A stretch of 64,000 bases of DNA from an uncultured Sphingomonas sp. (lineage in GTDB: Bacteria; Pseudomonadota; Alphaproteobacteria; Sphingomonadales; Sphingomonadaceae). The stretch's first letter is position 1. Every line of letters starts with the position of its first letter. Shown in pieces: positions 1-64,000 of this stretch. The stretch spans positions 24,044 to 88,043 of the forward strand of contig CAJYSA010000021.1 in the NCBI GenBank assembly GCA_913777325.1, in the 5' to 3' direction. The notes below the pieces were generated by a model. It did no database searches. It was given only the letters and a program-made list of their open reading frames with translations, and was not told the origin of the DNA. A program made the translations under genes and the position numbers.

Positions 1-421
1 GATCGACCAGCGGATTGTCGAGTCGGCGATCGACGCCCAGCGTCAGCGCCGCGTCGGGCGCGGCGGCGACCTGCGCGACCAACGCGGGATCGACCAGATG
101 ATCGGCCATCATCAGCAGGTGGCGGCGCGCGCCGATCGCCTGCGCCCCCGTCAGCACCGAATGGCCGTTGGGCAACGACCAGTCGGTAGTTCGCACACAG
201 CGCAGCGGCACGCCGATCGTCGCGGCGGCGAGCGCCAGATGCCGCTCCAGCCGCTCCGCCTCGTGCCCGGTCACCACCGTCACGTCGGTGACGCCCCCGG
301 CGATGGCGGCGCGCAGCACGCGCTCGATCAGAGCGACGCCGTGGACCGGCGTCAGCGGTTTCGAGGGGGACACCTCGCGCAGCCGGCTGCCATAGCCGGC
401 CGCGACGATCAGCGCGTGCAA
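1..421 (-). CDS. NTP-transferase, probable inositol-phosphate cytidylyltransferase (3' part missing)
   Basis: About 140 N-terminal residues of a nucleotidyltransferase are visible; the rest lies beyond the left edge. The start is the nucleotide-binding signature AAGYGSRLR followed by KPLTPV, typical of CTP- or dTTP-dependent sugar/alcohol-phosphate nucleotidyltransferases; a later MMADHLVDP fits the metal-binding aspartate strand. I place the start at a TTG (419-421), inside the last bases of the upstream inositol-phosphate synthase gene; no clear ribosome binding site is seen, so translational coupling is likely. The family includes CTP:inositol-1-phosphate cytidylyltransferase and phosphocholine cytidylyltransferases. 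The neighbouring inositol-phosphate synthase and CDP-alcohol phosphotransferase favour CDP-inositol formation, but the substrate is inference. Confidence 0.72.
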   Translation of the reverse strand, partial: MHALIVAAGYGSRLREVSPSKPLTPVHGVALIERVLRAAIAGGVTDVTVVTGHEAERLERHLALAAATIGVPLRCVRTTDWSLPNGHSVLTGAQAIGARRHLLMMADHLVDPALVAQVAAAPDAALTLGVDRRLDNPLVD

Positions 422-434
422 GGCAGGTCGCCGC

Positions 435-1541
435 TTATTCGGCGGCGAGGCGCGCGTCGGCGTGGATGAACTCGTTGGTCATCGCGGCCGCGACGTCGTC
501 GGTCACCTGCTGCGGCGGGTGCTTGCAGAAGAACGCCGACGGGCCTTCCAGCGCGCCGCCGATGCCGCGCTCCAGACCGAGCTTCACGCAACGGATCGCG
601 TCGACCACGACCGCCGCCGAGTTCGGCGAATCCTCGACCGACAGGCGCAGTTCGAGGTTCATCGGCACGCCACCGAACAGGTCACCCTCAAGCCGCAGGA
701 AGCACAGCTTGTTGTCGCCCAGCCACGGAATATAGTCCGACGGGCCGACGTGGATGTTCTCGTCCGCCAGCCGCTCGGCGATCACCGCCTGCACCGCCTC
801 GGTCTTCGACTCCTTCTTGCTCGCCAGCCGGTTGCGGTCGAGCATGTTCATGAAGTCGGTGTTGCCGCCGGTGTTGAGCTGATAGGTGTGATCGATCGTC
901 ACGCCGCGCTGGCCGAACAGGTTCGACAGCACGCGGTGGACGATCGTCGCGCCGACCTGCGCCTTCACGTCGTCGCCGATGATCGGCAGGCCGGCGTCGG
1001 CGAACTTCTTCTCCCACTCCGGACGCGACGCGATGAACACGGGCATGCAGTTGACGACGCCCAGACCGGCCTCGAGCGCGCATTCCATGTAGAATTCGGT
1101 CGCCGCTTGGCTGCCGACCGGCAGGAAGTTGACGAGGATCTCGGCGCCCGAGCTCTTCAGCTCGGCAATGATCTCCGCCTTCTCCGCGTCGCGCGTGTCG
1201 TTGATCTCGAACCCGCGATCGTTGGCGGCGGTCAGCATGTGCGGCGCGACGCCGTCCAGCTTGGCGCCCATCTTCACGATCGTGCCGGTCTTCGGCACGT
1301 CGGCGTGGAACACCTTGGTGCAGTTCGGCTTGGCGAAGATCGCCTCGCCCAGATCGAGACCCACCTTGCGCGAATCGACGTCGAACGCGGCGACGAATTC
1401 CATGTCGCCGACCTTGTAGCCGCCGATATCCTCATGGATCAGGCCCGCGGCGGTGTTGCTGCCGGCGTAGTGATATTTCCCCTGAATAAGGCTGCTTGCG
1501 CAGTTGCCGACACCGATAACCGCAACCTTGATCGTCGCCAT
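435..1541 (-). CDS. ino1: Inositol-3-phosphate synthase (MIPS)
   Basis: A 368-residue cytosolic enzyme converting D-glucose 6-phosphate to inositol 3-phosphate with bound NAD, the committed step of inositol synthesis. The N-terminus carries the Rossmann segment VAVIGVGNCASSL (about residues 5-17), and FVAAFDVDSRKVGLDL and VNFLPVGS segments match the short actinobacterial-type MIPS as I recall it; length also fits. The ATG at 1539-1541 is chosen over an in-frame upstream ATG at 1580 because it sits at the canonical N-terminus and follows a GGGGTAGA stretch. The next gene (cytidylyltransferase) starts inside its 3' end, so the two are co-transcribed. A divergent promoter region with an inverted repeat separates it from the CDP-alcohol phosphotransferase. 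Confidence 0.9.
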   Translation of the reverse strand: MATIKVAVIGVGNCASSLIQGKYHYAGSNTAAGLIHEDIGGYKVGDMEFVAAFDVDSRKVGLDLGEAIFAKPNCTKVFHADVPKTGTIVKMGAKLDGVAPHMLTAANDRGFEINDTRDAEKAEIIAELKSSGAEILVNFLPVGSQAATEFYMECALEAGLGVVNCMPVFIASRPEWEKKFADAGLPIIGDDVKAQVGATIVHRVLSNLFGQRGVTIDHTYQLNTGGNTDFMNMLDRNRLASKKESKTEAVQAVIAERLADENIHVGPSDYIPWLGDNKLCFLRLEGDLFGGVPMNLELRLSVEDSPNSAAVVVDAIRCVKLGLERGIGGALEGPSAFFCKHPPQQVTDDVAAAMTNEFIHADARLAAE

Positions 1542-1597
1542 TCTACCCCACTTGCCGACAGTTAGCCGGACAAAAGCCATTTTACGTTGCCGCTTCG

Positions 1598-1620
1598 TGA
1601 CAGATACGTGGCATCTGTCA
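1598..1620. promoter_or_regulatory. Inverted repeat, candidate operator in a divergent promoter
   Basis: Two perfect 8-bp arms, TGACAGAT and ATCTGTCA, flank a 7-bp spacer in the 130-bp gap between ino1 (leftward) and the CDP-alcohol phosphotransferase (rightward). The spacing of half-site centres, about 15 bp, suits a dimeric repressor acting on both genes. No regulator gene lies beside it, so the binding protein is unknown. Confidence 0.5.
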
Positions 1621-1671
1621 AGCGAGCCGATGGCCTGTATAGGCGCAGCGGGGCAATCTCGCGAGGAACGC

Positions 1672-2541
1672 GTGAACGAATCTGAAACGGCTGTGGCGGG
1701 AAAGCCGCGCGAGCTGCAGGGTTTTCTGAACCGGACGATCTACCACCCGCTGGCCCATGTGCTGGCGCGCGCGCTGGTGCCGACTCCGGTGACGCCGAAC
1801 ATGGTGTCGGTCGCCGGCGCGGTGATGGTGATGGCGACCGCGGTGCTCTACGCGCGGGTCGCGACGCCGGCGGCGATCGCGCTGGGGTTCTTCCTGCACT
1901 GCGCGTGGCACGTCGTCGACGGGGCGGACGGCGCGCTGGCGCGAATGTCGGGCCGCGCGTCGCCTTCCGGCGAGATCGTCGACGGCCTGTGCGATTATGC
2001 CGGGCACGGCGTGCTGTACCTGATGCTGGCCGGCGTGCTGGACGACCGGATCGGGTGGGTGGCGTGGCCGATCGCGGTCCTGGCCGGGCTGAGCCGCGCG
2101 GTGCAATCCGTGTTCGCCGAAAGCCAGCGCCGCACCTATCAATGGTGGGCGTACAATACCCCGTGGCTGCAAACCGCCAAGGCCGGCGGGCGCGGGATCG
2201 GCGTCGCATTGTCGAACCTGTACCTGAGCGTGTGGCACGCGCTGTCCGGTCCGACGCAGCGGGTGAACGCGCTGGTGGCAAGTGCCGAGGCGGATCCGCC
2301 CGAGCGGCGACGGATCGCGGCGATCGCGCGCGCGACGGGCGGGCGGGCGCTGCCGCTGCTGGCGGCGCTGGGCGCCAATCCGCGCACGATCCTGCTGGGG
2401 CTGAGCATGATCGCGGGCACGCCCTTGTGGTTCTTCCTGATCGAGATCGTGGTGCTGAACGTCGTGCTGGTGGCCGCGATCGTGCAGGCGGCGTATCTGG
2501 GGCGACGGATCGCGGCGCAGATCGCGCACGACCACCGCTGA
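1672..2541 (+). CDS. CDP-alcohol phosphatidyltransferase family membrane protein
   Basis: A 289-residue multi-pass membrane enzyme that transfers a phospho-alcohol from a CDP-activated donor. It carries the full family signature: D83, D86, G87, A90, R91, G100, D104 and D108, with the eight-residue gap between AR and G and the two final aspartates in place; hydrophobic helices flank it. I start it at GTG 1672, preceded at five bases by GAGGAA; an ATG at 1630 is in frame but lacks such a site. It is divergent from ino1 and the cytidylyltransferase. Together they suggest that CDP-inositol, or CDP-DAG plus inositol phosphate, feeds an inositol phospholipid or inositol-phospho-sphingolipid. The acceptor cannot be read from the sequence. 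Confidence 0.82.
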   Translation: MNESETAVAGKPRELQGFLNRTIYHPLAHVLARALVPTPVTPNMVSVAGAVMVMATAVLYARVATPAAIALGFFLHCAWHVVDGADGALARMSGRASPSGEIVDGLCDYAGHGVLYLMLAGVLDDRIGWVAWPIAVLAGLSRAVQSVFAESQRRTYQWWAYNTPWLQTAKAGGRGIGVALSNLYLSVWHALSGPTQRVNALVASAEADPPERRRIAAIARATGGRALPLLAALGANPRTILLGLSMIAGTPLWFFLIEIVVLNVVLVAAIVQAAYLGRRIAAQIAHDHR

Positions 2542-2602
2542 CGCGGAACCCCCGCGAGAGCGGCGGGTTGGCGGGCGAGAGCATGAACGGGAGGAGCAGG
2601 TG

Positions 2603-3145
2603 ATGCGACAGGTTGCGATGATGGCGGGGATCGGTCTGGCGGCGCTGTCGCTGGCGGCGTGCAACGACGAGGCCAAGATGGACACCGGCACGCCGGTGGC
2701 CGGCGGTGCGCGCGCGGTGGCGATGCTGGCGACCGCGACCGGGGCGCCGGTGGGTCGCGCGACCGCCACCGAGGTGGCCGGCGGGGTGCGCTTCACGATC
2801 GACGCGACGGGTATGCCGGCGGGCACGCACGGCGCGCACGTCCACACCACCGGACGGTGCGACGCACCGGACTTCACGACGGCGGGCGGGCACTGGAATC
2901 CGACGCAGAAGAAGCACGGCTCGATGAACCCGCAGGGGCCACACGAAGGCGACCTGCCGAATCTGGTGATCGGCAACGACGGGCGTGGCACGATCGGCGC
3001 CGTGATCCCCGGCGCGACGCTGGCCGGGCTGATGGACGCCGATGGCGCGGCGATGGTGATCCACGCCGGCCCCGACGATCTGATGACCGACCCGAGCGGC
3101 AATTCGGGTGGCCGGATCGCCTGTGGCGTGTTCCAGCCCGCCTGA
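2603..3145 (+). CDS. sodC: Superoxide dismutase [Cu-Zn], lipoprotein
   Basis: A 180-residue periplasmic Cu,Zn superoxide dismutase converting superoxide to oxygen and peroxide. The N-terminus is a lipoprotein signal with lipobox LAAC (C20). Metal ligands are visible: H79 and H81 in HGAHVH, H97 in GGHWNP, H105, H114 and D117 in HEGDLPN, and H154; C86 and C174 would form the conserved disulfide. The ATG at 2603 is six bases after GGGAGGAG; a GTG just before it (2600) is less well placed. Its stop lies two bases from the stop of the convergent MFS gene. Confidence 0.93.
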   Translation: MRQVAMMAGIGLAALSLAACNDEAKMDTGTPVAGGARAVAMLATATGAPVGRATATEVAGGVRFTIDATGMPAGTHGAHVHTTGRCDAPDFTTAGGHWNPTQKKHGSMNPQGPHEGDLPNLVIGNDGRGTIGAVIPGATLAGLMDADGAAMVIHAGPDDLMTDPSGNSGGRIACGVFQPA

Positions 3146-3147
3146 CG

Positions 3148-4698
3148 CTAGAGCGGTTCGCCCGCCGCCTGCGCCCGCGCCTCGCGCGTGCGCTCGGCGG
3201 CGGGAAACCGGCGATAGGCGACCAGCGCGGCGGTGAGCGTCACCGGCACGCTGACCAGTAGCGACAGCATTCCGGTCGACAGGCTGCCGGTGAGCGTCGA
3301 GATGCGCCCGGCGAGATACGGGCCGAGCGCCAGCCCGATCAGCGTGGTGCCGATGAAGAAGGTGGCGGTGGCGGTGCCGCGCATCCGCGGCAGGACCAGA
3401 TCCTGGGTCGCGGCGGCCGCCGCGCCCAATCCCCAGGCCGCGAAGACCTGCGCACAGAAGACGCATATATACAGCACGGCGGGCGTCGCGGTGGTGTAGC
3501 CCGCGATCATGAACGGCACCGGCAGCACCGCGCTGGCGATCACCGGCACCAGCCGTCCGGCGGGGTTGCGGCGCCGCATGCGATCCGCCAGCACCCCGCC
3601 GCTGGTGACGCCGATGAACCCCGCCGCCGCGCCCGCGCCGCCGATGAACAGTCCCGCCTCCGCCGGGGCGACGCCCAGGACGCGGATCGCATAAGGCGCC
3701 GCCCAGAAGCTCGCCGCATAGGCCATGAAGGCATTCAGCCCGTAGGCGACGACGGTGCACAGAAAGGCGGGGGTGCCGAGGATCAGCGCGAACGTCGGTG
3801 GATCACGGCGACGCAGCGCACAGCCCCAGGAGAAGACCGCATAGCCGCCGACGCCCACCGCGATCCACTGCGGCAGCGGCTCGCCGCCCGCGTGGAGCAG
3901 CGCGACCAGCGCGATCGTCACCGCCAGCCCGACCGCGTTGACCAGCAACGCCCGGCGCCCCTGCCGCGCGGCACCGAGCAGCGTCAATGGCGGCAGGATC
4001 GTGACCAGTTCGTCGGCGAAGGCACGGAACGGCGCGAGGTGCGGGGGAGGGGTGGGCAAGCCTTCCACCGCGCCGCGCACCGGCTCGCGCAACGTGGCGA
4101 CCATGGCGGCGAGCGCCAGTCCCGGGATGCCGACCGCGAGAAACGCGGCCTGCCACCCCGCCAGCCCCAGCGGGCCGCCGCCGGGAAAGGCGTGATTCCA
4201 TTTCTGGACGATCAACCCGCCGATGAACAGTGAACAGCCGCCGCCGACGTAGAGGCCGGCGGAATAGATCGACAAGGCGGTGGCACGCAGCTTCTTCGGG
4301 AAATAGTCCGAGATCAGCGAATAGGCCGACGGGGAAGCGGTCGCCTCGCCCACGCCCACCCCGACGCGTGCCGCCGCCAGTTGCGCGCCGTTCGCCGACA
4401 GCCCCGACAGTGCGGTCATCGCCGACCACAATGACAGCCCGGCGGTCATCAGCCGCACGCGGTGCCAATTGTCGGCGAGCCGTCCGAGCGGGATGCCGAA
4501 CAGCGCATAGAACACCCCGAAGGCGGTGCCGTAGAGGAAGCCGAGATCCTCGTCGCGCAGCTTCAGGTCGCGCTTGATATCTTCGGCGAGGATCGAGATC
4601 ACCTGTCGATCGACGAAGTTCAGGACGTAGACCAGGAACAGCAGCCCCAGCGCATACCATGCATAGCCGCTCGCGCGTGCGTCGTGTTGCCCGGCCAT
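3148..4698 (-). CDS. MFS transporter, Spinster type
   Basis: A 516-residue inner-membrane transporter with about 12 membrane helices. The first helix carries NFVDRQVISILAEDIK, and GIPLGRLADNWHRVRLM is the MFS loop 2-3 motif; GVGVGEATASPSAYSLISDYFP is typical of the Spinster-like branch common in sphingomonads. Substrate unknown; homologues are often linked to lipid-like or organic-acid substrates. A central insertion of about 60 residues sits between the two six-helix halves. The ATG at 4698 has GGGAGG five bases upstream and is preferred to the longer frame starting at 4734. It is convergent with sodC and probably co-transcribed behind thpR, whose stop lies 54 bases upstream. Confidence 0.86.
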   Translation of the reverse strand: MAGQHDARASGYAWYALGLLFLVYVLNFVDRQVISILAEDIKRDLKLRDEDLGFLYGTAFGVFYALFGIPLGRLADNWHRVRLMTAGLSLWSAMTALSGLSANGAQLAAARVGVGVGEATASPSAYSLISDYFPKKLRATALSIYSAGLYVGGGCSLFIGGLIVQKWNHAFPGGGPLGLAGWQAAFLAVGIPGLALAAMVATLREPVRGAVEGLPTPPPHLAPFRAFADELVTILPPLTLLGAARQGRRALLVNAVGLAVTIALVALLHAGGEPLPQWIAVGVGGYAVFSWGCALRRRDPPTFALILGTPAFLCTVVAYGLNAFMAYAASFWAAPYAIRVLGVAPAEAGLFIGGAGAAAGFIGVTSGGVLADRMRRRNPAGRLVPVIASAVLPVPFMIAGYTTATPAVLYICVFCAQVFAAWGLGAAAAATQDLVLPRMRGTATATFFIGTTLIGLALGPYLAGRISTLTGSLSTGMLSLLVSVPVTLTAALVAYRRFPAAERTREARAQAAGEPL

Positions 4699-4752
4699 GC
4701 ATCCTCCCGATTTTGGCGGAGCGTACCAGACCAAGCGCTTGAGGGAAGAAGG

Positions 4753-5295
4753 TTAGCGAAGTGGCCAGCGCGCGACGGCCTCGTAGCGCGCGCCGTCTTG
4801 GCCCAGCACGCTTTCGTAGAGAATCAGGTGCGGCAGCGCGAAGTCGGGCGAGGCGAGCGCGGCATGATCGGCGATCCACCGCTGAATCGCGACCGGGTCG
4901 GCGGCGGTGCGGGAAAGGCGCGCGAGCGTGACGTGCGGCAGGTAGCGGCGGGGGTCGGCCACGACCCCGGCGCGTGTCAGCGCCTGATCGACCTTGCGAT
5001 GCAGCGCGGCGAGCGGCTCGGCCGGCGCCACGCGCGCCCATAACGTGTCGACCCGCCCGCGCCGCTCGAACGTGCCGACCCCTTCGATGCGCGCGACGGG
5101 CGCGGGCGCGCCGACCCCCGCCAGCGCGGCGGCGACATCCTCGGCCTGTCGCGTGTCGACCTCGCCGATGAAGCGGACGGTGAGGTGCAGTTGCTCGTCG
5201 TCCTGCCAGCGCGCACCGGGGACGCCGCCCATAATGCTCAACAGCGCGGTGCGGATCGCGGGCGGCGGGCGCAGGGCGACGAACAGGCGATGCAT
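4753..5295 (-). CDS. thpR: RNA 2',3'-cyclic phosphodiesterase (2H family)
   Basis: A 180-residue cytosolic enzyme of the LigT/ThpR family that opens 2',3'-cyclic phosphates on RNA. Both catalytic motifs are present: HLTV at residues 37-40 and HVTL at 121-124. Length is normal. It begins MHRLFVALRPP, the usual family start (FVALxP). It reads away from the Bax-inhibitor gene, with the structured leader of that gene in the gap. Confidence 0.9.
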   Translation of the reverse strand: MHRLFVALRPPPAIRTALLSIMGGVPGARWQDDEQLHLTVRFIGEVDTRQAEDVAAALAGVGAPAPVARIEGVGTFERRGRVDTLWARVAPAEPLAALHRKVDQALTRAGVVADPRRYLPHVTLARLSRTAADPVAIQRWIADHAALASPDFALPHLILYESVLGQDGARYEAVARWPLR

Positions 5296-5349
5296 AAGGG
5301 TGTAACGAACCTTTGCTGGAGCCGTTGCGGGTCGGGGGCTCGCTTGAAA

Positions 5350-5408
5350 AGCGGGAACCGACGCGCGATATTCCCGCTATCCGACCCATTCGTTCGGATG
5401 AAGGAGCA
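5350..5408 (+). promoter_or_regulatory. Two-hairpin leader of the ybhL-like gene (candidate ybhL RNA motif)
   Basis: Stem 1 pairs AGCGGGAA (5350-5357) with TTCCCGCT (5371-5378), perfect over 8 bp. Stem 2 begins at the very next base: ATCCGA (5379-5384) with TCGGAT (5394-5399). The ribosome binding site AAGGAG follows at 5401-5406 and the ATG at 5417. From memory, a ybhL leader motif was described upstream of this gene in alphaproteobacteria; architecture and location fit, but I have not aligned it to the published consensus. Confidence 0.5.
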
Positions 5409-5416
5409 AAGAGACA

Positions 5417-6157
<741 letters not shown>

Positions 6158-6186
6158 TCCACGGGATTGAGTGAGGGAACGTCCGG

Positions 6187-6215
6187 GCCCGGCGGGAAAC
6201 CGCCGGGCTCTTTTT
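6187..6215 (+). terminator. Intrinsic terminator after the ybhL-like gene
   Basis: Perfect 9-bp stem GCCCGGCGG / CCGCCGGGC with a GAAA tetraloop, followed by TCTTTTT. It lies 30 bases after the stop codon. Confidence 0.92.
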
Positions 6216-6243
6216 ATGCCTCTCGCGCAAAGGAGTAGCGCCG

Positions 6244-7050
6244 ATGCGCCTGTCGATCGAAGCGGTGCTGGATTACGGCTTCCCGGCGCCCGCCGACGTG
6301 CTGTTGCAGATCGAGGTCGCCGCGCAGGGCGATCAGTTGCTGGAGGCGCAGTTGCTGACCATCGAATCCGATCACCCGATCCGCGCGGTGGCTGGCGAGG
6401 AGGGGATCGGACAGCGATGCTGGGCACGGGCCGAGCATCGGCTGGTGGCGCGCTACGCCGCCACCGTGTCGATCGACCGCCCGCTGGTGCGCATCGACGA
6501 CCTGCCGGCCACCCCGGCGGCGCGGCTGCCGGCGGCGGCGATCCAGTATCTGTTCCCCAGCCGCTATTGCGAGTCCGACCGGTTCGAGAATTTCGTGCGG
6601 CGCACGTTCGCGGGGCTGAGCGGCGGTGCGCTGGCGGTGGCGCTGGTCGATTGGGTGCGCACGAACGTGGAATATGCGCCCGCGCCCCCTGGCGGCGGCG
6701 CGCTGCATACCTTTGCCGAGCGGCGCGGCGTGTGTCGGGACTATGCGCATCTGCTGGTCGCGCTGGCGCGTGCGGCGGAGATCCCGGCGCTGTGCGTGTC
6801 GGTCTATGCGCCCGGCGTCGATCCGCCCGACTTCCATGCGGTCGCCGAATTGTGGCTGGACGGGGCGTGGCACCTGCTCGATGCGACCGGCATGGCGCGT
6901 GCCGACGAGATGGCGCGCGTGGGCGTGGGGCGCGACGCGACCGACATCGCGTTCATGACGATCTTCGGCACCGCCGACCTGTGGGAGCAGCGGGTGCGTG
7001 TCCTGCGGCTGGATCAGGAACGGGCGCCGCCATCCGGCGTTGTGATGTAA
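6244..7050 (+). CDS. Transglutaminase-like cysteine peptidase family protein
   Basis: A 268-residue protein, probably cytosolic since no signal peptide is seen. It has an N-terminal beta-rich bacterial transglutaminase-like region (residues 1-100) and a transglutaminase core with the catalytic triad: C164 in RRGVCRDYAHL, H198 in DFHAVAELW and D213 in LLDATG. Family members act as proteases or amidases on peptides, and natural substrates are mostly unknown. A ribosome site AGGAG precedes the ATG. A small acidic gene follows within 30 bases and may be co-transcribed. Confidence 0.87.
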   Translation: MRLSIEAVLDYGFPAPADVLLQIEVAAQGDQLLEAQLLTIESDHPIRAVAGEEGIGQRCWARAEHRLVARYAATVSIDRPLVRIDDLPATPAARLPAAAIQYLFPSRYCESDRFENFVRRTFAGLSGGALAVALVDWVRTNVEYAPAPPGGGALHTFAERRGVCRDYAHLLVALARAAEIPALCVSVYAPGVDPPDFHAVAELWLDGAWHLLDATGMARADEMARVGVGRDATDIAFMTIFGTADLWEQRVRVLRLDQERAPPSGVVM

Positions 7051-7080
7051 GCAGATGTTTCCGAGCCACAGGAGAAGATG

Positions 7081-7374
7081 ATGTCCGAAGCGAGCCCGAT
7101 CGACGACCGCGCGCTGGACAGCCTGTCGGTGGCGCCGGATGCCGGCAATGCCGGTGGCAGCAAGGACGCGCGCCAGGACGCAGGGCAAGACCGTTCGATC
7201 GACAAGCGGCTCGCCAAGCATCCGCACAGCGACGACGCGCGATTGGACGAGGGGCTGGACGAGACGATGGACGCGTCCGATCCGGTGTCGATCACCCAGC
7301 CCGGGCGTAGCGAACCGGCACCGTCGTCCGGCTTCGACGAGGCGGAGGAAGCGGAGCGCCAGCGCGACGCCTGA
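7081..7374 (+). CDS. Small acidic hypothetical protein with an ASDPVSI motif
   Basis: A 97-residue hydrophilic, probably disordered protein, rich in Asp, Ala, Ser and Gly, without cysteine or membrane segment. Its middle LDEGLDETMDASDPVSITQP resembles the DETFPASDPxS motif I recall from many small alphaproteobacterial proteins of unknown function. Of two adjacent ATGs (7078, 7081), the second has the better spacing (6) from AGGAG at 7070-7074. It follows the transglutaminase-like gene by 30 bases. No function can be assigned. Confidence 0.72.
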   Translation: MSEASPIDDRALDSLSVAPDAGNAGGSKDARQDAGQDRSIDKRLAKHPHSDDARLDEGLDETMDASDPVSITQPGRSEPAPSSGFDEAEEAERQRDA

Positions 7375-7576
7375 CCGAGCGCGGCGACCGATTGTTGTCG
7401 ATTGGTCGCTGTCTTCGACTTTTTCCTTCGCTCCGGCTCGGTTCGTCGCATCCATGTTGCGGTGCGAAACAGGTCATGCTCGTTTGTGACGGTCCGGGGA
7501 CGGCCTCGTTAAGCCAGATGTTAACCACTCTGGTGCATTCTTCCGGGCATTGGATCATGCGCGGCGGGGTGTGACG

Positions 7577-8125
7577 ATGGGACGAATGAAGGCAGCCGAA
7601 GGGGCGATGACGCTGGCCGAGATGAAGGAGTTCGCGACCTTCCCGGCGGCAACGCAGCGGTACATCCGCCGCAGCCTGGATGTCGGGCTCGACCGCGATG
7701 ATGCCCTGGCGCGCTGGTCGCGGGATGTCGTCGAGGCCGCCAGCATCCGTGCGCAGGCACAGCATTACCGCCGCCTGCCGGCGATCCGCGCGGTGATCCC
7801 CGACGACAGCGGGCTGGACGCCGCCGAGCAGGTGCTGGCCCCGCTGATCACGCTGGCGGCGTTCGACCTGGGGCAGGGGCGTATCACGTCGTTCTCCGCT
7901 TTTCGCTTCCTGTTCGAGCGGCTGGTCGGCGCCAAAGTGCGTCCGTGGCTGCCGTCCGCGTTCTGCGCGGCGGCGGCGATGCCGCACCTGCACCCGGAAC
8001 TGCGGCGTCGGTTGCTCCAGTCGATCAGCGAGGCGGCGGCGACCGCGTCGGGATGGTCCTCGCGCCAGCCGGCGTTCTTCCCGCATTGGGTGGAGAAGGT
8101 GGATCCCGCCGCGTTGCCGCATTGA
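7577..8125 (+). CDS. Hypothetical protein
   Basis: I do not recognise this roughly 182-residue protein. It looks soluble and mostly helical, without signal peptide or clear metal motif. A central stretch (ITLAAFDLGQGRITSFSAF) is moderately hydrophobic, and tryptophans cluster near the C-terminus (SGWSSR, FFPHW). The start is uncertain: TTG 7550, GTG 7571, ATG 7577 and ATG 7586 are all in frame; 7577 follows a GGGGTGTG stretch. The upstream 200 bases hold no gene I can support. Codon positions are strongly GC3-biased in this frame, which supports a real gene. Confidence 0.6.
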   Translation: MGRMKAAEGAMTLAEMKEFATFPAATQRYIRRSLDVGLDRDDALARWSRDVVEAASIRAQAQHYRRLPAIRAVIPDDSGLDAAEQVLAPLITLAAFDLGQGRITSFSAFRFLFERLVGAKVRPWLPSAFCAAAAMPHLHPELRRRLLQSISEAAATASGWSSRQPAFFPHWVEKVDPAALPH

Positions 8126-8179
8126 TCGCGGGCGTTCGGCTTGAGGGCGGGCGGCTTGTGATCCCGCCTCGCTGTGGGG

Positions 8180-8482
8180 TCAGCCCGAATCGCGTGTTAT
8201 CGTTCTGCGCAGGCCGATCGTGAGGCCGGTATGGCGCGCGGCGTCGTCGAACACGCATTGCACCCGTTCGAGATAGGCGACCAGATCGGCCGGGAGCGGT
8301 GTCGCGACGAGGATCTCGACTGTCAGCGGCGGACGGACGCGATTGTCGCCCGCGACCAGCCCATCGTACAGCGCGTCGAGGTTCGGACCGTGCCAGTCGG
8401 GCGCGCCAAGGGCCGGGAGCAAGGCCGCCCAGAAATCGGCGCGTGTCCGCCAGTCGCGCGCGTCGAGCCGGATCAGCGACAT
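8180..8482 (-). CDS. Barstar family protein (orphan ribonuclease-inhibitor fold)
   Basis: A 100-residue protein with barstar-type features: an N-terminal strand MSLIRLDARDW, then FWAALLPALGAPDWHGPNLDALYDGL, where the GxNLDALxDxL block is the signature of the family, and a C-terminal helix-strand. Classical barstar blocks the RNase barnase; chromosomal homologues without a toxin are common and their role is unclear. No barnase-like gene is seen nearby. The ATG at 8482 lies ten bases inside the 3' end of the extensin-like gene on the same strand, so the two are probably translationally coupled. Confidence 0.82.
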   Translation of the reverse strand: MSLIRLDARDWRTRADFWAALLPALGAPDWHGPNLDALYDGLVAGDNRVRPPLTVEILVATPLPADLVAYLERVQCVFDDAARHTGLTIGLRRTITRDSG

Positions 8483-9159
8483 GCGCGCCACCCCGTCGCG
8501 CCGCGTGCCGCCTGGTCGAGGTGGAAGTGGTCGCGGTGCGCGGCGTTGTAGTCGGGCGACAGGACGGTGGCGAACAGCCCGCACGCGCCGTCACGCACCT
8601 CGCGCAGGAACGCCGCCTTCGCGCCGCCGCCGCTCCAGTCCCGTGCGACGCTGATCCGCGTGCCGTCCGACAGTTGGAAGCCGGCGATGTCGATCGCATC
8701 GGCGGTGGCATGTTCGCTCCACGCACCCGCATCGCGGCCATAGAGGCGACGGCACGAATAGCTGCCGAAATGATCGATTCGGGTCACCCGCGCGTCGAAG
8801 TGACGGCGCGCGGCGGCGGCGAGCACGTTCCATTCCCACATCGCGACCGCCGCCGCCACGGGACATGCCATTCCCAGCCCAACGGGCGACAGCGCGATAT
8901 CGCGTGCGCCACCGCTGGTGAGCCGAACCGCATCCTCATAGCCGCATTGTCCGTCGCGACGCGGCGGCAGCGCGGTAAAGCGGACCCCCGACTGCGTCAG
9001 CAACGCGCGGCAGGCGGCGGCGTCGCCGGTCAGTGCGGTCAGCTTCCGTCCGGTGAACAGCCCCACCGGCTGACCGAGGTCGAGCGGGGTCCAGGGTAGA
9101 TCCTGCGATCGACCGCGCAGCACGCCCCAGGCCACAAGAGCAAGCGTCGCGAGCAGCAT
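8473..9159 (-). CDS. Extensin-like C-domain protein, membrane-anchored
   Basis: About 228 residues: an N-terminal hydrophobic helix (MLLATLALVAWGVL) acting as anchor or uncleaved signal, then an extensin-like C domain. That domain is shown by YSCRRLYGR...SEHATADAIDIAGFQLSDG and a final HRDHFHLD, a pattern resembling zinc D-Ala-D-Ala peptidases, with H in SEHA, D in AIDIAG and HFH as likely ligands; conserved cysteines (ACRALL, QCGYE, ACPV, SCRR) suggest disulfides in the periplasm. A peptidoglycan peptidase role is inference. The start is uncertain (ATG 9159 or GTG 9162; no clear ribosome site). It lies 41 bases after the NUDIX gene and overlaps barstar by 10 bases. Confidence 0.78.
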   Translation of the reverse strand: MLLATLALVAWGVLRGRSQDLPWTPLDLGQPVGLFTGRKLTALTGDAAACRALLTQSGVRFTALPPRRDGQCGYEDAVRLTSGGARDIALSPVGLGMACPVAAAVAMWEWNVLAAAARRHFDARVTRIDHFGSYSCRRLYGRDAGAWSEHATADAIDIAGFQLSDGTRISVARDWSGGGAKAAFLREVRDGACGLFATVLSPDYNAAHRDHFHLDQAARGATGWRACR

Positions 9160-9200
9160 CACCGCGACGCTACATCCGGCGATGCGTCGGATCGCGCGCG

Positions 9201-9959
9201 CTACGCGCGCCTGGCGTCCGCGAGCCGTTCGGCGGTGACCGGATAGCCGAGGCCGTCGGGAATGCAGATCCAGTCCTCCCCGTCGCGGGTTTCGATCCAT
9301 GGCACGACGGTGCGCACCGGGGTGGCGCGGGCATGCTCGACCGCCGCGGCATAAGACCCAAACCGGGCAAGCCGCTCCAGGTTGCGCCGGGTCGGGAAGA
9401 TCAGCGTCAGGCGCCCGGCGTCCGCGTCCGCCAGCACCGCGCGCGCGCTGGCCCAGCACAGCCGCACATTCTCCGTGCCGTCCACCAGAGGCGGCGGAGC
9501 GTCGGCGGGGAGCGCGGCGAGATAGAAGCGCGTGTCGAAGCGTCGGACGCGGGTGCGGTCGGGGCGCCAGCGCGCGAACGGGACGAGCGCGGCGGGATCC
9601 GGTGCGGCGCCCAACGGGGTCAGCGCATCGGCAAGCGACGCCCCGTCGCGCAGGGCGACGCGCGCCTTCGCCAGCGCGTCCGCGTCGAGGGAGGGGGTGA
9701 TGCCGATCGCCAGCCCGGCTTCCTCGATCGTCTCGCGGATCGCGGCAAGCCGCGCCGCGCCGTCCTCGGGCAGATCGAGCAGGTCGGCAAAGGCGATGTC
9801 GGCGGCATCGACGCGTCCGCCCGGGAACACCATCGCGCCGGGCGCGAACGCCATCACGCCCGCGCGCTCGACCATCAGGATATCGGGATCCGCATCGATC
9901 ACGTCGCGCATCACGATCAGCGTCGCGGCGGGTATCGCGTCAGGAAGCGTGGAGGACAT
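9201..9959 (-). CDS. NUDIX hydrolase (NUDT19-like)
   Basis: A 252-residue cytosolic hydrolase. The NUDIX box is present but expanded: FPGGRVDAAD, an insertion of about 15 residues, then AAIRETIEEAGL with the metal-binding RExxEE. Inserts of this kind are seen in the NUDT19/RP2-like branch, which acts on CoA or acyl-CoA; the substrate here is not proven. The ATG at 9959 is chosen because the frame upstream of it reads through the tRNA-Ala gene. GGAGG is not seen; a GGTGAC precedes the ATG. It probably heads an operon with the extensin-like and barstar genes. Confidence 0.82.
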   Translation of the reverse strand: MSSTLPDAIPAATLIVMRDVIDADPDILMVERAGVMAFAPGAMVFPGGRVDAADIAFADLLDLPEDGAARLAAIRETIEEAGLAIGITPSLDADALAKARVALRDGASLADALTPLGAAPDPAALVPFARWRPDRTRVRRFDTRFYLAALPADAPPPLVDGTENVRLCWASARAVLADADAGRLTLIFPTRRNLERLARFGSYAAAVEHARATPVRTVVPWIETRDGEDWICIPDGLGYPVTAERLADARRA

Positions 9960-9975
9960 GGTCACCGGCGGCGGG

Positions 9976-10051
9976 TGGTGGAGCTGAGGGGAATCGAACC
10001 CCTGACCTCTGCAGTGCGATTGCAGCGCTCTCCCATCTGAGCTACAGCCCC
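9976..10051 (-). tRNA. tRNA-Ala (anticodon CGC)
   Basis: A complete 76-nt cloverleaf on the minus strand with encoded CCA. The acceptor stem GGGGCTG/CAGCTCC contains the G3-U70 wobble that identifies tRNA-Ala. The anticodon stem is CTGCA/TGCAG with loop ATCGCAC, giving anticodon CGC for codon GCG, one of the most used codons in this GC-rich window. The T loop GGTTCGATTCC is canonical. It lies 16 bases upstream of the NUDIX start codon on the same strand. Confidence 0.96.
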
Positions 10052-10293
10052 GCCAGCCGAACCCCGGCACTGGCCGGGAGCGACGCCCTTAAACGCGATC
10101 CGGCAGCGACGCAACAGCCCTTCGCAACCCAGAAGCAAAAATCGATCGTCGGCAGGGCGGTGTCGGCGTGCGGCGAAAACTCCGTTGGTCAGGCGTAACG
10201 ACAGGAACGTTTGGCCCGGACCCGCTTTCCTCCCGAACTGGCGCGACGCCGCACAAGCGGTGCGCGACCCGTGTCGAACGCAGGAGATCTATC

Positions 10294-11607
10294 ATGGGCT
10301 ACGAACGCTATCCGCGCGGGACCGACCCGAAGGGTGACTATTACGGTCGCAGCGAAACTCAGGATTATGGCCGCGATTACGGCTCGGGCCGCTACGGCAG
10401 CTATTCCAGCGCGCGCGATTACCAGTCCGCCGGCGCACTCGACCGCGACGACGATCGCAGCGGGCGTGATCCTTATGGCCAGCGCAGCGGCTACGGACGT
10501 GGCGACGAGGGCCAGCGCGGCAGCTATGGTCGCGACGACGGCCAGCGTTCCTATGGCCAGGGTTCGTACGGCCAGCGCGAGGGCTATGGCCGCCAGCAGG
10601 GCGGGTTCGGCGGCTATGGCCGCGACGACGACGATCGTGGTGTGCGCGGTCAGCGCGGCGACTATCGCGATCGGTACGCCGATCGTTCGGGCGGCGGCTA
10701 TGGCCAGCGCTACGGCCAGTCGTCGAGCTATGGTCAGGGCAGCGACTATCACGGCAGCTACGGGTCCGATGGGCACCGCTTCAACGACGTCGGATCGCAT
10801 CGCCACGATGACGACGACAATTATCGCGACCGCTCGATGGGGCGCCACCGCGATCGCGGCATGAACTATGGCCGTCAGCCGCAGGGCTATGACTATGAGG
10901 ATCGCGGCTTCTTCGCCCGCGCCGGCGACGAAGTGCGTAGCTGGTTCGGCGACGAGGATGCCGAGCGTCGTCGCGAGGCCGACAACCGCTACGACGAGCG
11001 CTACTACCAGCAGCAGGGCCGGCATGATCGCGATGGCGATTATCACCACTGGCGCTCCGGCCAGATCGCGGCGCTCGATCGCGACTATGACGAATATCGC
11101 CAGGAAAACCGCTCGCGGTTCGAGAATGAATTCTCGACCTTCCGCACCGAGCGGCAGACGCAGCGTGCGTCGCTGGACAAGGTGCAGGAGCATTTCGAGG
11201 TCGTCGGATCGGACGGCAGCCATGTCGGCACCGTCGACAAGGTCCGCGGCGATCGCATCATCCTGACCAAGAACGATGCGGACGCCGGCGGGCAGCATCA
11301 CTCGATCCCGTCACGCTGGATCCGCTCGGTCGAGGACAAGAAGGTGACGCTGTCCAAGTCGGCGGACGAGGCCAAGCAGCACTGGCGCAACGAGGAGCAG
11401 AACCAGGCGATGTTCGGGTACGGCGATCGTGACCGGCAGCGCACGCAGGGCATGAGCGGTACGACCGGTTCGAGCTACGCCACCTCGGCATCGACGACCG
11501 GCACCGGCACCGGCACGAGCGCGTCGGCCACCACGGGTTCGGCGACCGGTGCGACGTCCGACCAGAAGGACACCAACCTGAACAGCAGCTTCTCCGGCAC
11601 CTATTGA
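10294..11607 (+). CDS. Tyr/Gly/Arg-rich low-complexity protein with C-terminal DUF2171 domain
   Basis: A 437-residue protein in three parts. Residues 1-200 are low complexity: many YGR, YGQ, RGSYG and RDD repeats, like RGG/prion-like tracts of RNA-binding proteins. Then comes a charged helical region with DEVRSWFGDEDAERRREADNRY. Residues about 300-375 form a DUF2171 domain (FEVVGSDGSHVGTVDKV, RIILTKNDAD, HHSIPSRWIRSVE, VTLSKSADEAKQHW), a PRC-barrel-like fold. The C-terminal tail is Ser/Thr/Gly-rich. No signal peptide is present. The ATG at 10294 has AGGAG seven bases upstream; an upstream in-frame start at 10168 lacks it. A terminator follows. DUF2171 proteins are often stress-linked; the function is unknown. 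Confidence 0.85.
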   Translation: MGYERYPRGTDPKGDYYGRSETQDYGRDYGSGRYGSYSSARDYQSAGALDRDDDRSGRDPYGQRSGYGRGDEGQRGSYGRDDGQRSYGQGSYGQREGYGRQQGGFGGYGRDDDDRGVRGQRGDYRDRYADRSGGGYGQRYGQSSSYGQGSDYHGSYGSDGHRFNDVGSHRHDDDDNYRDRSMGRHRDRGMNYGRQPQGYDYEDRGFFARAGDEVRSWFGDEDAERRREADNRYDERYYQQQGRHDRDGDYHHWRSGQIAALDRDYDEYRQENRSRFENEFSTFRTERQTQRASLDKVQEHFEVVGSDGSHVGTVDKVRGDRIILTKNDADAGGQHHSIPSRWIRSVEDKKVTLSKSADEAKQHWRNEEQNQAMFGYGDRDRQRTQGMSGTTGSSYATSASTTGTGTGTSASATTGSATGATSDQKDTNLNSSFSGTY

Positions 11608-11654
11608 GCCGAGCGAGCGGTCGCGGCCGATCGGTCGCGACGCTGAACGGAAGG

Positions 11655-11685
11655 AGCCCCGGGCCGCACGGTCCGGGGCTTTTTC
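11655..11685 (+). terminator. Intrinsic terminator after the DUF2171 gene
   Basis: Stem AGCCCCGG-GCC / GGT-CCGGGGCT with loop GCAC (one G-U pair) followed by TTTTC, 48 bases after the stop codon. Confidence 0.9.
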
Positions 11686-11739
11686 GTGCGCGGCGACGAT
11701 GGTGGCATTTCGTCGCGAAAGGCCCCACATCGTATCGGC

Positions 11740-12510
11740 ATGATGTATCCCCGTCGCACGCAATCGCAGATCGTCCGCGTCATCGACCTCGAAACCACCG
11801 GATCGGCCCCCCCGGCACATGCCGTGTGCGAGGTCGGCTGGCAGGACGTGGCGCTGGGCGCGGACGGGCGCTGGGAATTGCACGGGGAGGGGGGCAATAT
11901 CCTGGTCAACCCCGGTCGCCCGATGCCGGCGATCACGCAGGCGATCCACCACATTCGCGACGAGGATGTCGCCGAGGCGCCATGGTGGCACGACGTCGCA
12001 CGGCAGGTGCTGGACCCCTATCCGCGCCGCATCGCGCTGGCCGCCCATCGTGCCGCGTTCGAGGAGCAATTCTGCACCCCGGCGCTGACCCATGGCGCGG
12101 ACTGGATCTGCACCTGGAAATGCGCGCTGCGGCTCTGGCCGGATTCGCCCAGCTATTCCAATCAGGTGCTGCGTTACTGGCGCAAGCCCGCCGGGCTGGA
12201 CCACGAACGCGGACTGCCGGCGCATCGTGCCTTCCCGGATGCCTATGTGACCGCGCATCATCTGCGCGACCAGTTGAACGAGGCGTCGGTGGGGCAGTTG
12301 ATCGAATGGTCGCGCGAGCCGGGCCTGCTGCCGCGCGTTCGCTACGGCCCGGATCGCGGCAAGGAATGGCGCGAGATCGAGGAGGAAAGTCTGGTCAAGT
12401 TCCTGACCGATCGTGATCCCGACGTGCGCTTCACGGCGGAAACCGAGATGGCGCGGCGGCGTGGCGGCGGGCATGTCGGGCGGATGACCGCGCAGGAACT
12501 GCTGCTCTGA
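11740..12510 (+). CDS. 3'-5' exonuclease, DEDD family
   Basis: A 256-residue protein of the DnaQ-like exonuclease superfamily. The ExoI motif IDLETTG appears at about residues 15-21, ExoII around LAAHRAAFEEQF, and ExoIII as AHRAFPDAYVTAHHL (HxAxxDA). It resembles exodeoxyribonuclease X-type stand-alone nucleases rather than the polymerase epsilon subunit. The C-terminal 90 residues are charged and not recognised. The start at ATG 11740 (a second ATG follows directly) has no convincing ribosome site; the frame extends upstream into the terminator, which argues against a longer start. Confidence 0.8.
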   Translation: MMYPRRTQSQIVRVIDLETTGSAPPAHAVCEVGWQDVALGADGRWELHGEGGNILVNPGRPMPAITQAIHHIRDEDVAEAPWWHDVARQVLDPYPRRIALAAHRAAFEEQFCTPALTHGADWICTWKCALRLWPDSPSYSNQVLRYWRKPAGLDHERGLPAHRAFPDAYVTAHHLRDQLNEASVGQLIEWSREPGLLPRVRYGPDRGKEWREIEEESLVKFLTDRDPDVRFTAETEMARRRGGGHVGRMTAQELLL

Positions 12511-12610
12511 CCCCCGTGCCGGGTCGCGGTGGAGCAATCGGCGAAATCTAGGTCAGTGTGGCGACAGGTTCGGCTGGCGCGAACCGATAGCAGGCGATAA
12601 CGCAGGCGTA

Positions 12611-14119
12611 ATGGCCGACCAGCCCGCCGCCGCCCCGACCAATCGCACGCTCGCGCGGCGCATGACCGCGCTGATGGCGCTGGGCTTCCTCGCGCTCGTT
12701 CTGGTCGGCTATGCGGCGCTCCGCGTGATGCAGCGCAACGAGGTGCATACGCGGCTGGTGGGGCACACCTATCAGGTCGAGAATGCGGTGCTCAACGTGC
12801 GCCGCCTGATCGAGGAGAGCGAGGCGGCACGGCGCGGGTATCTGCTGTTGCCGCGACGCACGATCTCGCTCGACAATTATCGGCAGGCGAACGGGATGCT
12901 GCCGACCGCCCTGACGCGGCTCGATCAACTGACGCGCGACAATCCCGCGCAGCGTCGCTTCAACCACGGCCTGCGCCTGCAGTTCGCCAGCCTGAGCGCG
13001 CGGCGCGATCGGTCGTTCGCACTTCTGGCACGCGGCGATCAGCGCGGGGCGCTGCTGGCGTTTTCGGACGATGCCGAAATTCGCGACATCGTGACCATCC
13101 GCAACGTGCTGGACCGGATGGCCGAGGTAGAGCGCCGTCTGCTCGATCGCCGGACGGCGGAGCTGCGTGCCAGCGAGCGGGCGTTCGTCGCGATCATCAT
13201 CGCGGCCGGCATCGTGCTGGCGGTGGTGGCGGTGATCTCGCTGCTGACGATCATGTCCTATACCCGCGACCTGTCGCGTTCGGACGAGGCGTTGCGCGAG
13301 ATGAACGCGGGGCTGGAGGGGATGGTCGCCACGCGGACCGAGGATCTGACCCGCGCCAATGAAGAGATCCAGCGTTTCGCCTATATCGTCAGCCACGATC
13401 TGCGCTCGCCGCTGGTGAACGTGATGGGCTTCACCGCCGAGCTGGAAGCGGCGGCGGGAGAGCTGCGCGCGCTGGTCGAGCGGGTCGACGCCGAGGCGCC
13501 CGCGGTGGCGACCGAGGCGGCGCGGCTGGCGGCGACCGAGGATCTGCCCGAGGCGATCGGCTTCATCCGAGCATCGACGCAGAAGATGGACCGGCTGATC
13601 AATGCAATCCTGCAATTGTCACGACAGGGCCGCCGGTCGCTGACGCCCGAAAAGATCGACATGCCGCAACTGATCCGGCAGATCGGCGACACGCTGTCGC
13701 ATCGCCTGACGGAAACCGACACCGTGCTGACGGTGGAGGGGCCGTTGCCGGTGGTGGTGAGCGACCGGCTGGCGCTGGACCAGATTTTCTCCAACCTGAT
13801 CGAGAATGCGGTGAAATATCTGCGCCCCGGCGTGCCCGGGCGGATCGCCGTCAGCGGCCGGCAGGCGCGCGACCGCGTGTTCTACATGGTCCGCGACAAT
13901 GGCCGCGGGATCGATCCGCGCGATCACCAGCGCGTGTTCGACCTGTTCCGCCGTTCCGGGCAGCAGGATCGTCCGGGCGAGGGGATCGGGCTGGCCACGG
14001 TCCGCGCGCTCGTCTTCCGGCTGGGCGGGACCATCGACGTCGCATCGGAACTTGGGCAGGGGGCGACCTTCACCATCTCGCTGCCGCTCGCCATCGCCAG
14101 ACAGGACATCAATCCATGA
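12611..14119 (+). CDS. CHASE3-type sensor histidine kinase
   Basis: A 502-residue inner-membrane kinase. A first helix at residues 18-38, a periplasmic helical sensor of about 150 residues of CHASE3 type (EESEAARRGYLLL), a second helix at 192-216, a coiled linker, then HisKA with the phospho-acceptor H262 in FAYIVSHDLRSPL. The ATPase domain has the N box NLIENAVKY near residue 395, DNGRGID and GEGIGLATV. The H-box style is that of phytochrome-like kinases that act with small single-domain receivers. Its stop overlaps the ATG of the next gene by four bases (ATGA), and that gene is such a receiver, so they form a pair. Confidence 0.92.
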   Translation: MADQPAAAPTNRTLARRMTALMALGFLALVLVGYAALRVMQRNEVHTRLVGHTYQVENAVLNVRRLIEESEAARRGYLLLPRRTISLDNYRQANGMLPTALTRLDQLTRDNPAQRRFNHGLRLQFASLSARRDRSFALLARGDQRGALLAFSDDAEIRDIVTIRNVLDRMAEVERRLLDRRTAELRASERAFVAIIIAAGIVLAVVAVISLLTIMSYTRDLSRSDEALREMNAGLEGMVATRTEDLTRANEEIQRFAYIVSHDLRSPLVNVMGFTAELEAAAGELRALVERVDAEAPAVATEAARLAATEDLPEAIGFIRASTQKMDRLINAILQLSRQGRRSLTPEKIDMPQLIRQIGDTLSHRLTETDTVLTVEGPLPVVVSDRLALDQIFSNLIENAVKYLRPGVPGRIAVSGRQARDRVFYMVRDNGRGIDPRDHQRVFDLFRRSGQQDRPGEGIGLATVRALVFRLGGTIDVASELGQGATFTISLPLAIARQDINP

Positions 14120-14565
14120 ACGCGCCACAATCCGTGAACATCGTGATGATCGAGGATGACGAAGGTCATGCGCGATTGATCGAGAAGAACATCCGCCGCG
14201 CCGGGATCATGAACCCGATCCGTCATTTCACCGACGGCACCAGCGCGCTGGACTATATCTTCCACGACAGCAGCGGCCCGCAATTGAACGGCCCCGCGCT
14301 GGTGCTGCTCGACCTGAACCTGCCCGATATGAGCGGCACCGACATCCTGGCCAAGATCAAGACCAGCGACGGCCCGGTGAAGCGCACCCCCGTGGTGGTG
14401 CTGACCACCACCGACGACAGCCGCGAAATCCAGCGCTGCTACGATCTGGGCGCCAACGTCTACATCACCAAGCCGGTGAACTACGAGAGCTTTGCGCAGG
14501 CGATCCGTCAGCTCGGATTGTTCCTGTCGGTGATCCAGGTGCCCGACCTGGGCGACGCGCACTGA
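14116..14565 (+). CDS. Single-domain response regulator (Rcp1-like)
   Basis: A 149-residue receiver without output domain. Acidic pocket EDD at residues 13-15, phospho-acceptor D66 in LLDLNLPD, switch Thr in VVLTTT (about residue 97) and K119 in YITKPV. It is of the CheY/Rcp1 kind paired with phytochrome-type kinases. It is coupled to the upstream CHASE3 kinase by a 4-base overlap and followed two bases later by a receiver-kinase hybrid, so it may move phosphate between the two kinases; that relay is inference. Confidence 0.92.
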
Positions 14566-14567
14566 CG

Positions 14568-15596
14568 ATGGAGCGGCCGCGCATCCTCTATATCGACGAT
14601 GACGCGGGCATCCGGCGGCTGGTGACGCGCGCGCTGGAACGGCGCGGTTATAGCGTGACGGTCGCGGACGGCGGCGAGGCGGGGGTGGCCGCCGCGGTCG
14701 CCGGATCGTTCGACGTGGTGGCGGTCGACCATTATATGCCCGGCATCGACGGGCTGGAGACGATGGCGCGGCTGGCGGTGATGCCCGATGCGCCGCCGAT
14801 GGTCTATGTCAGTGGATCCGAGGAGACGCAGATCGCGCTGGCCGCGCTGCGCGGTGGCGCGGCGGACTATATCGTGAAGACGGCCGCCGACGATTTCTTC
14901 GACCTGCTCGATGCGACGTTCCGCCAGGTGATCGAACGCAGCGAGCTGGCGCGCCAGAAGGCACGCGCCGAGGACGATCTGCGCGCCAGCAACGCGCGGC
15001 TGGAAGCCCTGCTGGCTGAGGTGAACCACCGCGTCGCCAACTCGCTGCAACTGGTATCCGCGATGGTGCGGATGCAGTCGAGCGCGCTGACCGACGAGGC
15101 GGCGCGCGCTGCGCTGGAGGATACGCAGGCGCGGATCAGCGCGATCGCGCAGGTCCACCGCCGGCTCTACACCGGTGACGACGTCGAGAGCGTCGACATG
15201 CTGGACTATCTGACGCAGTTGATCGACGAGCTGACGCAGACCTGGTCGACCGCGGATTGCCCGCGCGCGCTGGTGCTGACCGCCGATCCACTGCGATTGC
15301 CGACCGACCGTGCGGTGTCGCTGGGCGTGATCGTCACCGAGTTGGTCAGCAACGCGTGCAAATATGCCTATCCGGGGCGCGCGGGCGAGGTGCGGGTGCG
15401 GCTGTCGCGCGATGGCGACGCACGGTTCCGGCTGACGGTGGAGGACGACGGAATCGGGATCGGCGATGCCGCGCCCAAGGGCACCGGCGTCGGCACGCGC
15501 CTGATCCGCGCCATGGCGCAAAGCCTCGATTCGATCGTCGAATACGATCAGACGCATACCGGCACGCGCGCGATCGTCGCCGCGGCAATGGGGTAG
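14568..15596 (+). CDS. Receiver-histidine kinase hybrid (HisKA_2/HWE-like)
   Basis: A 342-residue cytosolic protein. The N-terminal receiver has DDD at residues 10-12 and phospho-acceptor D54 in [10 protein letters not shown]. After a coiled coil comes a HisKA_2-type dimerisation domain with H154 in [17 protein letters not shown], then an ATPase domain with [13 protein letters not shown] and DDGIGIG. The lack of a transmembrane region and the N-terminal receiver suggest its kinase is controlled by phosphorylation from the kinase two genes upstream. In alphaproteobacteria such HWE/HisKA_2 kinases often feed the PhyR-EcfG general stress response; no phyR is in this window. Confidence 0.88.
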
Positions 15597-15666
15597 CCAA
15601 GCCCTACCCGACAGAGCCGGTGGCGACGTGCCCGTCAATGCGGCGGACGTGGGGTCGAACCGTGGT

Positions 15667-15743
15667 CGTCATTGCGAGCGCAGCGAGGCAATCCAGGGCG
15701 TCGTGGTCCGGCTCTGGATTGCTTCGCTGCGCTCGCAATGACG
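15667..15743. repeat. Intergenic inverted repeat, family A (copy 1)
   Basis: Two 30-bp arms, CGTCATTGCGAGCG..CAATCCAG and its complement with one mismatch, around a 17-bp loop, in the 199-bp gap between two convergent genes. The same element recurs at 49519-49595 and, degraded, at 45283-45361 and 46991-47061. It is likely a mobile palindromic repeat; it may also serve as a bidirectional terminator. The rest of the gap holds nothing I can identify. Confidence 0.9.
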
Positions 15744-15795
15744 AAAGGTGGGTTGTCGTGCTCGCCCCCTCACGGTCACTGCCTCGGCGTGACGA

Positions 15796-18468
15796 TCAAT
15801 CGAGGTTGGGGCGGAGCAGACGCGTGGCCCGCTCGCGATCGACGCCCAGTCGCTGGGCATAATCGGCAAGCTGGTCCTCGCCGATCCGCGCCACGCCGAA
15901 ATATTCGGCCTGCGCGTGGCCGAAGTAGAAGCCGCTGACCGCCGCCGTCGGCAGCATCGCGAAGCTCTCGGTCAGTTCCAGCCCGACGTTCTTCTCCGCG
16001 TCCAGCATTTCGAACAGCCGCACCTTCAGCGAATGCTCCGGGCAGGCGGGATAGCCGGGCGCGGGGCGGATGCCGCGATATTGCTCGCGGATCAGCGCCT
16101 CGTTGGTCAGTTGCTCGTCCGGCGCATAGCCCCACAATTCTTGCCGGACATGCGCGTGGAGCGCCTCCGCGAACGCCTCGGCGAGGCGATCCGCCAGCGC
16201 CTTGAGCAGAATGTCGTTATAATCGTCGTTGTCGGCCTTGTAGCGCGCCAGATGCGCGTCGATGCCGTGGATGCCGACCGCGAAGCCGCCGATCCAGTCG
16301 CCCGCCGGATCGATGAAGTCGGCGAGGCACATGTTGGCGCGCCCCTCGCGCTTCGCGATCTGTTGCCGCAGGAACGGCAGCCGCGTGGAGTGCTCGTTGC
16401 GGCGGTCGAGATCGGGGAGGTTGAACCCCTCCGGCACGCTGCCGCCGTCGGGCGAGCGGCGGTCGACGGAGTGGCGGTCGTACACCCACACATCATCGTC
16501 GTGGCGGTGGCACGGCCATAGCCCGGCGACGCCGCGCGCGGTCAGCCACTTCTCGGCGACGATCCGGTCGAGCATCGCCTGCGCATCGGCATAGAGCGAC
16601 GACGCGCTTTCGCCGACCACTTCGTCGGTCAGGATCGCGGGGAAGTTGCCCGCCAGCTCCCAGGCGCGGAAGAACGGCGTCCAGTCGATATACTGGCGCA
16701 GGTCGGCGAGATCCCAGTCGTCGAAGACGTGGACGCCGGGCTGCTTCACCGGCGGCGCCTTCAGCGTCATGTCGGCGGCGAAGCCACGCTTGCGTGCCTC
16801 GTCGAGCGGCAGGAGGTTGTTCTGCCCCTTGCCCTCGCGCGCGTCGCGCACGGCCTGGTAATCCTTGGCGACCCCGGCGACATAATCGTCGCGGATCGTA
16901 TCGGAGACGAGCGTCGTGGCCACGCCGACCGCGCGGCTGGCGTCGAGGACGTGGACGACCGGGCCAGTGTAAGCGGGCGCGATGCGCAGCGCGGTGTGGA
17001 CCTTGGAGGTGGTCGCGCCACCGATCAGCAACGGCATCTGCATCTGCGCGCGCTGCATTTCCTCGGCGACGGTCACCATCTCGTCGAGCGAGGGGGTGAT
17101 GAGGCCCGACAGGCCGATCATGTCGGCGTCATTCTCGTTCGCCGCCTCCAGGATCCTCGACCACGGCACCATGACGCCTAGGTCGATCACCTCGAAGCCG
17201 TTGCACTGGAGCACGACGCCGACGATGTTTTTGCCGATATCGTGGACGTCGCCCTTCACGGTCGCCATCACGACCTTGCCCTTGCCCTTCGCGCCCGGCT
17301 CCTTCGCGGCCTCGATGAACGGCATGAGGTGCGCGACCGCCTTCTTCATCACGCGCGCGGACTTCACGACCTGCGGCAGGAACATCTTGCCCGAGCCGAA
17401 CAGGTCGCCGACGACGTTCATGCCGTCCATCAACGGCCCCTCGATCACCTCGATCGGGCGCGCGAACATCTGGCGGCATTCCTCGGTATCCTCGACGACA
17501 TGCGCGTCGATGCCCTTCACCAGCGCATATTCGAGCCGCTTCGTCACCTCCAGCGAGCGCCATTCGGCGGCCTGCTTCTCCGCCGCCGCATCGGTGCCGC
17601 GGAACTTCTCGGCCAGCGCGACCAGTCGGTCGCCCGCCTCCGGATCGCGGTTGAGGATGACGTCCTCGCACGCCTGACGCAGATCGGGCGCGATCTGGTC
17701 GTACACATCGAGCTGACCGGCGTTGACGATCGCCATGTCCATCCCCGCCGGGATGGCATAATAGAGGAACACCGAGTGCATCGCGCGGCGCACCGGCTCA
17801 TTACCACGGAAGCTGAACGACAGGTTCGACAAGCCGCCCGAGATATGGACGTGCGGGCAGCGCGCCTTGATCTCGCGACACGCCTCGATGAAGTCGACGC
17901 CGTAATTGTTGTGTTCCTCGATCCCGGTCGCGACCGCGAACACATTGGGGTCAAAGATGATGTCCTCGGGCGGGAAGCCGATGCCGGTCAGCAGCTTGTA
18001 GGCGCGTTCGCAGATCTCGACCTTGCGCGCCTGGGTATCGGCCTGACCGACCTCGTCGAAGGCCATGACGACCACCGCCGCGCCATAGTTCATGCACTTG
18101 CGCGCGTGAGCGAGGAATTGCTCCTCGCCCTCCTTCATGCTGATCGAATTGACGATCGGCTTGCCCGATACGCACTTCAACCCCGCCTCGATCACGTCCC
18201 ACTTGGACGAGTCGATCATGATCGGCACGCGCGCGATATCCGGCTCGGCGGCGATCAGCTTCAGGAAGGTCATCATGGCGTGGTGCGCGTCGAGCAGCCC
18301 CTCGTCCATGTTGACGTCGACCACCTGCGCGCCATTCTCCACCTGCTGACGCGCGACCTCGACCGCGCGGGTGTAGTCGCCGGCGAGGATCATCTTCTTG
18401 AACGCCGCCGAGCCGGTGACGTTCGTGCGCTCGCCGATGTTGACGAACTGGGTGGAGGTGCTGGTCAT
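15796..18468 (-). CDS. metH: Methionine synthase, cobalamin-dependent, folate/B12/activation part
   Basis: An 890-residue protein lacking the homocysteine domain, which is encoded by the separate upstream gene. Domains in order: methyl-tetrahydrofolate-binding (1-300; [12 protein letters not shown]-type start seen as [12 protein letters not shown]), B12 cap (310-395), B12-binding with the cobalt-ligand H409 in [13 protein letters not shown], and the AdoMet activation domain with [15 protein letters not shown] near residue 820. It transfers the methyl group from methyl-THF through cobalamin to homocysteine. The ATG at 18468 is chosen at the family N-terminus; the frame upstream runs into a palindromic repeat. 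It is last of a four-gene leftward operon. Confidence 0.94.
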
Positions 18469-18484
18469 GGTCTTCTTCGTGTAG

Positions 18485-18589
18485 CCCTCTCCCCTCCGGG
18501 GAGAGGGTTGGGTGAGGGGTAGGTGTCTCACGGAGAGCAGCACTGCTTGGCGGCCCCTCTCCCAACCCTCTCCCCCGCAGGGGAGAGGG
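18485..18589. repeat. Palindromic GGGAGAGGG repeat between the two metH genes (family B)
   Basis: Two hairpins, CCCTCTCCCC / GGGGAGAGGG (18485-18507) and CCCTCTCCCC / GGGGAGAGGG (18566-18589), are themselves arranged as an inverted pair (GAGGGTTGGG.. versus ..CCCAACCCTC). It occupies most of the 132-bp gap between the two halves of metH. This type of element is frequent in proteobacterial intergenic regions. Confidence 0.85.
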
Positions 18590-18600
18590 CTAAGGGTAGC

Positions 18601-19647
18601 TCACGCCGCCATCGTGAACGGCTCCAGCCCGGCGAGCCGCGTGCGCACCGCCGGCACCGCGACCTTGCGCGGCTCCAGCCCGCGCACGTGGTCGGCGATC
18701 GCCTTGATATGCGCCGGGGTCGAGCCGCAGCAGCCGCCGAGCACATTGACTTGCCCCGCGAACGCCCATTCGCCGACCAGCCCGGCGGTCGTGGCCGGCG
18801 CCTCGTCATAGGCGCCCAGTTCGTTGGGCAGGCCGGCGTTGGGATAGACCATGATGAGCGTGTCGCAGAGCTCGCTCAGCGTCTTGACGTGCGGGCGGAG
18901 CTGCTCCGCGCCGAACGAGCAGTTCAGCCCGATCGTCAGCGGCTTGGCATGGCGCACCGCGTGCCAGAACGCCTCCACGGTATGGCCCGACAGGTTCCGC
19001 CCCGACAGGTCGGTCAGCGTCATCGACAGCATGATCGGCAGGTCGCGACCCAGCGCCTCGCCCGCCTCGATCGCGGCCATGATCCCGGCCTTGGCATTCA
19101 GCGTGTCGAACACCGTCTCGATCAGCACGAAGTCCGCGCCGCCTTCGACCAAGGCATCGATCTGCTCGCGGTAGACGTCCTTCAGGTAATCGAAGTCGAT
19201 CTCGCGATAGCCGGGATCATTAACGTCCGGGCTCAGCGATAGCGTCTTGTTGGTCGGGCCGATCGCGCCCGCGACGAAGCGCGGACGGCCATCCTTCGCC
19301 TGATATTCGTCGGCGATGCGGCGCGCGAGCTTCGCGCTCTCGACGTTGATCTCGCGCACCAGCCCTTCGGCGCCGTAATCGGCCTGGCTGATGCGGTTGG
19401 CGGAGAAGGTGTTGGTCTCGGCGATGTCGGCGCCGGCCTCGAAATAGGCGCGATGGATCGCCTCGGGCACCTCGGGCTTGGTCAGCGCGAGGATGTCGTT
19501 GTTGCCCTTCTGATCGTGGCCGAGCGTCAGCGGGCCGGCGTAATCGGCCTCCGACAGCTTCCAGTTCTGGATCTCGGTCCCGAAGGCGCCATCGGTGATG
19601 AGGATGCGCTTGGCCGCCTCGGCGTTGAAGATCGCCCGAATGCTCAT
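18601..19647 (-). CDS. metH: Methionine synthase, homocysteine S-methyltransferase part
   Basis: A 348-residue protein equal to the N-terminal homocysteine-binding domain of MetH. The barrel start ILITDGAFGTEIQ and zinc-binding cysteines are present: C243 in LNCSFGAEQLRPH and the C306-C307 pair in GGCCGSTPAHI. It must work with the downstream B12 protein to make methionine. The ATG at 19645-19647 overlaps the stop of metF by four bases (ATGA). The split into two genes is usual in sphingomonads as I recall, not a frameshift: a 132-bp spacer with its own repeat separates them. Confidence 0.93.
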   Translation of the reverse strand: MSIRAIFNAEAAKRILITDGAFGTEIQNWKLSEADYAGPLTLGHDQKGNNDILALTKPEVPEAIHRAYFEAGADIAETNTFSANRISQADYGAEGLVREINVESAKLARRIADEYQAKDGRPRFVAGAIGPTNKTLSLSPDVNDPGYREIDFDYLKDVYREQIDALVEGGADFVLIETVFDTLNAKAGIMAAIEAGEALGRDLPIMLSMTLTDLSGRNLSGHTVEAFWHAVRHAKPLTIGLNCSFGAEQLRPHVKTLSELCDTLIMVYPNAGLPNELGAYDEAPATTAGLVGEWAFAGQVNVLGGCCGSTPAHIKAIADHVRGLEPRKVAVPAVRTRLAGLEPFTMAA

Positions 19648-20585
19648 GCCGCCGCCCTTTCGTGTGCCGGGTTCGTGCGCACGCCCAGCAGGTGACAGAT
19701 CGCGAAGCTCAGCTCCGCCTTGTTCATCGTGTAGAAGTGGAGCTGCTTGACGCCGCCCGCGTACAGCTTGCGGCACAGTTCCGCCGCCACGGTCGCGGCG
19801 ACCAGCTGGCGCGCGGCGGGGTGTGCGTCCAGCCCCTCGAACAGCCTGACCAGCCAGCCGGGCACGGCGGTGTTGCACATCGCCGCCATGCGCTGAACCC
19901 CCGCGAAGCTGCCGATCGGCATGATGCCGGGCACGATCTCCGCGGTGATGCCCGCCGCGGCGGCGGCGTCGCGATATCGGAAGAACGTCTCCGCCTCGAA
20001 GAAGAATTGCGTGATCGCGCGGTGGGCGCCGGCGTCCAGCTTGCGCTTCAGATTGTCGAGGTCGGCGGCGAGATCCGCCGAATTCGGGTGCATCTCCGGA
20101 TAAGCGGCGACCGAAATCTCGAAGGGATGCAGGCGGCGCAGCCCCGCGACCAGCGCGGCGGCATTCTCGTAACCGCCAGGATGCGGCGTGTAGTCCGCCG
20201 CCCCCGCCGGCGGATCGCCGCGCAGTGCGACGATGTGGCGCACGCCCGCCGCCCAATATTCCTGCGCCACGGCGTCGATCTCTTCGCGCGTCGCCTCGAC
20301 GCAGGTGAGGTGCGCGGCGGCGGGCACGTCGGTCTCGCGCGCGATCCGCGCCACGGTGGCATGGGTGCGGTCGCGCGTCGATCCGCCCGCACCGTACGTC
20401 ACCGACAGGAAACGCGGGTTCAGCGGGCACAACGTCTCGATCGACTGCCAGAGGTTCTCCTCGGCCTTGTCGGTCTTGGGTGGAGAGAATTCGAAGCTGA
20501 CCGCCACGTCGCCGCCGACATCGGCATAGAGCGGCGCCTCCAGCGCGCGTCGCGCCTCTTCGAGCTGATTGACCGAGAACGTCAT
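19644..20585 (-). CDS. metF: 5,10-methylenetetrahydrofolate reductase
   Basis: A 313-residue FAD enzyme reducing methylene-THF to methyl-THF, the methyl donor for MetH. Family features: SFEFSPPKTDKAEENLW, FLSVTYGAGGSTRDRT, AHLTC, LRGDPPAG and FFFEAETFFRYRD. The start codon overlaps the stop of the ArsR-methyltransferase gene (ATGA), with GGGAGGTGA upstream inside that gene, and its own stop overlaps the homocysteine methyltransferase start. The chain of overlaps shows a tightly coupled operon. Confidence 0.95.
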   Translation of the reverse strand: MTFSVNQLEEARRALEAPLYADVGGDVAVSFEFSPPKTDKAEENLWQSIETLCPLNPRFLSVTYGAGGSTRDRTHATVARIARETDVPAAAHLTCVEATREEIDAVAQEYWAAGVRHIVALRGDPPAGAADYTPHPGGYENAAALVAGLRRLHPFEISVAAYPEMHPNSADLAADLDNLKRKLDAGAHRAITQFFFEAETFFRYRDAAAAAGITAEIVPGIMPIGSFAGVQRMAAMCNTAVPGWLVRLFEGLDAHPAARQLVAATVAAELCRKLYAGGVKQLHFYTMNKAELSFAICHLLGVRTNPAHERAAA

Positions 20586-21520
20586 GCCGCCTTCACCTCC
20601 CGCACCGGTGCGCCCTGTTTGCGCCCCAGCCACAATTTGACCGTCAGTTCGCCGCCCTCAAGCGTCTCGACCCGCTCCGTCGCCAGCCCCACGCCCGCGA
20701 ACCAGCCCGCGATCTGCGCGTCCGCGAAGCCCAGCCGCGTATGCGCATCGCGCGCGCGCAATTCCTCGCGATCGTGGCTGGCGAAATCGGCGATCAGCAG
20801 CCGCCCGCCCGCGTCCAATACGCGCGCGGCCTCGGCGATCGCGGCGCCGGGCTGCTGCGCGAAGTGCAGGACGTGGTGGAGGATCGCGACGTCGCTGCCG
20901 CCATCGGCGACGGGCAGCGCATAGAGGTCGGCCTGGCGGAGTTCGGCATGGTCGCCGACCCGCGCGCGTGCCAGCCGCAACATTTCGCTGCTTTTGTCGA
21001 TGCCCAGCACGTGGCTGGCGGACGGGGCGAACAACTCGATCATCCGCCCGGTGCCGGTTCCGATGTCGATCAGCCGGCCCAGCGCGCGGTGGCCCAGCAT
21101 CGCGCGCATCGCCGCCTCGACCTGTTCCTCCGCGACATGCAGCGATCGGATCGCGTCCCACTCGTCGGCATGCGCCTCGAACCAGGCCGCCGCCGCCGCC
21201 GCCCGGTCGGCACGCACCGCCGCCAGCCGCGCGACATCGGCCTCCACATCCTCTGCGACGCCGTAAGCATCGAGCGCGGCCATCACCGGGGCGACCCGCG
21301 CGCGCTCGCCCAGCGCCACGAACACCCAGCTACCTTCCTTGCGACGCTCCGCCAGTCCGGCGTCGCACAGAATCTTGACGTGGCGCGACACGCGCGGCTG
21401 GCTTTGCCCCAGCACTTGCGCCAGTTCGCCGACGGACAATTCCATCGTGCCGAGCAGCGCCACGATCCGCAGCCGCGACGCGTCGGCGAGCGCGCGGAAA
21501 ATGTCGAGGGCCAGCTTCAT
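20582..21520 (-). CDS. ArsR-family regulator fused to a SAM-dependent methyltransferase domain
   Basis: A 312-residue fusion. Residues 1-85 form a winged helix: LADASRLRIVALL, LSVGELAQVLGQSQPRVSRHVKIL, LVERRKEGSW-type wing. Residues 115-300 form a class I methyltransferase: IDIGTGTGRMIELF (151-164), VLGIDKSSEMLRLAR, VAILHHVLHFAQQP. The methyltransferase fold probably senses S-adenosylmethionine or S-adenosylhomocysteine rather than methylating, matching its place at the head of a metF-metH operon. It starts nine bases from a perfect 22-bp palindrome that should be its operator. Start chosen by the palindrome boundary and the family N-terminus. Confidence 0.9.
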   Translation of the reverse strand: MKLALDIFRALADASRLRIVALLGTMELSVGELAQVLGQSQPRVSRHVKILCDAGLAERRKEGSWVFVALGERARVAPVMAALDAYGVAEDVEADVARLAAVRADRAAAAAAWFEAHADEWDAIRSLHVAEEQVEAAMRAMLGHRALGRLIDIGTGTGRMIELFAPSASHVLGIDKSSEMLRLARARVGDHAELRQADLYALPVADGGSDVAILHHVLHFAQQPGAAIAEAARVLDAGGRLLIADFASHDREELRARDAHTRLGFADAQIAGWFAGVGLATERVETLEGGELTVKLWLGRKQGAPVREVKAA

Positions 21521-21528
21521 GGCGATCA

Positions 21529-21550
21529 CATATAAAGATATCTTTATATG
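21529..21550. promoter_or_regulatory. Perfect 22-bp AT-rich palindrome, candidate ArsR operator of the met operon
   Basis: The half-site CATATAAAGAT is repeated exactly as ATCTTTATATG, giving a gapless perfect palindrome. It is strikingly AT-rich against its surroundings and lies directly upstream of the ArsR-methyltransferase start codon. That position suits autorepression of the whole met operon; the divergent lipoprotein gene starts 98 bases away. Confidence 0.82.
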
Positions 21551-21647
21551 GGTCAACGGAAGACCGTCATGGACCTTTTTGCCGCCATCTTTCGTTCGCG
21601 TTGCCGCTGCGGGGATATTGCCCGCGTAACGAACAGGGAGAAACCCA

Positions 21648-21944
21648 ATGAAGCGTCTTTTCACCTCGGGCCTGATCGCCGCGACCGCGCTGGGCCTGGC
21701 GGCGTGCAGCGAGCGCGCGCAGAACGAGACCGCCGAGGCGGGCAACGCGATCGCCGCCGACACCGCCGCCACCACGTCCAACGCGGTCAATGACGTCGAC
21801 GCCGCGACCGATCGCGCGCTGAACAAGGCCGAGAACAGCCTGGATCGTGCGGGCGACGCGCTGAAGAACAGCGGCGATCGCGCCGCCGACGCGACCGGCA
21901 ACGCGATGGTGCGCGCCGGCGAGGACCTGCGCGACCGCAAGTAA
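21648..21944 (+). CDS. Small lipoprotein, Ala/Asn/Asp-rich
   Basis: A 98-residue precursor with lipobox LAAC (C20). The mature part is a long amphipathic helix with repeated ATDRA, GDRAADA, AGDAL segments, resembling small entericidin- or YtxH-like envelope proteins. GGGAGAAA precedes the ATG. Function unknown. It is divergent from the met operon and ends in a strong terminator, so it is monocistronic. Confidence 0.85.
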   Translation: MKRLFTSGLIAATALGLAACSERAQNETAEAGNAIAADTAATTSNAVNDVDAATDRALNKAENSLDRAGDALKNSGDRAADATGNAMVRAGEDLRDRK

Positions 21945-21953
21945 CGTGAACAC

Positions 21954-21982
21954 GGCCGTCGCCAGCGTGGCGACGGCCTTTT
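21954..21982 (+). terminator. Intrinsic terminator after the small lipoprotein
   Basis: Perfect 11-bp stem GGCCGTCGCCA / TGGCGACGGCC with a 3-base loop, followed by TTTT. Confidence 0.93.
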
Positions 21983-22004
21983 CCAGCGTCGACGGGGAAT
22001 AGCC

Positions 22005-22955
22005 ATGACCGACCTTCGGCGCCTGGGCGCCTCCGATCTGCGGATCACGCCGCTGGTGCTGGGCGGCAACGTCTTCGGCTGGACGGCGGATCGCGAGGCG
22101 TCGTTCGCGGTGCTCGACGCGTTCGTTGCCGGCGGCGGCACGATGATCGATACCGCGGACGTCTACTCCGCATGGGTCGACGGGCATCGCGGCGGCGAAT
22201 CGGAGACGATGATTGGTGAGTGGCTGAAGCGCAGCGGCCATCGCGACCGCGTGCTGATCGCCACCAAGGTGGGCATGTTGCCCGGAGAGGGCGGCGAGAA
22301 GCTGGCGCCCGCGCGGATCGCCGCGGCGTGTGAGGCGTCGCTGAAGCGGCTCGGCACCGATCGCATCGACCTGTACTTCGCGCATCAGGATGACGAGGCG
22401 ACCGCGCAGGACGCGGTGGCAGAGGCGTTCGCGCGGCTGGTGCGCGAGGGAAAGGTGCGCGTGCTGGGCGCCTCGAACTTCCACGCCGCACGGCTGAAGT
22501 CCGCGATCGAGACGGCGCGCGCGGCGGGCCTGCCGCATTATCAGGTGCTGCAGCCCGAATATAATCTGGTCAGCCGCCACAAGTTCGAGGGCGAGCTGCA
22601 GGATTATTGCGTGACCGAGAATATCGGCGTCATTCCCTATTACGGGCTGGCGTCCGGCTTCCTGACCGGCAAGTATCGCAGCCGCGACGATTTGTCGCAG
22701 AGCGTGCGCGGTGCGGGCATGGGCAAGTTGCTGGACGGCAAGGGACGGGCGGTTCTGGAGGCGATGGATGAGGTGGCGGCGGACACCGGGGCGACGCTGG
22801 CGCAGCTCGCGCTCGCCTGGTTGATGGCACAACCAGGCGTCACGGCGCCGATCGCCAGTGCGACGTCGGCCCGGCAGGTCGAGGATCTGCTGGGTGCCAT
22901 CAATGTGGACCTGAGCGATGCGCAACGCGAGCGACTGACGCTTGCCGGTGCGTGA
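22005..22955 (+). CDS. Aldo/keto reductase
   Basis: A 316-residue cytosolic NADPH-dependent oxidoreductase with a TIM barrel. The catalytic tetrad can be assigned: D in MIDTADVYS, Y in DVYS, K in IATKVG and H in YFAHQDD. The QPEYNL and SRHKFEGEL segments place it with the YajO/oxidoreductase-type aldo/keto reductases. Substrate unknown. GGGGAATAG precedes the ATG. Its last bases overlap the start of the next gene. Confidence 0.9.
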   Translation: MTDLRRLGASDLRITPLVLGGNVFGWTADREASFAVLDAFVAGGGTMIDTADVYSAWVDGHRGGESETMIGEWLKRSGHRDRVLIATKVGMLPGEGGEKLAPARIAAACEASLKRLGTDRIDLYFAHQDDEATAQDAVAEAFARLVREGKVRVLGASNFHAARLKSAIETARAAGLPHYQVLQPEYNLVSRHKFEGELQDYCVTENIGVIPYYGLASGFLTGKYRSRDDLSQSVRGAGMGKLLDGKGRAVLEAMDEVAADTGATLAQLALAWLMAQPGVTAPIASATSARQVEDLLGAINVDLSDAQRERLTLAGA

Positions 22956-23586
22956 CCCGCGCCGACGCGGCTGGATGTTGCGGCTGGCGGTGCTGCTGTG
23001 CGCCGTCATGGCGGTGCCCGCGCAGGCCGCCGTTACGATCACCTTCTGGAGCCGCGACTTCGGCAACACCTTTCCGCATGCCTTCTTCATGCTGCGCGGT
23101 ACGCCCGATGCGGGCGGTGCGCCGGTCGACGCGGCCTATGGCTTCACCGCGAAATCGCTGACGCCCGCGATCCTGTTCGGCAATGTCGCCGGACGGGTGG
23201 AGCGCCCCCGGCCATTTTACATCAACGGCAGCCACGTCCGTTTCGCGCGCACGCTGACCGATGCGCAATATGCGGCGATCCTGTCGCTGGTGCGTGAATG
23301 GCATGAGGATACCGGCGACGCGACCTACAATCTGAACAGGCGCAATTGCGTCACCTTCGTGCGCGAGGCGGCGCGACGGTCCGGATTGACGATCGTCGAT
23401 TTCCCCAAGTTGATGAAGAAGCCGTCGGGCTATCTGCGCGCCGTGGTCGCCGCCCAGCCACAGGCGGTGACGGTGATCGAGAAGACGGGGAAGGAATATC
23501 TGCCCACGCTGCCGCCGCTGGTCGGCACGGTGCCGATCGACGCGCCGGTGGCGACACCGGCGGACCTGCCGGGCAAGCGCAAGTAG
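22948..23586 (+). CDS. Periplasmic protein with candidate His/Cys catalytic pair
   Basis: A roughly 212-residue precursor with an Arg-rich N-terminus and signal peptide ending in AQAA. The mature protein has RDFGNTFPHAFFMLRG and, 100 residues later, YNLNRRNCVTFVREAA. An early His and a later NxCxTF cysteine are the arrangement of permuted papain-fold (NlpC/P60- or DUF4105-like) enzymes. I cannot name the family. The start is uncertain: GTG 22948 overlaps the aldo/keto reductase end by 8 bases; ATG 22975 is also possible. Its stop abuts the stop of a convergent lipoprotein gene. Confidence 0.68.
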   Translation: MRDPRRRGWMLRLAVLLCAVMAVPAQAAVTITFWSRDFGNTFPHAFFMLRGTPDAGGAPVDAAYGFTAKSLTPAILFGNVAGRVERPRPFYINGSHVRFARTLTDAQYAAILSLVREWHEDTGDATYNLNRRNCVTFVREAARRSGLTIVDFPKLMKKPSGYLRAVVAAQPQAVTVIEKTGKEYLPTLPPLVGTVPIDAPVATPADLPGKRK

Positions 23587-24246
23587 CTAACGCGCGGGCA
23601 CGAGTTCCAGCACGTCGAGCGTCGATTCGAACGCCGGATAGGGCATGACCAGCCGCCAGCGGCGCGGCTCCACCCGCTCGACCCAACCCGCGACGTCGCG
23701 CGTGTTGTCGACGCCGTAGGCGTAGGCGCGCGCCTCATCGCCGAGCATCAACGTGCCCAGAAAGGCGGCGCGGGTCTGCTCCGCCTTGAACACCACTCCA
23801 GCCTGTCGCTGCGATCCCGTCAGCTTGACGAATTGCCTCGTGCCGCCCGCACCCGCGGCGATGCGGCAATCGAACCAGTCATAGGCGGTGAAGCCCCCGC
23901 CGACACCGCCCTTGCTGCCCAGCTTGAACATGCGGCAGCGGTAGGTGCCGGGTGGCGGGACCGGATCCGGCAGCGCGGCGTCGATCGCGAGCAACGCCCC
24001 CTGCGCCGCGACCTGCGATGGCGCCACCCGTCGCGCGGCGGACAGCCCGTCCACCCATGCATCCCGCCAGCGCCGCAGCCGATTTCGATCGGGCAGAGTG
24101 GCCTGACGCCGCCAATCGTCTCCCTCATCGGCGGTGGACGTGGCCGAACCCGGCGCGGGGGCGGGGGGCAGGCTGGTGGGCGGTGCGGCCTCGCGCGCAC
24201 CGCACCCACCCAGACACAGCAGCAAGGCGCCCGCCGCGCGCCTCAC
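23587..24246 (-). CDS. DUF4893 domain lipoprotein
   Basis: A 219-residue precursor with lipobox LGGC (C15), then a Pro-rich linker and a DUF4893-type domain: DWRRQATLPDRNRLRRWRDAWVDGL, then PPPGTYRCRMFKLGSKG and a C-terminal beta-rich part ending VLELVPAR. Probably periplasmic, function unknown. Its start overlaps the stop of the 3-hydroxybutyrate dehydrogenase gene by four bases, so the two are coupled. Confidence 0.8.
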   Translation of the reverse strand: MRRAAGALLLCLGGCGAREAAPPTSLPPAPAPGSATSTADEGDDWRRQATLPDRNRLRRWRDAWVDGLSAARRVAPSQVAAQGALLAIDAALPDPVPPPGTYRCRMFKLGSKGGVGGGFTAYDWFDCRIAAGAGGTRQFVKLTGSQRQAGVVFKAEQTRAAFLGTLMLGDEARAYAYGVDNTRDVAGWVERVEPRRWRLVMPYPAFESTLDVLELVPAR

Positions 24247-25028
24247 GCCGCGGTCCAGCCGCCGTCGACCGACAGGTTCGCGCCCGTGATCGCCTTGGCC
24301 TCGTCACGGCACAGGAACAGCGCCAGCGCGGCGACCTGTTTGGGGGTGACGAACTCCTTGGTGGGCTGCGCGGCGAGCAGGACGTCGTTGATCACCTGCT
24401 CGCGCGTCAGCCCGCGCGCTTTCATCGTATCGGGGATCTGCTGTTCGACCAGCGGGGTCCAGACATAGCCGGGCGAAATGCAGTTGACGGTCACCCCATC
24501 CGGCGCGGTTTCCAGCGCCACCGTCTTGGTCAGGCCGACCAGCCCGTGCTTGGCCGCGACATAGGCGGCCTTGTTGGGGCTGGCGACCAGGCTGTGCGCC
24601 GAGGCGGTGGAGACGATCCGCCCCCAACCGCGCGCGCGCATGTGTGGCACCGCCGCGCGCATCATATGGAACGCGCTCGACAGGTTGATCGCCAGGATCG
24701 CGTCCCACTTATCGACCGGGAAATCCTCGATCCCGCAGACATATTGGATGCCGGCATTGTTCACCACGATGTCCGGACCGCCCCATGTGTCGTGCGCGCG
24801 CGCGACCATCGCCGCGATCGCCTCGGGATCGGTCATGTCGGCGGCATCGTGCAACGCGTCGCCATCGCCCAGCGCGGCGACGGCGGCGCGCGCTTCCTCG
24901 ATCGCATCCGGCGCGCCCAGCCCGTTGAGCATCACGTGCGCGCCCTCGGCGGCGAGCGCCTTGGCCACCGCCAGCCCGATCCCCGACGTCGAGCCGGTGA
25001 CGATCGCGCTCTTGCCCTTTAGGAACAT
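24243..25028 (-). CDS. bdhA: 3-hydroxybutyrate dehydrogenase (SDR)
   Basis: A 261-residue short-chain dehydrogenase oxidising 3-hydroxybutyrate to acetoacetate with NAD, in polyhydroxybutyrate breakdown. Motifs: VTGSTSGIG (10-18), NNAGIQYV, S in STASAHSL, and YVAAKHGL as the catalytic YxxxK. The IQYV, PNKAAYVAAKHGLVGLTKTVALE and CISPGYVWTPLVEQQIP segments are characteristic of 3-hydroxybutyrate dehydrogenases. It is followed by the DUF4893 lipoprotein with a 4-base overlap. Confidence 0.9.
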   Translation of the reverse strand: MFLKGKSAIVTGSTSGIGLAVAKALAAEGAHVMLNGLGAPDAIEEARAAVAALGDGDALHDAADMTDPEAIAAMVARAHDTWGGPDIVVNNAGIQYVCGIEDFPVDKWDAILAINLSSAFHMMRAAVPHMRARGWGRIVSTASAHSLVASPNKAAYVAAKHGLVGLTKTVALETAPDGVTVNCISPGYVWTPLVEQQIPDTMKARGLTREQVINDVLLAAQPTKEFVTPKQVAALALFLCRDEAKAITGANLSVDGGWTAA

Positions 25029-25155
25029 TGCCGGCCCTTTCCGAATGAGGTGAACGTAACCTCAATCGGCGAGCGCGACGACGGTTGCAACCCGGACGCC
25101 ATCGCGCGCATTCATGCCGGAACGGCAACGATCGGCCTGTTGCGGGGAGGCATGC

Positions 25156-26079
25156 ATGCGGCTCGACGATTATGACAATGATATCAACGTCGGAGAGGCG
25201 CGCGGGGGCGGCGGCTTGGGCGGCGGGGGCGGTGGAGGCGGCTTCCTGCTCGGCCTGTTGCCGCTGATCGGCAGCCGCTTCGGATGCGGCGGGATCGTCG
25301 TCGTCCTGCTACTGTTCGCGGTGTTCGGCGGCCTCGGCAATCTCGGCAGCATGATCGGTGGCGGCACCGGCACCGGCACCGGCACCGGCAGCGCGCCGCA
25401 GGTCGGCACGCCATCGCGGGAGACGGTGCAGCAGGTCTGCGACGTCTCGACCGCGCGACGCGACACCTGCCGCGCGTTCAGCAATGCGCAGAATACGTGG
25501 GAAAAGATCTTCGCCCGCGAGAATCAGCGGTTCAGCCCGCCCAAGCTGCAATTCTTCAACGGCAGCGGCATGTCGGGCTGTGGCGCCGCGATGTCGGCCA
25601 TGGGGCCGTTCTACTGCCCGACCGATAACGGCATCTATCTGGATACCAGCTTCTTCGACGAGCTGGCCAACAAGTACAAGGCGGGCGGCGATTTCGCGCA
25701 ATATTACGTGATCGCGCACGAATTCGGCCACCACATCCAGAACTTGCTCGGCACGTCGGCGGAAGTGCAGCAGGCGCAGCGCCGGGCGAGCGAGGCGGAA
25801 GGCAATGCCTTGTCGGTGCGGCTCGAACTGCAGGCGGATTGCTATGCCGGGGTATGGGCGGCGATGAACCGCGACCGGCTGGATCCGGGCGATGTCGAGG
25901 AAGGGATGCGCGCGGCGCAGGCGATCGGCGACGATACGCTCCAGCGCGAGGCGCAGGGCCGCGTCGTGCCCGACAGCTTCACGCACGGCACGTCGGCACA
26001 GCGCCAGGCCTGGCTGCGGCGCGGGATCGAGAGCAACGGCAACCCGGGGGTGTGCGACACCTTCTCGGGCACGATCTGA
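25156..26079 (+). CDS. ypfJ: Neutral zinc metallopeptidase, YpfJ family
   Basis: A 307-residue membrane-anchored protein. A Gly-rich N-terminus (about residues 13-30) precedes one hydrophobic helix (45-62), then a Gly/Thr repeat encoded by tandem GGCACC units (25364-25390), then a periplasmic domain with H188-E-F-G-H192, the HExxH zinc site. DNGIYLD and ELQADCYAGVW are further family blocks; the glutamate of ELQAD may be the third ligand. Four cysteines suggest disulfides. The substrate is unknown. The ATG at 25156 follows GGGGAGG by 7 bases. Confidence 0.9.
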   Translation: MRLDDYDNDINVGEARGGGGLGGGGGGGGFLLGLLPLIGSRFGCGGIVVVLLLFAVFGGLGNLGSMIGGGTGTGTGTGSAPQVGTPSRETVQQVCDVSTARRDTCRAFSNAQNTWEKIFARENQRFSPPKLQFFNGSGMSGCGAAMSAMGPFYCPTDNGIYLDTSFFDELANKYKAGGDFAQYYVIAHEFGHHIQNLLGTSAEVQQAQRRASEAEGNALSVRLELQADCYAGVWAAMNRDRLDPGDVEEGMRAAQAIGDDTLQREAQGRVVPDSFTHGTSAQRQAWLRRGIESNGNPGVCDTFSGTI

Positions 26080-26185
26080 GGGTAGGGGCGGGCAGAGGAA
26101 TTGCCCGCCCCACCGTCGTCATCGCGTCGCTACGCTCGCGACAACGAACATAGGGGCTGCCGTTTGCGGGCCGCCCCCACAGCGA

Positions 26186-26863
26186 TCAGCGGCGGAACGG
26201 ATCCTCGAACGCCGGGCGCGTCGGCGTGTCGCCGTCCGTGGCATTCTCGGCATCGCGTGCCGCCTGCTCGCGCTGGGCGCGCAGCGACGCGATCAGCGCC
26301 TCGCGGTCGCCGTCGAGGCGGGTGTCGGTCGGCGCCTGTTCGATGCCCGCCGCCTTGGCGGCCTTGTTGACCGCCGCGTCCAACTCGCGCTGCGTGGTGA
26401 GGCCGAGCGTTACGGGATCTTTCGGCGTGATGTTGCCGATGTTCCAGTGGCTGCGATCGCGGATCGCCGCGATCGTGGTGCGGGTGGTGCCGATCAGGTT
26501 GCTGATCGCGCCGTCCGAAATCTCCGGATGATTGCGGATGATCCAGGCGATGCCGTCGGGCTTGTCCTGCCGCTTGCTGACCGGCGTGTAGCGTGGACCC
26601 TTGGTGCGGCGCACCTGCTCCGGCCCCTTGGTCATCGTCATGCGATAATTGGGGTTGGCCTGTGCCTTGTCGATCTCGTCCTGCGTCAGTTCGTGCGCGC
26701 GAACGGGATCGCGCCCGGTCAGCTTGGTCGCGGCGGTATCGTCCGCGATCGCCTGCACCTCCAGGATGTGCAGCCCGCAGAAATCGGCGATCTGCTCGAA
26801 GGACAGCGCGGTATTGTCGACGAGCCACGAGGCGGTCGCGTGGGGCATGAGCGGCTGGGCCAT
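26186..26863 (-). CDS. trcR: Cell-cycle transcriptional regulator TrcR (DUF1013)
   Basis: A 225-residue DUF1013 protein. The N-terminal half has SWLVDNTALSFEQIADFCGLH, a helix-turn-helix-like segment; a second HTH-like block is HPEISDGAISNLIGTTRTTIAAIRDRSHW. In Caulobacter, TrcR binds with RNA polymerase at cell-cycle promoters. The ATG at 26863 has GGAG nine bases upstream; an ATG at 26878 also exists. The C-terminal tail is charged and probably disordered. The downstream gap (26080-26185) contains only a short degraded family-A hairpin near 26116-26147. Confidence 0.88.
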   Translation of the reverse strand: MAQPLMPHATASWLVDNTALSFEQIADFCGLHILEVQAIADDTAATKLTGRDPVRAHELTQDEIDKAQANPNYRMTMTKGPEQVRRTKGPRYTPVSKRQDKPDGIAWIIRNHPEISDGAISNLIGTTRTTIAAIRDRSHWNIGNITPKDPVTLGLTTQRELDAAVNKAAKAAGIEQAPTDTRLDGDREALIASLRAQREQAARDAENATDGDTPTRPAFEDPFRR

Positions 26864-26884
26864 GCGGACAGTCTCCATAAATGC

Positions 26885-26911
26885 AAAGGGCCGCCCCTTC
26901 CCGGAGCGGCC
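26885..26911 (-). terminator. Terminator after the glycosyltransferase gene
   Basis: Read on the minus strand: GGCCGCTCC / GGGGCGGCC, 9 bp with one G-U pair and loop GGGAA, followed by CTTT. It lies 50 bases beyond the glycosyltransferase stop and upstream of trcR, separating the two transcripts. The T-tract is short. Confidence 0.65.
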
Positions 26912-26960
26912 GCCTGTTGCGATCGGACTTAGTGCGTGGCGCGCGTCAGGGCAAGCGCGC

Positions 26961-27983
26961 TCACGCCGCGCGTGACATCACCCCGCCGAACGGCTCCAGC
27001 GCGTCGAGGAATTGCGCCGCGCTCGCAGGCCAGGTGAACCGCGCGCCAGCGGCGGCGCACGCACCGCGATCGAGCGTCAGCGCGCGCGCGATCGCGATGC
27101 GCAGGTCGTCGTGCATCGCGCCGGTGTCGGGCGTCAGGACGTCGACCGGGCCGGCGACCGGATAGGCCGCGACCGGCGTGCCGCACGCCAGCGCCTCGAT
27201 CATCACCAGCCCGAACGTATCGGTACGGCTGGGGAAGACCAGGGCATCGGCGGTGCGATAGGCGGCGGCCAGCGCCTCCCCGAACAGCGCGCCCAGGAAG
27301 ATCGCGTCCGGGTATTGTCGGGCAAGCGCCGCGCGCGCCGGCCCGTCGCCCACCACCACCTTCGTGCCGGGCACGTCGCTCGCCAGGAACGCGGCGATGT
27401 TCTTTTCCACCGCCACGCGACCGACATGGAGCAGCACCGGCCCCTCCAGGGCGGCCATCGTCGCGTTGCGCGCGCCATCGGGGCGGAAGATCGGCGCGAC
27501 GCCGCGGCCCCAGCGGCGCACGCGCGACAACCCGTGCGCGTTCAGCGCGCGCTCGATCGTCGGGGTGGAGGCGAGCACCGCGGCGGCGGGCGCGTGGAAC
27601 CAGCGGACGTAGCGCCAGATCCACGCCGGATCGGCGCCGGTGCGCGCCGCGACGTAATCGGGGAATTGGGTATGATAGGCGGTGGTAAACGGCAGCGCGC
27701 GCGTCAGGCACCACCGCCGCGCGGCGATCCCTAGCGGTCCCTCGGTGGCGATATGCACCGCCTGCGCATCGAAGGCGGTGATGCGCCGCCCGATCGTGGC
27801 GGGGGTCATCAGAGCCAGCCGGATCTCGGGATAGGTGGGGCAGGGGAGCGACGGCGCGTTGGCGGGGGAGACGACCAGCACCTCGTGCCCGCCGCCGCGC
27901 AATTCGGCGATGACGTTTTCCAGCGTGCGGACGACGCCGTTGACCTGCGGCGCCCAGGCGTCGGTGACGATCGCGATCCGCAT
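26961..27983 (-). CDS. Glycosyltransferase family 4
   Basis: A 340-residue GT-B glycosyltransferase. N-terminal domain start MRIAIVTDAWAPQVNGVVRTLENV is typical of GT4 lipid mannosyl/glucosyltransferases. The C-terminal donor domain has LLHVGRVAVEKNIAAFL and FPSRTDTFGLVMIEALACGTPVAA, the E-x7-E-type nucleotide-sugar site. It begins five bases after the LpxH-like metallophosphatase gene, so both are in one operon and may act on the same glycolipid. Acceptor and sugar cannot be read from sequence. Confidence 0.88.
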   Translation of the reverse strand: MRIAIVTDAWAPQVNGVVRTLENVIAELRGGGHEVLVVSPANAPSLPCPTYPEIRLALMTPATIGRRITAFDAQAVHIATEGPLGIAARRWCLTRALPFTTAYHTQFPDYVAARTGADPAWIWRYVRWFHAPAAAVLASTPTIERALNAHGLSRVRRWGRGVAPIFRPDGARNATMAALEGPVLLHVGRVAVEKNIAAFLASDVPGTKVVVGDGPARAALARQYPDAIFLGALFGEALAAAYRTADALVFPSRTDTFGLVMIEALACGTPVAAYPVAGPVDVLTPDTGAMHDDLRIAIARALTLDRGACAAAGARFTWPASAAQFLDALEPFGGVMSRAA

Positions 27984-27988
27984 GTGGG

Positions 27989-28879
27989 TCAGGCCGCCAG
28001 CGCGGCGACCGGCGCGGGCTGGCGGCGCGCCAGTTCGTCGCCCCAGTGGAGGATTTCCATCCTGCCGTCGAAATGCTCGACCAGCGCGGTGCAGCCCTCC
28101 ACCCAGTCGCCGTCGTTGTAATAAGCGATGCCGGCGATCTCGCGCATCTCGGCGGTGTGGATATGGCCGCACACGACGCCGTCGACCCCGCGGCTGCCCG
28201 CCGCCTCCGCCACGATCTCCTCGAAGCGCGAGATGAAGGCGACCGCGTTCTTCACCTTGGCCTTGGCATGCTTGCTGAGCGACCAATAAGGCATGCCGAA
28301 CTTGCGGCGCACCGCGCTGACCGCGCGGTTCAGCGTCATCAGCGCGGTATAGGCGGCGTCGCCGACATGCGCGAGCCAGCGGTGCGACAGCGTGATCGCG
28401 TCGAATTCGTCGCCGTGCAGCACCAGCAGGCGGCGACCGTCGGCGGTTTCGTGCACCGCCTTGCGCCGGATCTTGATCCCGCCGAAATCCAGCCCCGCGA
28501 ACTGCCGGAACATCTCGTCATGATTGCCCGGGATGTAGATCATCCGCGTGCCGCGCCGGGCGCGCTTCATCAGCCGCCAGATCACGTCATTGTGCGCGGC
28601 GGGCCAGTAGAACCGCTTTTTGAGCTGCCAGCCATCGACGATATCGCCCACCAGATACATGGTGTCGCTGTCGACATGGTCGAGGAAGTCGATCAGCATG
28701 TCGGCGTTGCAGCCGCGCGTGCCCAGATGGATATCGCTGATCCAGATCGTGCGATAGCTGCGCCGCTCGCCGACCGGTTCCTCGGGGCGAGCGGGGCGCG
28801 ACTGCGCGAAATCGAACAGGTCGGTGACGTCGGCGACGTGCCCCGTGACGGGCGCGAGCGGATCGGCGATCGGCGGCAT
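27989..28879 (-). CDS. UDP-2,3-diacylglucosamine diphosphatase-like metallophosphoesterase
   Basis: A 296-residue calcineurin-like phosphoesterase with all metal motifs: SDIHLG (49-54), GDIVDGW, GNHDE, HGDEFD and CGHIHTAEM. The arrangement and insert are those of the LpxH-like group often annotated UDP-2,3-diacylglucosamine hydrolase, an inner-membrane-peripheral step of lipid A synthesis. The N-terminal 45 residues are extra and look disordered. It is paired with the GT4 gene downstream. Whether it is the true LpxH or a paralogue acting on another phospholipid is open. Confidence 0.82.
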   Translation of the reverse strand: MPPIADPLAPVTGHVADVTDLFDFAQSRPARPEEPVGERRSYRTIWISDIHLGTRGCNADMLIDFLDHVDSDTMYLVGDIVDGWQLKKRFYWPAAHNDVIWRLMKRARRGTRMIYIPGNHDEMFRQFAGLDFGGIKIRRKAVHETADGRRLLVLHGDEFDAITLSHRWLAHVGDAAYTALMTLNRAVSAVRRKFGMPYWSLSKHAKAKVKNAVAFISRFEEIVAEAAGSRGVDGVVCGHIHTAEMREIAGIAYYNDGDWVEGCTALVEHFDGRMEILHWGDELARRQPAPVAALAA

Positions 28880-28974
28880 GGCGGCTCTCCCTCGCCGCCT
28901 GTTATGCCGCCGTCATGTGACGCCCGCGTCTCTACGCGGTGACGAGCCGATGGCCGATCGGTGACGGTTCCGCG

Positions 28975-29094
28975 TCAGTGCGCGATGCGCAGCACCGCAT
29001 CGGCGGCGACGCCCACCATGGCCCAACTCGCCACGATCAGGCCCCCCAGCACGGCGAAGCGGCGACGTGGCGAAAAATTATACCCCGCGATCAT
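28975..29094 (-). CDS. Possible small single-helix membrane protein
   Basis: A 39-residue frame: MIAGYNFSPRRRFAV then a hydrophobic helix LGGLIVASWAMVGVAADAVL. GAGG lies eight bases upstream of the ATG. It sits in the 389-bp gap between the metallophosphatase and nitronate monooxygenase genes, which otherwise holds nothing I recognise. The positive-inside arrangement and ribosome site are the only evidence. Confidence 0.4.
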   Translation of the reverse strand: MIAGYNFSPRRRFAVLGGLIVASWAMVGVAADAVLRIAH

Positions 29095-29268
29095 CTTCAG
29101 GATCCTCACCCTCTGTTCTTGTGACGAACAAATGACATGATTCACGCCCCGCGAAAAGCACGGATCGCTGTCCTTCATCGATCGATTTTTCGATGAGTGA
29201 AATCGTTTGTTCGCGTCCTGCCCGACCGGTCGTGTTGCCACGTGCCGGCGCCTTGCCTAGTCAGGGTC

Positions 29269-30330
29269 ATGACCGACGTGATCACTGCGCCACCGCCCGC
29301 CGTTTCCACCCCCGCCGCCGGGGCCCAGCGGCTTGCCGCCCGCATGGCGCGCGGCGCCGCCTTTCTGGGCAGCGAGGTCGCGATCATGGCGGGTGCCATG
29401 TCGTGGGTGTCGGAACGCCACCTGGTGTCGGCGATGTCGAATGCCGGCGGCTTCGGCGTGATCGCGTGCGGCGCGATGACGCCCGCGCTGCTGGATGCGG
29501 AGATCACCGCGACGCAGGCGATGACCGGCAAGCCGTTCGGCGTGAACCTGATCACCATGCACCCCGATCTGACCGCGCTGATCGAGGTCTGCGCGCGCCA
29601 CCGCGTCGGGCATGTCGTGCTGGCGGGCGGGCTGCCGCCCAAGGGCGCGCTGGAGGCGATCAAGGCGTCGGGGGCGAAGGCGATCTGCTTCGCGCCGACG
29701 TTGGCGCTGGGCAAGAAGCTGGTCCGGTCCGGTGTCGACGCGCTGGTGATCGAGGGGATGGAGGCCGGCGGCCACATCGGCCCGGTATCGACGAGCGTGC
29801 TGGCGCAGGAAATGCTGCCCGAACTCGCCGAGGCGGTGCCGGTGTTCGTCGCGGGCGGGATCGGCCGCGGCGAGGCGATCGCGGGTTATCTCGATATGGG
29901 CGCGGGGGGGGTCCAGCTCGGCACCCGCTTCGTGTGCGCCAGCGAGAGCATCGCGCACGCCAATTTCAAGAAGGCGTTCATTCGCGCGTCGGCACGCGAC
30001 GCGGTGGCCAGCGTCCAGCTCGATCCGCGCCTGCCGGTGATCCCGGTCCGCGCGTTGAAGAATGCTGGGGGTGAGCTGTTCACCGCCCGCCAGCGCGAAG
30101 TGGCGCAGATGCTGGACGAGGGTAGCGTCGCGATGGCCGAGGCGCAGTTGCAGATCGAGCATTATTGGGCCGGGGCGCTGCGTCGCGCGGTGATCGACGG
30201 CGACGTCGAACACGGCAGCGTGATGGCCGGCCAATCGGTCGGCATGGTGACCAGGGAAGAGCCGATCGCGGACATCATCGCGACGCTGATGGAAGAGGCG
30301 GCGGACGCCTTCGACAAGCGCGCGGCCTGA
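29269..30330 (+). CDS. Nitronate monooxygenase family flavoprotein
   Basis: A 353-residue FMN TIM-barrel enzyme of the 2-nitropropane dioxygenase/NMO family. Seen: GGFGVIACGAM near the N-terminus, GADALVIEG-type strand as VDALVIEGMEAGGHIGP (the AGGH active-site block), VFVAGGIGRGEAI and GAGGVQLGTRF for phosphate binding. Such enzymes oxidise nitronates; some relatives are enoyl reductases or of unknown use. The ATG at 29269 is chosen at the family N-terminus; a longer frame from 29197 is possible. Confidence 0.87.
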   Translation: MTDVITAPPPAVSTPAAGAQRLAARMARGAAFLGSEVAIMAGAMSWVSERHLVSAMSNAGGFGVIACGAMTPALLDAEITATQAMTGKPFGVNLITMHPDLTALIEVCARHRVGHVVLAGGLPPKGALEAIKASGAKAICFAPTLALGKKLVRSGVDALVIEGMEAGGHIGPVSTSVLAQEMLPELAEAVPVFVAGGIGRGEAIAGYLDMGAGGVQLGTRFVCASESIAHANFKKAFIRASARDAVASVQLDPRLPVIPVRALKNAGGELFTARQREVAQMLDEGSVAMAEAQLQIEHYWAGALRRAVIDGDVEHGSVMAGQSVGMVTREEPIADIIATLMEEAADAFDKRAA

Positions 30331-30466
30331 GCGGGATCGCACGGGCACTCGATCTGGCCGGCGACTCGCCTCGCCGCGTCTGACGCACGGCATGGCGGCT
30401 GGACTCTTTCGCGGCCCGGCCTGGAATGGGATCGCCAGCGGGTCGCGTTCGAAAAGGGGTTTCACG

Positions 30467-31138
30467 ATGCGCCTGCGCCTGTCCGCCGCCGTTGCGGCGT
30501 CGCTTCTCGCGGCGGCGTGTTCGCGCACCCCGCCGCCGGCCGCGACGCCCGCCCCGGCCCCCGAGCCGGTGGTGGCGATGATCCCCGCGCCGATGCCCAA
30601 GGGCGCGACGCCGGGGATGCGCATCCCGGCGCGGTTGCCCGACGGACGCTGGGCCACGCCGAACGTCGGATTGTCGGCGGCGGGGATGACGTGGCACCTG
30701 CGCGCCGCGCTGAACGTGGCGGTGCTGGCATGCCACGGGCCGCAACAGGCGGCGATGGTGGACGCGTACAACACGCTGCTCAACACCCGCAAAGCCGAAC
30801 TGGCGAACGCGCAGACCGCCTTGCAGCAGGAATATCGCGCGACGCGTGGCAAGGAATGGGAGGATGCGTTCGACGACCAGATGACGCGCCTCTACAATTT
30901 CTTCGCGCAGGATTTCGCGCATGCCGCCTTCTGCGCGGCAGCCGAGGACGCGCTCACCACGATCGCCACCGTCCCGCCCTCGGGCCTGTCGAGCTATGCG
31001 GCGCAGCGGCTGCCGGTGCTGGAGGCGCCGTTCACCGACTTCTTCGCCGCCTATGACCGCTGGCGGACCGGCACGCTGGTCCGCGCGCCGCAGGCACCGA
31101 CCGCAGTCGCCGCATCGGGGCTTGCCGCTACGGGATGA
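30467..31138 (+). CDS. Lipoprotein of an unnamed Cys-containing secreted family (paralogue 1)
   Basis: A 223-residue precursor with signal peptide ending LLAAACS (C18, a slightly non-standard lipobox) and a Pro/Ala-rich linker. The domain has WHLRAALNVAVLACHGPQQAAMVDAYN, KAELANAQ, then FFAQDFAHAAFCAAAED. The same pattern of RAALNVA-L-C, YN, K-EL and F..FC occurs in the gene at 59204-59893, so the two are paralogues; the paired cysteines probably form a disulfide. Function unknown. AAAAGGGG precedes the ATG. Confidence 0.78.
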   Translation: MRLRLSAAVAASLLAAACSRTPPPAATPAPAPEPVVAMIPAPMPKGATPGMRIPARLPDGRWATPNVGLSAAGMTWHLRAALNVAVLACHGPQQAAMVDAYNTLLNTRKAELANAQTALQQEYRATRGKEWEDAFDDQMTRLYNFFAQDFAHAAFCAAAEDALTTIATVPPSGLSSYAAQRLPVLEAPFTDFFAAYDRWRTGTLVRAPQAPTAVAASGLAATG

Positions 31139-31184
31139 TCGTTGCGCGCATGCATCGAAAAGCCGCGCGCCGGGTTTGTGCGGC

Positions 31185-31928
31185 ATGAACGACCTTCCAC
31201 CACCGCCGCCGGATATGCTGCGCGGCGCCAGCCTGTTTCTCGATTTCGACGGCACGCTGGCCGAGATCGCCGAGACGCCGGGCGGCGTGGTCGTCACGCC
31301 CGACGTCGCGCCGCTGCTGATGCGGCTGCGAGAGGCGCTGCCCGGCGGCGTGGCGATCGTGAGCGGGCGACCGGTGGGCGAGGTACGCGATCTGGTCGCC
31401 CCCGCCGTTCTGGCGATTGCGGGAAGCCATGGTCTTGAGATCGCGAATGTCGATGGTCAGGTCACCGCGCCCGCCCGCCCACCGGCGCTCGACACCGCGC
31501 TGGACGCCGCGCGCGCCTTTGCGGTCGAGCGCCCCGGGGTGCTGGTGGAGGACAAGCCGTTCGGGATCGGACTGCATTATCGCGGCGCGCCGGATGCGGG
31601 CGCGGCGGTGTCGCGGCTCGCGGAAACCCTCGCGGCGACGCACGATCTGCATGTGCAGACCGGCAAGATGGTGGTGGAACTTCGCCTCGCCGGGCGCGAC
31701 AAGGGCGCGGCGGTCACCTGGTTGATGCGGGAACCGTTGCGGCAGCGCACGGTTCCGGTGTTCGTGGGGGACGACGTGACCGACGAGGCGGGCTTCGCCG
31801 CGGCGACCACGGCGGGCGGCATGGGCGTGCTGGTTGGTCCGATGCGGGAAACCGCCGCCACCCACCGGGTCGATGGCGTGGCCGATGTGCTCGCCTGGTT
31901 GGATGCCGCGTGCAGGGAGATGACATGA
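31185..31928 (+). CDS. otsB: Trehalose-6-phosphate phosphatase
   Basis: A 247-residue HAD phosphatase removing phosphate from trehalose 6-phosphate. HAD motif I is FLDFDGTLAEI (about 17-27), motif II is in IVSGRP, motif III is K in GRDKGAAV and motif IV is FVGDDVTDEAGF. The TGKMVVELR block is specific to this family. The stop overlaps the start of the GH15 gene by four bases, making an otsB-GH15-otsA operon. Confidence 0.93.
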   Translation: MNDLPPPPPDMLRGASLFLDFDGTLAEIAETPGGVVVTPDVAPLLMRLREALPGGVAIVSGRPVGEVRDLVAPAVLAIAGSHGLEIANVDGQVTAPARPPALDTALDAARAFAVERPGVLVEDKPFGIGLHYRGAPDAGAAVSRLAETLAATHDLHVQTGKMVVELRLAGRDKGAAVTWLMREPLRQRTVPVFVGDDVTDEAGFAAATTAGGMGVLVGPMRETAATHRVDGVADVLAWLDAACREMT

Positions 31929-33706
31929 CGACGCTGGATCTGTGGCCGATCGGCAATTGCCAGGTAAGTGCGCTGGTCGATCGCGCGGGCCGTTTCGTCT
32001 GGGGCTGCGTGCCGCGTGTCGACGGCGATCCGCTGTTCTCCGCGCTGCTGGGCGGCGAGGAACCCGAAACCGGCTATTGGGGGATCACGCTGGAAGACGG
32101 CGTGTCGGTGACGCAGGAATATATCCGCAACACCCCGATCCTGGTGACCACGCATCGCGATTCGCACGGCGGCGCGATCGAGGTGATCGATTTCTGCCCT
32201 CGTTTCCAGCGGGAGGGGCGGACGTATCGCCCGGTCGCCTTCGCGCGGATCGTGCGCCCGATCGCGGGCAGCCCGCGTGTGCGCATGCAATTGCGCCCGA
32301 CCTGCGGCTGGGGCGGTGGGTGCAGGGAGCAGATCGGCGGGTCGAACCATCTGCGGCTGCTGCTTGACACGCTGGCGCTGCGCCTGACGACCACGGCGCC
32401 GATCGCGATGGTGCAGGGCGAACATGCGTTCCGCGTCGAGCGCCCGCTGCATTTCTTCCTCGGCCCGGACGAGAGCTTCCAGGGCGATCTCGCCAGCACC
32501 GTCGACCTGATGCTGTATCGCACCACGCAGGAATGGCAGGGCTGGGTACGCGGCCTGGCGGTGCCGCTGGAATGGCAGGAGGTGGTGATCCGCTGCGCGA
32601 TCACGCTGAAGCTGTGCCAGCATGAGGAAACCGGCGCGATCGTCGCCGCGCTGACCACCTCGGTCCCCGAACATGCCGGATCGCAACGCAACTGGGACTA
32701 TCGCTTCTGCTGGATCCGCGACGCTTATTACACGGTGCAGGCGCTCAACCGGCTCGGCGCGCTCGACGTGCTGGAGGGATATCTCGGCTACCTGCGCAAC
32801 ATCGTCGACGGCGCGCGCGGCGGGCATATCCAGCCGCTGTACGGCGTGCTGGGCGAGGCACAACTGCCCGAGCGGATCGAGGAGGCGCTGCCCGGCTATC
32901 GCGGGATGGGGCCGGTGCGCGTCGGCAACCAGGCCGCGGAGCAGATCCAGCACGACGCTTATGGCCAGATCGTGCTGTGTTCGGTCCACGCCTTCTTCGA
33001 CCAGCGGCTGTTCCGGCCCGGCGGCGTCGAGGATTTCGAGGCGTTGGAGCGGGTGGGCGAGCGCGCCTGGGCCTATTACGACCAGCCTGATGCCGGGTTG
33101 TGGGAATTGCGCACGCGCCAGAGCGTCCACACCTATTCCAGCGCGATGTGCTGGGCGGCATGCGATCGGCTGGCCAATGCCGCCGAGCGGTTGAAGCTGC
33201 CTGAGCGCCAGCAATTGTGGGCGGAGCGCGCGCAGGTGATCCGCGACCGGATCGAGAGTGCGGCGTGGCGCGAGGAGACGCGGCGCATGTCGGCCACCTT
33301 CGCGGGCGACGATCTGGACGCCAGCGTCCTGCAATTGCTCGACCTGCGGTTCCTGGAGGCCGACGATCCGCGCTTCCTCGACACGCTGGTGGCGATCGAG
33401 AAGGGGCTGCGGCGTGGCTCCACGATGCTGCGCTACGACACGGAGGACGATTTCGGGCTGCCCGAAACCGCGTTCAACGTGTGCACGTTCTGGCTGATCG
33501 AGGCATTGTTCCTCACCGGACGCAGCGATGAGGCGCGCGCCTTGTTCGAGGAGATGTTGTCGCGCTGCACCGCCGCCGGATTACTGTCGGAGGACATCGA
33601 TCCGCAAAGCGGTGAATTGTGGGGAAATTATCCGCAGACCTATTCGTTGGTCGGCATGATCAACTGTGCCGCCATGCTCAGCAAACCCTGGAGTAGTATC
33701 CGTTGA
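31925..33706 (+). CDS. Glycoside hydrolase family 15 protein (glucoamylase/trehalase-like)
   Basis: A 593-residue GH15 protein without signal peptide. The N-terminal beta domain (LWPIGNCQVSALVDRAGRFVWGCVPR) precedes an (alpha/alpha)6 barrel with RNWDYRFCWIRDAYYTVQALNRLG, the GH15 hallmark. Catalytic glutamates are expected in LSEDIDP near the C-terminus and one further upstream. Members between otsA and otsB are often trehalases or glucan hydrolases; either would link trehalose turnover to its synthesis. The start overlaps otsB (ATGA) and the stop overlaps the otsA TTG start. Confidence 0.9.
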   Translation: MTTLDLWPIGNCQVSALVDRAGRFVWGCVPRVDGDPLFSALLGGEEPETGYWGITLEDGVSVTQEYIRNTPILVTTHRDSHGGAIEVIDFCPRFQREGRTYRPVAFARIVRPIAGSPRVRMQLRPTCGWGGGCREQIGGSNHLRLLLDTLALRLTTTAPIAMVQGEHAFRVERPLHFFLGPDESFQGDLASTVDLMLYRTTQEWQGWVRGLAVPLEWQEVVIRCAITLKLCQHEETGAIVAALTTSVPEHAGSQRNWDYRFCWIRDAYYTVQALNRLGALDVLEGYLGYLRNIVDGARGGHIQPLYGVLGEAQLPERIEEALPGYRGMGPVRVGNQAAEQIQHDAYGQIVLCSVHAFFDQRLFRPGGVEDFEALERVGERAWAYYDQPDAGLWELRTRQSVHTYSSAMCWAACDRLANAAERLKLPERQQLWAERAQVIRDRIESAAWREETRRMSATFAGDDLDASVLQLLDLRFLEADDPRFLDTLVAIEKGLRRGSTMLRYDTEDDFGLPETAFNVCTFWLIEALFLTGRSDEARALFEEMLSRCTAAGLLSEDIDPQSGELWGNYPQTYSLVGMINCAAMLSKPWSSIR

Positions 33707-35097
33707 ACCGCCTGATCGTCATCTCGAACCGCGTCACCGCGCCGAAAGGCTCCACGGCGGGCGCGCAGGGCGGGCTGGCGGTGGCACTCGCAGCCGCGCT
33801 GCGCGATCGCGGTGGCATGTGGTTCGGCTGGTCGGGTGAGCAGACCGAGCAGTTCAACGGCCATATCAACTTCCAGCGCAATCACGGCGTCACCACCGCC
33901 ACGGTCGATCTGGAGGAGCAGGACGTCCAGGAATATTACGACGGCTACGCCAACCGCACCCTCTGGCCGCTGTTCCACTATCGCATCGATCTCGCGGAAT
34001 ATGAGCGCGACTTCGCCGGGGGGTACAAGCGCACCAACCAGCGGTTCGCCGACACCGTCCGTCCGCTGATCGAGCCGGACGATGTGATCTGGATCCAGGA
34101 TTACCACATGTTCCCGCTGGGCGCAGAGTTGCGCGCACGTGGATGTGCCAACCGGATCGGTTTCTTCCTCCACATCCCGTGGCCGCCGCGTCGATTGCTG
34201 GGCACGCTCCCCAACGCGCAGGCGCTGGTCGAATCGCTGTTCGCGTACGACCTGATCGGGTTCCACACCGAGGAGTGGCTGGAATCGTTCTGCGATTTCG
34301 CGCGGCATGACATGGGCGCGACGATCGAGGGCAATATCGCGCATTTCGGCGACCGGCAGGTCGAACTGATCGCCTGCCCGATCGGCATCGACGCCGGCGA
34401 GTTCGCGGAAATGTCGAAGAGCGTGCCCGCCCGGCTTGCCTATCGCCGGATGCGCGACAGCGCCGATGGCCGTGACATGATCGTCGGCGTCGACCGGCTC
34501 GATTATTCCAAGGGGCTGGAGGAGCGTTTCCTTGGCTACGAACGCTTCCTGATCGAGCATCCGGAGGAGCGCAAGGAGGTATTCCTGCTCCAGGTCGCGC
34601 CGCCCAGCCGGGTGTCGGTCGAAAGCTATCAGCGCATCCGCCAGTCGCTGGAAGGGCTGTCGGGGCGGATCAACGGCGCCTATGCCGATGTCGACTGGGT
34701 GCCGATCCGCTACGTCAACCAGGGCTATCCGCGCGACCAGTTGGCCGGCATCTATCGCGCCGCCAAGATCGGGCTGGTCACCCCGTTGCGCGACGGGATG
34801 AATCTGGTCGCCAAGGAATATGTCGCCGCGCAGGATCCCGAAGACCCCGGGGTGCTGGTGCTGTCGCGCTTCGCCGGCGCGGCGGAGCAGATGGGCGACG
34901 CCTTGCTGGTCAATCCGTACAGCGCCGAGGAAGTGTCGGACGCGATCTTCCACGCGCTGCGCATGCCCCGCGAAGAGCGGATGCGGCGCTGGGAGCGGTT
35001 GATGGCCGGCGTTCAGGAACAGGACGTCACGTGGTGGGCCACGCGGTTCCTCTCGCGGCTGGAAGCGGTGGAGACGACCGTCGACGCGGTGAACTGA
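33703..35097 (+). CDS. otsA: Alpha,alpha-trehalose-phosphate synthase
   Basis: A 464-residue GT20 enzyme joining UDP-glucose and glucose 6-phosphate to trehalose 6-phosphate. Seen: LIVISNRV at the start, GGLAVAL, WIQDYHMFPLGAELR, HIPWPP, IGFHTEEW, VDRLDYSKGLEERF and LRDGMNLVAKEYVA. The start is a TTG overlapping the GH15 stop (TTGA), an unusual start that fixes translational coupling. Osmotic or desiccation protection is the usual role. Confidence 0.95.
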   Translation: MNRLIVISNRVTAPKGSTAGAQGGLAVALAAALRDRGGMWFGWSGEQTEQFNGHINFQRNHGVTTATVDLEEQDVQEYYDGYANRTLWPLFHYRIDLAEYERDFAGGYKRTNQRFADTVRPLIEPDDVIWIQDYHMFPLGAELRARGCANRIGFFLHIPWPPRRLLGTLPNAQALVESLFAYDLIGFHTEEWLESFCDFARHDMGATIEGNIAHFGDRQVELIACPIGIDAGEFAEMSKSVPARLAYRRMRDSADGRDMIVGVDRLDYSKGLEERFLGYERFLIEHPEERKEVFLLQVAPPSRVSVESYQRIRQSLEGLSGRINGAYADVDWVPIRYVNQGYPRDQLAGIYRAAKIGLVTPLRDGMNLVAKEYVAAQDPEDPGVLVLSRFAGAAEQMGDALLVNPYSAEEVSDAIFHALRMPREERMRRWERLMAGVQEQDVTWWATRFLSRLEAVETTVDAVN

Positions 35098-35194
35098 TCC
35101 CGCGCAGGTACAGCGTTTACCGTATGAATCGGATTGTCACGGCGCGTTGCTTGTCGCACGGGCTGCTGATCCGGGGATCGATGCGGTTGGGTGC

Positions 35195-36352
35195 GTGGAC
35201 GGCGCGATTTATGCTCTTCTTGTGAATGTTTGCGTGGCGATCATGTTCGCCGCGACGTTCCTCGTGCTGAGCGCATCCTATCCGCAGCAGCGCGCGACCG
35301 GCTGGTTCGGGCTGACCTATGTCTTCGGCCTTTTCGCCCCGCTCAGCGAACTGGGTGTGCGGTTCGGGGACACGCCGCTGCTGTTCGCGGGGATCAGCTA
35401 CAGCGCGCTCATGCTGTCTTCGGCCTGCTTCGTTCGCGGGGTGTCGGTGCTGGCGGACCGCCCGGTCCGGCGTGAGGTGATCCTGGCGATCATCTTCCTG
35501 GCGGCGGCCGGACGCGTCTCGCTGGACGATGCCACGCGCAACACGATCGGCTATGGCCTGATCTATCAATTCCCGTTCGCGGCCTTCATGCTGACCTGCG
35601 CGATCGTCGCGGTCGGGGCGGTGCGCCGGACCCGCGATCCGATGTGGGCGGCTTTGGGCGTCGTTACCGCCGCCTCCGCCAGCTATTTCGCGATCAAGCC
35701 GTTCTTCGCCGCCGCCTTCGGCTCGGGCAAGTCGATGCGCGACTATTCGGCCAGCTCCTACGCCTTGTTCTCACAGGCGGTCGGCGGCGTGCTGATCATC
35801 ATGGCCGGGCTGGCGGTGCTGCTGATGGTGGTGCGATCGGTGCTGCGCTACACCCGTGACGAGTCCGAGACCGATCAGCTCACCTGCGTCGCCAACCGGC
35901 GCGGGTTCGAGCGGCGCGCGGTGCGCCGGATGGCCGCCTCGCGCCGCGACGGCGATCCGATGGCCGCGATCATGCTCGACCTCGACCACTTCAAGCAGGT
36001 CAACGATCGCTACGGCCATGCCACCGGCGACGCGGTCCTGTACGCGGTGGCGCAGGCGATGTGCCGCACAGTGCCGCCAGATGCGCTGGTCGCGCGGCTG
36101 GGGGGCGAGGAGTTCGTCGCGCTGCTCAGTCGCACGACGCTGCGCGGGGCATCGCTCACTGCGGAGGCGATCCGGCGCGCGGTCGGCGGCCTGGGCGATC
36201 ACCTCCCCCCGGTGACCGTCAGCGGCGGGATCGCCGAGCTTCGCCCCAACGACACGCTGGTGACCCTGCTCGACCGCGCCGACCGCCGTGCCTATGAGGC
36301 CAAGCAGGCCGGGCGCGACCGCATCTATCCGGCGCTGTCGCGCGAGATATAG
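35195..36352 (+). CDS. Membrane-bound diguanylate cyclase (GGDEF)
   Basis: About 385 residues. Six or so N-terminal hydrophobic helices (residues 5-215) form a membrane sensor of unknown ligand, followed by a GGDEF domain with DQLTCVANRRGFE, LDLDHFKQVNDRYGHATGD and an intact active site LGGEEF near residue 300. It should make cyclic di-GMP. The position of the inhibitory I-site (RxxD) reads VPPD, so feedback inhibition is probably absent. The start is uncertain; GTG 35195 is chosen just before the first helix, and the frame is open back to 35147. The 3' end overlaps the convergent MscS gene by 28 bases. Confidence 0.87.
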   Translation: MDGAIYALLVNVCVAIMFAATFLVLSASYPQQRATGWFGLTYVFGLFAPLSELGVRFGDTPLLFAGISYSALMLSSACFVRGVSVLADRPVRREVILAIIFLAAAGRVSLDDATRNTIGYGLIYQFPFAAFMLTCAIVAVGAVRRTRDPMWAALGVVTAASASYFAIKPFFAAAFGSGKSMRDYSASSYALFSQAVGGVLIIMAGLAVLLMVVRSVLRYTRDESETDQLTCVANRRGFERRAVRRMAASRRDGDPMAAIMLDLDHFKQVNDRYGHATGDAVLYAVAQAMCRTVPPDALVARLGGEEFVALLSRTTLRGASLTAEAIRRAVGGLGDHLPPVTVSGGIAELRPNDTLVTLLDRADRRAYEAKQAGRDRIYPALSREI

Positions 36353-37422
36353 GCGCGGTGGCGCAACAACGCGCCCGGTTGCTCCGCAAGGATATGCGCC
36401 AATAGCGCCTCGCGCACGTCGCAGCGCAGGTCGAAGGCGGTGGACGCGTCCTTGGCGGTCATCAGCCCGCGCAGCTCGACCGATCCGTCGGGTTTCACGT
36501 CGGTGACCTGCAGGTTCCAGAACCGCCCGTCCCAACGCGGGTTGGCGGTGACGATCTCGCCCAGCCGCGCGCGCAGCGCGTCGACGTCGGTCGCGGCGTC
36601 GACGTACCAGAACACGCTGCCCAGCAAGGCGCTGGATTGCCGCGTCCAGTTCTGGAAGCTTTGCTCCAGAAACTTGGAGACGGGGACGACCAGCCGCCGC
36701 TCGTCCCAGATCTTCACGACGACATAGGTCAGGCGGATCTCCTCGATCCGCCCCCATTCGCCGTCGATGATCACGACGTCGTCGATGCGGATCGGTTCGG
36801 TGAAGATCATCTGAAACCCGGCGATCAGGTTCTTGAGCGCCGGTTGCGCCGCGGCGCCGACCGCCAGCCCGGCGAGGCCCGCCGATGCGGCGAGCGTCAC
36901 CCCCAGGCTGCGCACGCTGGGGATGGTCATCAACATCGTGCAGATCGTGACCAGCAGGATGACCGAGACGAAAATCCGCTGGAAGATGCCCAGCCGGGTG
37001 CGACGGCGCCGCGCGCGAAGATTGTCCGCCACGCTGATGTCCGCATGGCGGATCATCACATCGGTGACCGTGCCCACGGCGACGATCGCGCACCAGCCCA
37101 TCAGGCCCGGGACCAGCAGCGCGGCGATCCGGCCCCACAGGGTCGCCTGACCGCGCGTCAGGTCCAGCGCGGGCTGCACCGCCGCCAGCGCAATGGCGAG
37201 CATCAGCCAGCGCAGCAGCTTGCGGATACGCTCGACGAACAGCGCGCTGGCGCTGTCGGGGCGCGCGGCCGTCGCGCGACGCGCCACCCAGATGACGATG
37301 CGGTGCAGAACCAGCGCCAGCGCCAGCGCCGCCGCCACGTACAGCAGGTCGGACAGCCAGCCGGGCAAATCGTGCAGCACGCCCCGCGCGGTCCTGATCC
37401 AGTCCGCCATCGCCTCTCTCAT
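36325..37422 (-). CDS. Mechanosensitive ion channel, MscS family
   Basis: A 365-residue inner-membrane channel. Several helices precede the pore helix LGVTLAASAGLAGLAVGAAAQPALKNLIAGFQMIFTEP, the glycine/alanine-packed TM3 of MscS, then the beta domain DDVVIIDGEWGRIEEI and the alpha/beta cytosolic domain. It should release solutes on hypo-osmotic shock, which fits the trehalose genes nearby. ATGs at 37422 and 37410 are both possible. Its last 28 bases are shared, on the opposite strand, with the diguanylate cyclase. Confidence 0.9.
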   Translation of the reverse strand: MREAMADWIRTARGVLHDLPGWLSDLLYVAAALALALVLHRIVIWVARRATAARPDSASALFVERIRKLLRWLMLAIALAAVQPALDLTRGQATLWGRIAALLVPGLMGWCAIVAVGTVTDVMIRHADISVADNLRARRRRTRLGIFQRIFVSVILLVTICTMLMTIPSVRSLGVTLAASAGLAGLAVGAAAQPALKNLIAGFQMIFTEPIRIDDVVIIDGEWGRIEEIRLTYVVVKIWDERRLVVPVSKFLEQSFQNWTRQSSALLGSVFWYVDAATDVDALRARLGEIVTANPRWDGRFWNLQVTDVKPDGSVELRGLMTAKDASTAFDLRCDVREALLAHILAEQPGALLRHRAYISRDSAG

Positions 37423-37494
37423 GTCCCCGGTGGTCGAGGCGCTAACGAGGCGGCGGGACGGGGTGTTCCCACCGGCACCCTCCGGATGCCGGCA

Positions 37495-39123
37495 TCATTC
37501 CGGAAGGCGATAGCCCGCGAACTGCTGGCGGAGCAGCTTCTTGTCGATCTTGCCGGTCGCGCCCAGCGGGATCGCGTCGACGATCACGACATCGTCGGGC
37601 ATCCACCAGCGCGCGATCTTGCCGTCGAGGAACGCCAGCACGTCGGCCTTGTCGGCGGTCTGGCCGGGCGCGGGCTGTACCAGCAGGATCGGGCGTTCGT
37701 CCCATTTGGGATGCGGCACGCCGATGACGGCGGCGAGCGCGACGGCGGGATGGCCGGTGGCGAGATTCTCGATCTCGATCGAACTGATCCATTCGCCGCC
37801 CGATTTCACGATGTCCTTGGCGCGATCGGTGATCTGCATATAACCTTCGGCGTCGATCGTCGACACGTCGCCGGTGTCGAAGAAGCCGTCCGCGTCCAGC
37901 ACCGGCGTGTCGTCGCGGTAATAGCCGCTGGCGATCGTCGCCCCCCGGATCAGCAGCCGCCCCGACGACGCGCCGTCATAGGGTAATGCGTTGCCCGCAT
38001 CGTCCACCAGCCGGAAATCCAGCCCGACCTGCAACCGGCCCTGCATCGCCTTGCGCCGGATCTGTTCGTCGTATGATTGCGCCAGAACGTCGGCGGTGGG
38101 GGAGGAGAGGGTGGCGAGCGGCGACGTCTCGGTCATGCCCCAGCCCTGGACGACCTCCACCCCGTAATCGTCCTGGAACGCGCGGATCAGCGCCGGCGGC
38201 GGCGCCGCGCCACCGATCACGACACGGTGCAGCGTCGAGAAGGCACGCCCCGTGCCGCGCAGATATTGCAGCAGCCCCTGCCACACGGTCGGCACCGCGG
38301 CGGAGAAGGTGACGCCTTCCTGCTCGATCAGATCGTATAGCGATTCGCCGTCCATCCGCACGCCCGGCAGCACCAGCTTGGCCCCGGCGGCGGGCGCGGC
38401 ATAGACGACGCCCCAGGCGTTGGCATGGTACATCGGCACCACCAGCAGCGCGGTCTCACGCTGCGTCAGGGCCAGCGCATCGGCCTGCAGCGCCATCATC
38501 GTGTGGAGGTAATTGGAGCGGTGCGAGTAGAGCACCCCCTTGGGATTGCCCGTCGTGCCCGAGGTGTAGCACAGTCCGCAGGCCAGGCGCTCGTCGAACC
38601 CGCCCCAGGTCGCGGTGCCGGGATGCGCCGCGATCCATTCGTCGAACGCGATCGCGGGGAAGTCGACCGCCGGCATGTCCTCCGGCGCGCACAGGAACAC
38701 CACCGTCTCCAGCGTGGGAACGTCGCGCACCAGCCGCGCGGCGAGCGCGGCGAGCGCCGGATCGGCCAGCAGCAGCCGGTCACCGGCGTGCGCGGCGATC
38801 CACGCGATCTGGTCGGGGAAGAGGCGCGGATTGAGCGTGTGGAGCACCGCGCCGATGTTCGTCGTGCCATACCACGCGGCCATGTGACGCGCGCCATTCC
38901 AGCCGAGCGTCGCCACCCGGTCGCCCGGTTCGATGCCGGCGGCGAGCAGCGCGTCGGACACCTGGCGGGCGGTGTGACGCAGCCCGCGATAATCGGTGCG
39001 GGTAATCGTGCCGTCCGCGTCGCGCGACACGATCTCGCGGTCGGCGTGCCAGGTCGCGCCATGGTTCAGGAATCGATCGACGGTGAGCGCACTGTCCTGC
39101 ATCAACCCGAACAATTCCGGCAT
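37495..39123 (-). CDS. Acyl-CoA synthetase (fatty acid-CoA ligase)
   Basis: A 542-residue member of the AMP-forming ligase family, activating fatty acids to acyl-CoA through acyl-adenylate. Motifs: YTSGTTGNPKGVLYSHRS (P-loop-like A3), GWGMTETSP, GFFDTGDVSTIDAEGYMQITDRAKDIVKSGGEWIS (A7-A8) and the catalytic Lys in PLGATGKIDKK. Closest in style to medium/long-chain ligases of the AlkK/FadD3 kind. GGGGGAG precedes the ATG. The acyl-CoA dehydrogenase at 42639 could use its product. Confidence 0.92.
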   Translation of the reverse strand: MPELFGLMQDSALTVDRFLNHGATWHADREIVSRDADGTITRTDYRGLRHTARQVSDALLAAGIEPGDRVATLGWNGARHMAAWYGTTNIGAVLHTLNPRLFPDQIAWIAAHAGDRLLLADPALAALAARLVRDVPTLETVVFLCAPEDMPAVDFPAIAFDEWIAAHPGTATWGGFDERLACGLCYTSGTTGNPKGVLYSHRSNYLHTMMALQADALALTQRETALLVVPMYHANAWGVVYAAPAAGAKLVLPGVRMDGESLYDLIEQEGVTFSAAVPTVWQGLLQYLRGTGRAFSTLHRVVIGGAAPPPALIRAFQDDYGVEVVQGWGMTETSPLATLSSPTADVLAQSYDEQIRRKAMQGRLQVGLDFRLVDDAGNALPYDGASSGRLLIRGATIASGYYRDDTPVLDADGFFDTGDVSTIDAEGYMQITDRAKDIVKSGGEWISSIEIENLATGHPAVALAAVIGVPHPKWDERPILLVQPAPGQTADKADVLAFLDGKIARWWMPDDVVIVDAIPLGATGKIDKKLLRQQFAGYRLPE

Positions 39124-39246
39124 TCTCGCTCCCCCTGGCGTCCGTCGACATGAAAACGGCGGCGCCCGCTATCGTCCGGGTCGCCGCCGTCTTGCTGCCA
39201 GAAGCTGGCGAGCTTGTCGCGTATCGATTGATGTCGATTTAGGCGC

Positions 39247-41046
39247 TTACTGCACGCCGTGCATCCATTTGCGGATCGCGGGCGACAGGATCAGCAGCAG
39301 AATACCGACCCCCGCTGCGACCAGCCCGATGGTCCAGAACACGCCATTGTAGGTGTCCAGGCTCACCTTCAGGTTGGTCACCTGTCCGCCAACCGTCTCC
39401 ACGCTGGCGACCTGGGCCACCACGCCCGCGACATATTGCGCGACCGAGATCGAGAGGAACCATACCCCCATCATCAGCCCGACGATCCGCGCGATCGACA
39501 GCTTCGTGACCATCGACAGACCGACCGGTGAGATGCACAGTTCGGCCACCGAATGGATCAGGTAAAGCCCGGCCAGCCACCAGATCGCCACCTTGAAGTC
39601 TGGCCCCGCGAATTGGCCGCCCCAGACCAGGAACAAGAAGCCGAACCCGACAAGGATCAACGCGATGCCGAACTTGACCGGGATCGACGGTTCACGCCGG
39701 GCTGCGGCCAGCTTCGTCCACATCGCCGCCATCACCGGTGCCAGCGCAACAATGAAGAAGGCATTGAAGAACTGGGTCTGACCCGCCGATAGCGAAAACA
39801 GCCCGAAGACCGACAGATCGGTGTTGCGATCGGCATACAGCGTCAGGCTGGACCCGGCCTGTTCGAACAGCGTCCAGAAAACCACGTTGAAGACGATCAG
39901 GATCATCGCCGCCAGCATCATCTGGAATTCGGTGCGCGAGCCCGCCACCTTCGACCAGATCAGGATGCCGGGCACCGCGATCAGGAAGGTGCCGAACAGC
40001 AGCTTGCCCATCAGCGGCAACGCCAGTACATAGCCGATCATGCCGGAACCGGCGACCGGTTCCGGTGCGTTCATCAGATTGGTGAATAGCAGGTAGAAGA
40101 TCGGCACGCCGATCAGCGCGGCGGCGTAGATGCCCATCGCGCGATCCTTCTGGCCGGGGCGGAGCGGCGGTTCGCCATAGCCATTCAGTCGCCCGCCATC
40201 GAACTGGATCAACGACCACGACGCCAGCATCCCCAGCGCGGCGAGGCCAAAGCCTGCCCACCAGCCAAATACCGTCGCCAGCAACGGACAGAGCAGTTGC
40301 GACAGCAGCGAACCCAGGTTGATCCCCATGTAGAAGATCGTGAAGCCGGTATCGCGCCGGCGGTCGCCCGCCGGATACAGCTCACCGACCATCGTCGAGA
40401 TGTTGGGCTTGAAGAAGCCGTTGCCGACCGAGATCATGCACAGCGCCAGCAACATGACGGTGACGTAGAACGGGCTGCGCTCGCCATCCGACTGGAAGCC
40501 GCCCTTTTCCACCACGCGCTCCGGCTGCCCGCTGGCATTCAGCAGCGCGACCGTGCCGTCGTCGTTGCCCTTGATCACCAGCCGCTTGGCGCCGTCCAGC
40601 ACGTAGCGCGTCTCGATTCCCGCCGCGCTCTTCTCGATGGCCACTTCGTATCGCTGGCCGTCGATCGTCGCGAACGGCTTCGCGGTGTCGCCGCCGAAGC
40701 AGAGCGTGAAATAGCCGATCGCCATCAACACCGCGCCGAACTTCACCGCGCGCTTCGACCCCAGATACTGGTCCGCCAGATACCCGCCGATCAGCGGGGT
40801 CAGGTAGACCAGCGCGGTGTAGCCGCCGTACAGCCCGGTCGCCTGACGATCGCCGAACAGGAAGTGCTGCGTCAGATAGAGCGTGAGCAGCGCACGCATG
40901 CCGTAGAAGCCGAACCGCTCCCACATCTCGGTCGTGAACAGCCGCGCGAGCTGGCGCGGATGGCCGAACCACGTCGCCTCCTGCGCCGGGTTCACGTGGC
41001 TGATATCCGGCTCGCGCGGGGAATCCGCGGTTGGGGTGTCCACCAT
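39247..41046 (-). CDS. Peptide:proton symporter, POT/PTR family
   Basis: A 599-residue inner-membrane transporter with about 14 helices. The POT signature is ERFGFYGMRALLTLYL on helix 1 (the ExxER-type proton-coupling motif is EMWERFGFY), and GGYLADQYLGSKRAV and FSIFYMGINLGSL-type block (FTIFYMGINLGSL) follow. A hydrophilic insert of about 70 residues (DGQRYEVAIEK...) lies between early helices, as in larger sphingomonad homologues. It imports di- and tripeptides. The start at 41046 is chosen from the family; AGGAG is 13 bases upstream, which is long. Confidence 0.92.
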   Translation of the reverse strand: MVDTPTADSPREPDISHVNPAQEATWFGHPRQLARLFTTEMWERFGFYGMRALLTLYLTQHFLFGDRQATGLYGGYTALVYLTPLIGGYLADQYLGSKRAVKFGAVLMAIGYFTLCFGGDTAKPFATIDGQRYEVAIEKSAAGIETRYVLDGAKRLVIKGNDDGTVALLNASGQPERVVEKGGFQSDGERSPFYVTVMLLALCMISVGNGFFKPNISTMVGELYPAGDRRRDTGFTIFYMGINLGSLLSQLLCPLLATVFGWWAGFGLAALGMLASWSLIQFDGGRLNGYGEPPLRPGQKDRAMGIYAAALIGVPIFYLLFTNLMNAPEPVAGSGMIGYVLALPLMGKLLFGTFLIAVPGILIWSKVAGSRTEFQMMLAAMILIVFNVVFWTLFEQAGSSLTLYADRNTDLSVFGLFSLSAGQTQFFNAFFIVALAPVMAAMWTKLAAARREPSIPVKFGIALILVGFGFLFLVWGGQFAGPDFKVAIWWLAGLYLIHSVAELCISPVGLSMVTKLSIARIVGLMMGVWFLSISVAQYVAGVVAQVASVETVGGQVTNLKVSLDTYNGVFWTIGLVAAGVGILLLILSPAIRKWMHGVQ

Positions 41047-41174
41047 AAGGGGCAATGGCTCCTGAGAAACGGGTCGCCGCCCGCAACGGGGTCGCGCGGG
41101 CGGCAAGGTTGCGGCGGAGACTAACGGCAAAGCGCCCGCTGTAAATATCCCGTCACATCGGCTATCGGGCGGGG

Positions 41175-41756
41175 GTGACGTTCAACGACCTTTCCTCGCC
41201 CCTGTCGCTGCTGGCGACGCGTCGATCGGGCAAGCCGCGCGATCTGGTCGCGCCCGCGCCCACCCATGCCGCGCTGGTGGAGATGATCCGCCTGGCGGGA
41301 CGGACCCCGGATCATGGCAAGCTGGCGCCGTGGCGCTTCGTCATCGTCGGCGACGATCGGCGCGACGCGCTCGCCGCGTTGCTGGTCGACGCCTATCGGG
41401 CCGAGCGGCCGGCTGCGGGGCGCGCGGAGCTGGAGGCGATGGAGCAGTTCGCACGCCAGGCGCCGGCGCTGGTCGTCGCCGTGTCCAGCCCGCGCACCGA
41501 CAGCCACATCCCGTTGTGGGAGCAGGAATTGTCGGCGGGGGCCGCGTGCATGAACCTGCTCCACGCGGTTCATGCGCACGGCTTCGCCGCCGGCTGGCTG
41601 ACCGGCTGGCCGGCGTTTTCCGAGCGGGTGCGCGACGCGTTCGGCGCCGCGCCGGAGCGGATCGCGGGCTTCATGTTCATCGGCACGCCGTCGCGCGCGC
41701 TGGAAGAGCGTCCGCGTCCCGACCCGGCACGGCTGTGGAGCGACTGGCAGGGGTGA
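41175..41756 (+). CDS. Nitroreductase family protein (YdjA-like)
   Basis: A 193-residue FMN oxidoreductase. RRSGKPRDLVAPAP near the start (FMN-phosphate contact), RTPDHGKLAPWRF, and GAACMNLLHAVHAHGFAAGWLTGW are the YdjA-type blocks. Substrate unknown. The start is GTG 41175, three residues before the usual family N-terminus, preceded by a G-rich stretch. It is followed 30 bases later by a GntR regulator, which may or may not share its transcript. Confidence 0.86.
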   Translation: MTFNDLSSPLSLLATRRSGKPRDLVAPAPTHAALVEMIRLAGRTPDHGKLAPWRFVIVGDDRRDALAALLVDAYRAERPAAGRAELEAMEQFARQAPALVVAVSSPRTDSHIPLWEQELSAGAACMNLLHAVHAHGFAAGWLTGWPAFSERVRDAFGAAPERIAGFMFIGTPSRALEERPRPDPARLWSDWQG

Positions 41757-41766
41757 CAAGATGGTC

Positions 41767-41790
41767 CCATGCTGTATTAAGGCAGCATGG
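41767..41790. promoter_or_regulatory. Inverted repeat overlapping the GntR start codon
   Basis: Arms CCATGCTG and CAGCATGG, perfect over 8 bp, flank TATTAAGG. The right arm contains the ATG of the GntR gene (41787). A regulator bound here would block its own expression; at RNA level a hairpin would hide the start codon. Confidence 0.45.
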
Positions 41791-42143
41791 CAGCGCTCAG
41801 CAACGACGACTCGCCCGTCTACCTCCGCCTGCGCGGCACGATCGCGGCGGCGATCCTGCGCGGCGAGTTCGGCGCGGGTGACCAGCTTCCCTCGGTTCGG
41901 GCGCTTGCCGCCGAACATGGCGCGAATCCGTTGACGGTGGCGAAAGCGTATCAGAGCTTTCAGGACGATGGCTATGTCGAGGTGCGGCGCGGGGTCGGCA
42001 TGTTCGTGCTGCCGGGCGCGGCGGAGCGGCTGCGCAGCGCCGAACGGGAGGATTTCGTCGCGCAGCAATGGCCGCGTATTCGGGAGCGGATCGCATTGCT
42101 GGGGCTCGACGTCGCGGTGCTGCTGGATCGGGCACCGGCATGA
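41787..42143 (+). CDS. GntR-family transcriptional regulator (YtrA-like)
   Basis: A 118-residue short GntR protein: winged helix with LRGTIAAAILRGEFGAGDQLPSVRALAAEHGANPLTVAKAYQSFQDDGYVEVRRGVGMFV, then only about 45 residues of C-terminal helix, the size of the YtrA subfamily. Such regulators usually control adjacent transport or envelope genes. It is coupled by ATGA overlap to an Ivy-like lipoprotein gene. An inverted repeat covers its start codon. Confidence 0.9.
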   Translation: MAALSNDDSPVYLRLRGTIAAAILRGEFGAGDQLPSVRALAAEHGANPLTVAKAYQSFQDDGYVEVRRGVGMFVLPGAAERLRSAEREDFVAQQWPRIRERIALLGLDVAVLLDRAPA

Positions 42144-42628
42144 CGCGCGGTCTTCTGTCGATCGCCGTCCTGGGCGTGTTGTTGGCCGGGTGTCAGCGTC
42201 AGGCCGAACCCGCCCCCGCGCCGTCGCCGACGCGCGCCAGCCCGACGCCCACGCCCTCGCCGATCGCGCAGGTCGATCTGTCCCGCTATATCGGGGAATA
42301 TCCCACCGAGGATAAGGCGGGCGCCCCCAGCTTCCTGCGTCAGCCGCAGGTACGCGGCGCGGTGGCGGCGGTGGTGCCCGACAAGGAGGTGCGCGCGCTG
42401 GTCCTCGGCAGCGACGTCACCGCGACGCCGATCGCGTTGATGGAGGGCAAGCTGGTGGCGTTCGGGTGCGAGCCGCACAATTGCGGGCCGCACAATTGGG
42501 CGATCGCGATCCGTCCCGACGGCAGTGGCGCGGCGGTGTGCCTGTACGATCAGGACCGCCGCATCGCGCGCTGGTACCCGGACAAGGCCGGGCCGGCGCC
42601 GGTCAACGGCTGTCCCTCGGGGGAGTGA
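42140..42628 (+). CDS. Lipoprotein, putative Ivy-like lysozyme inhibitor
   Basis: A 162-residue precursor with lipobox LAGC (C18) and a Pro/Thr/Ser linker. The domain contains GKLVAFGCEPHNCGPHNWAI; a CxPHxC loop followed by G..N matches the CKxHxC active loop of Ivy inhibitors that blocks lysozyme, as I recall it. The later AVCLYDQD strand also fits. The lysine of the canonical loop is Glu here, so activity is uncertain. It is translationally coupled to the GntR gene. If correct it protects periplasmic peptidoglycan from lysozyme-like enzymes. Confidence 0.6.
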   Translation: MTRGLLSIAVLGVLLAGCQRQAEPAPAPSPTRASPTPTPSPIAQVDLSRYIGEYPTEDKAGAPSFLRQPQVRGAVAAVVPDKEVRALVLGSDVTATPIALMEGKLVAFGCEPHNCGPHNWAIAIRPDGSGAAVCLYDQDRRIARWYPDKAGPAPVNGCPSGE

Positions 42629-42638
42629 CCCGGCGGCG

Positions 42639-44309
42639 TCAGAGCGCCTCCGCCGGCAAGGCGTAGAGCACCGACGCGTCGGCATTCGCCGCCGCTTCCA
42701 GCCCCAGCGCCTCGGGCACGATCTGGTCGAGGTAGAAGGCGCTCGCCACCTTCTTCACCGCGTCCGCCGCCGGCACGCCCGCCTGCCGCTCCATCAGCCA
42801 GCCGCATGCCGCGACCGACAGCATGGTCATGAACGGGTAGCTAGCCGCCTGGCGATCGTCGGCGTTGGCCCCTTGCAGGCGGCGACCGATCGCCTCGCAG
42901 GCGTCGATCAGCCGCACGAGTGCGGAATGCCGCGCCTCGGCGCGCATGTCGGCGATCAGGTCGGCGAAGGCACCGCCGTTCGACAGGGCCAGCTTGCGCC
43001 CGACCAGATCGGCGGCCTGGATGCCGTTGGTCCCTTCGTAGATCGGGGTGATGCGCGCATCGCGGAAGAACTGCGCCGCGCCCGTCTCCTCGACATAGCC
43101 CATGCCGCCATGCACCTGGATCCCCAGCGAGGCGACCTCGTTGCCGAGATCGGTGGCATGTGCCTTGGCCAGCGGGGTCATGATCTCCAGCCGCTCCCTG
43201 CCGCGCGCATCGCCCAGCGTCGCCCGGTCGACCTGTCCGCAGGCGTAATAGACCAGCGCGCGCGCCGCCATCGTCTGCGCCTTCATCCGCAGCAGCATCC
43301 GGCGCACGTCGGCATGTTCGACGATCGCCGCCGCCTTGCCGTCGCGCGCGCCCTGCACGCGGTCCCGCGCATAGGCGACCGCCGCCTGCGTCGCGGCCTC
43401 CGCCACCTGCACGCCCTGCAGGCCGACGTTGAGGCGCGCGTTGTTCATCATCGTGAACATCGCGCGGATGCCCCCGAACTCCGGGCCGATCAATTCGCCG
43501 ACGCAATCATCGTGATCGCCGAACGACAGCACGCAGGTCGGCGAGGCGTGCAGCCCCATCTTGTGCTCGATCGACACCACGCGCACGTCGTTGGGCGTGC
43601 CGTCCAGCCGCACCTTCGGCACGAGGAACAGCGAGATGCCGCGCGTCCCCGCCGGCGCATCGGGCGTGCGCGCCAGGACGAGGTGGACGATATTGTCCGC
43701 CATGTCGTGATCGCCGAAGCTGATGAAGATCTTGGTGCCCTTCACCAGGAACGTGCCGTCGCCGCGCGGGGTGGCGGTGGAGCGCAGCGCGCCGACGTCG
43801 CTGCCCGCCTGCGGCTCGGTCAGGTTCATCGTGCCGGTCCATTCGCCGGTCGCCAGCTTCGGCAGGTACGTCGCCTGCTGCTCGGGCGAGCCATGGTGGG
43901 CGAGCGCCTCGATCGCGCCGACCGTCAGCGTGGGGGCGAGCGCGAATGCCATGTTGGCGGTGCCCAGCGTCTCCAGCACGGCGGCCTGCACGACGAAGGG
44001 CAGCCCCTGGCCACCCCATGCCTCGTCGACACCGATCGTGCCCCAGCCGCCGTCGACATAGGCGCGATACGCCTCGGGATAGCCCGCCGGCATCCGCACG
44101 CCGTCGGGCGTCCATGTCGCGCCCACCGTATCACCCGCGCGCAGCAACGGCGCCCATTCGCCCGCCGCGAATTGCGCGACGCCGTCCAGCACCGCCTCGA
44201 TCACGTCGGGGCTGGCGGCGGCGAACCGATCGGCGGCGGCGATCTCGTCAAGTTTCACGACATGGTCGAGCACGAAGCGCTGATCGGCGGTGGCGGCGGC
44301 GAAGGGCAT
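42639..44309 (-). CDS. Acyl-CoA dehydrogenase
   Basis: A 556-residue FAD enzyme introducing the alpha,beta double bond in acyl-CoA. Blocks: TMNLTEPQAGSDVGALRSTA, KIFISFGDHD, IEHKMGLHASPTC, and ITPIYEGTNGIQAADLVGRKL with the likely catalytic Glu in YEGTNGIQ. The extended C-terminus (residues 430-556) is of the large DmdC/FadE5-like group. AGGAGACTGAGAA precedes the ATG. It is divergent from the tsaC-like gene with a 37-base gap, so their promoters overlap. Confidence 0.93.
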   Translation of the reverse strand: MPFAAATADQRFVLDHVVKLDEIAAADRFAAASPDVIEAVLDGVAQFAAGEWAPLLRAGDTVGATWTPDGVRMPAGYPEAYRAYVDGGWGTIGVDEAWGGQGLPFVVQAAVLETLGTANMAFALAPTLTVGAIEALAHHGSPEQQATYLPKLATGEWTGTMNLTEPQAGSDVGALRSTATPRGDGTFLVKGTKIFISFGDHDMADNIVHLVLARTPDAPAGTRGISLFLVPKVRLDGTPNDVRVVSIEHKMGLHASPTCVLSFGDHDDCVGELIGPEFGGIRAMFTMMNNARLNVGLQGVQVAEAATQAAVAYARDRVQGARDGKAAAIVEHADVRRMLLRMKAQTMAARALVYYACGQVDRATLGDARGRERLEIMTPLAKAHATDLGNEVASLGIQVHGGMGYVEETGAAQFFRDARITPIYEGTNGIQAADLVGRKLALSNGGAFADLIADMRAEARHSALVRLIDACEAIGRRLQGANADDRQAASYPFMTMLSVAACGWLMERQAGVPAADAVKKVASAFYLDQIVPEALGLEAAANADASVLYALPAEAL

Positions 44310-44346
44310 TTCTCAGTCTCCTGTCCAGCCGCTATAGCCGACCGTC

Positions 44347-45273
44347 ATGAGTGCTCAAGACCCCGTCATTCGACGTTACGGCATGGCTGCCGTCGAGGAA
44401 GCCGCCGGCGTTATTCGTGCCGGCGGTATCGTCGCGGTGCCGACCGAGACGGTCTATGGACTCGCCGCCGACGCGCGTGATTCGGCCGCCGTGGCGCGCA
44501 TCTATGCCGCCAAGGGTCGCCCCAGCTTCAACCCGCTGATCGTTCACGTGGCGGACCGCGAGGCGGCGGAGCGGATCGCGATGTTCGACGACGACGCGCG
44601 CGCGCTGGCGGCGCGGTTCTGGCCGGGGCCGCTGACGCTGGTGCTGCCACTGCGGGCGGGGGCGGGGATCGCCGCGCTGGTCACCGCCGGGCTGGATACG
44701 GTGGCGATCCGCGTGCCCGCGCACCGCGCGATGCGGGCCTTGCTGGACGCGAGCGGGGCGCCGCTCGCCGCGCCGTCCGCCAACGCCAGCAACGCGATCA
44801 GCCCGACGCGCGCGGAGCATGTCGCGTCCAGCCTCGGCGCGGCGGTCCCCCTGATCCTGGACGATGGCGCGACCGAGGCGGGGGTGGAATCGACGATCGT
44901 CGCGGGACGGACGATCCTGCGTCCCGGCCCGGTGACCGCGGAGATGCTGGCCGAGGTGCTGCCGGTGGCGGCGGGCGCCACCGCGCATGTCAGCGCGCCG
45001 GGGCAACTCCCGACGCATTACGCGCCCCGCAAGCCGCTCCGGCTCGGCGCGGCGGCGCGCGACGGCGACGAATGGCTGATCGGCTTCGGCGCGATCGCGG
45101 GCGACGACACGCTGTCGGCCACTGGCGATCTGGAGGAAGCGGCGGCGCGGCTGTTCGACGCCCTGCACCGTGCCGACGCCGGCGAACGGGCCGGGATTGC
45201 TGTCGCACCGGTGCCGGAAGCCGGAATAGGGGTCGCGATCAACGACCGCCTGCGCCGCGCTGCGCATCGGTAG
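44347..45273 (+). CDS. tsaC: L-threonylcarbamoyladenylate synthase (Sua5 type)
   Basis: A 308-residue Sua5-length protein making threonylcarbamoyl-AMP for the t6A37 tRNA modification. The YrdC domain has GGIVAVPTETVYGLAADA, AKGRPSFNPLIVHV, LVLP and APSANASNAISPTRAEHV; the C-terminal Sua5 domain has GQLPTHYAPRKPL. The two-domain length distinguishes Sua5 from the shorter YrdC/TsaC. It is divergent from the acyl-CoA dehydrogenase gene. Confidence 0.94.
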   Translation: MSAQDPVIRRYGMAAVEEAAGVIRAGGIVAVPTETVYGLAADARDSAAVARIYAAKGRPSFNPLIVHVADREAAERIAMFDDDARALAARFWPGPLTLVLPLRAGAGIAALVTAGLDTVAIRVPAHRAMRALLDASGAPLAAPSANASNAISPTRAEHVASSLGAAVPLILDDGATEAGVESTIVAGRTILRPGPVTAEMLAEVLPVAAGATAHVSAPGQLPTHYAPRKPLRLGAAARDGDEWLIGFGAIAGDDTLSATGDLEEAAARLFDALHRADAGERAGIAVAPVPEAGIGVAINDRLRRAAHR

Positions 45274-45282
45274 CGGCGCGCT

Positions 45283-45361
45283 GTCATCATCGTGAGCCAG
45301 GCGAAGCAATCCCGTGTCGGGGCATGATGCCCTGGATCGCCTCGCCCCGCTCGCGATGACG
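45283..45361. repeat. Intergenic inverted repeat, family A (degenerate copy)
   Basis: Arms GTCATCATCGTGAGCC..GAAGCAATCC and ..GATCGCCTCGCC..GCTCGCGATGACG keep the family-A outline with many substitutions. It fills the 101-bp gap between two convergent genes. Confidence 0.65.
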
Positions 45362-45374
45362 AAGACGAGCGCGA

Positions 45375-45914
45375 CTAGGCCGTCACCGCCTTGCTGCGCG
45401 CCGCGAAGCTCTTGCGCAGCTTCTGGAGCTTCGGCGGGATCACCGCGAGGCAATAGGGATTGCGCTGACCTTCGCCGTCCCAATAATCCTGATGATAGCC
45501 CTCAGCCGGATACCAGTCGGCATATTCCTCGATCGTGGTGACGATCTTGCCCGATGCGGTTTCCTGCGCGCGGGCGATCGCCTGGTTCGCCTGCTCTTCC
45601 TGCATCACCGTCTCGGGGAAGATCGCCGAGCGATATTGCGTGCCGACGTCATTGCCCTGCCGGTTGAGCTGCGTCGGATCGTGCGTCGCGAAGAAGATAT
45701 CGAGCAGATCGGCATAGCTGACCTGTTCGGGGTCGAAGCCGACGCGGATCGCCTCGGCATGGCCGGTGTCGCCGCCGCATACCTGCTTGTAGGTCGGGTT
45801 GGGGACGTGCCCGCCGATATAGCCGCTTTCGACGCTTTCCACGCCGATCACGTCCTTGAACACCGCCTCGGTGCACCAGAAGCAGCCTCCGGCCAGCGTC
45901 GCATATTCGGTCAT
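45375..45914 (-). CDS. msrA: Peptide methionine-S-sulfoxide reductase
   Basis: A 179-residue repair enzyme reducing the S-epimer of methionine sulfoxide. The active-site [11 protein letters not shown] (Cys11 nucleophile), [25 protein letters not shown] and EEYHQDYW-type block (AEGYHQDYW) are present. Resolving cysteines are less clear beyond CGG at about residue 46 and PYC near the end. It is divergent from galE with a 67-base gap. Confidence 0.95.
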
Positions 45915-45981
45915 GGTGATCGTCTCCTTTGCGTCAGATGTAGGAAGTCGCTACGCGGCGGCAACATTTCGGGAGTCCGGC

Positions 45982-46983
45982 ATGACGACGTTCGACGGCA
46001 AGGTGATGGTGACGGGTGGCGCGGGCTATATCGGCAGCCACGCGGTCTTGGCGCTGCTGGATGCCGGCTACCAGGTCGTCGTGGTCGACAATCTCGTCAC
46101 CGGCTTCGACTGGGCGGTCGACGGGCGCGCCGCGTTCGTGAACATCGCGGTCGAGGACGCCGGGATCCGCGACGTGATCCGCGAGCATAATGTCCGCGCG
46201 ATCATGCACTTCGCCGGATCGGTGGTGGTGCCCGAATCGGTCAGCGACCCGCTCAAATATTATCGCAACAACACCGCCGCGACGCGCAGCCTGATCGAGA
46301 GCGCGGTGGCCGAGGGCGTACCGCATTTCATCTTCTCCTCGACCGCCGCGACCTATGGCACGCCCGAGCGGGTGCCGATCGCGGAGGGCGATCCGAAGGC
46401 GCCGATCAATCCGTATGGCATGTCGAAGCTGATGACCGAGTTCATGCTGCGCGACGTGTCGGCGGCGCATCCGATGAACCATTGCTGCCTGCGCTATTTC
46501 AACGTCGCGGGCGCGGATCCGGAGGGGCGCAGCGGCCAGTCGACGATCGGCGCGACCCACCTCATCAAGATCGCGGTCGAGGCCGCGACCGGCAAGCGTG
46601 ACAGCGTCGGCGTGTTCGGCACCGATTTCGACACGCGCGACGGGACGGGGGTGCGGGACTACATCCACGTCAGCGATCTGGCGGAGGCGCATGTCGCCGC
46701 GCTGAAACTGCTGATCGACCAGCCGCAGGAGAGCCACGTGCTCAATTGCGGCTACGGGCGCGGCTTCTCGGTGCTCGAGGTGCTGGACGCGGTGGATCGC
46801 GTCACCAACCTGACGATCGAGCGCAAGCTGCAGGGGCGCCGCCCCGGCGATCCGGCGGAACTGGTCGCGGACAACAGCGCGATCCTGAAGACGATCGACT
46901 GGGCGCCGAAGCGCGACAATCTCGAGGGCATCGTCCGCGATGCGCTGGCGTGGGAGCGCAAGCTGGCCGAGCGACAGGGCTGA
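45982..46983 (+). CDS. galE: UDP-glucose 4-epimerase
   Basis: A 333-residue extended SDR interconverting UDP-glucose and UDP-galactose. NAD motif VTGGAGYIGSH (9-19), MHFAGSVVVPESVSDP, SSTAATYG and catalytic YGMSK are visible, and LRYFNVAGADPEG is the GalE block. It supplies UDP-galactose for polysaccharide or glycolipids. The ATG at 45982 has GGGAG seven bases upstream; an upstream in-frame ATG at 45856 overlaps msrA and is rejected. Confidence 0.94.
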   Translation: MTTFDGKVMVTGGAGYIGSHAVLALLDAGYQVVVVDNLVTGFDWAVDGRAAFVNIAVEDAGIRDVIREHNVRAIMHFAGSVVVPESVSDPLKYYRNNTAATRSLIESAVAEGVPHFIFSSTAATYGTPERVPIAEGDPKAPINPYGMSKLMTEFMLRDVSAAHPMNHCCLRYFNVAGADPEGRSGQSTIGATHLIKIAVEAATGKRDSVGVFGTDFDTRDGTGVRDYIHVSDLAEAHVAALKLLIDQPQESHVLNCGYGRGFSVLEVLDAVDRVTNLTIERKLQGRRPGDPAELVADNSAILKTIDWAPKRDNLEGIVRDALAWERKLAERQG

Positions 46984-46990
46984 TCCTCCT

Positions 46991-47061
46991 CGCGCGCATG
47001 GCGGAGCCATCCAGGGCGGCCTGATCCGGCCCTGGATGGCTTCGCTACGCGCGCGATGACG
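46991..47061. repeat. Intergenic inverted repeat, family A (variant copy)
   Basis: Arms CGCGCGCATGGCGGAGCC..ATCCAGGGC and GCCCTGGATGGCTTCGCT..CGCGCGATGACG. It lies between galE and the convergent PAP2 gene and overlaps the last 17 bases of the latter. Confidence 0.75.
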
Positions 47062-47794
47062 AACGATCGGCCAACCGCGCGCGCACCGTCGCGGCGATCC
47101 ACCACCACAACGCCGCCCAGCCGGTGCCGGCACTCCAGCCCGCCAGCACGTCCGACGGCCAGTGGACGCCCAGATACACACGGCTCATCCCGATCGCGCC
47201 GACCAGCACCACCGCCAGACCCAATACGTAGCGCCGCACGGCACGTTCGCGTGCGACTTGCGCGACCAGCCCGGCCATTGTCAGGTAGATGATCGCGCTG
47301 TTGGTCGCATGGCCGCTGGGAAAGCTCAGCCCCGTGACCTGCACCAGATGGTCGACCAGTTCGGGGCGAGGGCGCCCGACCCAATATTTGGCCTGCCCCG
47401 CGATCGCCGACCCGCCGAGCGTCGCCGCCAGCACCAGCCCGGCGGTCAGCCACAGCCGCTGGACGAGCAGCAATCCCGCGACCGCGACGATGACACAGCT
47501 CAGGATCGTCCCGCTGCCCAGCGCGGTGATGTTCACCATCGCTTCGTGCAGCCATCCCGGCCCGACCGGCTGCGCCGGATCGCCCGGCACGCGCAGCGCC
47601 AGCATGATCGCGCGGTCCCAGGTGAACGGACCGCCGCGCACCCGTACCGCCAGCAGCGTCGCCGCGATCAGCCCGGCGAGCGCCAGCGCGATCCACGCCG
47701 CGCGCGGGGCGCTTGGCGTGGCGTGCGGCTCGGCGGAAGGCAGCGTGTCGCTCAGCTCTTCAGCTTCCAGCCACGCTTCAGCAGCGTGTAGCAC
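47045..47794 (-). CDS. PAP2-family membrane phosphatase
   Basis: A 249-residue membrane protein with about six helices. All three acid phosphatase motifs are visible: KYWVGRPRP, FPSGHATN and SRVYLGVHWPSDV. These hydrolyse phosphatidic acid, undecaprenyl pyrophosphate or related lipids. The ATG at 47794 overlaps the upstream ABC-2 permease by 43 bases; no later ATG fits. The 3' end runs into the family-A repeat, whose DNA encodes the last few residues. Confidence 0.88.
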   Translation of the reverse strand: MLHAAEAWLEAEELSDTLPSAEPHATPSAPRAAWIALALAGLIAATLLAVRVRGGPFTWDRAIMLALRVPGDPAQPVGPGWLHEAMVNITALGSGTILSCVIVAVAGLLLVQRLWLTAGLVLAATLGGSAIAGQAKYWVGRPRPELVDHLVQVTGLSFPSGHATNSAIIYLTMAGLVAQVARERAVRRYVLGLAVVLVGAIGMSRVYLGVHWPSDVLAGWSAGTGWAALWWWIAATVRARLADRSSSRA

Positions 47795-48603
47795 AGCAGC
47801 CCCAGCGCGATGTCGATCGCCAGGATGACGATGCTGCCAGTCGCCACGGCTGAATCGGCGGTGCCGAGGAAGCCGTAACGGAAGCCGGAAATGACGTAGA
47901 AGAACGGGTTAACATGGCTGAACGCGCGGAACGCGGGGGCCAGGTGATCGACCGAATAGAAGGTGCCGCTGAGCAGCGTCAGCGGGGCGATCACGAAATT
48001 GGTGACGGCGGCGGCATGGTCGAACTTCTCCGCCCAGATCGAGGTCAGCACGCCGGCAAGGCTCAGGAACACCGCGCCCAGCAGGCCGAACCACAGCACC
48101 GCCCACAGATGCTGCGGGGCGACGTGCACGCCGGGCCACAGCGACATCGCCAGCCACACGGTCGCGCCGACGCAGAAGGCGCGCGTCACCGCCCCGCCGG
48201 TCAGCGCGGCGAGCAGCTCGGCGGTCGACAGCGGCGGTTGCAGGTAATCGACGATCGTTCCCTGGATCTTGCCGACCAGCAGCGAGAAGCTGGCGTTGGC
48301 GAAGGCGTTGTTAAGCATCCCCATCACGATCAGCCCCGGCGCGATGAAGTCGGCGAAGGGCACGTCGGTGCCGCCGACTCGCACCGGGCTGCGCGCGCCG
48401 TTGGCAACGGTGAAGATCACCAGGAACATCAACGTCGTGATCGCGGGCGCCCAGATCGTCTGGAGCTGCACCTTGAAGAAACGGCGCACCTCCTTCACAT
48501 AGAGCGTCCGCAGGCCGCCCCAGTTCACGTTCCGGATCACCGGGACGCCGGGGGCGTTCCTGACGCCCGATGGAATTTGTCCGATAGGGGGCTGGCTGCT
48601 CAT
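47752..48603 (-). CDS. ABC-2 type transporter permease
   Basis: A 283-residue permease with six helices. WGGLRTLYVKEVRRFFKVQLQTIWAPAITTLMFLVIF at the N-terminus and the ABC-2 signature region (NFVIAPLTLLSGTFYSVDHLAPAFRAFSHVNPFFYVISGFRYGFLG) resemble YadH/multidrug or lipid exporters. No ATPase gene is adjacent, so its partner must be encoded elsewhere. The start at 48603 is chosen from the family; the ribosome site is weak. It overlaps the PAP2 gene, suggesting joint lipid-linked function. Confidence 0.87.
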   Translation of the reverse strand: MSSQPPIGQIPSGVRNAPGVPVIRNVNWGGLRTLYVKEVRRFFKVQLQTIWAPAITTLMFLVIFTVANGARSPVRVGGTDVPFADFIAPGLIVMGMLNNAFANASFSLLVGKIQGTIVDYLQPPLSTAELLAALTGGAVTRAFCVGATVWLAMSLWPGVHVAPQHLWAVLWFGLLGAVFLSLAGVLTSIWAEKFDHAAAVTNFVIAPLTLLSGTFYSVDHLAPAFRAFSHVNPFFYVISGFRYGFLGTADSAVATGSIVILAIDIALGLLCYTLLKRGWKLKS

Positions 48604-48666
48604 CGCCAACGCGGGTAACCGCTGGCGCCGCCGCCCGCAACCGGAACGCGAACGAGGAAGACGATC

Positions 48667-49401
48667 ATGTCCTGGACCGAGGAGCGCATCGACACGCTCA
48701 AGACGATGTGGGAGGGCGGGCAGACCGCCAGCCAGATCGCCGAAGCGCTGGGCGGCGTCAGCCGCAATGCGGTGATCGGCAAGGCGCATCGTCTGGGCCT
48801 GCAATCGCGCCCCTCGCCGGTCGTCAGCAAGGAGGAGGCGCGCGCCGCTGCCGCGAAGGCCAGCGCGGCGCCCGACGCCGCACCGGCCCCCGCCGCCCCG
48901 CCGCCCGCCCCGGAACCGAAGGTCGAGGCGCGGCCCAAGCCGGTCGTCGCCGCGCCGGTCGCGCCTCCGCCGCCCCCGGTGGTGGAGGAAGAGGAGGAGG
49001 ACGATGACGCGCCCTTCGCCGCAGACGATGCGACCGCTCCGGCACCCGCGCCGGAACGCCCCGCGCAGCCGATCCTGCGCTCGGTGGGGCCGGGTGGCTT
49101 CGTGCGCCAGGCGCCGGGCGAGCAGCAGCCGCCGATCGCCCCCGCGCCGCCGCGTCGCCTGGTGCCCGCGCGCACCGCGCCGGAATATGCCGACAAGACC
49201 TCGCTGCTCGATCTGAACGACAAGATCTGCAAGTGGCCGCTGGGGCATCCGGGCGAGCCGGACTTCCATTTCTGCGGCGAGAAGGTGAACCCGGGCTTCC
49301 CGTATTGCGTCACGCACTGCGGGCATGCGTATCAGGCGCAATTGCCGCGTCGTGATCGCCGCGCGCCGCCGCTGCCGTTCGGCGGGCCACGGATGCGCTG
49401 A
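48667..49401 (+). CDS. gcrA: GcrA cell-cycle regulator
   Basis: A 244-residue GcrA protein. The N-terminal DNA-binding domain MSWTEERIDTLKTMWEGGQTASQIAEALGG..SRNAVIGKAHRLGL is canonical; a long Pro/Ala/Glu-rich linker (50-165) follows; the C-terminal sigma70-binding domain has CKWPLGHPGEPDFHFCGEKVNPGFPYCVTHC with four cysteines that may bind zinc. In Caulobacter GcrA works with sigma70 at CcrM-methylated GANTC promoters. GAGGAAGAC precedes the ATG. Confidence 0.95.
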   Translation: MSWTEERIDTLKTMWEGGQTASQIAEALGGVSRNAVIGKAHRLGLQSRPSPVVSKEEARAAAAKASAAPDAAPAPAAPPPAPEPKVEARPKPVVAAPVAPPPPPVVEEEEEDDDAPFAADDATAPAPAPERPAQPILRSVGPGGFVRQAPGEQQPPIAPAPPRRLVPARTAPEYADKTSLLDLNDKICKWPLGHPGEPDFHFCGEKVNPGFPYCVTHCGHAYQAQLPRRDRRAPPLPFGGPRMR

Positions 49402-49518
49402 CGCCGATCGCGCAAGCTCCAGCGAAGCTGGAGCGTGCAACCGGCGATCGGCTCGGCCGGCGCGGCGGAAAGCCGCGTCCGACGACGCGGGCTTCGCCCG
49501 CGGCGCGCCCCGCCAATC

Positions 49519-49595
49519 CGTCATTGCGAGCGTAGCGAAGCAATCCAGGGCCGGATCAGGACGCCCTGGATTGCTTCGCTACGCTCGCAATGACG
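49519..49595. repeat. Intergenic inverted repeat, family A (perfect copy)
   Basis: Perfect 33-bp arms (CGTCATTGCGAGCG..CAATCCAGGGC and complement) around an 11-bp loop. It lies in the 337-bp gap between gcrA and the outer-membrane gene. The rest of that gap holds short GC-rich direct and inverted segments (for example CGAAGC.. near 49420-49500 and GGCCGGGG near 49682) and no gene I can support. Confidence 0.93.
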
Positions 49596-49738
49596 ATGGG
49601 GGCTCTCCCGGTGACACATTCGCCACCCTCCCAAGCAACGACGCGGCGGAGCCGCGTCGTCAGGCGTAGCTGGCGCTACGCTGGCCGGGGTTGGGCGAGT
49701 CCCCGGACCAGCGTTGCTGGCCGGGGCCACCCGGCGCC

Positions 49739-50599
49739 TTAAAACCGGAACGCCGCCGTCGCGCGCAGGCTGTGCCAGCGGAACTTATCGTCGGACCGGC
49801 GGAAGTCGGTGCCGTTCACCGTCCCGCCGTTGTTGGCGTTGGTGAAGGGCGTGCCCGCCGGCCCGGCGGCGCGGACGCGGAACGCGTCGTCCTGATACTG
49901 GTGGTAGACATATTCCATCCCGACCGAGAACCGGTCGCCCAGCCGCTGCTCGATGCCGCCGCCGCCTTGGAAGCCGAACTGGTTGCGCTTGCCCGACTGC
50001 GTGAACGAGTTGGTGCTCTGGCTCGACGAGAAGTCACGATCGATCCGCGCATAGGACGGCCCGAACGTGCCGTAGAACAGCGTGGAATCGTTGGGGGTAT
50101 AGCCGGCTCGCGCGCGCACCGCCGCTTCCCAGTCGATCTCGCGTGTCATCACGTAATTGGCGGGGGTGGAGGAGAAGCCGGTCACGCTGTCGCGGATGTC
50201 CGTCTTCCCGAATTCGCCGACCACGCCGTACACGATCCGTCCGACCTGCGTGTCGAAGCCGACGCGGGCGTTGTAGGACCAGCCGTCCTTGTCCTTGGCG
50301 CAGCCCGGCCCGCCGTTCTGCGGCCCCTGCGCCGCACGTGCCGCGCCGCCGCAGAAGCCCGGTGCGAAGGCGTTCGCGCCCGTACCGGTCAGCACCGTGT
50401 CGCCGAACCGGCCGTCGAGATTGCGATCGAACAGGATCGTCGATCCGCCGTCGTTCGGCTGCACGTCGTAACCGCCCGATGCGCCGACATAAATGCCAGA
50501 GAAACCGCCCGACACGCCCGGGTCGCGATTGGGATTGTCCTGCGCCGCCGCCGGGATCGCCGCCACGGCGGCAACCGCCGCCAGAAGATACGCCTTCAT
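49739..50599 (-). CDS. Outer-membrane beta-barrel protein (OmpA-like porin family)
   Basis: A 286-residue precursor: signal peptide MKAYLLAAVAAVAAIPAAAQ, then a beta-barrel of alternating strands (GIYVGASGGYDV, NARVGFDTQVGRIVYGVVGEFGK, FGFQGGGGIEQRLGDRFSVGMEYVYHQY) and a terminal phenylalanine in RATAAFRF, the sorting signal. A cysteine-containing extracellular loop (FCGGAARAAQG..GCAKDKDG) is present. Likely an eight-stranded barrel of the OmpA/Omp25 type. It is divergent from parE. Confidence 0.88.
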   Translation of the reverse strand: MKAYLLAAVAAVAAIPAAAQDNPNRDPGVSGGFSGIYVGASGGYDVQPNDGGSTILFDRNLDGRFGDTVLTGTGANAFAPGFCGGAARAAQGPQNGGPGCAKDKDGWSYNARVGFDTQVGRIVYGVVGEFGKTDIRDSVTGFSSTPANYVMTREIDWEAAVRARAGYTPNDSTLFYGTFGPSYARIDRDFSSSQSTNSFTQSGKRNQFGFQGGGGIEQRLGDRFSVGMEYVYHQYQDDAFRVRAAGPAGTPFTNANNGGTVNGTDFRRSDDKFRWHSLRATAAFRF

Positions 50600-50716
50600 C
50601 CACTAACTCCCTGAAATACCGTCCGGGCAACGGCGGCATCGGGGGTTAGGTTGCGTGACGAAGGGTTGCTGCTCCCACTGGTGGCGCCCGGGCGGGCGGC
50701 GTCGTATAGGTCGCTC

Positions 50717-52693
50717 ATGTCCGATCTCTTCGCGTCCGCCACCGCCGCTCCCGCCCAATATGACGCGTCGTCGATCGAGGTGCTGGAGGGGCTGGAGCCG
50801 GTGCGTCGCCGCCCCGGCATGTACGTCGGCGGCACCGACGAACGCGCGCTGCATCACCTGGCCGCCGAGGTGCTCGACAATGCGATGGACGAGGCGGTCG
50901 CCGGCCATGCGACACGGATCGAGATTACGCTGGAGCCGGGCAACCGCCTGACGATCCACGATAACGGGCGCGGCATTCCCGTCGATCCGCATCCCAAATT
51001 CCCCGATAAGTCGGCGCTGGAGGTGATCCTGTCGACGCTCCATTCCGGCGGCAAGTTCGCGGGCAAGGCCTATGCCACCTCGGGCGGGTTGCACGGCGTC
51101 GGCGTGTCGGTGGTCAATGCCTTGTCGAGCGAGACGGTGGTGGAGGTCGCCCGCGACCGGCAATTGTATCGCCAGCGCTTCTCGCGCGGGGTGACGCAGG
51201 GGCCGCTGGAGAATGTCGGCGCGGCCCCCAATCGGCGTGGGACGACCGTCAGCTTCGTCCCCGATACCGAAATCTTCGGGCCGGAGCTGATCTTCAAGCC
51301 CGCGCGGCTCTACAAGCTGGCCCGGTCGAAGGCGTATCTGTTCGCCGGCGTAGAGATTCGCTGGAAGTGCGCGCCCTCGCTCATCACCGACGACACGCCG
51401 GCGGAGGCGGTGTTCCAGTTCCCCGGCGGTCTGTCCGACCATTTGAAGGAGCAGATCGCGGGGCGCGAATGCGCCACCGCGGACTTCTTCGCCGGGCAAC
51501 AGGACTTTCCCGACAGCCAGGGGAAGGTGGAATGGGCGGTCGCCTGGCCGCTGTGGAGCGAGGGCAGCTATAGCTGGTATTGCAACACGATCCCGACGCC
51601 CGATGGCGGCACCCACGAACAGGGGCTGCGACAGGCGGTGGTGCGTGGCCTGCGCCAGTTCGGCGATCTGGTCGGCAACAAGCGCGCCAAGGAGCTGACC
51701 GCCGACGACGTGATGGTCGGTAGCGAGTTGATGCTGTCGGTGTTCATCCGCGATCCGCAATTCCAGTCGCAGACCAAGGACCGGCTGACCTCGCCGGAGG
51801 CGGCGGGGCTGGTCGAGAAGGCGATGCGCGACCATTTCGACCATTGGCTCGGCCACAATATGGACCGGGGCAAGGCGCTGCTCGGCTATGTGCTGGAGCG
51901 AATGGACGAGCGCCTGCGCCGAAAGGCCGAACGCGACGTGAAGCGCAAGACCGCCACCTCGGCACGCAAGCTGCGCCTTCCCGGCAAGCTGACCGATTGC
52001 GCCGCCGACAGCCCGGATGGCACCGAGCTGTTCATCGTCGAGGGCGATTCGGCGGGCGGCTCGGCGAAGCAGGCGCGCGATCGCAAGACGCAGGCGATCC
52101 TGCCGATCCGTGGCAAGATCCTGAACGTCGCCTCGGCCACCAGCGCCAAGATCCTCGCCAATCAGGAGATCGCCGACCTGATCCAGGCGCTGGGCTGCGG
52201 CACGCGCAAGGATTGCCGCCCCGAGCAGCTCCGCTACGAACGCGTCGTCATCATGACCGACGCCGATGTCGACGGCGCGCACATCGCGACCCTGCTGATG
52301 ACGTTCTTCTTCCAGGAGATGCCCGATCTGGTCCGTCAGGGGCACCTGCATCTGGCACAGCCGCCGCTCTATCGGCTGACCGCTGGCACCAAGAGCCTCT
52401 ACGCCCGCGACGACGCACACCGTGCCGAACTGGAACGCACCGCGTTCAAGGGCAAGAAGGTGGAGGTCGCGCGCTTCAAGGGGCTGGGCGAGATGAACCC
52501 GCAGCAGTTGCGCGAGACGACGATGGACCCCGCGAAACGCAGCATGATCCGCATCACCCTGCCGCAGGAATATGAGGAGCGCGCCGGCGTGAAGGATCTG
52601 GTCGATCGCCTGATGGGCACCAACCCCGCCCACCGCTTCGCCTTCATCCAGGAGAATGCGGCGCGGCTGGACGAAGAGGCGATCGACGCGTGA
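50717..52693 (+). CDS. parE: DNA topoisomerase IV subunit B
   Basis: A 658-residue type IIA topoisomerase ATPase subunit. GHKL blocks: [39 protein letters not shown]; TOPRIM blocks: [29 protein letters not shown] and [11 protein letters not shown]. Its length, and [15 protein letters not shown] before TOPRIM, distinguish it from GyrB. It decatenates daughter chromosomes with ParC. The ATG at 50717 is chosen; upstream frame from 50651 lacks support. Confidence 0.95.
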   Translation: [658 protein letters not shown]

Positions 52694-52771
52694 GGCGCCT
52701 GCACGGACGGCGGGCGTTGACCCGGTGCGCCGCGCTTCCTACCGATCGACGGAATTCGGGGGAGTGATGGC

Positions 52772-53611
52772 ATGCGTTTGACGTTCCTGGCCTTGACGGC
52801 GGCGGCGCTGCTCGCGGTGCCGGCCCATGCTGGAACCTTGGTGGTCGGTGGTGATACGACGTCGACGTTCTCCCTGAGTGCGTCGACGTCGTTCGGCGGC
52901 AATCCGGGTAATCGGACATTCTATGCGAACATCCTCGGCGATGCGAAACGCGTCCTGATTTCGGATCGCAGCTTCACCGCGCCAGGCTATCCGTCGTTCG
53001 CCAATCAGAATCTGGCCACCTTCTATGGCTCGATCGCGGGCGTATCCGTGTCACGGACCGCCAGTTCGATGTCGTCGGACGTGCTGCGGGGCATCGGGTT
53101 GCTGGTGTTGCAGTTTCCCAACGCCGCCTTCACCGGCTCCGAGACGATGGCGATCGGGGACTTCGTCCGCGCGGGCGGCACGTTGCTGCTGACGGGCGAG
53201 GCGAGCATCATCAGCCCCATCTTCCCGGCACCGGATCCCACCCCCGGCGCGGTCAGCAACGCGATCGTCAACGATCTGTTGGCCGGGCTTGGCTCCGCGA
53301 TCCGGCTGGGCAACGATACGATCGGCTGTTGCGGGACGCTGACGGCGCAAGGCAACGACATTGCGTCCACGCCGCTGACGAAGGGCGTCGATACGTTCAA
53401 ATACGGCGCGGTGACGTCCGTGTCCGGCGGTACGGCGATGATCTATGCACCCACCGATTTCCGGCGAACCTCGGTCCTGCCGTTTTTCGCCACCGAAACA
53501 CTCGTCGCCAGCGCGGTGCCCGAACCCGCGACGTGGGTGATGATGATCCTCGGCTTCGGACTGGCGGGCGGCGCGTTGCGGTCGCGCCGACGCGGCGTCG
53601 CAATGGCCTGA
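52772..53611 (+). CDS. PEP-CTERM sorted protein
   Basis: A 279-residue secreted protein: signal peptide ending AHA (about residue 20) and a C-terminal PEP-CTERM tail: VPEPATWVMMILGFGLAGGALRSRRR, with the PEP motif, a helix and an Arg cluster. Such proteins are cut by an exosortase (EpsH type) not in this window. The middle part, with FVRAGGTLLLTGE and LVLQFPN, resembles Rossmann-like/glutamine-amidotransferase-like folds but I cannot name it; IGCCG holds an adjacent cysteine pair. Function probably at the surface or in exopolysaccharide. Confidence 0.9.
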   Translation: MRLTFLALTAAALLAVPAHAGTLVVGGDTTSTFSLSASTSFGGNPGNRTFYANILGDAKRVLISDRSFTAPGYPSFANQNLATFYGSIAGVSVSRTASSMSSDVLRGIGLLVLQFPNAAFTGSETMAIGDFVRAGGTLLLTGEASIISPIFPAPDPTPGAVSNAIVNDLLAGLGSAIRLGNDTIGCCGTLTAQGNDIASTPLTKGVDTFKYGAVTSVSGGTAMIYAPTDFRRTSVLPFFATETLVASAVPEPATWVMMILGFGLAGGALRSRRRGVAMA

Positions 53612-53623
53612 ACGAGGTTCTCG

Positions 53624-54256
53624 ATGCGGCATCACCCCTCGCGTGACTGGTGGCTGGCGGTCGGCCTCGCGACGCTGGCGGGCTATGTCGATGCGATCGG
53701 GTTCCTGCATCTCAGCGGGTTCTTCGTGTCGTTCATGAGCGGGAACACGACGCAACTGGCGGTCGGGGTCGCGCAGCGCTCCGGTGTGGCGACGACGGCG
53801 GGCGGGCTGGTGCTCGGGTTCGTCGCCGGCGTGGTGCTGGGCGAGGTGCTTGGGCGCGCGAGCGCCGGGTGGCGGCGCCCGGTGGTGATTGCGGCGAGCG
53901 CGGCGTTGCTGGCGCTGGCGACGGTCGTGCCGATGCCGGCGCCGGGCGTGGTGGTGCTGGCCGCCGCGATGGGGGCGCTGAACGCGGTGTTCCTGCGCGA
54001 CGGAGAGGTGAGCATCGGCGTCACCTATATCACCGGCACGCTGGTCAAGCTGGGGCAGCATCTGGCCGCCGCGCTGGTCGGCGACGAGCCGCTGGCGGCG
54101 TGCGCGCCGTACCTGCTGCTGTGGCTCGGGCTGGTCGGCGGCGGCGTGATCGGCGCGGGGATCTACGCCGCCGGGCCGGTCGCCGCGCTCTGGTATGCCG
54201 CCGCGGCGGCGGGGGCGCTGTCGCTGGTGTCGATCGTGGTGCGCACACCGCGCTGA
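53624..54256 (+). CDS. DUF1275 (YoaK) family membrane protein
   Basis: A 210-residue membrane protein with six helices. WLAVGLATLAGYVDAIGFLHLSGFFVSFMSGNTTQLAVG is the DUF1275 hallmark, and GVTYITGTLVKLGQHLAAAL follows. Function unknown. It starts 13 bases after the PEP-CTERM gene and may be co-transcribed. A weak hairpin (GGGCGG/CCGCCC, 54302-54324) lies between it and argD. Confidence 0.88.
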   Translation: MRHHPSRDWWLAVGLATLAGYVDAIGFLHLSGFFVSFMSGNTTQLAVGVAQRSGVATTAGGLVLGFVAGVVLGEVLGRASAGWRRPVVIAASAALLALATVVPMPAPGVVVLAAAMGALNAVFLRDGEVSIGVTYITGTLVKLGQHLAAALVGDEPLAACAPYLLLWLGLVGGGVIGAGIYAAGPVAALWYAAAAAGALSLVSIVVRTPR

Positions 54257-54347
54257 CGCGGTGTTGTTCGCGGTCGTTTTTGCCTCTACAAGGCGCGGCG
54301 AGGGCGGTCCATGTCGGGCCGCCCGCTTTCGTTGAGGAGAAGACCCC

Positions 54348-55550
54348 GTGTCGCCTGACGCCACCATTCCGCCGCTGATGCCCGTCTACCCGCGGTGTGG
54401 CGTGCGACCGGTGCGAGGCGAGGGCGTCTATCTCTACGGCGAGGACGGGCAGCAGTATCTGGACTTCGCCAGCGGCATTGCGGTGAACGCGCTCGGCCAT
54501 GGCCATCCCGCGCTCCTGAAGGCGATCACCGAGCAGGCCGCGACGCTGATGCACGTCAGCAACCTGTACGGCAGCCCGCAGGGCGAGCATTTCGCGCAGC
54601 GGCTGGTCGACAACACCTTTGCCGATACGGTGTTCTTCACCAATTCGGGTGCCGAGGCGGTGGAATGCGCGATCAAGACCGCGCGCCGCTATCACTTCGC
54701 CAACGGCCATCCCGAGCGGACCGACCTCATCACTTTCGACACCGCCTTCCACGGGCGGACGCTGGGGACGATCTCGGCCACCAACCAGCCGAAGATGCGC
54801 GACGGGTTCGAGCCGCTGCTGCCCGGCTTCAAATATGCGCAGTTCAACGACCTGGAAGGCGCGCTGGCGCTGATCGACGGCAACACCGCCGGCTTCCTGG
54901 TCGAGCCGATCCAGGGCGAGGGCGGAATTCGCCCCGCGTCCATGGAGTTCCTGCAGGGGCTGCGGCGCGCGTGCGACGAGCACGGGCTGTTGCTGGTGCT
55001 GGACGAGGTGCAGGCGGGCTATGGCCGCACCGGCAAGTTCTTCGCGCACGAACTGTACGGCATCACGCCCGATATCATGGCGTCGGCCAAGGGCATCGGC
55101 GGCGGCTTCCCGCTCGGCGCGTGCCTCGCCACCGCCGAGGCGGCGAAGGGCATGGTCTTCGGCACGCACGGCTCCACCTATGGTGGCAACCCGCTGGCGA
55201 TGGCGGCGGGCGAGGCGGTGCTGGACGTGATCCTGGCCGATGGTTTCCTCGATCGCGTGGCGCAGATGGGGGAGCGGCTGCGCGCCTCGCTGGAGCAACT
55301 GATCCCCAACCACGACACGCTGTTCGATTCGGTGCGCGGTCACGGGCTGATGCAGGGTCTGAAGCTGAAGAGCGACAGCCGCCGCTTCGTCGCGCATTGC
55401 CGCGATCACCACGGGCTGCTGCTGGTCGCGGCGGGTGAGAATGTCGTGCGGATCCTGCCGCCGCTGGTGATCGACGACAGCCACATCGCCGAATGCATCG
55501 AGAAGCTGAGCGAAGCTGCGCGCGTCTATGTGCCGGTCGCCGACGATTGA
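54348..55550 (+). CDS. argD: Acetylornithine aminotransferase
   Basis: A 400-residue class III PLP enzyme of arginine synthesis, converting N-acetylglutamate semialdehyde to N-acetylornithine. Seen: FTNSGAEAVECAIKTAR, TFDTAFHGRTLGT, VEPIQGEGGI, VLDEVQAGYGRTGKFFAHE and the PLP lysine in MASAKGIGGGFPLG. GTG start at 54348 preceded by GAGGAG. It forms an operon with argF and hslO. Confidence 0.94.
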   Translation: MSPDATIPPLMPVYPRCGVRPVRGEGVYLYGEDGQQYLDFASGIAVNALGHGHPALLKAITEQAATLMHVSNLYGSPQGEHFAQRLVDNTFADTVFFTNSGAEAVECAIKTARRYHFANGHPERTDLITFDTAFHGRTLGTISATNQPKMRDGFEPLLPGFKYAQFNDLEGALALIDGNTAGFLVEPIQGEGGIRPASMEFLQGLRRACDEHGLLLVLDEVQAGYGRTGKFFAHELYGITPDIMASAKGIGGGFPLGACLATAEAAKGMVFGTHGSTYGGNPLAMAAGEAVLDVILADGFLDRVAQMGERLRASLEQLIPNHDTLFDSVRGHGLMQGLKLKSDSRRFVAHCRDHHGLLLVAAGENVVRILPPLVIDDSHIAECIEKLSEAARVYVPVADD

Positions 55551-55590
55551 TGGCCTGCGCCCCGCGCCACGGCGGGGAAGGGGGGATTGA

Positions 55591-56508
55591 ATGCGCCATT
55601 TCCTGAATTTGACCGACGCCGGGCCGGATGCGATCGCGGCGATGCTCGACGATGCGCTGACCCGCAAGCAGGCGCGGGCGGGCTGGAGCCAGGGGCGCGT
55701 CGATGCCGACGCGCCGCTGGCGGGCCATGTGCTGGCGATGATCTTCGAAAAGAACTCGACCCGCACTCGTGTGTCCTTCGACATGGCCATCCGCCAGCTC
55801 GGCGGCCAGTCGATCGTGATGGAGGCCGGGCAGATGCAACTCGGTCGCGGCGAGACGGTCGCGGACACCGCGCGCGTCCTGTCGGGCTATGTCGACGCGA
55901 TCATGATCCGCACCGATGATCATGCGAAGGTCGAGGAAATGGCGCATTACGCCACCGTCCCGGTCATCAACGGGCTGACCGACGCCTCGCATCCGTGCCA
56001 GATCATGGCCGACCTGCTGACGATCATCGAAAGTGGCAAGGCGCTGCCGGGGCTGAAGGTCGCGTGGCTGGGCGACGGCAACAACGTCCTCGCCTCGATC
56101 ATCGAGGCGGCGGGGCTGATGCACTTCGACGTCGTCGCCGCCTGTCCGCAGGGGTTCCAGCCCGGCGAGGACGTGGTGGCGCGCGGCGGCGGGCGCGCGC
56201 GCGTCGTGGCCGACCCGCGCGAGGCGGTCGCCGACGCGGACATCATCGTCACCGACACCTGGATCTCGATGGGCCAGGCGCATGCCGAGACGAAGCTGGC
56301 GGCGATGATGCCCTATCAGGTCGATGCCGCGCTGATGGCGGCGGCGAAGCCCGATGCGCGGTTCCTCCACTGCCTGCCCGCGCATCGTGGCGAGGAGGTC
56401 ACCCCGGAGGTGATCGACGGTCCGCAATCGCTGATCTGGGCCGAGGCGGAGAACCGTCTCCACGCGCAGAAGTCGGTGCTGCGCTGGTGCCTGGGACAGA
56501 TCGGTTGA
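55591..56508 (+). CDS. argF: Ornithine carbamoyltransferase
   Basis: A 305-residue enzyme making citrulline from ornithine and carbamoyl phosphate. Carbamoyl-phosphate site [21 protein letters not shown], and ornithine-site [13 protein letters not shown] are present. It follows argD by 40 bases. Downstream an inverted repeat (family C) separates it from hslO, so hslO may be only partly co-transcribed. Confidence 0.96.
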
Positions 56509-56572
56509 TCGCAGACGCGGCGGGCCCCAGATAACGGGCGTTGCCGCTCTTCCGGGCGGCGGCCCAACCCCT

Positions 56573-56668
56573 CCGTCATCCCGGCGCAGGCCGGGATCCA
56601 GCGCGCCGCGATCGCCGCGCCCTCCGCTTGCGCGGGTACATGGATCCCGGCCTGCGCCGGGATGACGG
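56573..56668. repeat. Intergenic inverted repeat, family C
   Basis: Perfect 28-bp arms CCGTCATCCCGG..GGGATCCA and complement, around a 40-bp loop, between argF and hslO. This CGTCATCCCGGCGCAGGCCGGGATCC-type palindrome (shortened here) is widespread in alphaproteobacterial genomes as I recall; it is one copy in this window. Confidence 0.9.
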
Positions 56669-56699
56669 GGCGGGCAGGGCCATCGTTGCACGAGGATTT

Positions 56700-57620
56700 A
56701 TGAGCGATACCCCCGATCTCGTCCCCGCAGACCTCGACCGCGCGCTCGGCTTCACCATCCCGGATCGGCACGCACGCGGGCGCGTGGTGCGGCTGGGGCC
56801 GACGCTCGACGCGATCCTGTCCGCACACGCCTATCCCCCCGCCATCGAGAAGCTGTTGGCCGAGGCGTTGACGCTCACCGCGCTGATCGGGTCGACGCTC
56901 AAGGATCCGGCGGGCCAGCTCACGATGCAGACCCAGACGCAGGACGGGATCGTCACGCTGCTGGTGTGCGACTGGCGCGGCGGCGAGGTGCGCGGCTACG
57001 TACAGTTCGATGCCGACAAGCTCGCCGCCGCCCCGGTCGAGCCGACGCTGTTCGCCTTGTTCGGGCAGGGCTATCTCGCGATCACCTTCGATCTCGCCAC
57101 CACCGGCGAGCGCTATCAGGGCATCGTTCCGCTCGACGGCGACACGCTGGCCGAGGCGGCGCAAAGCTATTTCTACCAGTCCGAGCAGATCCCGACGCTG
57201 GTGCGCGTCGGCATGCACAAGGATGCGCGGGGCCGGTGCGTCGCGGGCGGGCTCCTGCTGCAGCATCTGCCCGAGGGCGAGGAGGGACGCGAGCGGCTGC
57301 ATACCAAGCTCGATCATCCCGAGTGGGAGCATGTCGAGGCGCTGGGGCGGACGATCGCGGTCGACGAACTCGCCGACGCCGCGCTGCCGCTCGAGACGCT
57401 GATCTGGCGGCTGTTCAACGAGGAGAGCGAGGTCCGCGTGCTGGAGGCGCAGGGCGTGGTGCGCGGCTGCCGCTGCACGATCGAGCACATCCGGACGGTG
57501 CTCGCGCGCTTCCCGCGTGAACAGCGGCTGGAGATGGCGGATGCCGATGGCGTGATCGCGGTCGATTGCGCCTTCTGCTCCACGGTATTTCCGATGAAGG
57601 TCGACGATTTGGCGGCGTGA
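56700..57620 (+). CDS. hslO: Redox-regulated chaperone Hsp33
   Basis: A 306-residue cytosolic holdase activated by oxidation. The N-terminal substrate-binding domain (TLTALIGSTLKDPAGQLTMQTQTQDG, VCDWRGGEVRGYV) precedes the zinc redox switch with all four cysteines: CRC near residue 258 and CAFC near 291. The ATG at 56700 follows GAGGA; the longer frame reads through the family-C repeat and is rejected. The argD-argF-hslO order is common in alphaproteobacteria as I recall. Confidence 0.93.
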   Translation: MSDTPDLVPADLDRALGFTIPDRHARGRVVRLGPTLDAILSAHAYPPAIEKLLAEALTLTALIGSTLKDPAGQLTMQTQTQDGIVTLLVCDWRGGEVRGYVQFDADKLAAAPVEPTLFALFGQGYLAITFDLATTGERYQGIVPLDGDTLAEAAQSYFYQSEQIPTLVRVGMHKDARGRCVAGGLLLQHLPEGEEGRERLHTKLDHPEWEHVEALGRTIAVDELADAALPLETLIWRLFNEESEVRVLEAQGVVRGCRCTIEHIRTVLARFPREQRLEMADADGVIAVDCAFCSTVFPMKVDDLAA

Positions 57621-57656
57621 TCCGATCGCGCCTAACGCTTCGTTAACCTATCCGGG

Positions 57657-57752
57657 GCATAAGGATGCCATGCTGTTTCGGCGGCATGCTCTCTCCCCCG
57701 CCCGGACGACGGGCCACTTCGGGTCGCCTTCACGGCGACCCGTTCTTTTTTG
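57657..57752 (+). ncRNA. Candidate small RNA ending in a strong terminator
   Basis: Between hslO and queC three hairpins stand in a row: CATGCTG/CGGCATG (57669-57688), CCCG/CGGG (57701-57713) and the terminator CGGGTCGCC/GGCGACCCG (57720-57742) with TTCTTTTTT. The single-stranded segment CTCTCCCCC between the first two is an anti-Shine-Dalgarno sequence as in alphaproteobacterial suhB/mmgR-type sRNAs. No clear promoter was identified. It may instead be only the 3' UTR of hslO. Confidence 0.42.
57720..57752 (+). terminator. Intrinsic terminator downstream of hslO
   Basis: Perfect 9-bp stem CGGGTCGCC / GGCGACCCG, loop TTCAC, then TTCTTTTTT. It ends either the hslO transcript or the candidate sRNA. 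Confidence 0.93.
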
Positions 57753-57804
57753 GGGCGAGGCGACGGTTGCACTCGCCGCGCACTGCGCCTAGCTCGCGCG
57801 GATC

Positions 57805-58503
57805 ATGACCCAACCACTTCCTGCGGTCGCGCTCGTCTCGGGCGGGCTGGATTCCCTTGTGTCGGCGGCGCTGGCCCGCGAGGCGGGGCACCCGCTGCTG
57901 GCGTTGTCGATCGACTATCATCAGCGACATCAGGTGGAGCTGGCCGCCGCCCGCCGCGTCGCGCGCGCGCTGGGCGCGATCCGGCACGTCGTCTTGCCGA
58001 TCGATCTGTCGGCGTTCGGCGGGTCGGCGCTCACCGACGATGCGATCGCGGTGCCGAAGGATGGCGTGGGCGATGCGATTCCGGTCACCTACGTGCCGGC
58101 GCGCAACACGATCTTCATGAGCCTGGCGCTCGGCTGGGCGGAAGCGGCGGGCGCGCGCGACATCTATCTGGGCGTCAACGCGCTCGATTATTCGGGCTAT
58201 CCCGATTGCCGTCCCGAATTCATCGCCGCGTTCGAGCAGATGGCGGAGCTGGCCACCAAGGCCGGAGTGGAGGGAACGCCGTTCCGCTTCCGCGCGCCGC
58301 TACAGCATATGACGAAGGCCGATATCGTCCGGGAGGGCGCACGGCTGGGACTCGATATGGGCATGAGCTGGTCGTGCTACGATCCCGCGCCGGGCGGCAA
58401 GCATTGCGGCCTGTGCGACAGCTGCCGCCTGCGCCACAAGGGGTTCGTGGAGGCGGGCGTTCCCGATCCCACCGTGTACGCCGTCACCCCGCCGGTCGAA
58501 TGA
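57805..58503 (+). CDS. queC: 7-cyano-7-deazaguanine synthase
   Basis: A 232-residue ATP-dependent enzyme forming preQ0 from 7-carboxy-7-deazaguanine and ammonia, for queuosine tRNA modification. P-loop [27 protein letters not shown], and zinc cysteines [21 protein letters not shown]. It is followed ten bases later by queE; queD and queF are not in the window. Confidence 0.96.
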
Positions 58504-58513
58504 GCGCCCGGGC

Positions 58514-59146
58514 ATGAGCTATGCCGTCAAGGAGATGTTCCTCACGCTGCAGGGGGAGGGCGTGCAGGCCGGCCGTCGCGCCGTGTTCGTGCGCTTCGCC
58601 GGCTGCAACCTTTGGAGCGGGCGCGAGCAGGACCGTGCGACCGCGATCTGCCGCTTCTGCGACACCGATTTCGTCGGCATCGACGGGCTGGGGGGCGGCA
58701 GGTTCGCCGATGCCGCCGCGCTGGTCGCCGCCGTGGAGGGCTTCTGGGGCGAGGGCGCGGCGCGGCGCTTCGTGGTGCTGACCGGCGGCGAGCCGATGCT
58801 GCAGGTCGACGATGCGCTGGTCGCCGCGCTCCACGCCGCCGGGTTCGAGATCGCGATCGAGAGCAACGGTACGCTCGCGGTGCATCCGGGCATCGATTGG
58901 GTGTGCATCAGCCCGAAGGCCGGCAGCGAGACCATCCAGCGCTCGGGCGACGAATTGAAGCTGGTGTGGCCACAGCCGGGCACCGACATCGATGCGATCG
59001 AGCAGTGGGATTTCGCCAACTTCCTGCTCCAGCCGCTTGATGATGCGGCGGGCGACGCCAATGTCGCGGCGGCGATGGCGGTGGTGATGGAGCGACCGCG
59101 CTGGCGGCTGTCGCTCCAGACGCACAAGCTGCTGGGGCTACGTTAG
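58514..59146 (+). CDS. queE: 7-carboxy-7-deazaguanine synthase
   Basis: A 210-residue radical SAM enzyme making the deazaguanine ring from carboxy-tetrahydropterin. The cluster motif is the expanded CX14CX2C form: FAGCNLWSGREQ, then ATAICRFCDTDF, instead of CX3CX2C; this is known for one QueE subgroup. LTGGEPMLQ is the GGE SAM-binding block, and SPKAG is also conserved. It is adjacent to queC in one operon. Confidence 0.95.
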   Translation: MSYAVKEMFLTLQGEGVQAGRRAVFVRFAGCNLWSGREQDRATAICRFCDTDFVGIDGLGGGRFADAAALVAAVEGFWGEGAARRFVVLTGGEPMLQVDDALVAALHAAGFEIAIESNGTLAVHPGIDWVCISPKAGSETIQRSGDELKLVWPQPGTDIDAIEQWDFANFLLQPLDDAAGDANVAAAMAVVMERPRWRLSLQTHKLLGLR

Positions 59147-59203
59147 GGCGCGGCGTCGCCGATCATGGCGATTGATGAACCGCCATGACCGCGCCGTCGT
59201 GGG

Positions 59204-59893
59204 TCAGCGCGCCGCGTACACCACGGTGCCGAACGGCTCGCCGCACTTCTTGACGACGAACTCGTCCTTCTTCCAGCAAGCCTTGTCGAAGCGCGGCAGG
59301 AACGCGGGCGTCAGATAGACCTCCATGCGCGGGAACTGCTGCTCGCCCCATGGCGTCAGGCTGTTGCGGACTTCGCGCATGCGCGACATCGCGATGTCGC
59401 CAAAGCCGCCGCGCGGCGTGTACAGCGCCTCTCGCCCGATGCTCGACGCGGTGGTGCAGAAACCGAATTGTGCCGCGACGGTCGCGAACCCGGAATAGGT
59501 ACGGGTGCCGAACTGATCGAGCGCGTTCTGCCCGTCCTTCTTGGTCTTGGCCACCCGCTCGAAATACTTGCCGAGCATGGCATAGGATTGCGCCAGCTCC
59601 TGCTTGTGATCCGCCAGGATCGCATTGTAGTTCTGGACGCTCAGCAACGACGGCTCGAACTGGCATTGCAGCGCCGCGACGTTCAGCGCCGCGCGCATGT
59701 TCCACACCATCGCCGCGCGCAGCTCGTCGGCGGTCGCACCTGGCAGCGCCTGGCCGATCCCCGGCTCGTCGCCGCGAATGCGCTCGCCGCGCAGATCCTT
59801 GCTCTTCATGTAGAATTGCGCCGCCGCCGGCGACGCCGTCATCACGCCCGCCGCCAGCACCGCGGCGGTCCAGGCGATCCCCACCTTTTGCAT
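59204..59893 (-). CDS. Secreted protein of the unnamed Cys-containing family (paralogue 2)
   Basis: A 229-residue precursor with signal peptide ending SPAAAQ. The mature part has WNMRAALNVAALQCQFEPSLLSVQNYN, KQELAQS, then FATVAAQFGFCTTASS and a C-terminal CWKKDEFVVKKCGEPFG. The first blocks match the lipoprotein at 30467, but this one is longer at the C-terminus with two extra cysteines and is not lipidated. Function unknown. GAGGAG lies nine bases upstream of the ATG. Confidence 0.8.
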   Translation of the reverse strand: MQKVGIAWTAAVLAAGVMTASPAAAQFYMKSKDLRGERIRGDEPGIGQALPGATADELRAAMVWNMRAALNVAALQCQFEPSLLSVQNYNAILADHKQELAQSYAMLGKYFERVAKTKKDGQNALDQFGTRTYSGFATVAAQFGFCTTASSIGREALYTPRGGFGDIAMSRMREVRNSLTPWGEQQFPRMEVYLTPAFLPRFDKACWKKDEFVVKKCGEPFGTVVYAAR

Positions 59894-60057
59894 GTCCCCA
59901 ACACTCCTCGCACGGCTACGCCGCATGGGGTCTTTTACGATAATTTACCACCGCGACCCAAGGGCAAATCGACGCGCAGAAGATTCGGTTCGCCGCAAAA
60001 CGTTTGCGATCGTTGCATTTGTTTGGCGGGCGTAACGGTTTTGCCGGGCAAAGAGAA

Positions 60058-60083
60058 AGGCCGCCCGGTTGCCCGGACGGCCT
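60058..60083 (-). terminator. Terminator after the Met-rich lipoprotein
   Basis: On the minus strand: AGGCCGTCCGG / CCGGGCGGCCT, 11 bp with one G-U pair, loop GCAA, then TTCTCTTT (reading past 60058). It lies 28 bases after the stop codon. The remaining gap up to 59893 shows no gene. Confidence 0.88.
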
Positions 60084-60110
60084 TTCGGATACAATCGCCG
60101 ATGCGGCAGA

Positions 60111-60371
60111 TTACATCGCGTTCGACATGCCGCCCATGTTCGACATCATCATGTCGTTGCTCATCATGGTGTCGTTGGCCATCATTCCGCCGTTCATCGC
60201 GCCGTCGACGGCGGTCATGTTGTCGGTCATGGTGTCCATGCCCTCGGTGGCGTTCATGTCGGTGACCATGGTGTTCTCGGTGCCCTCGGTCTTCGAGCCG
60301 CACGCCGAAACCGCGAGAGCGGCCGCCGCGAGAACCGAGCCACTCAGGACCTTGGTGATGACTGCACGCAT
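60111..60371 (-). CDS. Small methionine-rich lipoprotein
   Basis: An 86-residue precursor with lipobox VSAC (C24). The mature 62 residues hold 16 methionines in MxxM, MM and MMM groups (for example GGMMANDTMM), with Asn, Asp, Gly and Thr and no other cysteine or histidine. Methionine-rich periplasmic segments bind Cu(I) or act as oxidant sinks; either is inference. The ATG at 60371 follows GGGAGCAATTTC. It has its own terminator. Confidence 0.8.
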   Translation of the reverse strand: MRAVITKVLSGSVLAAAALAVSACGSKTEGTENTMVTDMNATEGMDTMTDNMTAVDGAMNGGMMANDTMMSNDMMMSNMGGMSNAM

Positions 60372-60463
60372 GAAATTGCTCCCTAGACTATGGATTTGGC
60401 GACCGAGCGGTCGTTTTTTTGTTCCCAAACCGACGTGGACATTAATCACAGATGACCGGCCTC

Positions 60464-61153
60464 TCAAGTCTCGTTTTCACCCGGACAACTCAGGCTATTG
60501 AGAAAGGCCTCGGCGGTGAACGCCAGAGCCGCGTCGAAGGTTGCAGTATCGGCGGGCGCGCCGAGCACGGCGGCGCTGGTCACCGGGTATTCGGCCAGCC
60601 CGCACGGCACGATCCCGGTGAAGTGCAGCAGGTCGGGTGACAGATTGACCGAAAAACCGTGCAGCGTCACCCAGCGCCGCACGCGGATGCCGATCGCGCC
60701 GATCTTGGCCTCCTGCCCGTGGGCGCCTCGTGTCCAGATGCCGATCCGGCCCGGCGCGCGGAACGCCGCGATGCCAATCCGCGCCAACGCGTCGATCACC
60801 CAGCCTTCGACCGCGTGGACGAAGCAGCGGACGTCGCGTCCGCGCCGGTTCAGGTCCAGCACCAGATAGCCGACCCGCTGGCCGGGGCCGTGATAGGTAT
60901 AACGGCCGCCGCGTCCCGCCGGCACCACCGGGAAGCGCGGGTCGATCAGCTCGCGCGGGTCCGCGCTCGTCCCGGCGGTGTAGACCGGCGGATGCTCCAG
61001 CAGCCAGACCAACTCGCGTGCCCTGCCCGCCGCGACCTGTTCGGCGCGCGCCTCCATCTCCGCCAGCGCCTGCGCATAGTCGGTCAGGCCGGGGCTTGTC
61101 CGCCACTCGATGCCCTGGGGGCCGGCGGCGCTGTCATCGTGATCGGTATCCAC
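60464..61153 (-). CDS. lipB: Octanoyltransferase (lipoate biosynthesis)
   Basis: A 229-residue enzyme moving octanoyl from acyl carrier protein to lipoyl domains. [38 protein letters not shown], the catalytic Lys in [23 protein letters not shown] and the active-site Cys in [14 protein letters not shown] are present. I place the start at GTG 61153 because the family N-terminus is near; the ribosome site is weak and the frame is open much further upstream. Confidence 0.9.
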
Positions 61154-61265
61154 GCCGGACAGATGCGGGCGCGCGCCGCGCTTGGCAAGGCGACGCTGGC
61201 CATTGCCCGGCGCGGGAAGTGCTTCTACGCCCGGCGCGGGCAACCGTAGCTGGGACAAGGTGGCG

Positions 61266-62087
61266 ATGGTCAGGATGAGCGATGTGGGGGATCGGACCGT
61301 CGACGTCCTGAAAGGGCGCGCGGGCATCCTCGCGGGGATCGCGTTGTTGACGCTGGTGCTGCCCGCGATCGTCGCGGGCGCGCTGGGCAATGTCGTGCCG
61401 TTGACCGATCCGTTCGTCGTGCTGGTGCCGGTGGTGCGCTTCGCGGTGCTCGCCCTGCTGCTGCTAGGGATGCTGGCGGTCACGGCGGTGGCCAGCGACC
61501 CGGCAGTCGATCAGGCGCTGGCGCTGCGCATCGCGGTGCGCCGCCTGCCCGCCGCGCTGGGGCTGCTCGTCGCGCTGGTGCTGATGGCCGTCGTCCTGTT
61601 CATCCCCGCCGGTGCGCTGCTGGCGCTGTCGGGCGCGACGCTCACCGCGGCCGGCACGCTCGACATGACCCGCGCGACCTCCGGCTATGCGGCGGGGGCG
61701 GGGCTGTCGGTGGTGCTGGCGGTCGTGCTGGGGCTTTGGTTCAGCGCGCGGATCGTCCCGCTGTTCGCGATTGTCGTCAACGAACGCCGGGGGTTCGGCG
61801 CGTTGCGGCGCAGCCTGGCGCTGACGCGTGGCGCGACGCTGCGGCTGATCGGCGTCCTGATCCTGTACTTCCTCGTCCTGACGGTGACGATGTTGGCGGT
61901 GACCTCGGTGGTCGGCGTCGTCGCGCGGCTGGTGTTGGGGGCCGAGGCGGCGGGCGCGGCGCGCTTCGTGGTCGCGGTGGCCAGCGCCTTGCTGTCCGCG
62001 GCGGCGACCGTGGTGCAGAGCGTGTTCTACGCGCGCTTCTACGTCGCCGCGTTCGAGCAGGAACAGCACCGGACGCCGCTGGCATGA
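61266..62087 (+). CDS. Multi-pass membrane protein (GPDPase membrane-domain-like)
   Basis: A 273-residue membrane protein with about six helices and a conserved [31 protein letters not shown] block, resembling the membrane domain of glycerophosphoryl diester phosphodiesterases and related DUFs. No catalytic motif is seen. ATGs at 61266 and 61275 are possible. Its stop overlaps the start of the next gene (ATGA), a protein of the same kind, so the pair probably works together. Function unknown. Confidence 0.7.
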
Positions 62088-62827
62088 CGATCGGTTTCGC
62101 CGGGCTGCTGTCGATCGTCTGGCGGTTGTTCCGGCGCGATGCCGCGTTCGTGCTGCCGATCGTCGGCACGTTCATGTTCCTGCCGTCGTTCGCGGCGCTG
62201 CTGCTGTGCGATCCGGTCCCCCCGCTGCCGCCCGCGCCGCGTGACGAGGTGATCATGCAGGCGTGGATGAACAGCGTGGCGCTGTGGGGGCAGGGCAACG
62301 GCATCTGGTTCCTGCTGGCCGAGCTGGTCGGCACGTTCGGGATCGCGGCGGTCGCGCTGTTCCTGCTGGAGCCGGATCGGCTGACCGTCGGGCAGGCGCT
62401 GGGCCAGGCGGTGGTGCGGCTGGTGGCGTTCGTGATCGCGAGCATGGCGATCGCGGTGCCGGTGTCGCTGGGGTTGTGGTTGCTGGTGCTGCCGGGCCTG
62501 TATCTCCAGGCGCGGCTGATCGTCGCGGTGCCCGCGATGGCGCGCCATCCCGCGCTCCGCCCGCTGGCCTCGCTGCGGCTCAGCTGGAAGATGACCAAGG
62601 GACTGGACCGCGCGGTGACGGGCGCGCTGGTCGCGCTGTTCTTGGCGCAATGGCTGGCGGTATCGCCGCTGCTCCTCGCCGACGAGACGCTGCGGCAGGG
62701 CGCGACGAACCCGCTGGCGCTGGCGCTGGTCGACGCGCTGATCGCCGCGGTCGGCGCGGCCTATGCGCTGGCGGTGCTGCTGCTGGGCGTCGTCGCTTAC
62801 CGCGTGCGGGCGAGCAGGGGCACCTGA
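62084..62827 (+). CDS. Multi-pass membrane protein, companion of the previous gene
   Basis: A 247-residue membrane protein of about six helices with the block RHPALRPLASLRLSWKMTKGLDRAVTGALVALF, which mirrors the [17 protein letters not shown] block of its neighbour, so the two are probably distant paralogues. No enzyme motif seen. It is translationally coupled to the upstream gene. Its 3' end overlaps the convergent acetyltransferase gene by 31 bases. Confidence 0.7.
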   Translation: MTIGFAGLLSIVWRLFRRDAAFVLPIVGTFMFLPSFAALLLCDPVPPLPPAPRDEVIMQAWMNSVALWGQGNGIWFLLAELVGTFGIAAVALFLLEPDRLTVGQALGQAVVRLVAFVIASMAIAVPVSLGLWLLVLPGLYLQARLIVAVPAMARHPALRPLASLRLSWKMTKGLDRAVTGALVALFLAQWLAVSPLLLADETLRQGATNPLALALVDALIAAVGAAYALAVLLLGVVAYRVRASRGT

Positions 62828-63390
62828 GGCGCCGCGTCGGCGGGCAGCACGCCCAGCACGCGCGGATCCGCGAATGTCTCCACGGTGCGCCGCACCGCCA
62901 CGAACCCCTGGGCGCGATAGAAGCCCAGCGCACGGGGATGGTCGAGCGTACAGGTGTGCAGCCACACCCGTTCCACCCCGCCGCGCCATGCGAGCGCGAG
63001 CGCGCATGCCATGAACCACCGCCCTAATCCGCGCCCGGCCAGCTCGGGCACCAGCGCGAAATAGCCGATCTCGCACGCCCCGCCCGTGCGGAAGTCCAGC
63101 TCGAGCATCCCGACCTCGATCCCGGCGCGATCGAGGACCGCATGGACCTCGACTGCCGGATCGTGGACGATCGCCACCAGCGCGGCATCGTCGATCACCA
63201 GGCGCGAGAACCACAGCCACGGCCCCCCCACCCGGCGGAACAGCGCGCGATAGTTCTCCGGCGCGGGCCGCTCCCAACGCACCAGCCGCAGCGGGGCGTC
63301 GGGCAGCGCCCGGGCGCGCGGGCGACGCGTCATCTCCAGCGTGGTGACGATCGTGGCGACGTGATCGTCGGGGACCGCGTTCAATCCCAT
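62797..63390 (-). CDS. GNAT-family N-acetyltransferase
   Basis: A 197-residue acetyltransferase. The core LELDFRTGGACEIGYFALVPELAGRGLGRWFMACALALAW contains motif A with the acetyl-CoA loop GRGLGRW, and LDHPRALGFYRAQGFVAV is motif B. Substrate unknown. Its start lies inside the last ten bases of hemF, so the two are co-transcribed; its end overlaps the convergent membrane protein gene. Confidence 0.87.
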   Translation of the reverse strand: MGLNAVPDDHVATIVTTLEMTRRPRARALPDAPLRLVRWERPAPENYRALFRRVGGPWLWFSRLVIDDAALVAIVHDPAVEVHAVLDRAGIEVGMLELDFRTGGACEIGYFALVPELAGRGLGRWFMACALALAWRGGVERVWLHTCTLDHPRALGFYRAQGFVAVRRTVETFADPRVLGVLPADAAPQVPLLARTR

Positions 63391-63966
63391 GTCGCGACCG
63401 GCGGCAGGCTCATCAGGATCGCGTCGATGTTGCCGCCGGTCTTCAGCCCGAACAGCGTGCCACGATCATAGACCAGGTTGAACTCGGCATAGCGCCCGCG
63501 CCACACGCGTTGCTGCGCCACGTCGGCCTCGCTGAACGGCATGTCCATCCGCCGCCGCACGATCCGCGGGAAGGCGTCGAGGAAGGCGCGCCCGACATCC
63601 TGCGTGAACGCGAAGTCGCGCGCGAAATCGCCCTCCAGATGGTCGTAGAAGATGCCGCCGACCCCGCGATGCACCCGGCGGTGCGGGATGTAGAAATAAT
63701 CGTCGGCCCATTTGCTGAAGCGCGGATAATGCGCCGGGTCGTGCGCGTCGCAGGCGCGGCGCAGCGTCGCGTGGAAATCCTCGGTATCCTCCGCGATCGG
63801 CAGCGGCGGGTTCAGGTCCGCGCCCCCACCGAACCAGCGCTTGGTGGTGACGAGGAAGCGCGTGTTCATGTGGACGGCGGGCACGTGCGGGTTGGCCATG
63901 TGCGCGACCAGGCTGATCCCCGTGGCGAAGAAGCGCGGATCGTCGCCCGCGCCGTGGATGGTGCGC
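63381..63966 (-). CDS. hemF: Coproporphyrinogen III oxidase, oxygen-dependent (5' end missing)
   Basis: The C-terminal 194 residues of HemF, which turns coproporphyrinogen III into protoporphyrinogen IX in haem synthesis. Seen: FFATGISLVAHMANPHVPAVHMNTRF (catalytic His block), WFGGGADLNP, DDYFYIPHR, GGIFYDHLEG and GRYAEFNLVYDRGTLFGL. The frame continues upstream of the ATG at 63899 to 63966, where adapter sequence begins, so the usual first 90-100 residues are lost to the assembly edge. Confidence 0.94.
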
Positions 63967-64000
63967 AGATCGGAAGAGCGTCGTGTAGGGAAAGAGTGTA
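63967..64000. other. Illumina adapter contamination at the contig end
   Basis: All 34 terminal bases, starting AGATCGGAAGAGC and ending AAAGAGTGTA, match the TruSeq universal adapter as I remember it. The sequence is unlike its GC-rich surroundings and interrupts the hemF frame. It is not genomic. Confidence 0.97.

Follow-up and report, generated by a model that had tools for sequence, protein, structure and literature searches.

At the edge of a 64,000-nucleotide stretch of DNA from an uncultured Sphingomonas sp. (the window), positions 1 to 2541 group genes for an inositol-3-phosphate synthase (MIPS), a nucleotidyltransferase (NTase) and a divergent CDP-alcohol phosphotransferase (CDP-AP). 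This arrangement raises the question of whether the trio forms a dedicated pathway through CDP-inositol and, if so, which acceptor receives the inositol phosphate. All three gene calls were confirmed, and together with the Pfam matches they bear out the three families that a sequence-only reading had named side by side. The features are as follows.

1..421, minus strand: 5′ part of the NTase gene, a probable CTP:inositol-1-phosphate cytidylyltransferase; TTG start; the gene runs past the window edge
L004:9734-10465, same contig: whole NTase gene, 243 aa; NTP_transf_3, 3.6e-14
435..1580, minus strand: MIPS, 381 aa; Pfam Inos-1-P_synth, 3.2e-35
1598..1620, no strand assigned: inverted repeat TGACAGAT-N7-ATCTGTCA between the divergent genes, a candidate shared operator
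1672..2541, plus strand: CDP-AP, a candidate CDP-inositol-dependent inositolphosphotransferase, 289 aa; GTG start; CDP-OH_P_transf, 3.3e-11

The 3′ end of the NTase gene lies approximately 310 bases beyond the window. Its start had been placed inside the 3′ end of MIPS, which is incorrect, as it begins 13 bases past the MIPS stop (421 versus 435). An in-frame second ATG at 1541 is a plausible MIPS start, and the longest CDP-AP frame begins at 1504. The start codons used here for these two divergent genes are 91 bases apart, and the gap holds the perfect 8+8 inverted repeat, which has a single genome location when up to two mismatches are permitted. As to the proposal that the genes surround one promoter, a sigma-70 consensus scan of 1480-1720 gave no match, but the layout is divergent and the gap contains this repeat. 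Among the neighbouring families, one (fam5) was considered as lipocalin-like and set aside, since just one of its 6 members gave a match, a weak one (0.027), and the PDB gave none.

The trio is a conserved unit. Among 147 genomes of the order, MIPS is present in 58, NTase in 54, CDP-AP in 54 and all three in 51; these are raw genome counts that ignore relatedness. The thresholds (E <= 1e-17 for CDP-AP and E <= 1e-25 for NTase) were set after the lists had been viewed, and they leave out G120 and G141, whose NTase matches are weak and which have no MIPS, as well as 27 of the 81 genomes that gave any CDP-AP match. No NTase genome lacks MIPS (0 of 54). In 141 of the 147 genomes NTase and CDP-AP are either both present or both absent, the six exceptions being 69 to 95 percent complete, and in the family to which the window belongs the 11 genomes with NTase are the same 11 that have CDP-AP. 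MIPS adjoins NTase in all 80 loci retrieved, and CDP-AP falls within the flanks covered in 71 of them. In L039, L040, L047 and L053, CDP-AP was located by tblastn. On a Sphingomonas parapaucimobilis plasmid, the CDP-AP, MIPS and NTase genes overlap as one operon. The case that the grouping exceeds chance rests on these genome and locus counts.

MIPS is most similar among solved structures to 1gr0 (4e-116 over 16-372), and its score against TIGR03450 is 420.7 bits, under the cut-off of 638. For NTase, a profile search of the PDB places the inositol enzymes 2xme (8.4e-33 over 1-232), 4mnd (1.9e-32) and 4jd0 (1.1e-27 over 2-229) on top, with a lead of at least 15 orders of magnitude; sugar enzymes reach 1e-12 or weaker and the phosphocholine cytidylyltransferase 1jyk reaches 1.2e-11. 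By profile score, NTase does not group with phosphocholine or sugar enzymes; it was such a grouping that the sequence-only reading had named as counting against its proposal. The top NCBIfam model is NF041135, a bifunctional inositol-phosphate cytidylyltransferase/di-inositol-phosphate (DIPP) synthase, at 81.6 bits (next model, 46.8), which is below the curated cut-off of 580 for a 419-residue Thermococcales fusion of which the query spans the first half. For three control NTases from the order, this model gives 42.5, 73.2 and 72.3 bits and a sugar model 65.0, 69.3 and 73.8, respectively, so that no comparable margin exists there. It is only this margin that separates the family, since the raw NF041135 score of one member (L036, 68.3 bits) is lower than those of two of the three controls. 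A pattern IGK...D[TC]G is present in 25 of 25 family members and missing from the three controls.

Residues R13, K21 and D107 of NTase are invariant in 25 of 25 family sequences. Active-site residues of inositol-phosphate cytidylyltransferase are R16, K26 and D112 (PMC12275187); in a by-eye alignment, R13 and K21 face residues fitting R16 and K26 of 4jd0 at one offset, with which the Asp then fits 109, not 112. A fold search gives 4jd0 as the best match and sole standout (6.5e-22); the next inositol enzyme, at 1.3e-17, does no better than a UDP-glucose enzyme, at 1.9e-17. We did not take this match to prove specificity for inositol, given that 4jd0 is likewise the best fold match of CpgD, a CDP-glycerate enzyme, and the substrate call therefore rests on context. 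NTase might instead make another CDP-alcohol, such as CDP-glycerate, with its proximity to MIPS incidental, and it is true that COG1213 enzymes take several substrates. The constant company of MIPS in genomes and loci, the overlapping operon, and the pattern and profile margin that set the family apart from the three other NTases make this very improbable. One other NTase was found in the genome at E <= 1e-3, and it is MurU-like. NTase is a candidate, and probable, CTP:inositol-1-phosphate cytidylyltransferase.

CDP-AP carries the full motif that had been claimed for it (D83xxD86G..A90R91..G100xxxD104xxxD108), and all 39 sequences of an alignment contain DxxDGxxAR(8)GxxxDxxxD. Motif and fold make the protein a class I CDP-alcohol phosphotransferase; the two other CDP-APs found in the genome are PgsA-like and PssA-like. 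Its leading NCBIfam models, archaetidylinositol-phosphate synthase and phosphatidylinositol-phosphate (PIP) synthase (NF045883), both describe enzymes that take inositol phosphate as acceptor, and PIP synthases are among its nearest structures. These matches favour a canonical route, in which CDP-AP joins CDP-diacylglycerol to inositol phosphate and NTase serves another purpose. However, the scores of 39.8 and 35.9 bits are far under the cut-offs of 180 and 170, and NTase would be left without an evident partner despite its concordance with CDP-AP across the order. We give the canonical route little credence. Profile alignments of CDP-AP to solved PIP synthases extend only to around residue 125 and so do not reach the acceptor half of the protein, where the two acceptor arginines of PIP synthase (R153 and R191 of RsPIPS) would be sought.

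Family, context and a fused relative together suggest a pathway that begins when MIPS converts glucose 6-phosphate to inositol phosphate. NTase would combine this product with CTP to yield CDP-inositol, and the membrane protein CDP-AP would use CDP-inositol to place inositol phosphate on an alcohol acceptor, with release of CMP. CDP-inositol is very likely the intermediate, and CDP-AP probably uses it. The families, the NTase profile, the co-occurrence and the operon all support the earlier proposal of a CDP-inositol route, and its encoding by a dedicated unit. The fused relative, found in genome G022, is an NTase/CDP-AP protein encoded near MIPS that matches NF041135 with 270.8 bits over 2-418 of 419.

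The acceptor could be a soluble inositol phosphate, in which case CDP-AP would produce di-inositol-phosphate (phosphate) as in thermophiles. The enzymes of that pathway are those nearest to NTase, and a DIPP-synthase-like fusion occurs in the order. The nearest structure to CDP-AP by profile and by fold is AF2299, a weak match (fold E 3.2e-4, TM 0.50, rmsd 8.2), followed in the fold ranking by the A. fulgidus IPCT-DIPP synthase. The CDP-AP model has approximately six membrane helices, the last at residues 252-286 of 289, and it shows none of the additional membrane helices, three to four in number, that CEPT1-like lipid-acceptor enzymes have at the C-terminal end. According to the available part of PMC4634129, six helices go with soluble acceptors and extra helices typically with lipid acceptors, and neither AF2299 nor DIPP synthase processes lipids. 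Against the soluble product stand the family-profile scores, in which the DIPP synthase 4mnd is eighth of 14 at 25.1 bits versus 54.7 for AF2299, and a 28-sequence tree in which CDP-AP branches in a clade of its own, separate from the fusion protein (support 0.93); CDP-AP is thus not closest to the DIPP synthases. Moreover, G022 has an unfused set on contig C41 and, on C97, the fusion together with a MIPS of its own, which suggests that the two have different products, and a solute of thermophiles would be unexpected in a group that lives on plants and in soil. We consider di-inositol-phosphate a rather unlikely product.

A membrane lipid, either ceramide or diacylglycerol, would instead yield an inositol-phospholipid in one step. 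For a lipid acceptor, we draw on published lipid data from another genus of the family and on a sphingolipid gene in the genome of the window, a serine palmitoyltransferase (779.9 bits, cut-off 670). Genes of this type (E <= 1e-150) occur in 139 of the 147 genomes, whether or not the trio is present, 65 of them above the cut-off, and this near-universality makes co-occurrence with sphingolipid genes uninformative. In the family-profile search only, CEPT1 (CDP-choline donor, lipid acceptor; 41.5 bits) outranks PIP synthase (35.0) and DIPP synthase. We rejected this rank as strong lipid support because CEPT1 stands lower elsewhere: a single-sequence search gives PIP synthase 25.7, DIPP synthase 21.5 and CEPT1 21.3 bits, and by fold CEPT1 is 15th, behind DIPP synthase and the PIP synthases. 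The helix count and the proximity to AF2299 also weigh against a lipid. Because the single-sequence and fold results count against it, we lowered our estimate for a lipid acceptor from slightly better than even to even.

The portion of PMC9246714 available describes lipids resembling inositol-phosphoceramide (PI-dihydroceramide-like) in Novosphingobium acidiphilum, which has no homology to either known inositol lipid cluster, and a Sphingomonas paucimobilis lipid without the inositol fragment 241, which counts against a lipid acceptor. NTase is present in 119 of 195 Novosphingobium genomes, a genus-level count; N. acidiphilum was not among the best 80 of 241 relatives from a single genome scan. 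The trio could explain the N. acidiphilum lipid, reported without known genes, and offers a concrete, widespread candidate for it. It is a more doubtful, tentative suggestion that CDP-AP acts in a single step as a CDP-inositol:ceramide inositolphosphotransferase, which would make it an inositol-phosphoceramide synthase with no relationship to Aur1 or BT_1522, and that it is the missing enzyme behind this lipid. Should the acceptor be ceramide, the trio would give bacteria another, independent route to a kind of sphingolipid known chiefly from fungi, plants and protozoa.

The acceptor might also be a glycan, with the trio adding phosphoinositol to a surface glycan or building a lipid-linked glycan anchor. 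At L036, L040 and L041 the trio adjoins GT4 glycosyltransferases, a Wzz-like protein and an ABC-2 membrane protein, a Wzx-like flippase is nearby in 8 of 21 loci, and inositol is mentioned in the B. thetaiotaomicron capsule in the accessible text of PMC9246714. No such gene is present among the annotated window neighbours (saccharopine-dehydrogenase-like, SOD and MFS), and among the neighbours listed for the plasmid operon, in an incomplete gene table, an alginate export protein is the only one of such a type. We regard a glycan as quite unlikely. For the reading as a whole, a dedicated CDP-inositol pathway with a lipid acceptor, we estimate a probability of about 0.5.

Among known systems, the IPCT/DIPP synthase of thermophiles (A. 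fulgidus 2xme and 4mnd, T. maritima 4jd0; NF041135) is similar in NTase sequence and fold and in the pairing of NTase with CDP-AP. In contrast, the proteins here are separate except in the one fused case, CDP-AP has its own clade and about 70 extra residues between its likely fourth and fifth membrane helices, and the host, to judge from named relatives, is not a thermophile. A CDP-inositol-dependent synthesis of inositol phospholipids was reportedly described in 2015 by Jorge, the organism being Rhodothermus marinus. In that system CDP-inositol is reportedly the donor of the lipid head group, as proposed here; the lineage differs. Dialkylether glycerophosphoinositol lipids are given for the CDP-inositol-dependent route in the available part of PMC9246714, whereas ceramide is the possible acceptor here. 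The ‘alternative inositol lipid cluster’ of Bacteroides vulgatus, as presented in the same text, comprises MIPS, an NTP transferase, a CDP-AP and a HAD protein; the same three families occur here with MIPS, the same CDP-inositol logic has been proposed, and the producer has PI-dihydroceramide. Bacteroides belongs to another phylum, no HAD gene is present among the few annotated neighbours in the window, and the two clusters are likened by family description rather than by sequence. The PIP synthase routes (B. thetaiotaomicron BT_1523, M. tuberculosis PgsA1) share a CDP-AP family enzyme and MIPS-derived inositol phosphate, but there the lipid is activated, whereas here an NTase is present and inositol phosphate is the proposed activated partner. 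CpgD of Caulobacter, which serves ceramide diphosphoglycerate synthesis, is likewise a COG1213 cytidylyltransferase from a phosphosphingolipid-making alphaproteobacterium; its substrate is phosphoglycerate, and the source, as far as available, names no MIPS partner for it. CDP-inositol as donor, which had been presented as a reversed activation logic, is not new, since it is already in the literature for thermophiles and has been suggested for Bacteroides; what is new here is the lineage, the transferase subfamily and the possible ceramide acceptor.

Inositol-3-phosphate synthase (MIPS), a nucleotidyltransferase (NTase) and a CDP-alcohol phosphotransferase (CDP-AP) form a conserved unit, termed here the trio. 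In the window (G000:C21:24044-88043, from a genome of 3.6 Mb), the trio and its surroundings are arranged as follows.

Past the NTase: a saccharopine-dehydrogenase-like gene
Past the NTase: a long frame, sensor-kinase-like by eye
Exits the window at base 1 (whole gene L004:9734-10465), minus strand: NTase, 243 aa, completed from the contig
435-1580, minus strand: MIPS
1598-1620: perfect inverted repeat TGACAGAT-N7-ATCTGTCA, in the divergent MIPS/CDP-AP interval
1672-2541, plus strand: CDP-AP, 289 aa, divergent to MIPS and NTase
2600-3145, plus strand: Cu/Zn superoxide dismutase, directly 3′ of CDP-AP
3148-4734, minus strand: MFS gene, on the CDP-AP side past the dismutase

The NTase gene lies downstream of MIPS after a gap of 13 bases. 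A longer CDP-AP frame from 1504 is present, and alignments of relatives begin at about the GTG at 1672. Among the best 80 of 241 NTase relatives, the dismutase is syntenic in 34 loci and the MFS gene in 21, with two more weak MFS matches excluded. The structure nearest to the window MFS protein is the bacterial MFS 6e8j (1.2e-42), which we take to be of the Spinster type, followed by the sphingosine-1-phosphate transporter SPNS2 (1.2e-16).

Across 147 genomes of the order, raw counts that ignore genome kinship and use thresholds set once the lists had been inspected place MIPS in 58 genomes, NTase in 54, CDP-AP in 54 and all three in 51. None of the 147 carries the NTase without MIPS. NTase and CDP-AP are discordant in six genomes: CDP-AP occurs without NTase in G009, G078 and G104 (completeness 95, 83 and 69 percent), and NTase without CDP-AP in G042, G048 and G075 (71, 95 and 85 percent). 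MIPS is present with neither partner in G025, G056 and G125. Within the window's family the distribution is patchy, with NTase and CDP-AP in 11 of 64 genomes. MIPS and NTase are at most 300 bases apart in 42 of 54 genomes and at most 5 kb apart in 52. CDP-AP lies within 10 kb of either gene in 37 of the 51 trio genomes, on a separate contig in 11, and at least 100 kb off on the same contig in G027, G063 and G105.

A single scan of genome contigs, from which the best 80 of 241 NTase relatives were retained, gave by title 37 Sphingomonas, 31 Novosphingobium, one Altererythrobacter and 11 entries with higher names only. MIPS adjoins NTase on the same strand in all 80 loci. A CDP-AP match falls within the retrieved flanks of 71, where it is always divergent from MIPS and in 57 cases no more than 700 bases away. 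Of the nine other loci, six (L113, L116, L117, L120, L131, L132) have MIPS at a contig end with the far side missing; L103, L129 and L141 show no match in the retrieved flanks, though MIPS is not at a contig end. The S. parapaucimobilis plasmid NZ_CP155750.1 carries CDP-AP, MIPS and NTase in that order, with overlaps of 1 and 4 bases between adjacent gene ends; the neighbours in its incomplete gene table include an alginate export protein and, farther on, a TonB receptor. In Novosphingobium (the genus of G136), the NTase is found at E ≤ 1e-20 in 119 of 195 genomes, including 90 of 149 good ones.

The window's inverted repeat is a single genome site at up to two mismatches. Its broader form, TGACA-N13-TGTCA, is present in the MIPS/CDP-AP interval of all 35 Sphingomonas loci (L062-L096), which are non-independent because they are related, and in none of 22 other close divergent pairs. 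The arms are kept in the Sphingomonas loci and the inner bases vary.

The NTase is a probable CTP:inositol-1-phosphate cytidylyltransferase. Its best NCBIfam model is NF041135, the bifunctional cytidylyltransferase/di-inositol-phosphate phosphate (DIPP) synthase (81.6 bits over 1-234; runner-up 46.8). A profile of 25 relatives matches the A. fulgidus and T. maritima enzymes (2xme, 8.4e-33; 4mnd, 1.9e-32; 4jd0, 1.1e-27) ahead of phosphocholine cytidylyltransferase (1.2e-11) and sugar enzymes (1e-12 or weaker). Family members tested favour NF041135 over the next model by 19 to 48 bits (L036, 68.3 vs 49.5; L037, 96.6 vs 55.6; L043, 117.1 vs 69.5; L061, 97.1 vs 52.2). Three control NTases of the order, L142, L143 and L144, score 42.5, 73.2 and 72.3 bits against NF041135 and 65.0, 69.3 and 73.8 against a sugar model, so that the raw L036 score is below two of them. 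An IGK...D[TC]G pattern is found in 25 of 25 family members and is absent from all three controls and from the window genome's MurU-like NTase. The predicted structure (pLDDT 95.0) matches 4jd0 best (6.5e-22), then 2xme (1.3e-17) on par with a UDP-glucose enzyme (1.9e-17); this ranking calls for caution, since CpgD, the Caulobacter CDP-glycerate producer, likewise has 4jd0 as its top match. L143 and L144 are, at a guess, CpgD orthologues. At L142:5196-8203 (minus strand) a different NTase has another CDP-AP and a methyltransferase gene as neighbours, and the 14 kb fetched contain no match to MIPS; this pair is perhaps a further CDP-alcohol pathway.

G022 encodes a 461-residue NTase-CDP-AP fusion near a second MIPS (L145:3857-5242, minus strand). 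The fusion covers 2-418 of the 419 NF041135 positions at 270.8 bits, under the cut-off of 580, and has Thr in place of a motif Ala. Its domain arrangement supports a coupling of NTase and CDP-AP through a predicted CDP-inositol intermediate. An unfused trio lies on a different G022 contig, and because both sets occur in one genome, two products are suggested. The other CDP-APs found in the window genome are PgsA-like and PssA-like, and therefore leave the NTase without another obvious partner.

All 39 aligned rows carry the full CDP-AP catalytic motif, and in a 28-sequence tree the 16 members form a single clade (support 0.93) separate from PgsA, PssA and the fusion. Against the PDB, the family profile, whose alignments span the nucleotide-binding half only, scores AF2299 at 54.7 bits, CEPT1 at 41.5, phosphatidylinositol-phosphate (PIP) synthases at 35.0 to 33.6, cholinephosphotransferase at 33.5 and DIPP synthase at 25.1. 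With the single sequence, the order is AF2299 (33.8), PIP synthases (25.7 to 24.1), DIPP synthase (21.5) and CEPT1 (21.3). The top NCBIfam models, archaetidylinositol-phosphate synthase (39.8) and PIP synthase (35.9), are both far under cut-off. AF2299 is the top Foldseek match (3.2e-4, TM 0.50); the A. fulgidus IPCT-DIPP synthase comes next (4.5e-3), ahead of PIP synthases, and CEPT1 is at rank 15. The predicted model (pLDDT 90.8) has about six membrane helices, judged by eye with hydropathy, and a final helix at 252-286; what are likely membrane helices four and five are separated by roughly 70 residues, also helical.

Near the trio, 7 of 21 loci encode a further CDP-AP, fam4 (L043:6356-7729, L039:5959-7446 and relatives), which is about 460 aa long and has a weak likeness to an NTase at its N-terminal end. 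All five fam4 sequences inspected have other residues in place of motif aspartates three and four (GxxxHxxxK), so fam4 may be a partner that has lost catalytic activity. Six loci (L043:8649-9797 and five relatives) encode a protein of about 380 aa, fam5, that by eye seems to begin with a signal peptide; the one member checked at 1e-3 had no Pfam match at that level, and one member has a weak lipocalin match (0.027).

We place the probability that the CDP-AP acceptor is a lipid at about one half. The window genome encodes serine palmitoyltransferase (779.9 bits; cut-off 670), and, according to PMC9246714, N. acidiphilum has neither known cluster yet produced lipids that fit PI-dihydroceramide 35:0 and 36:0. 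Against a lipid, the CDP-AP model lacks extra C-terminal helices and has AF2299 as its neighbour; PMC4634129 links six helices to soluble acceptors and reports no lipid processing by AF2299 and DIPP synthase. Soluble di-inositol-phosphate, the product to which these features would point, is in our judgement unlikely.

Among the titles and abstracts shown by a literature search, no paper assigned such CDP-inositol genes in sphingomonads. The use of CDP-inositol as donor of a lipid head group, as put forward in the sequence-only reading, is already published, and PMC9246714 proposes this logic for B. vulgatus.
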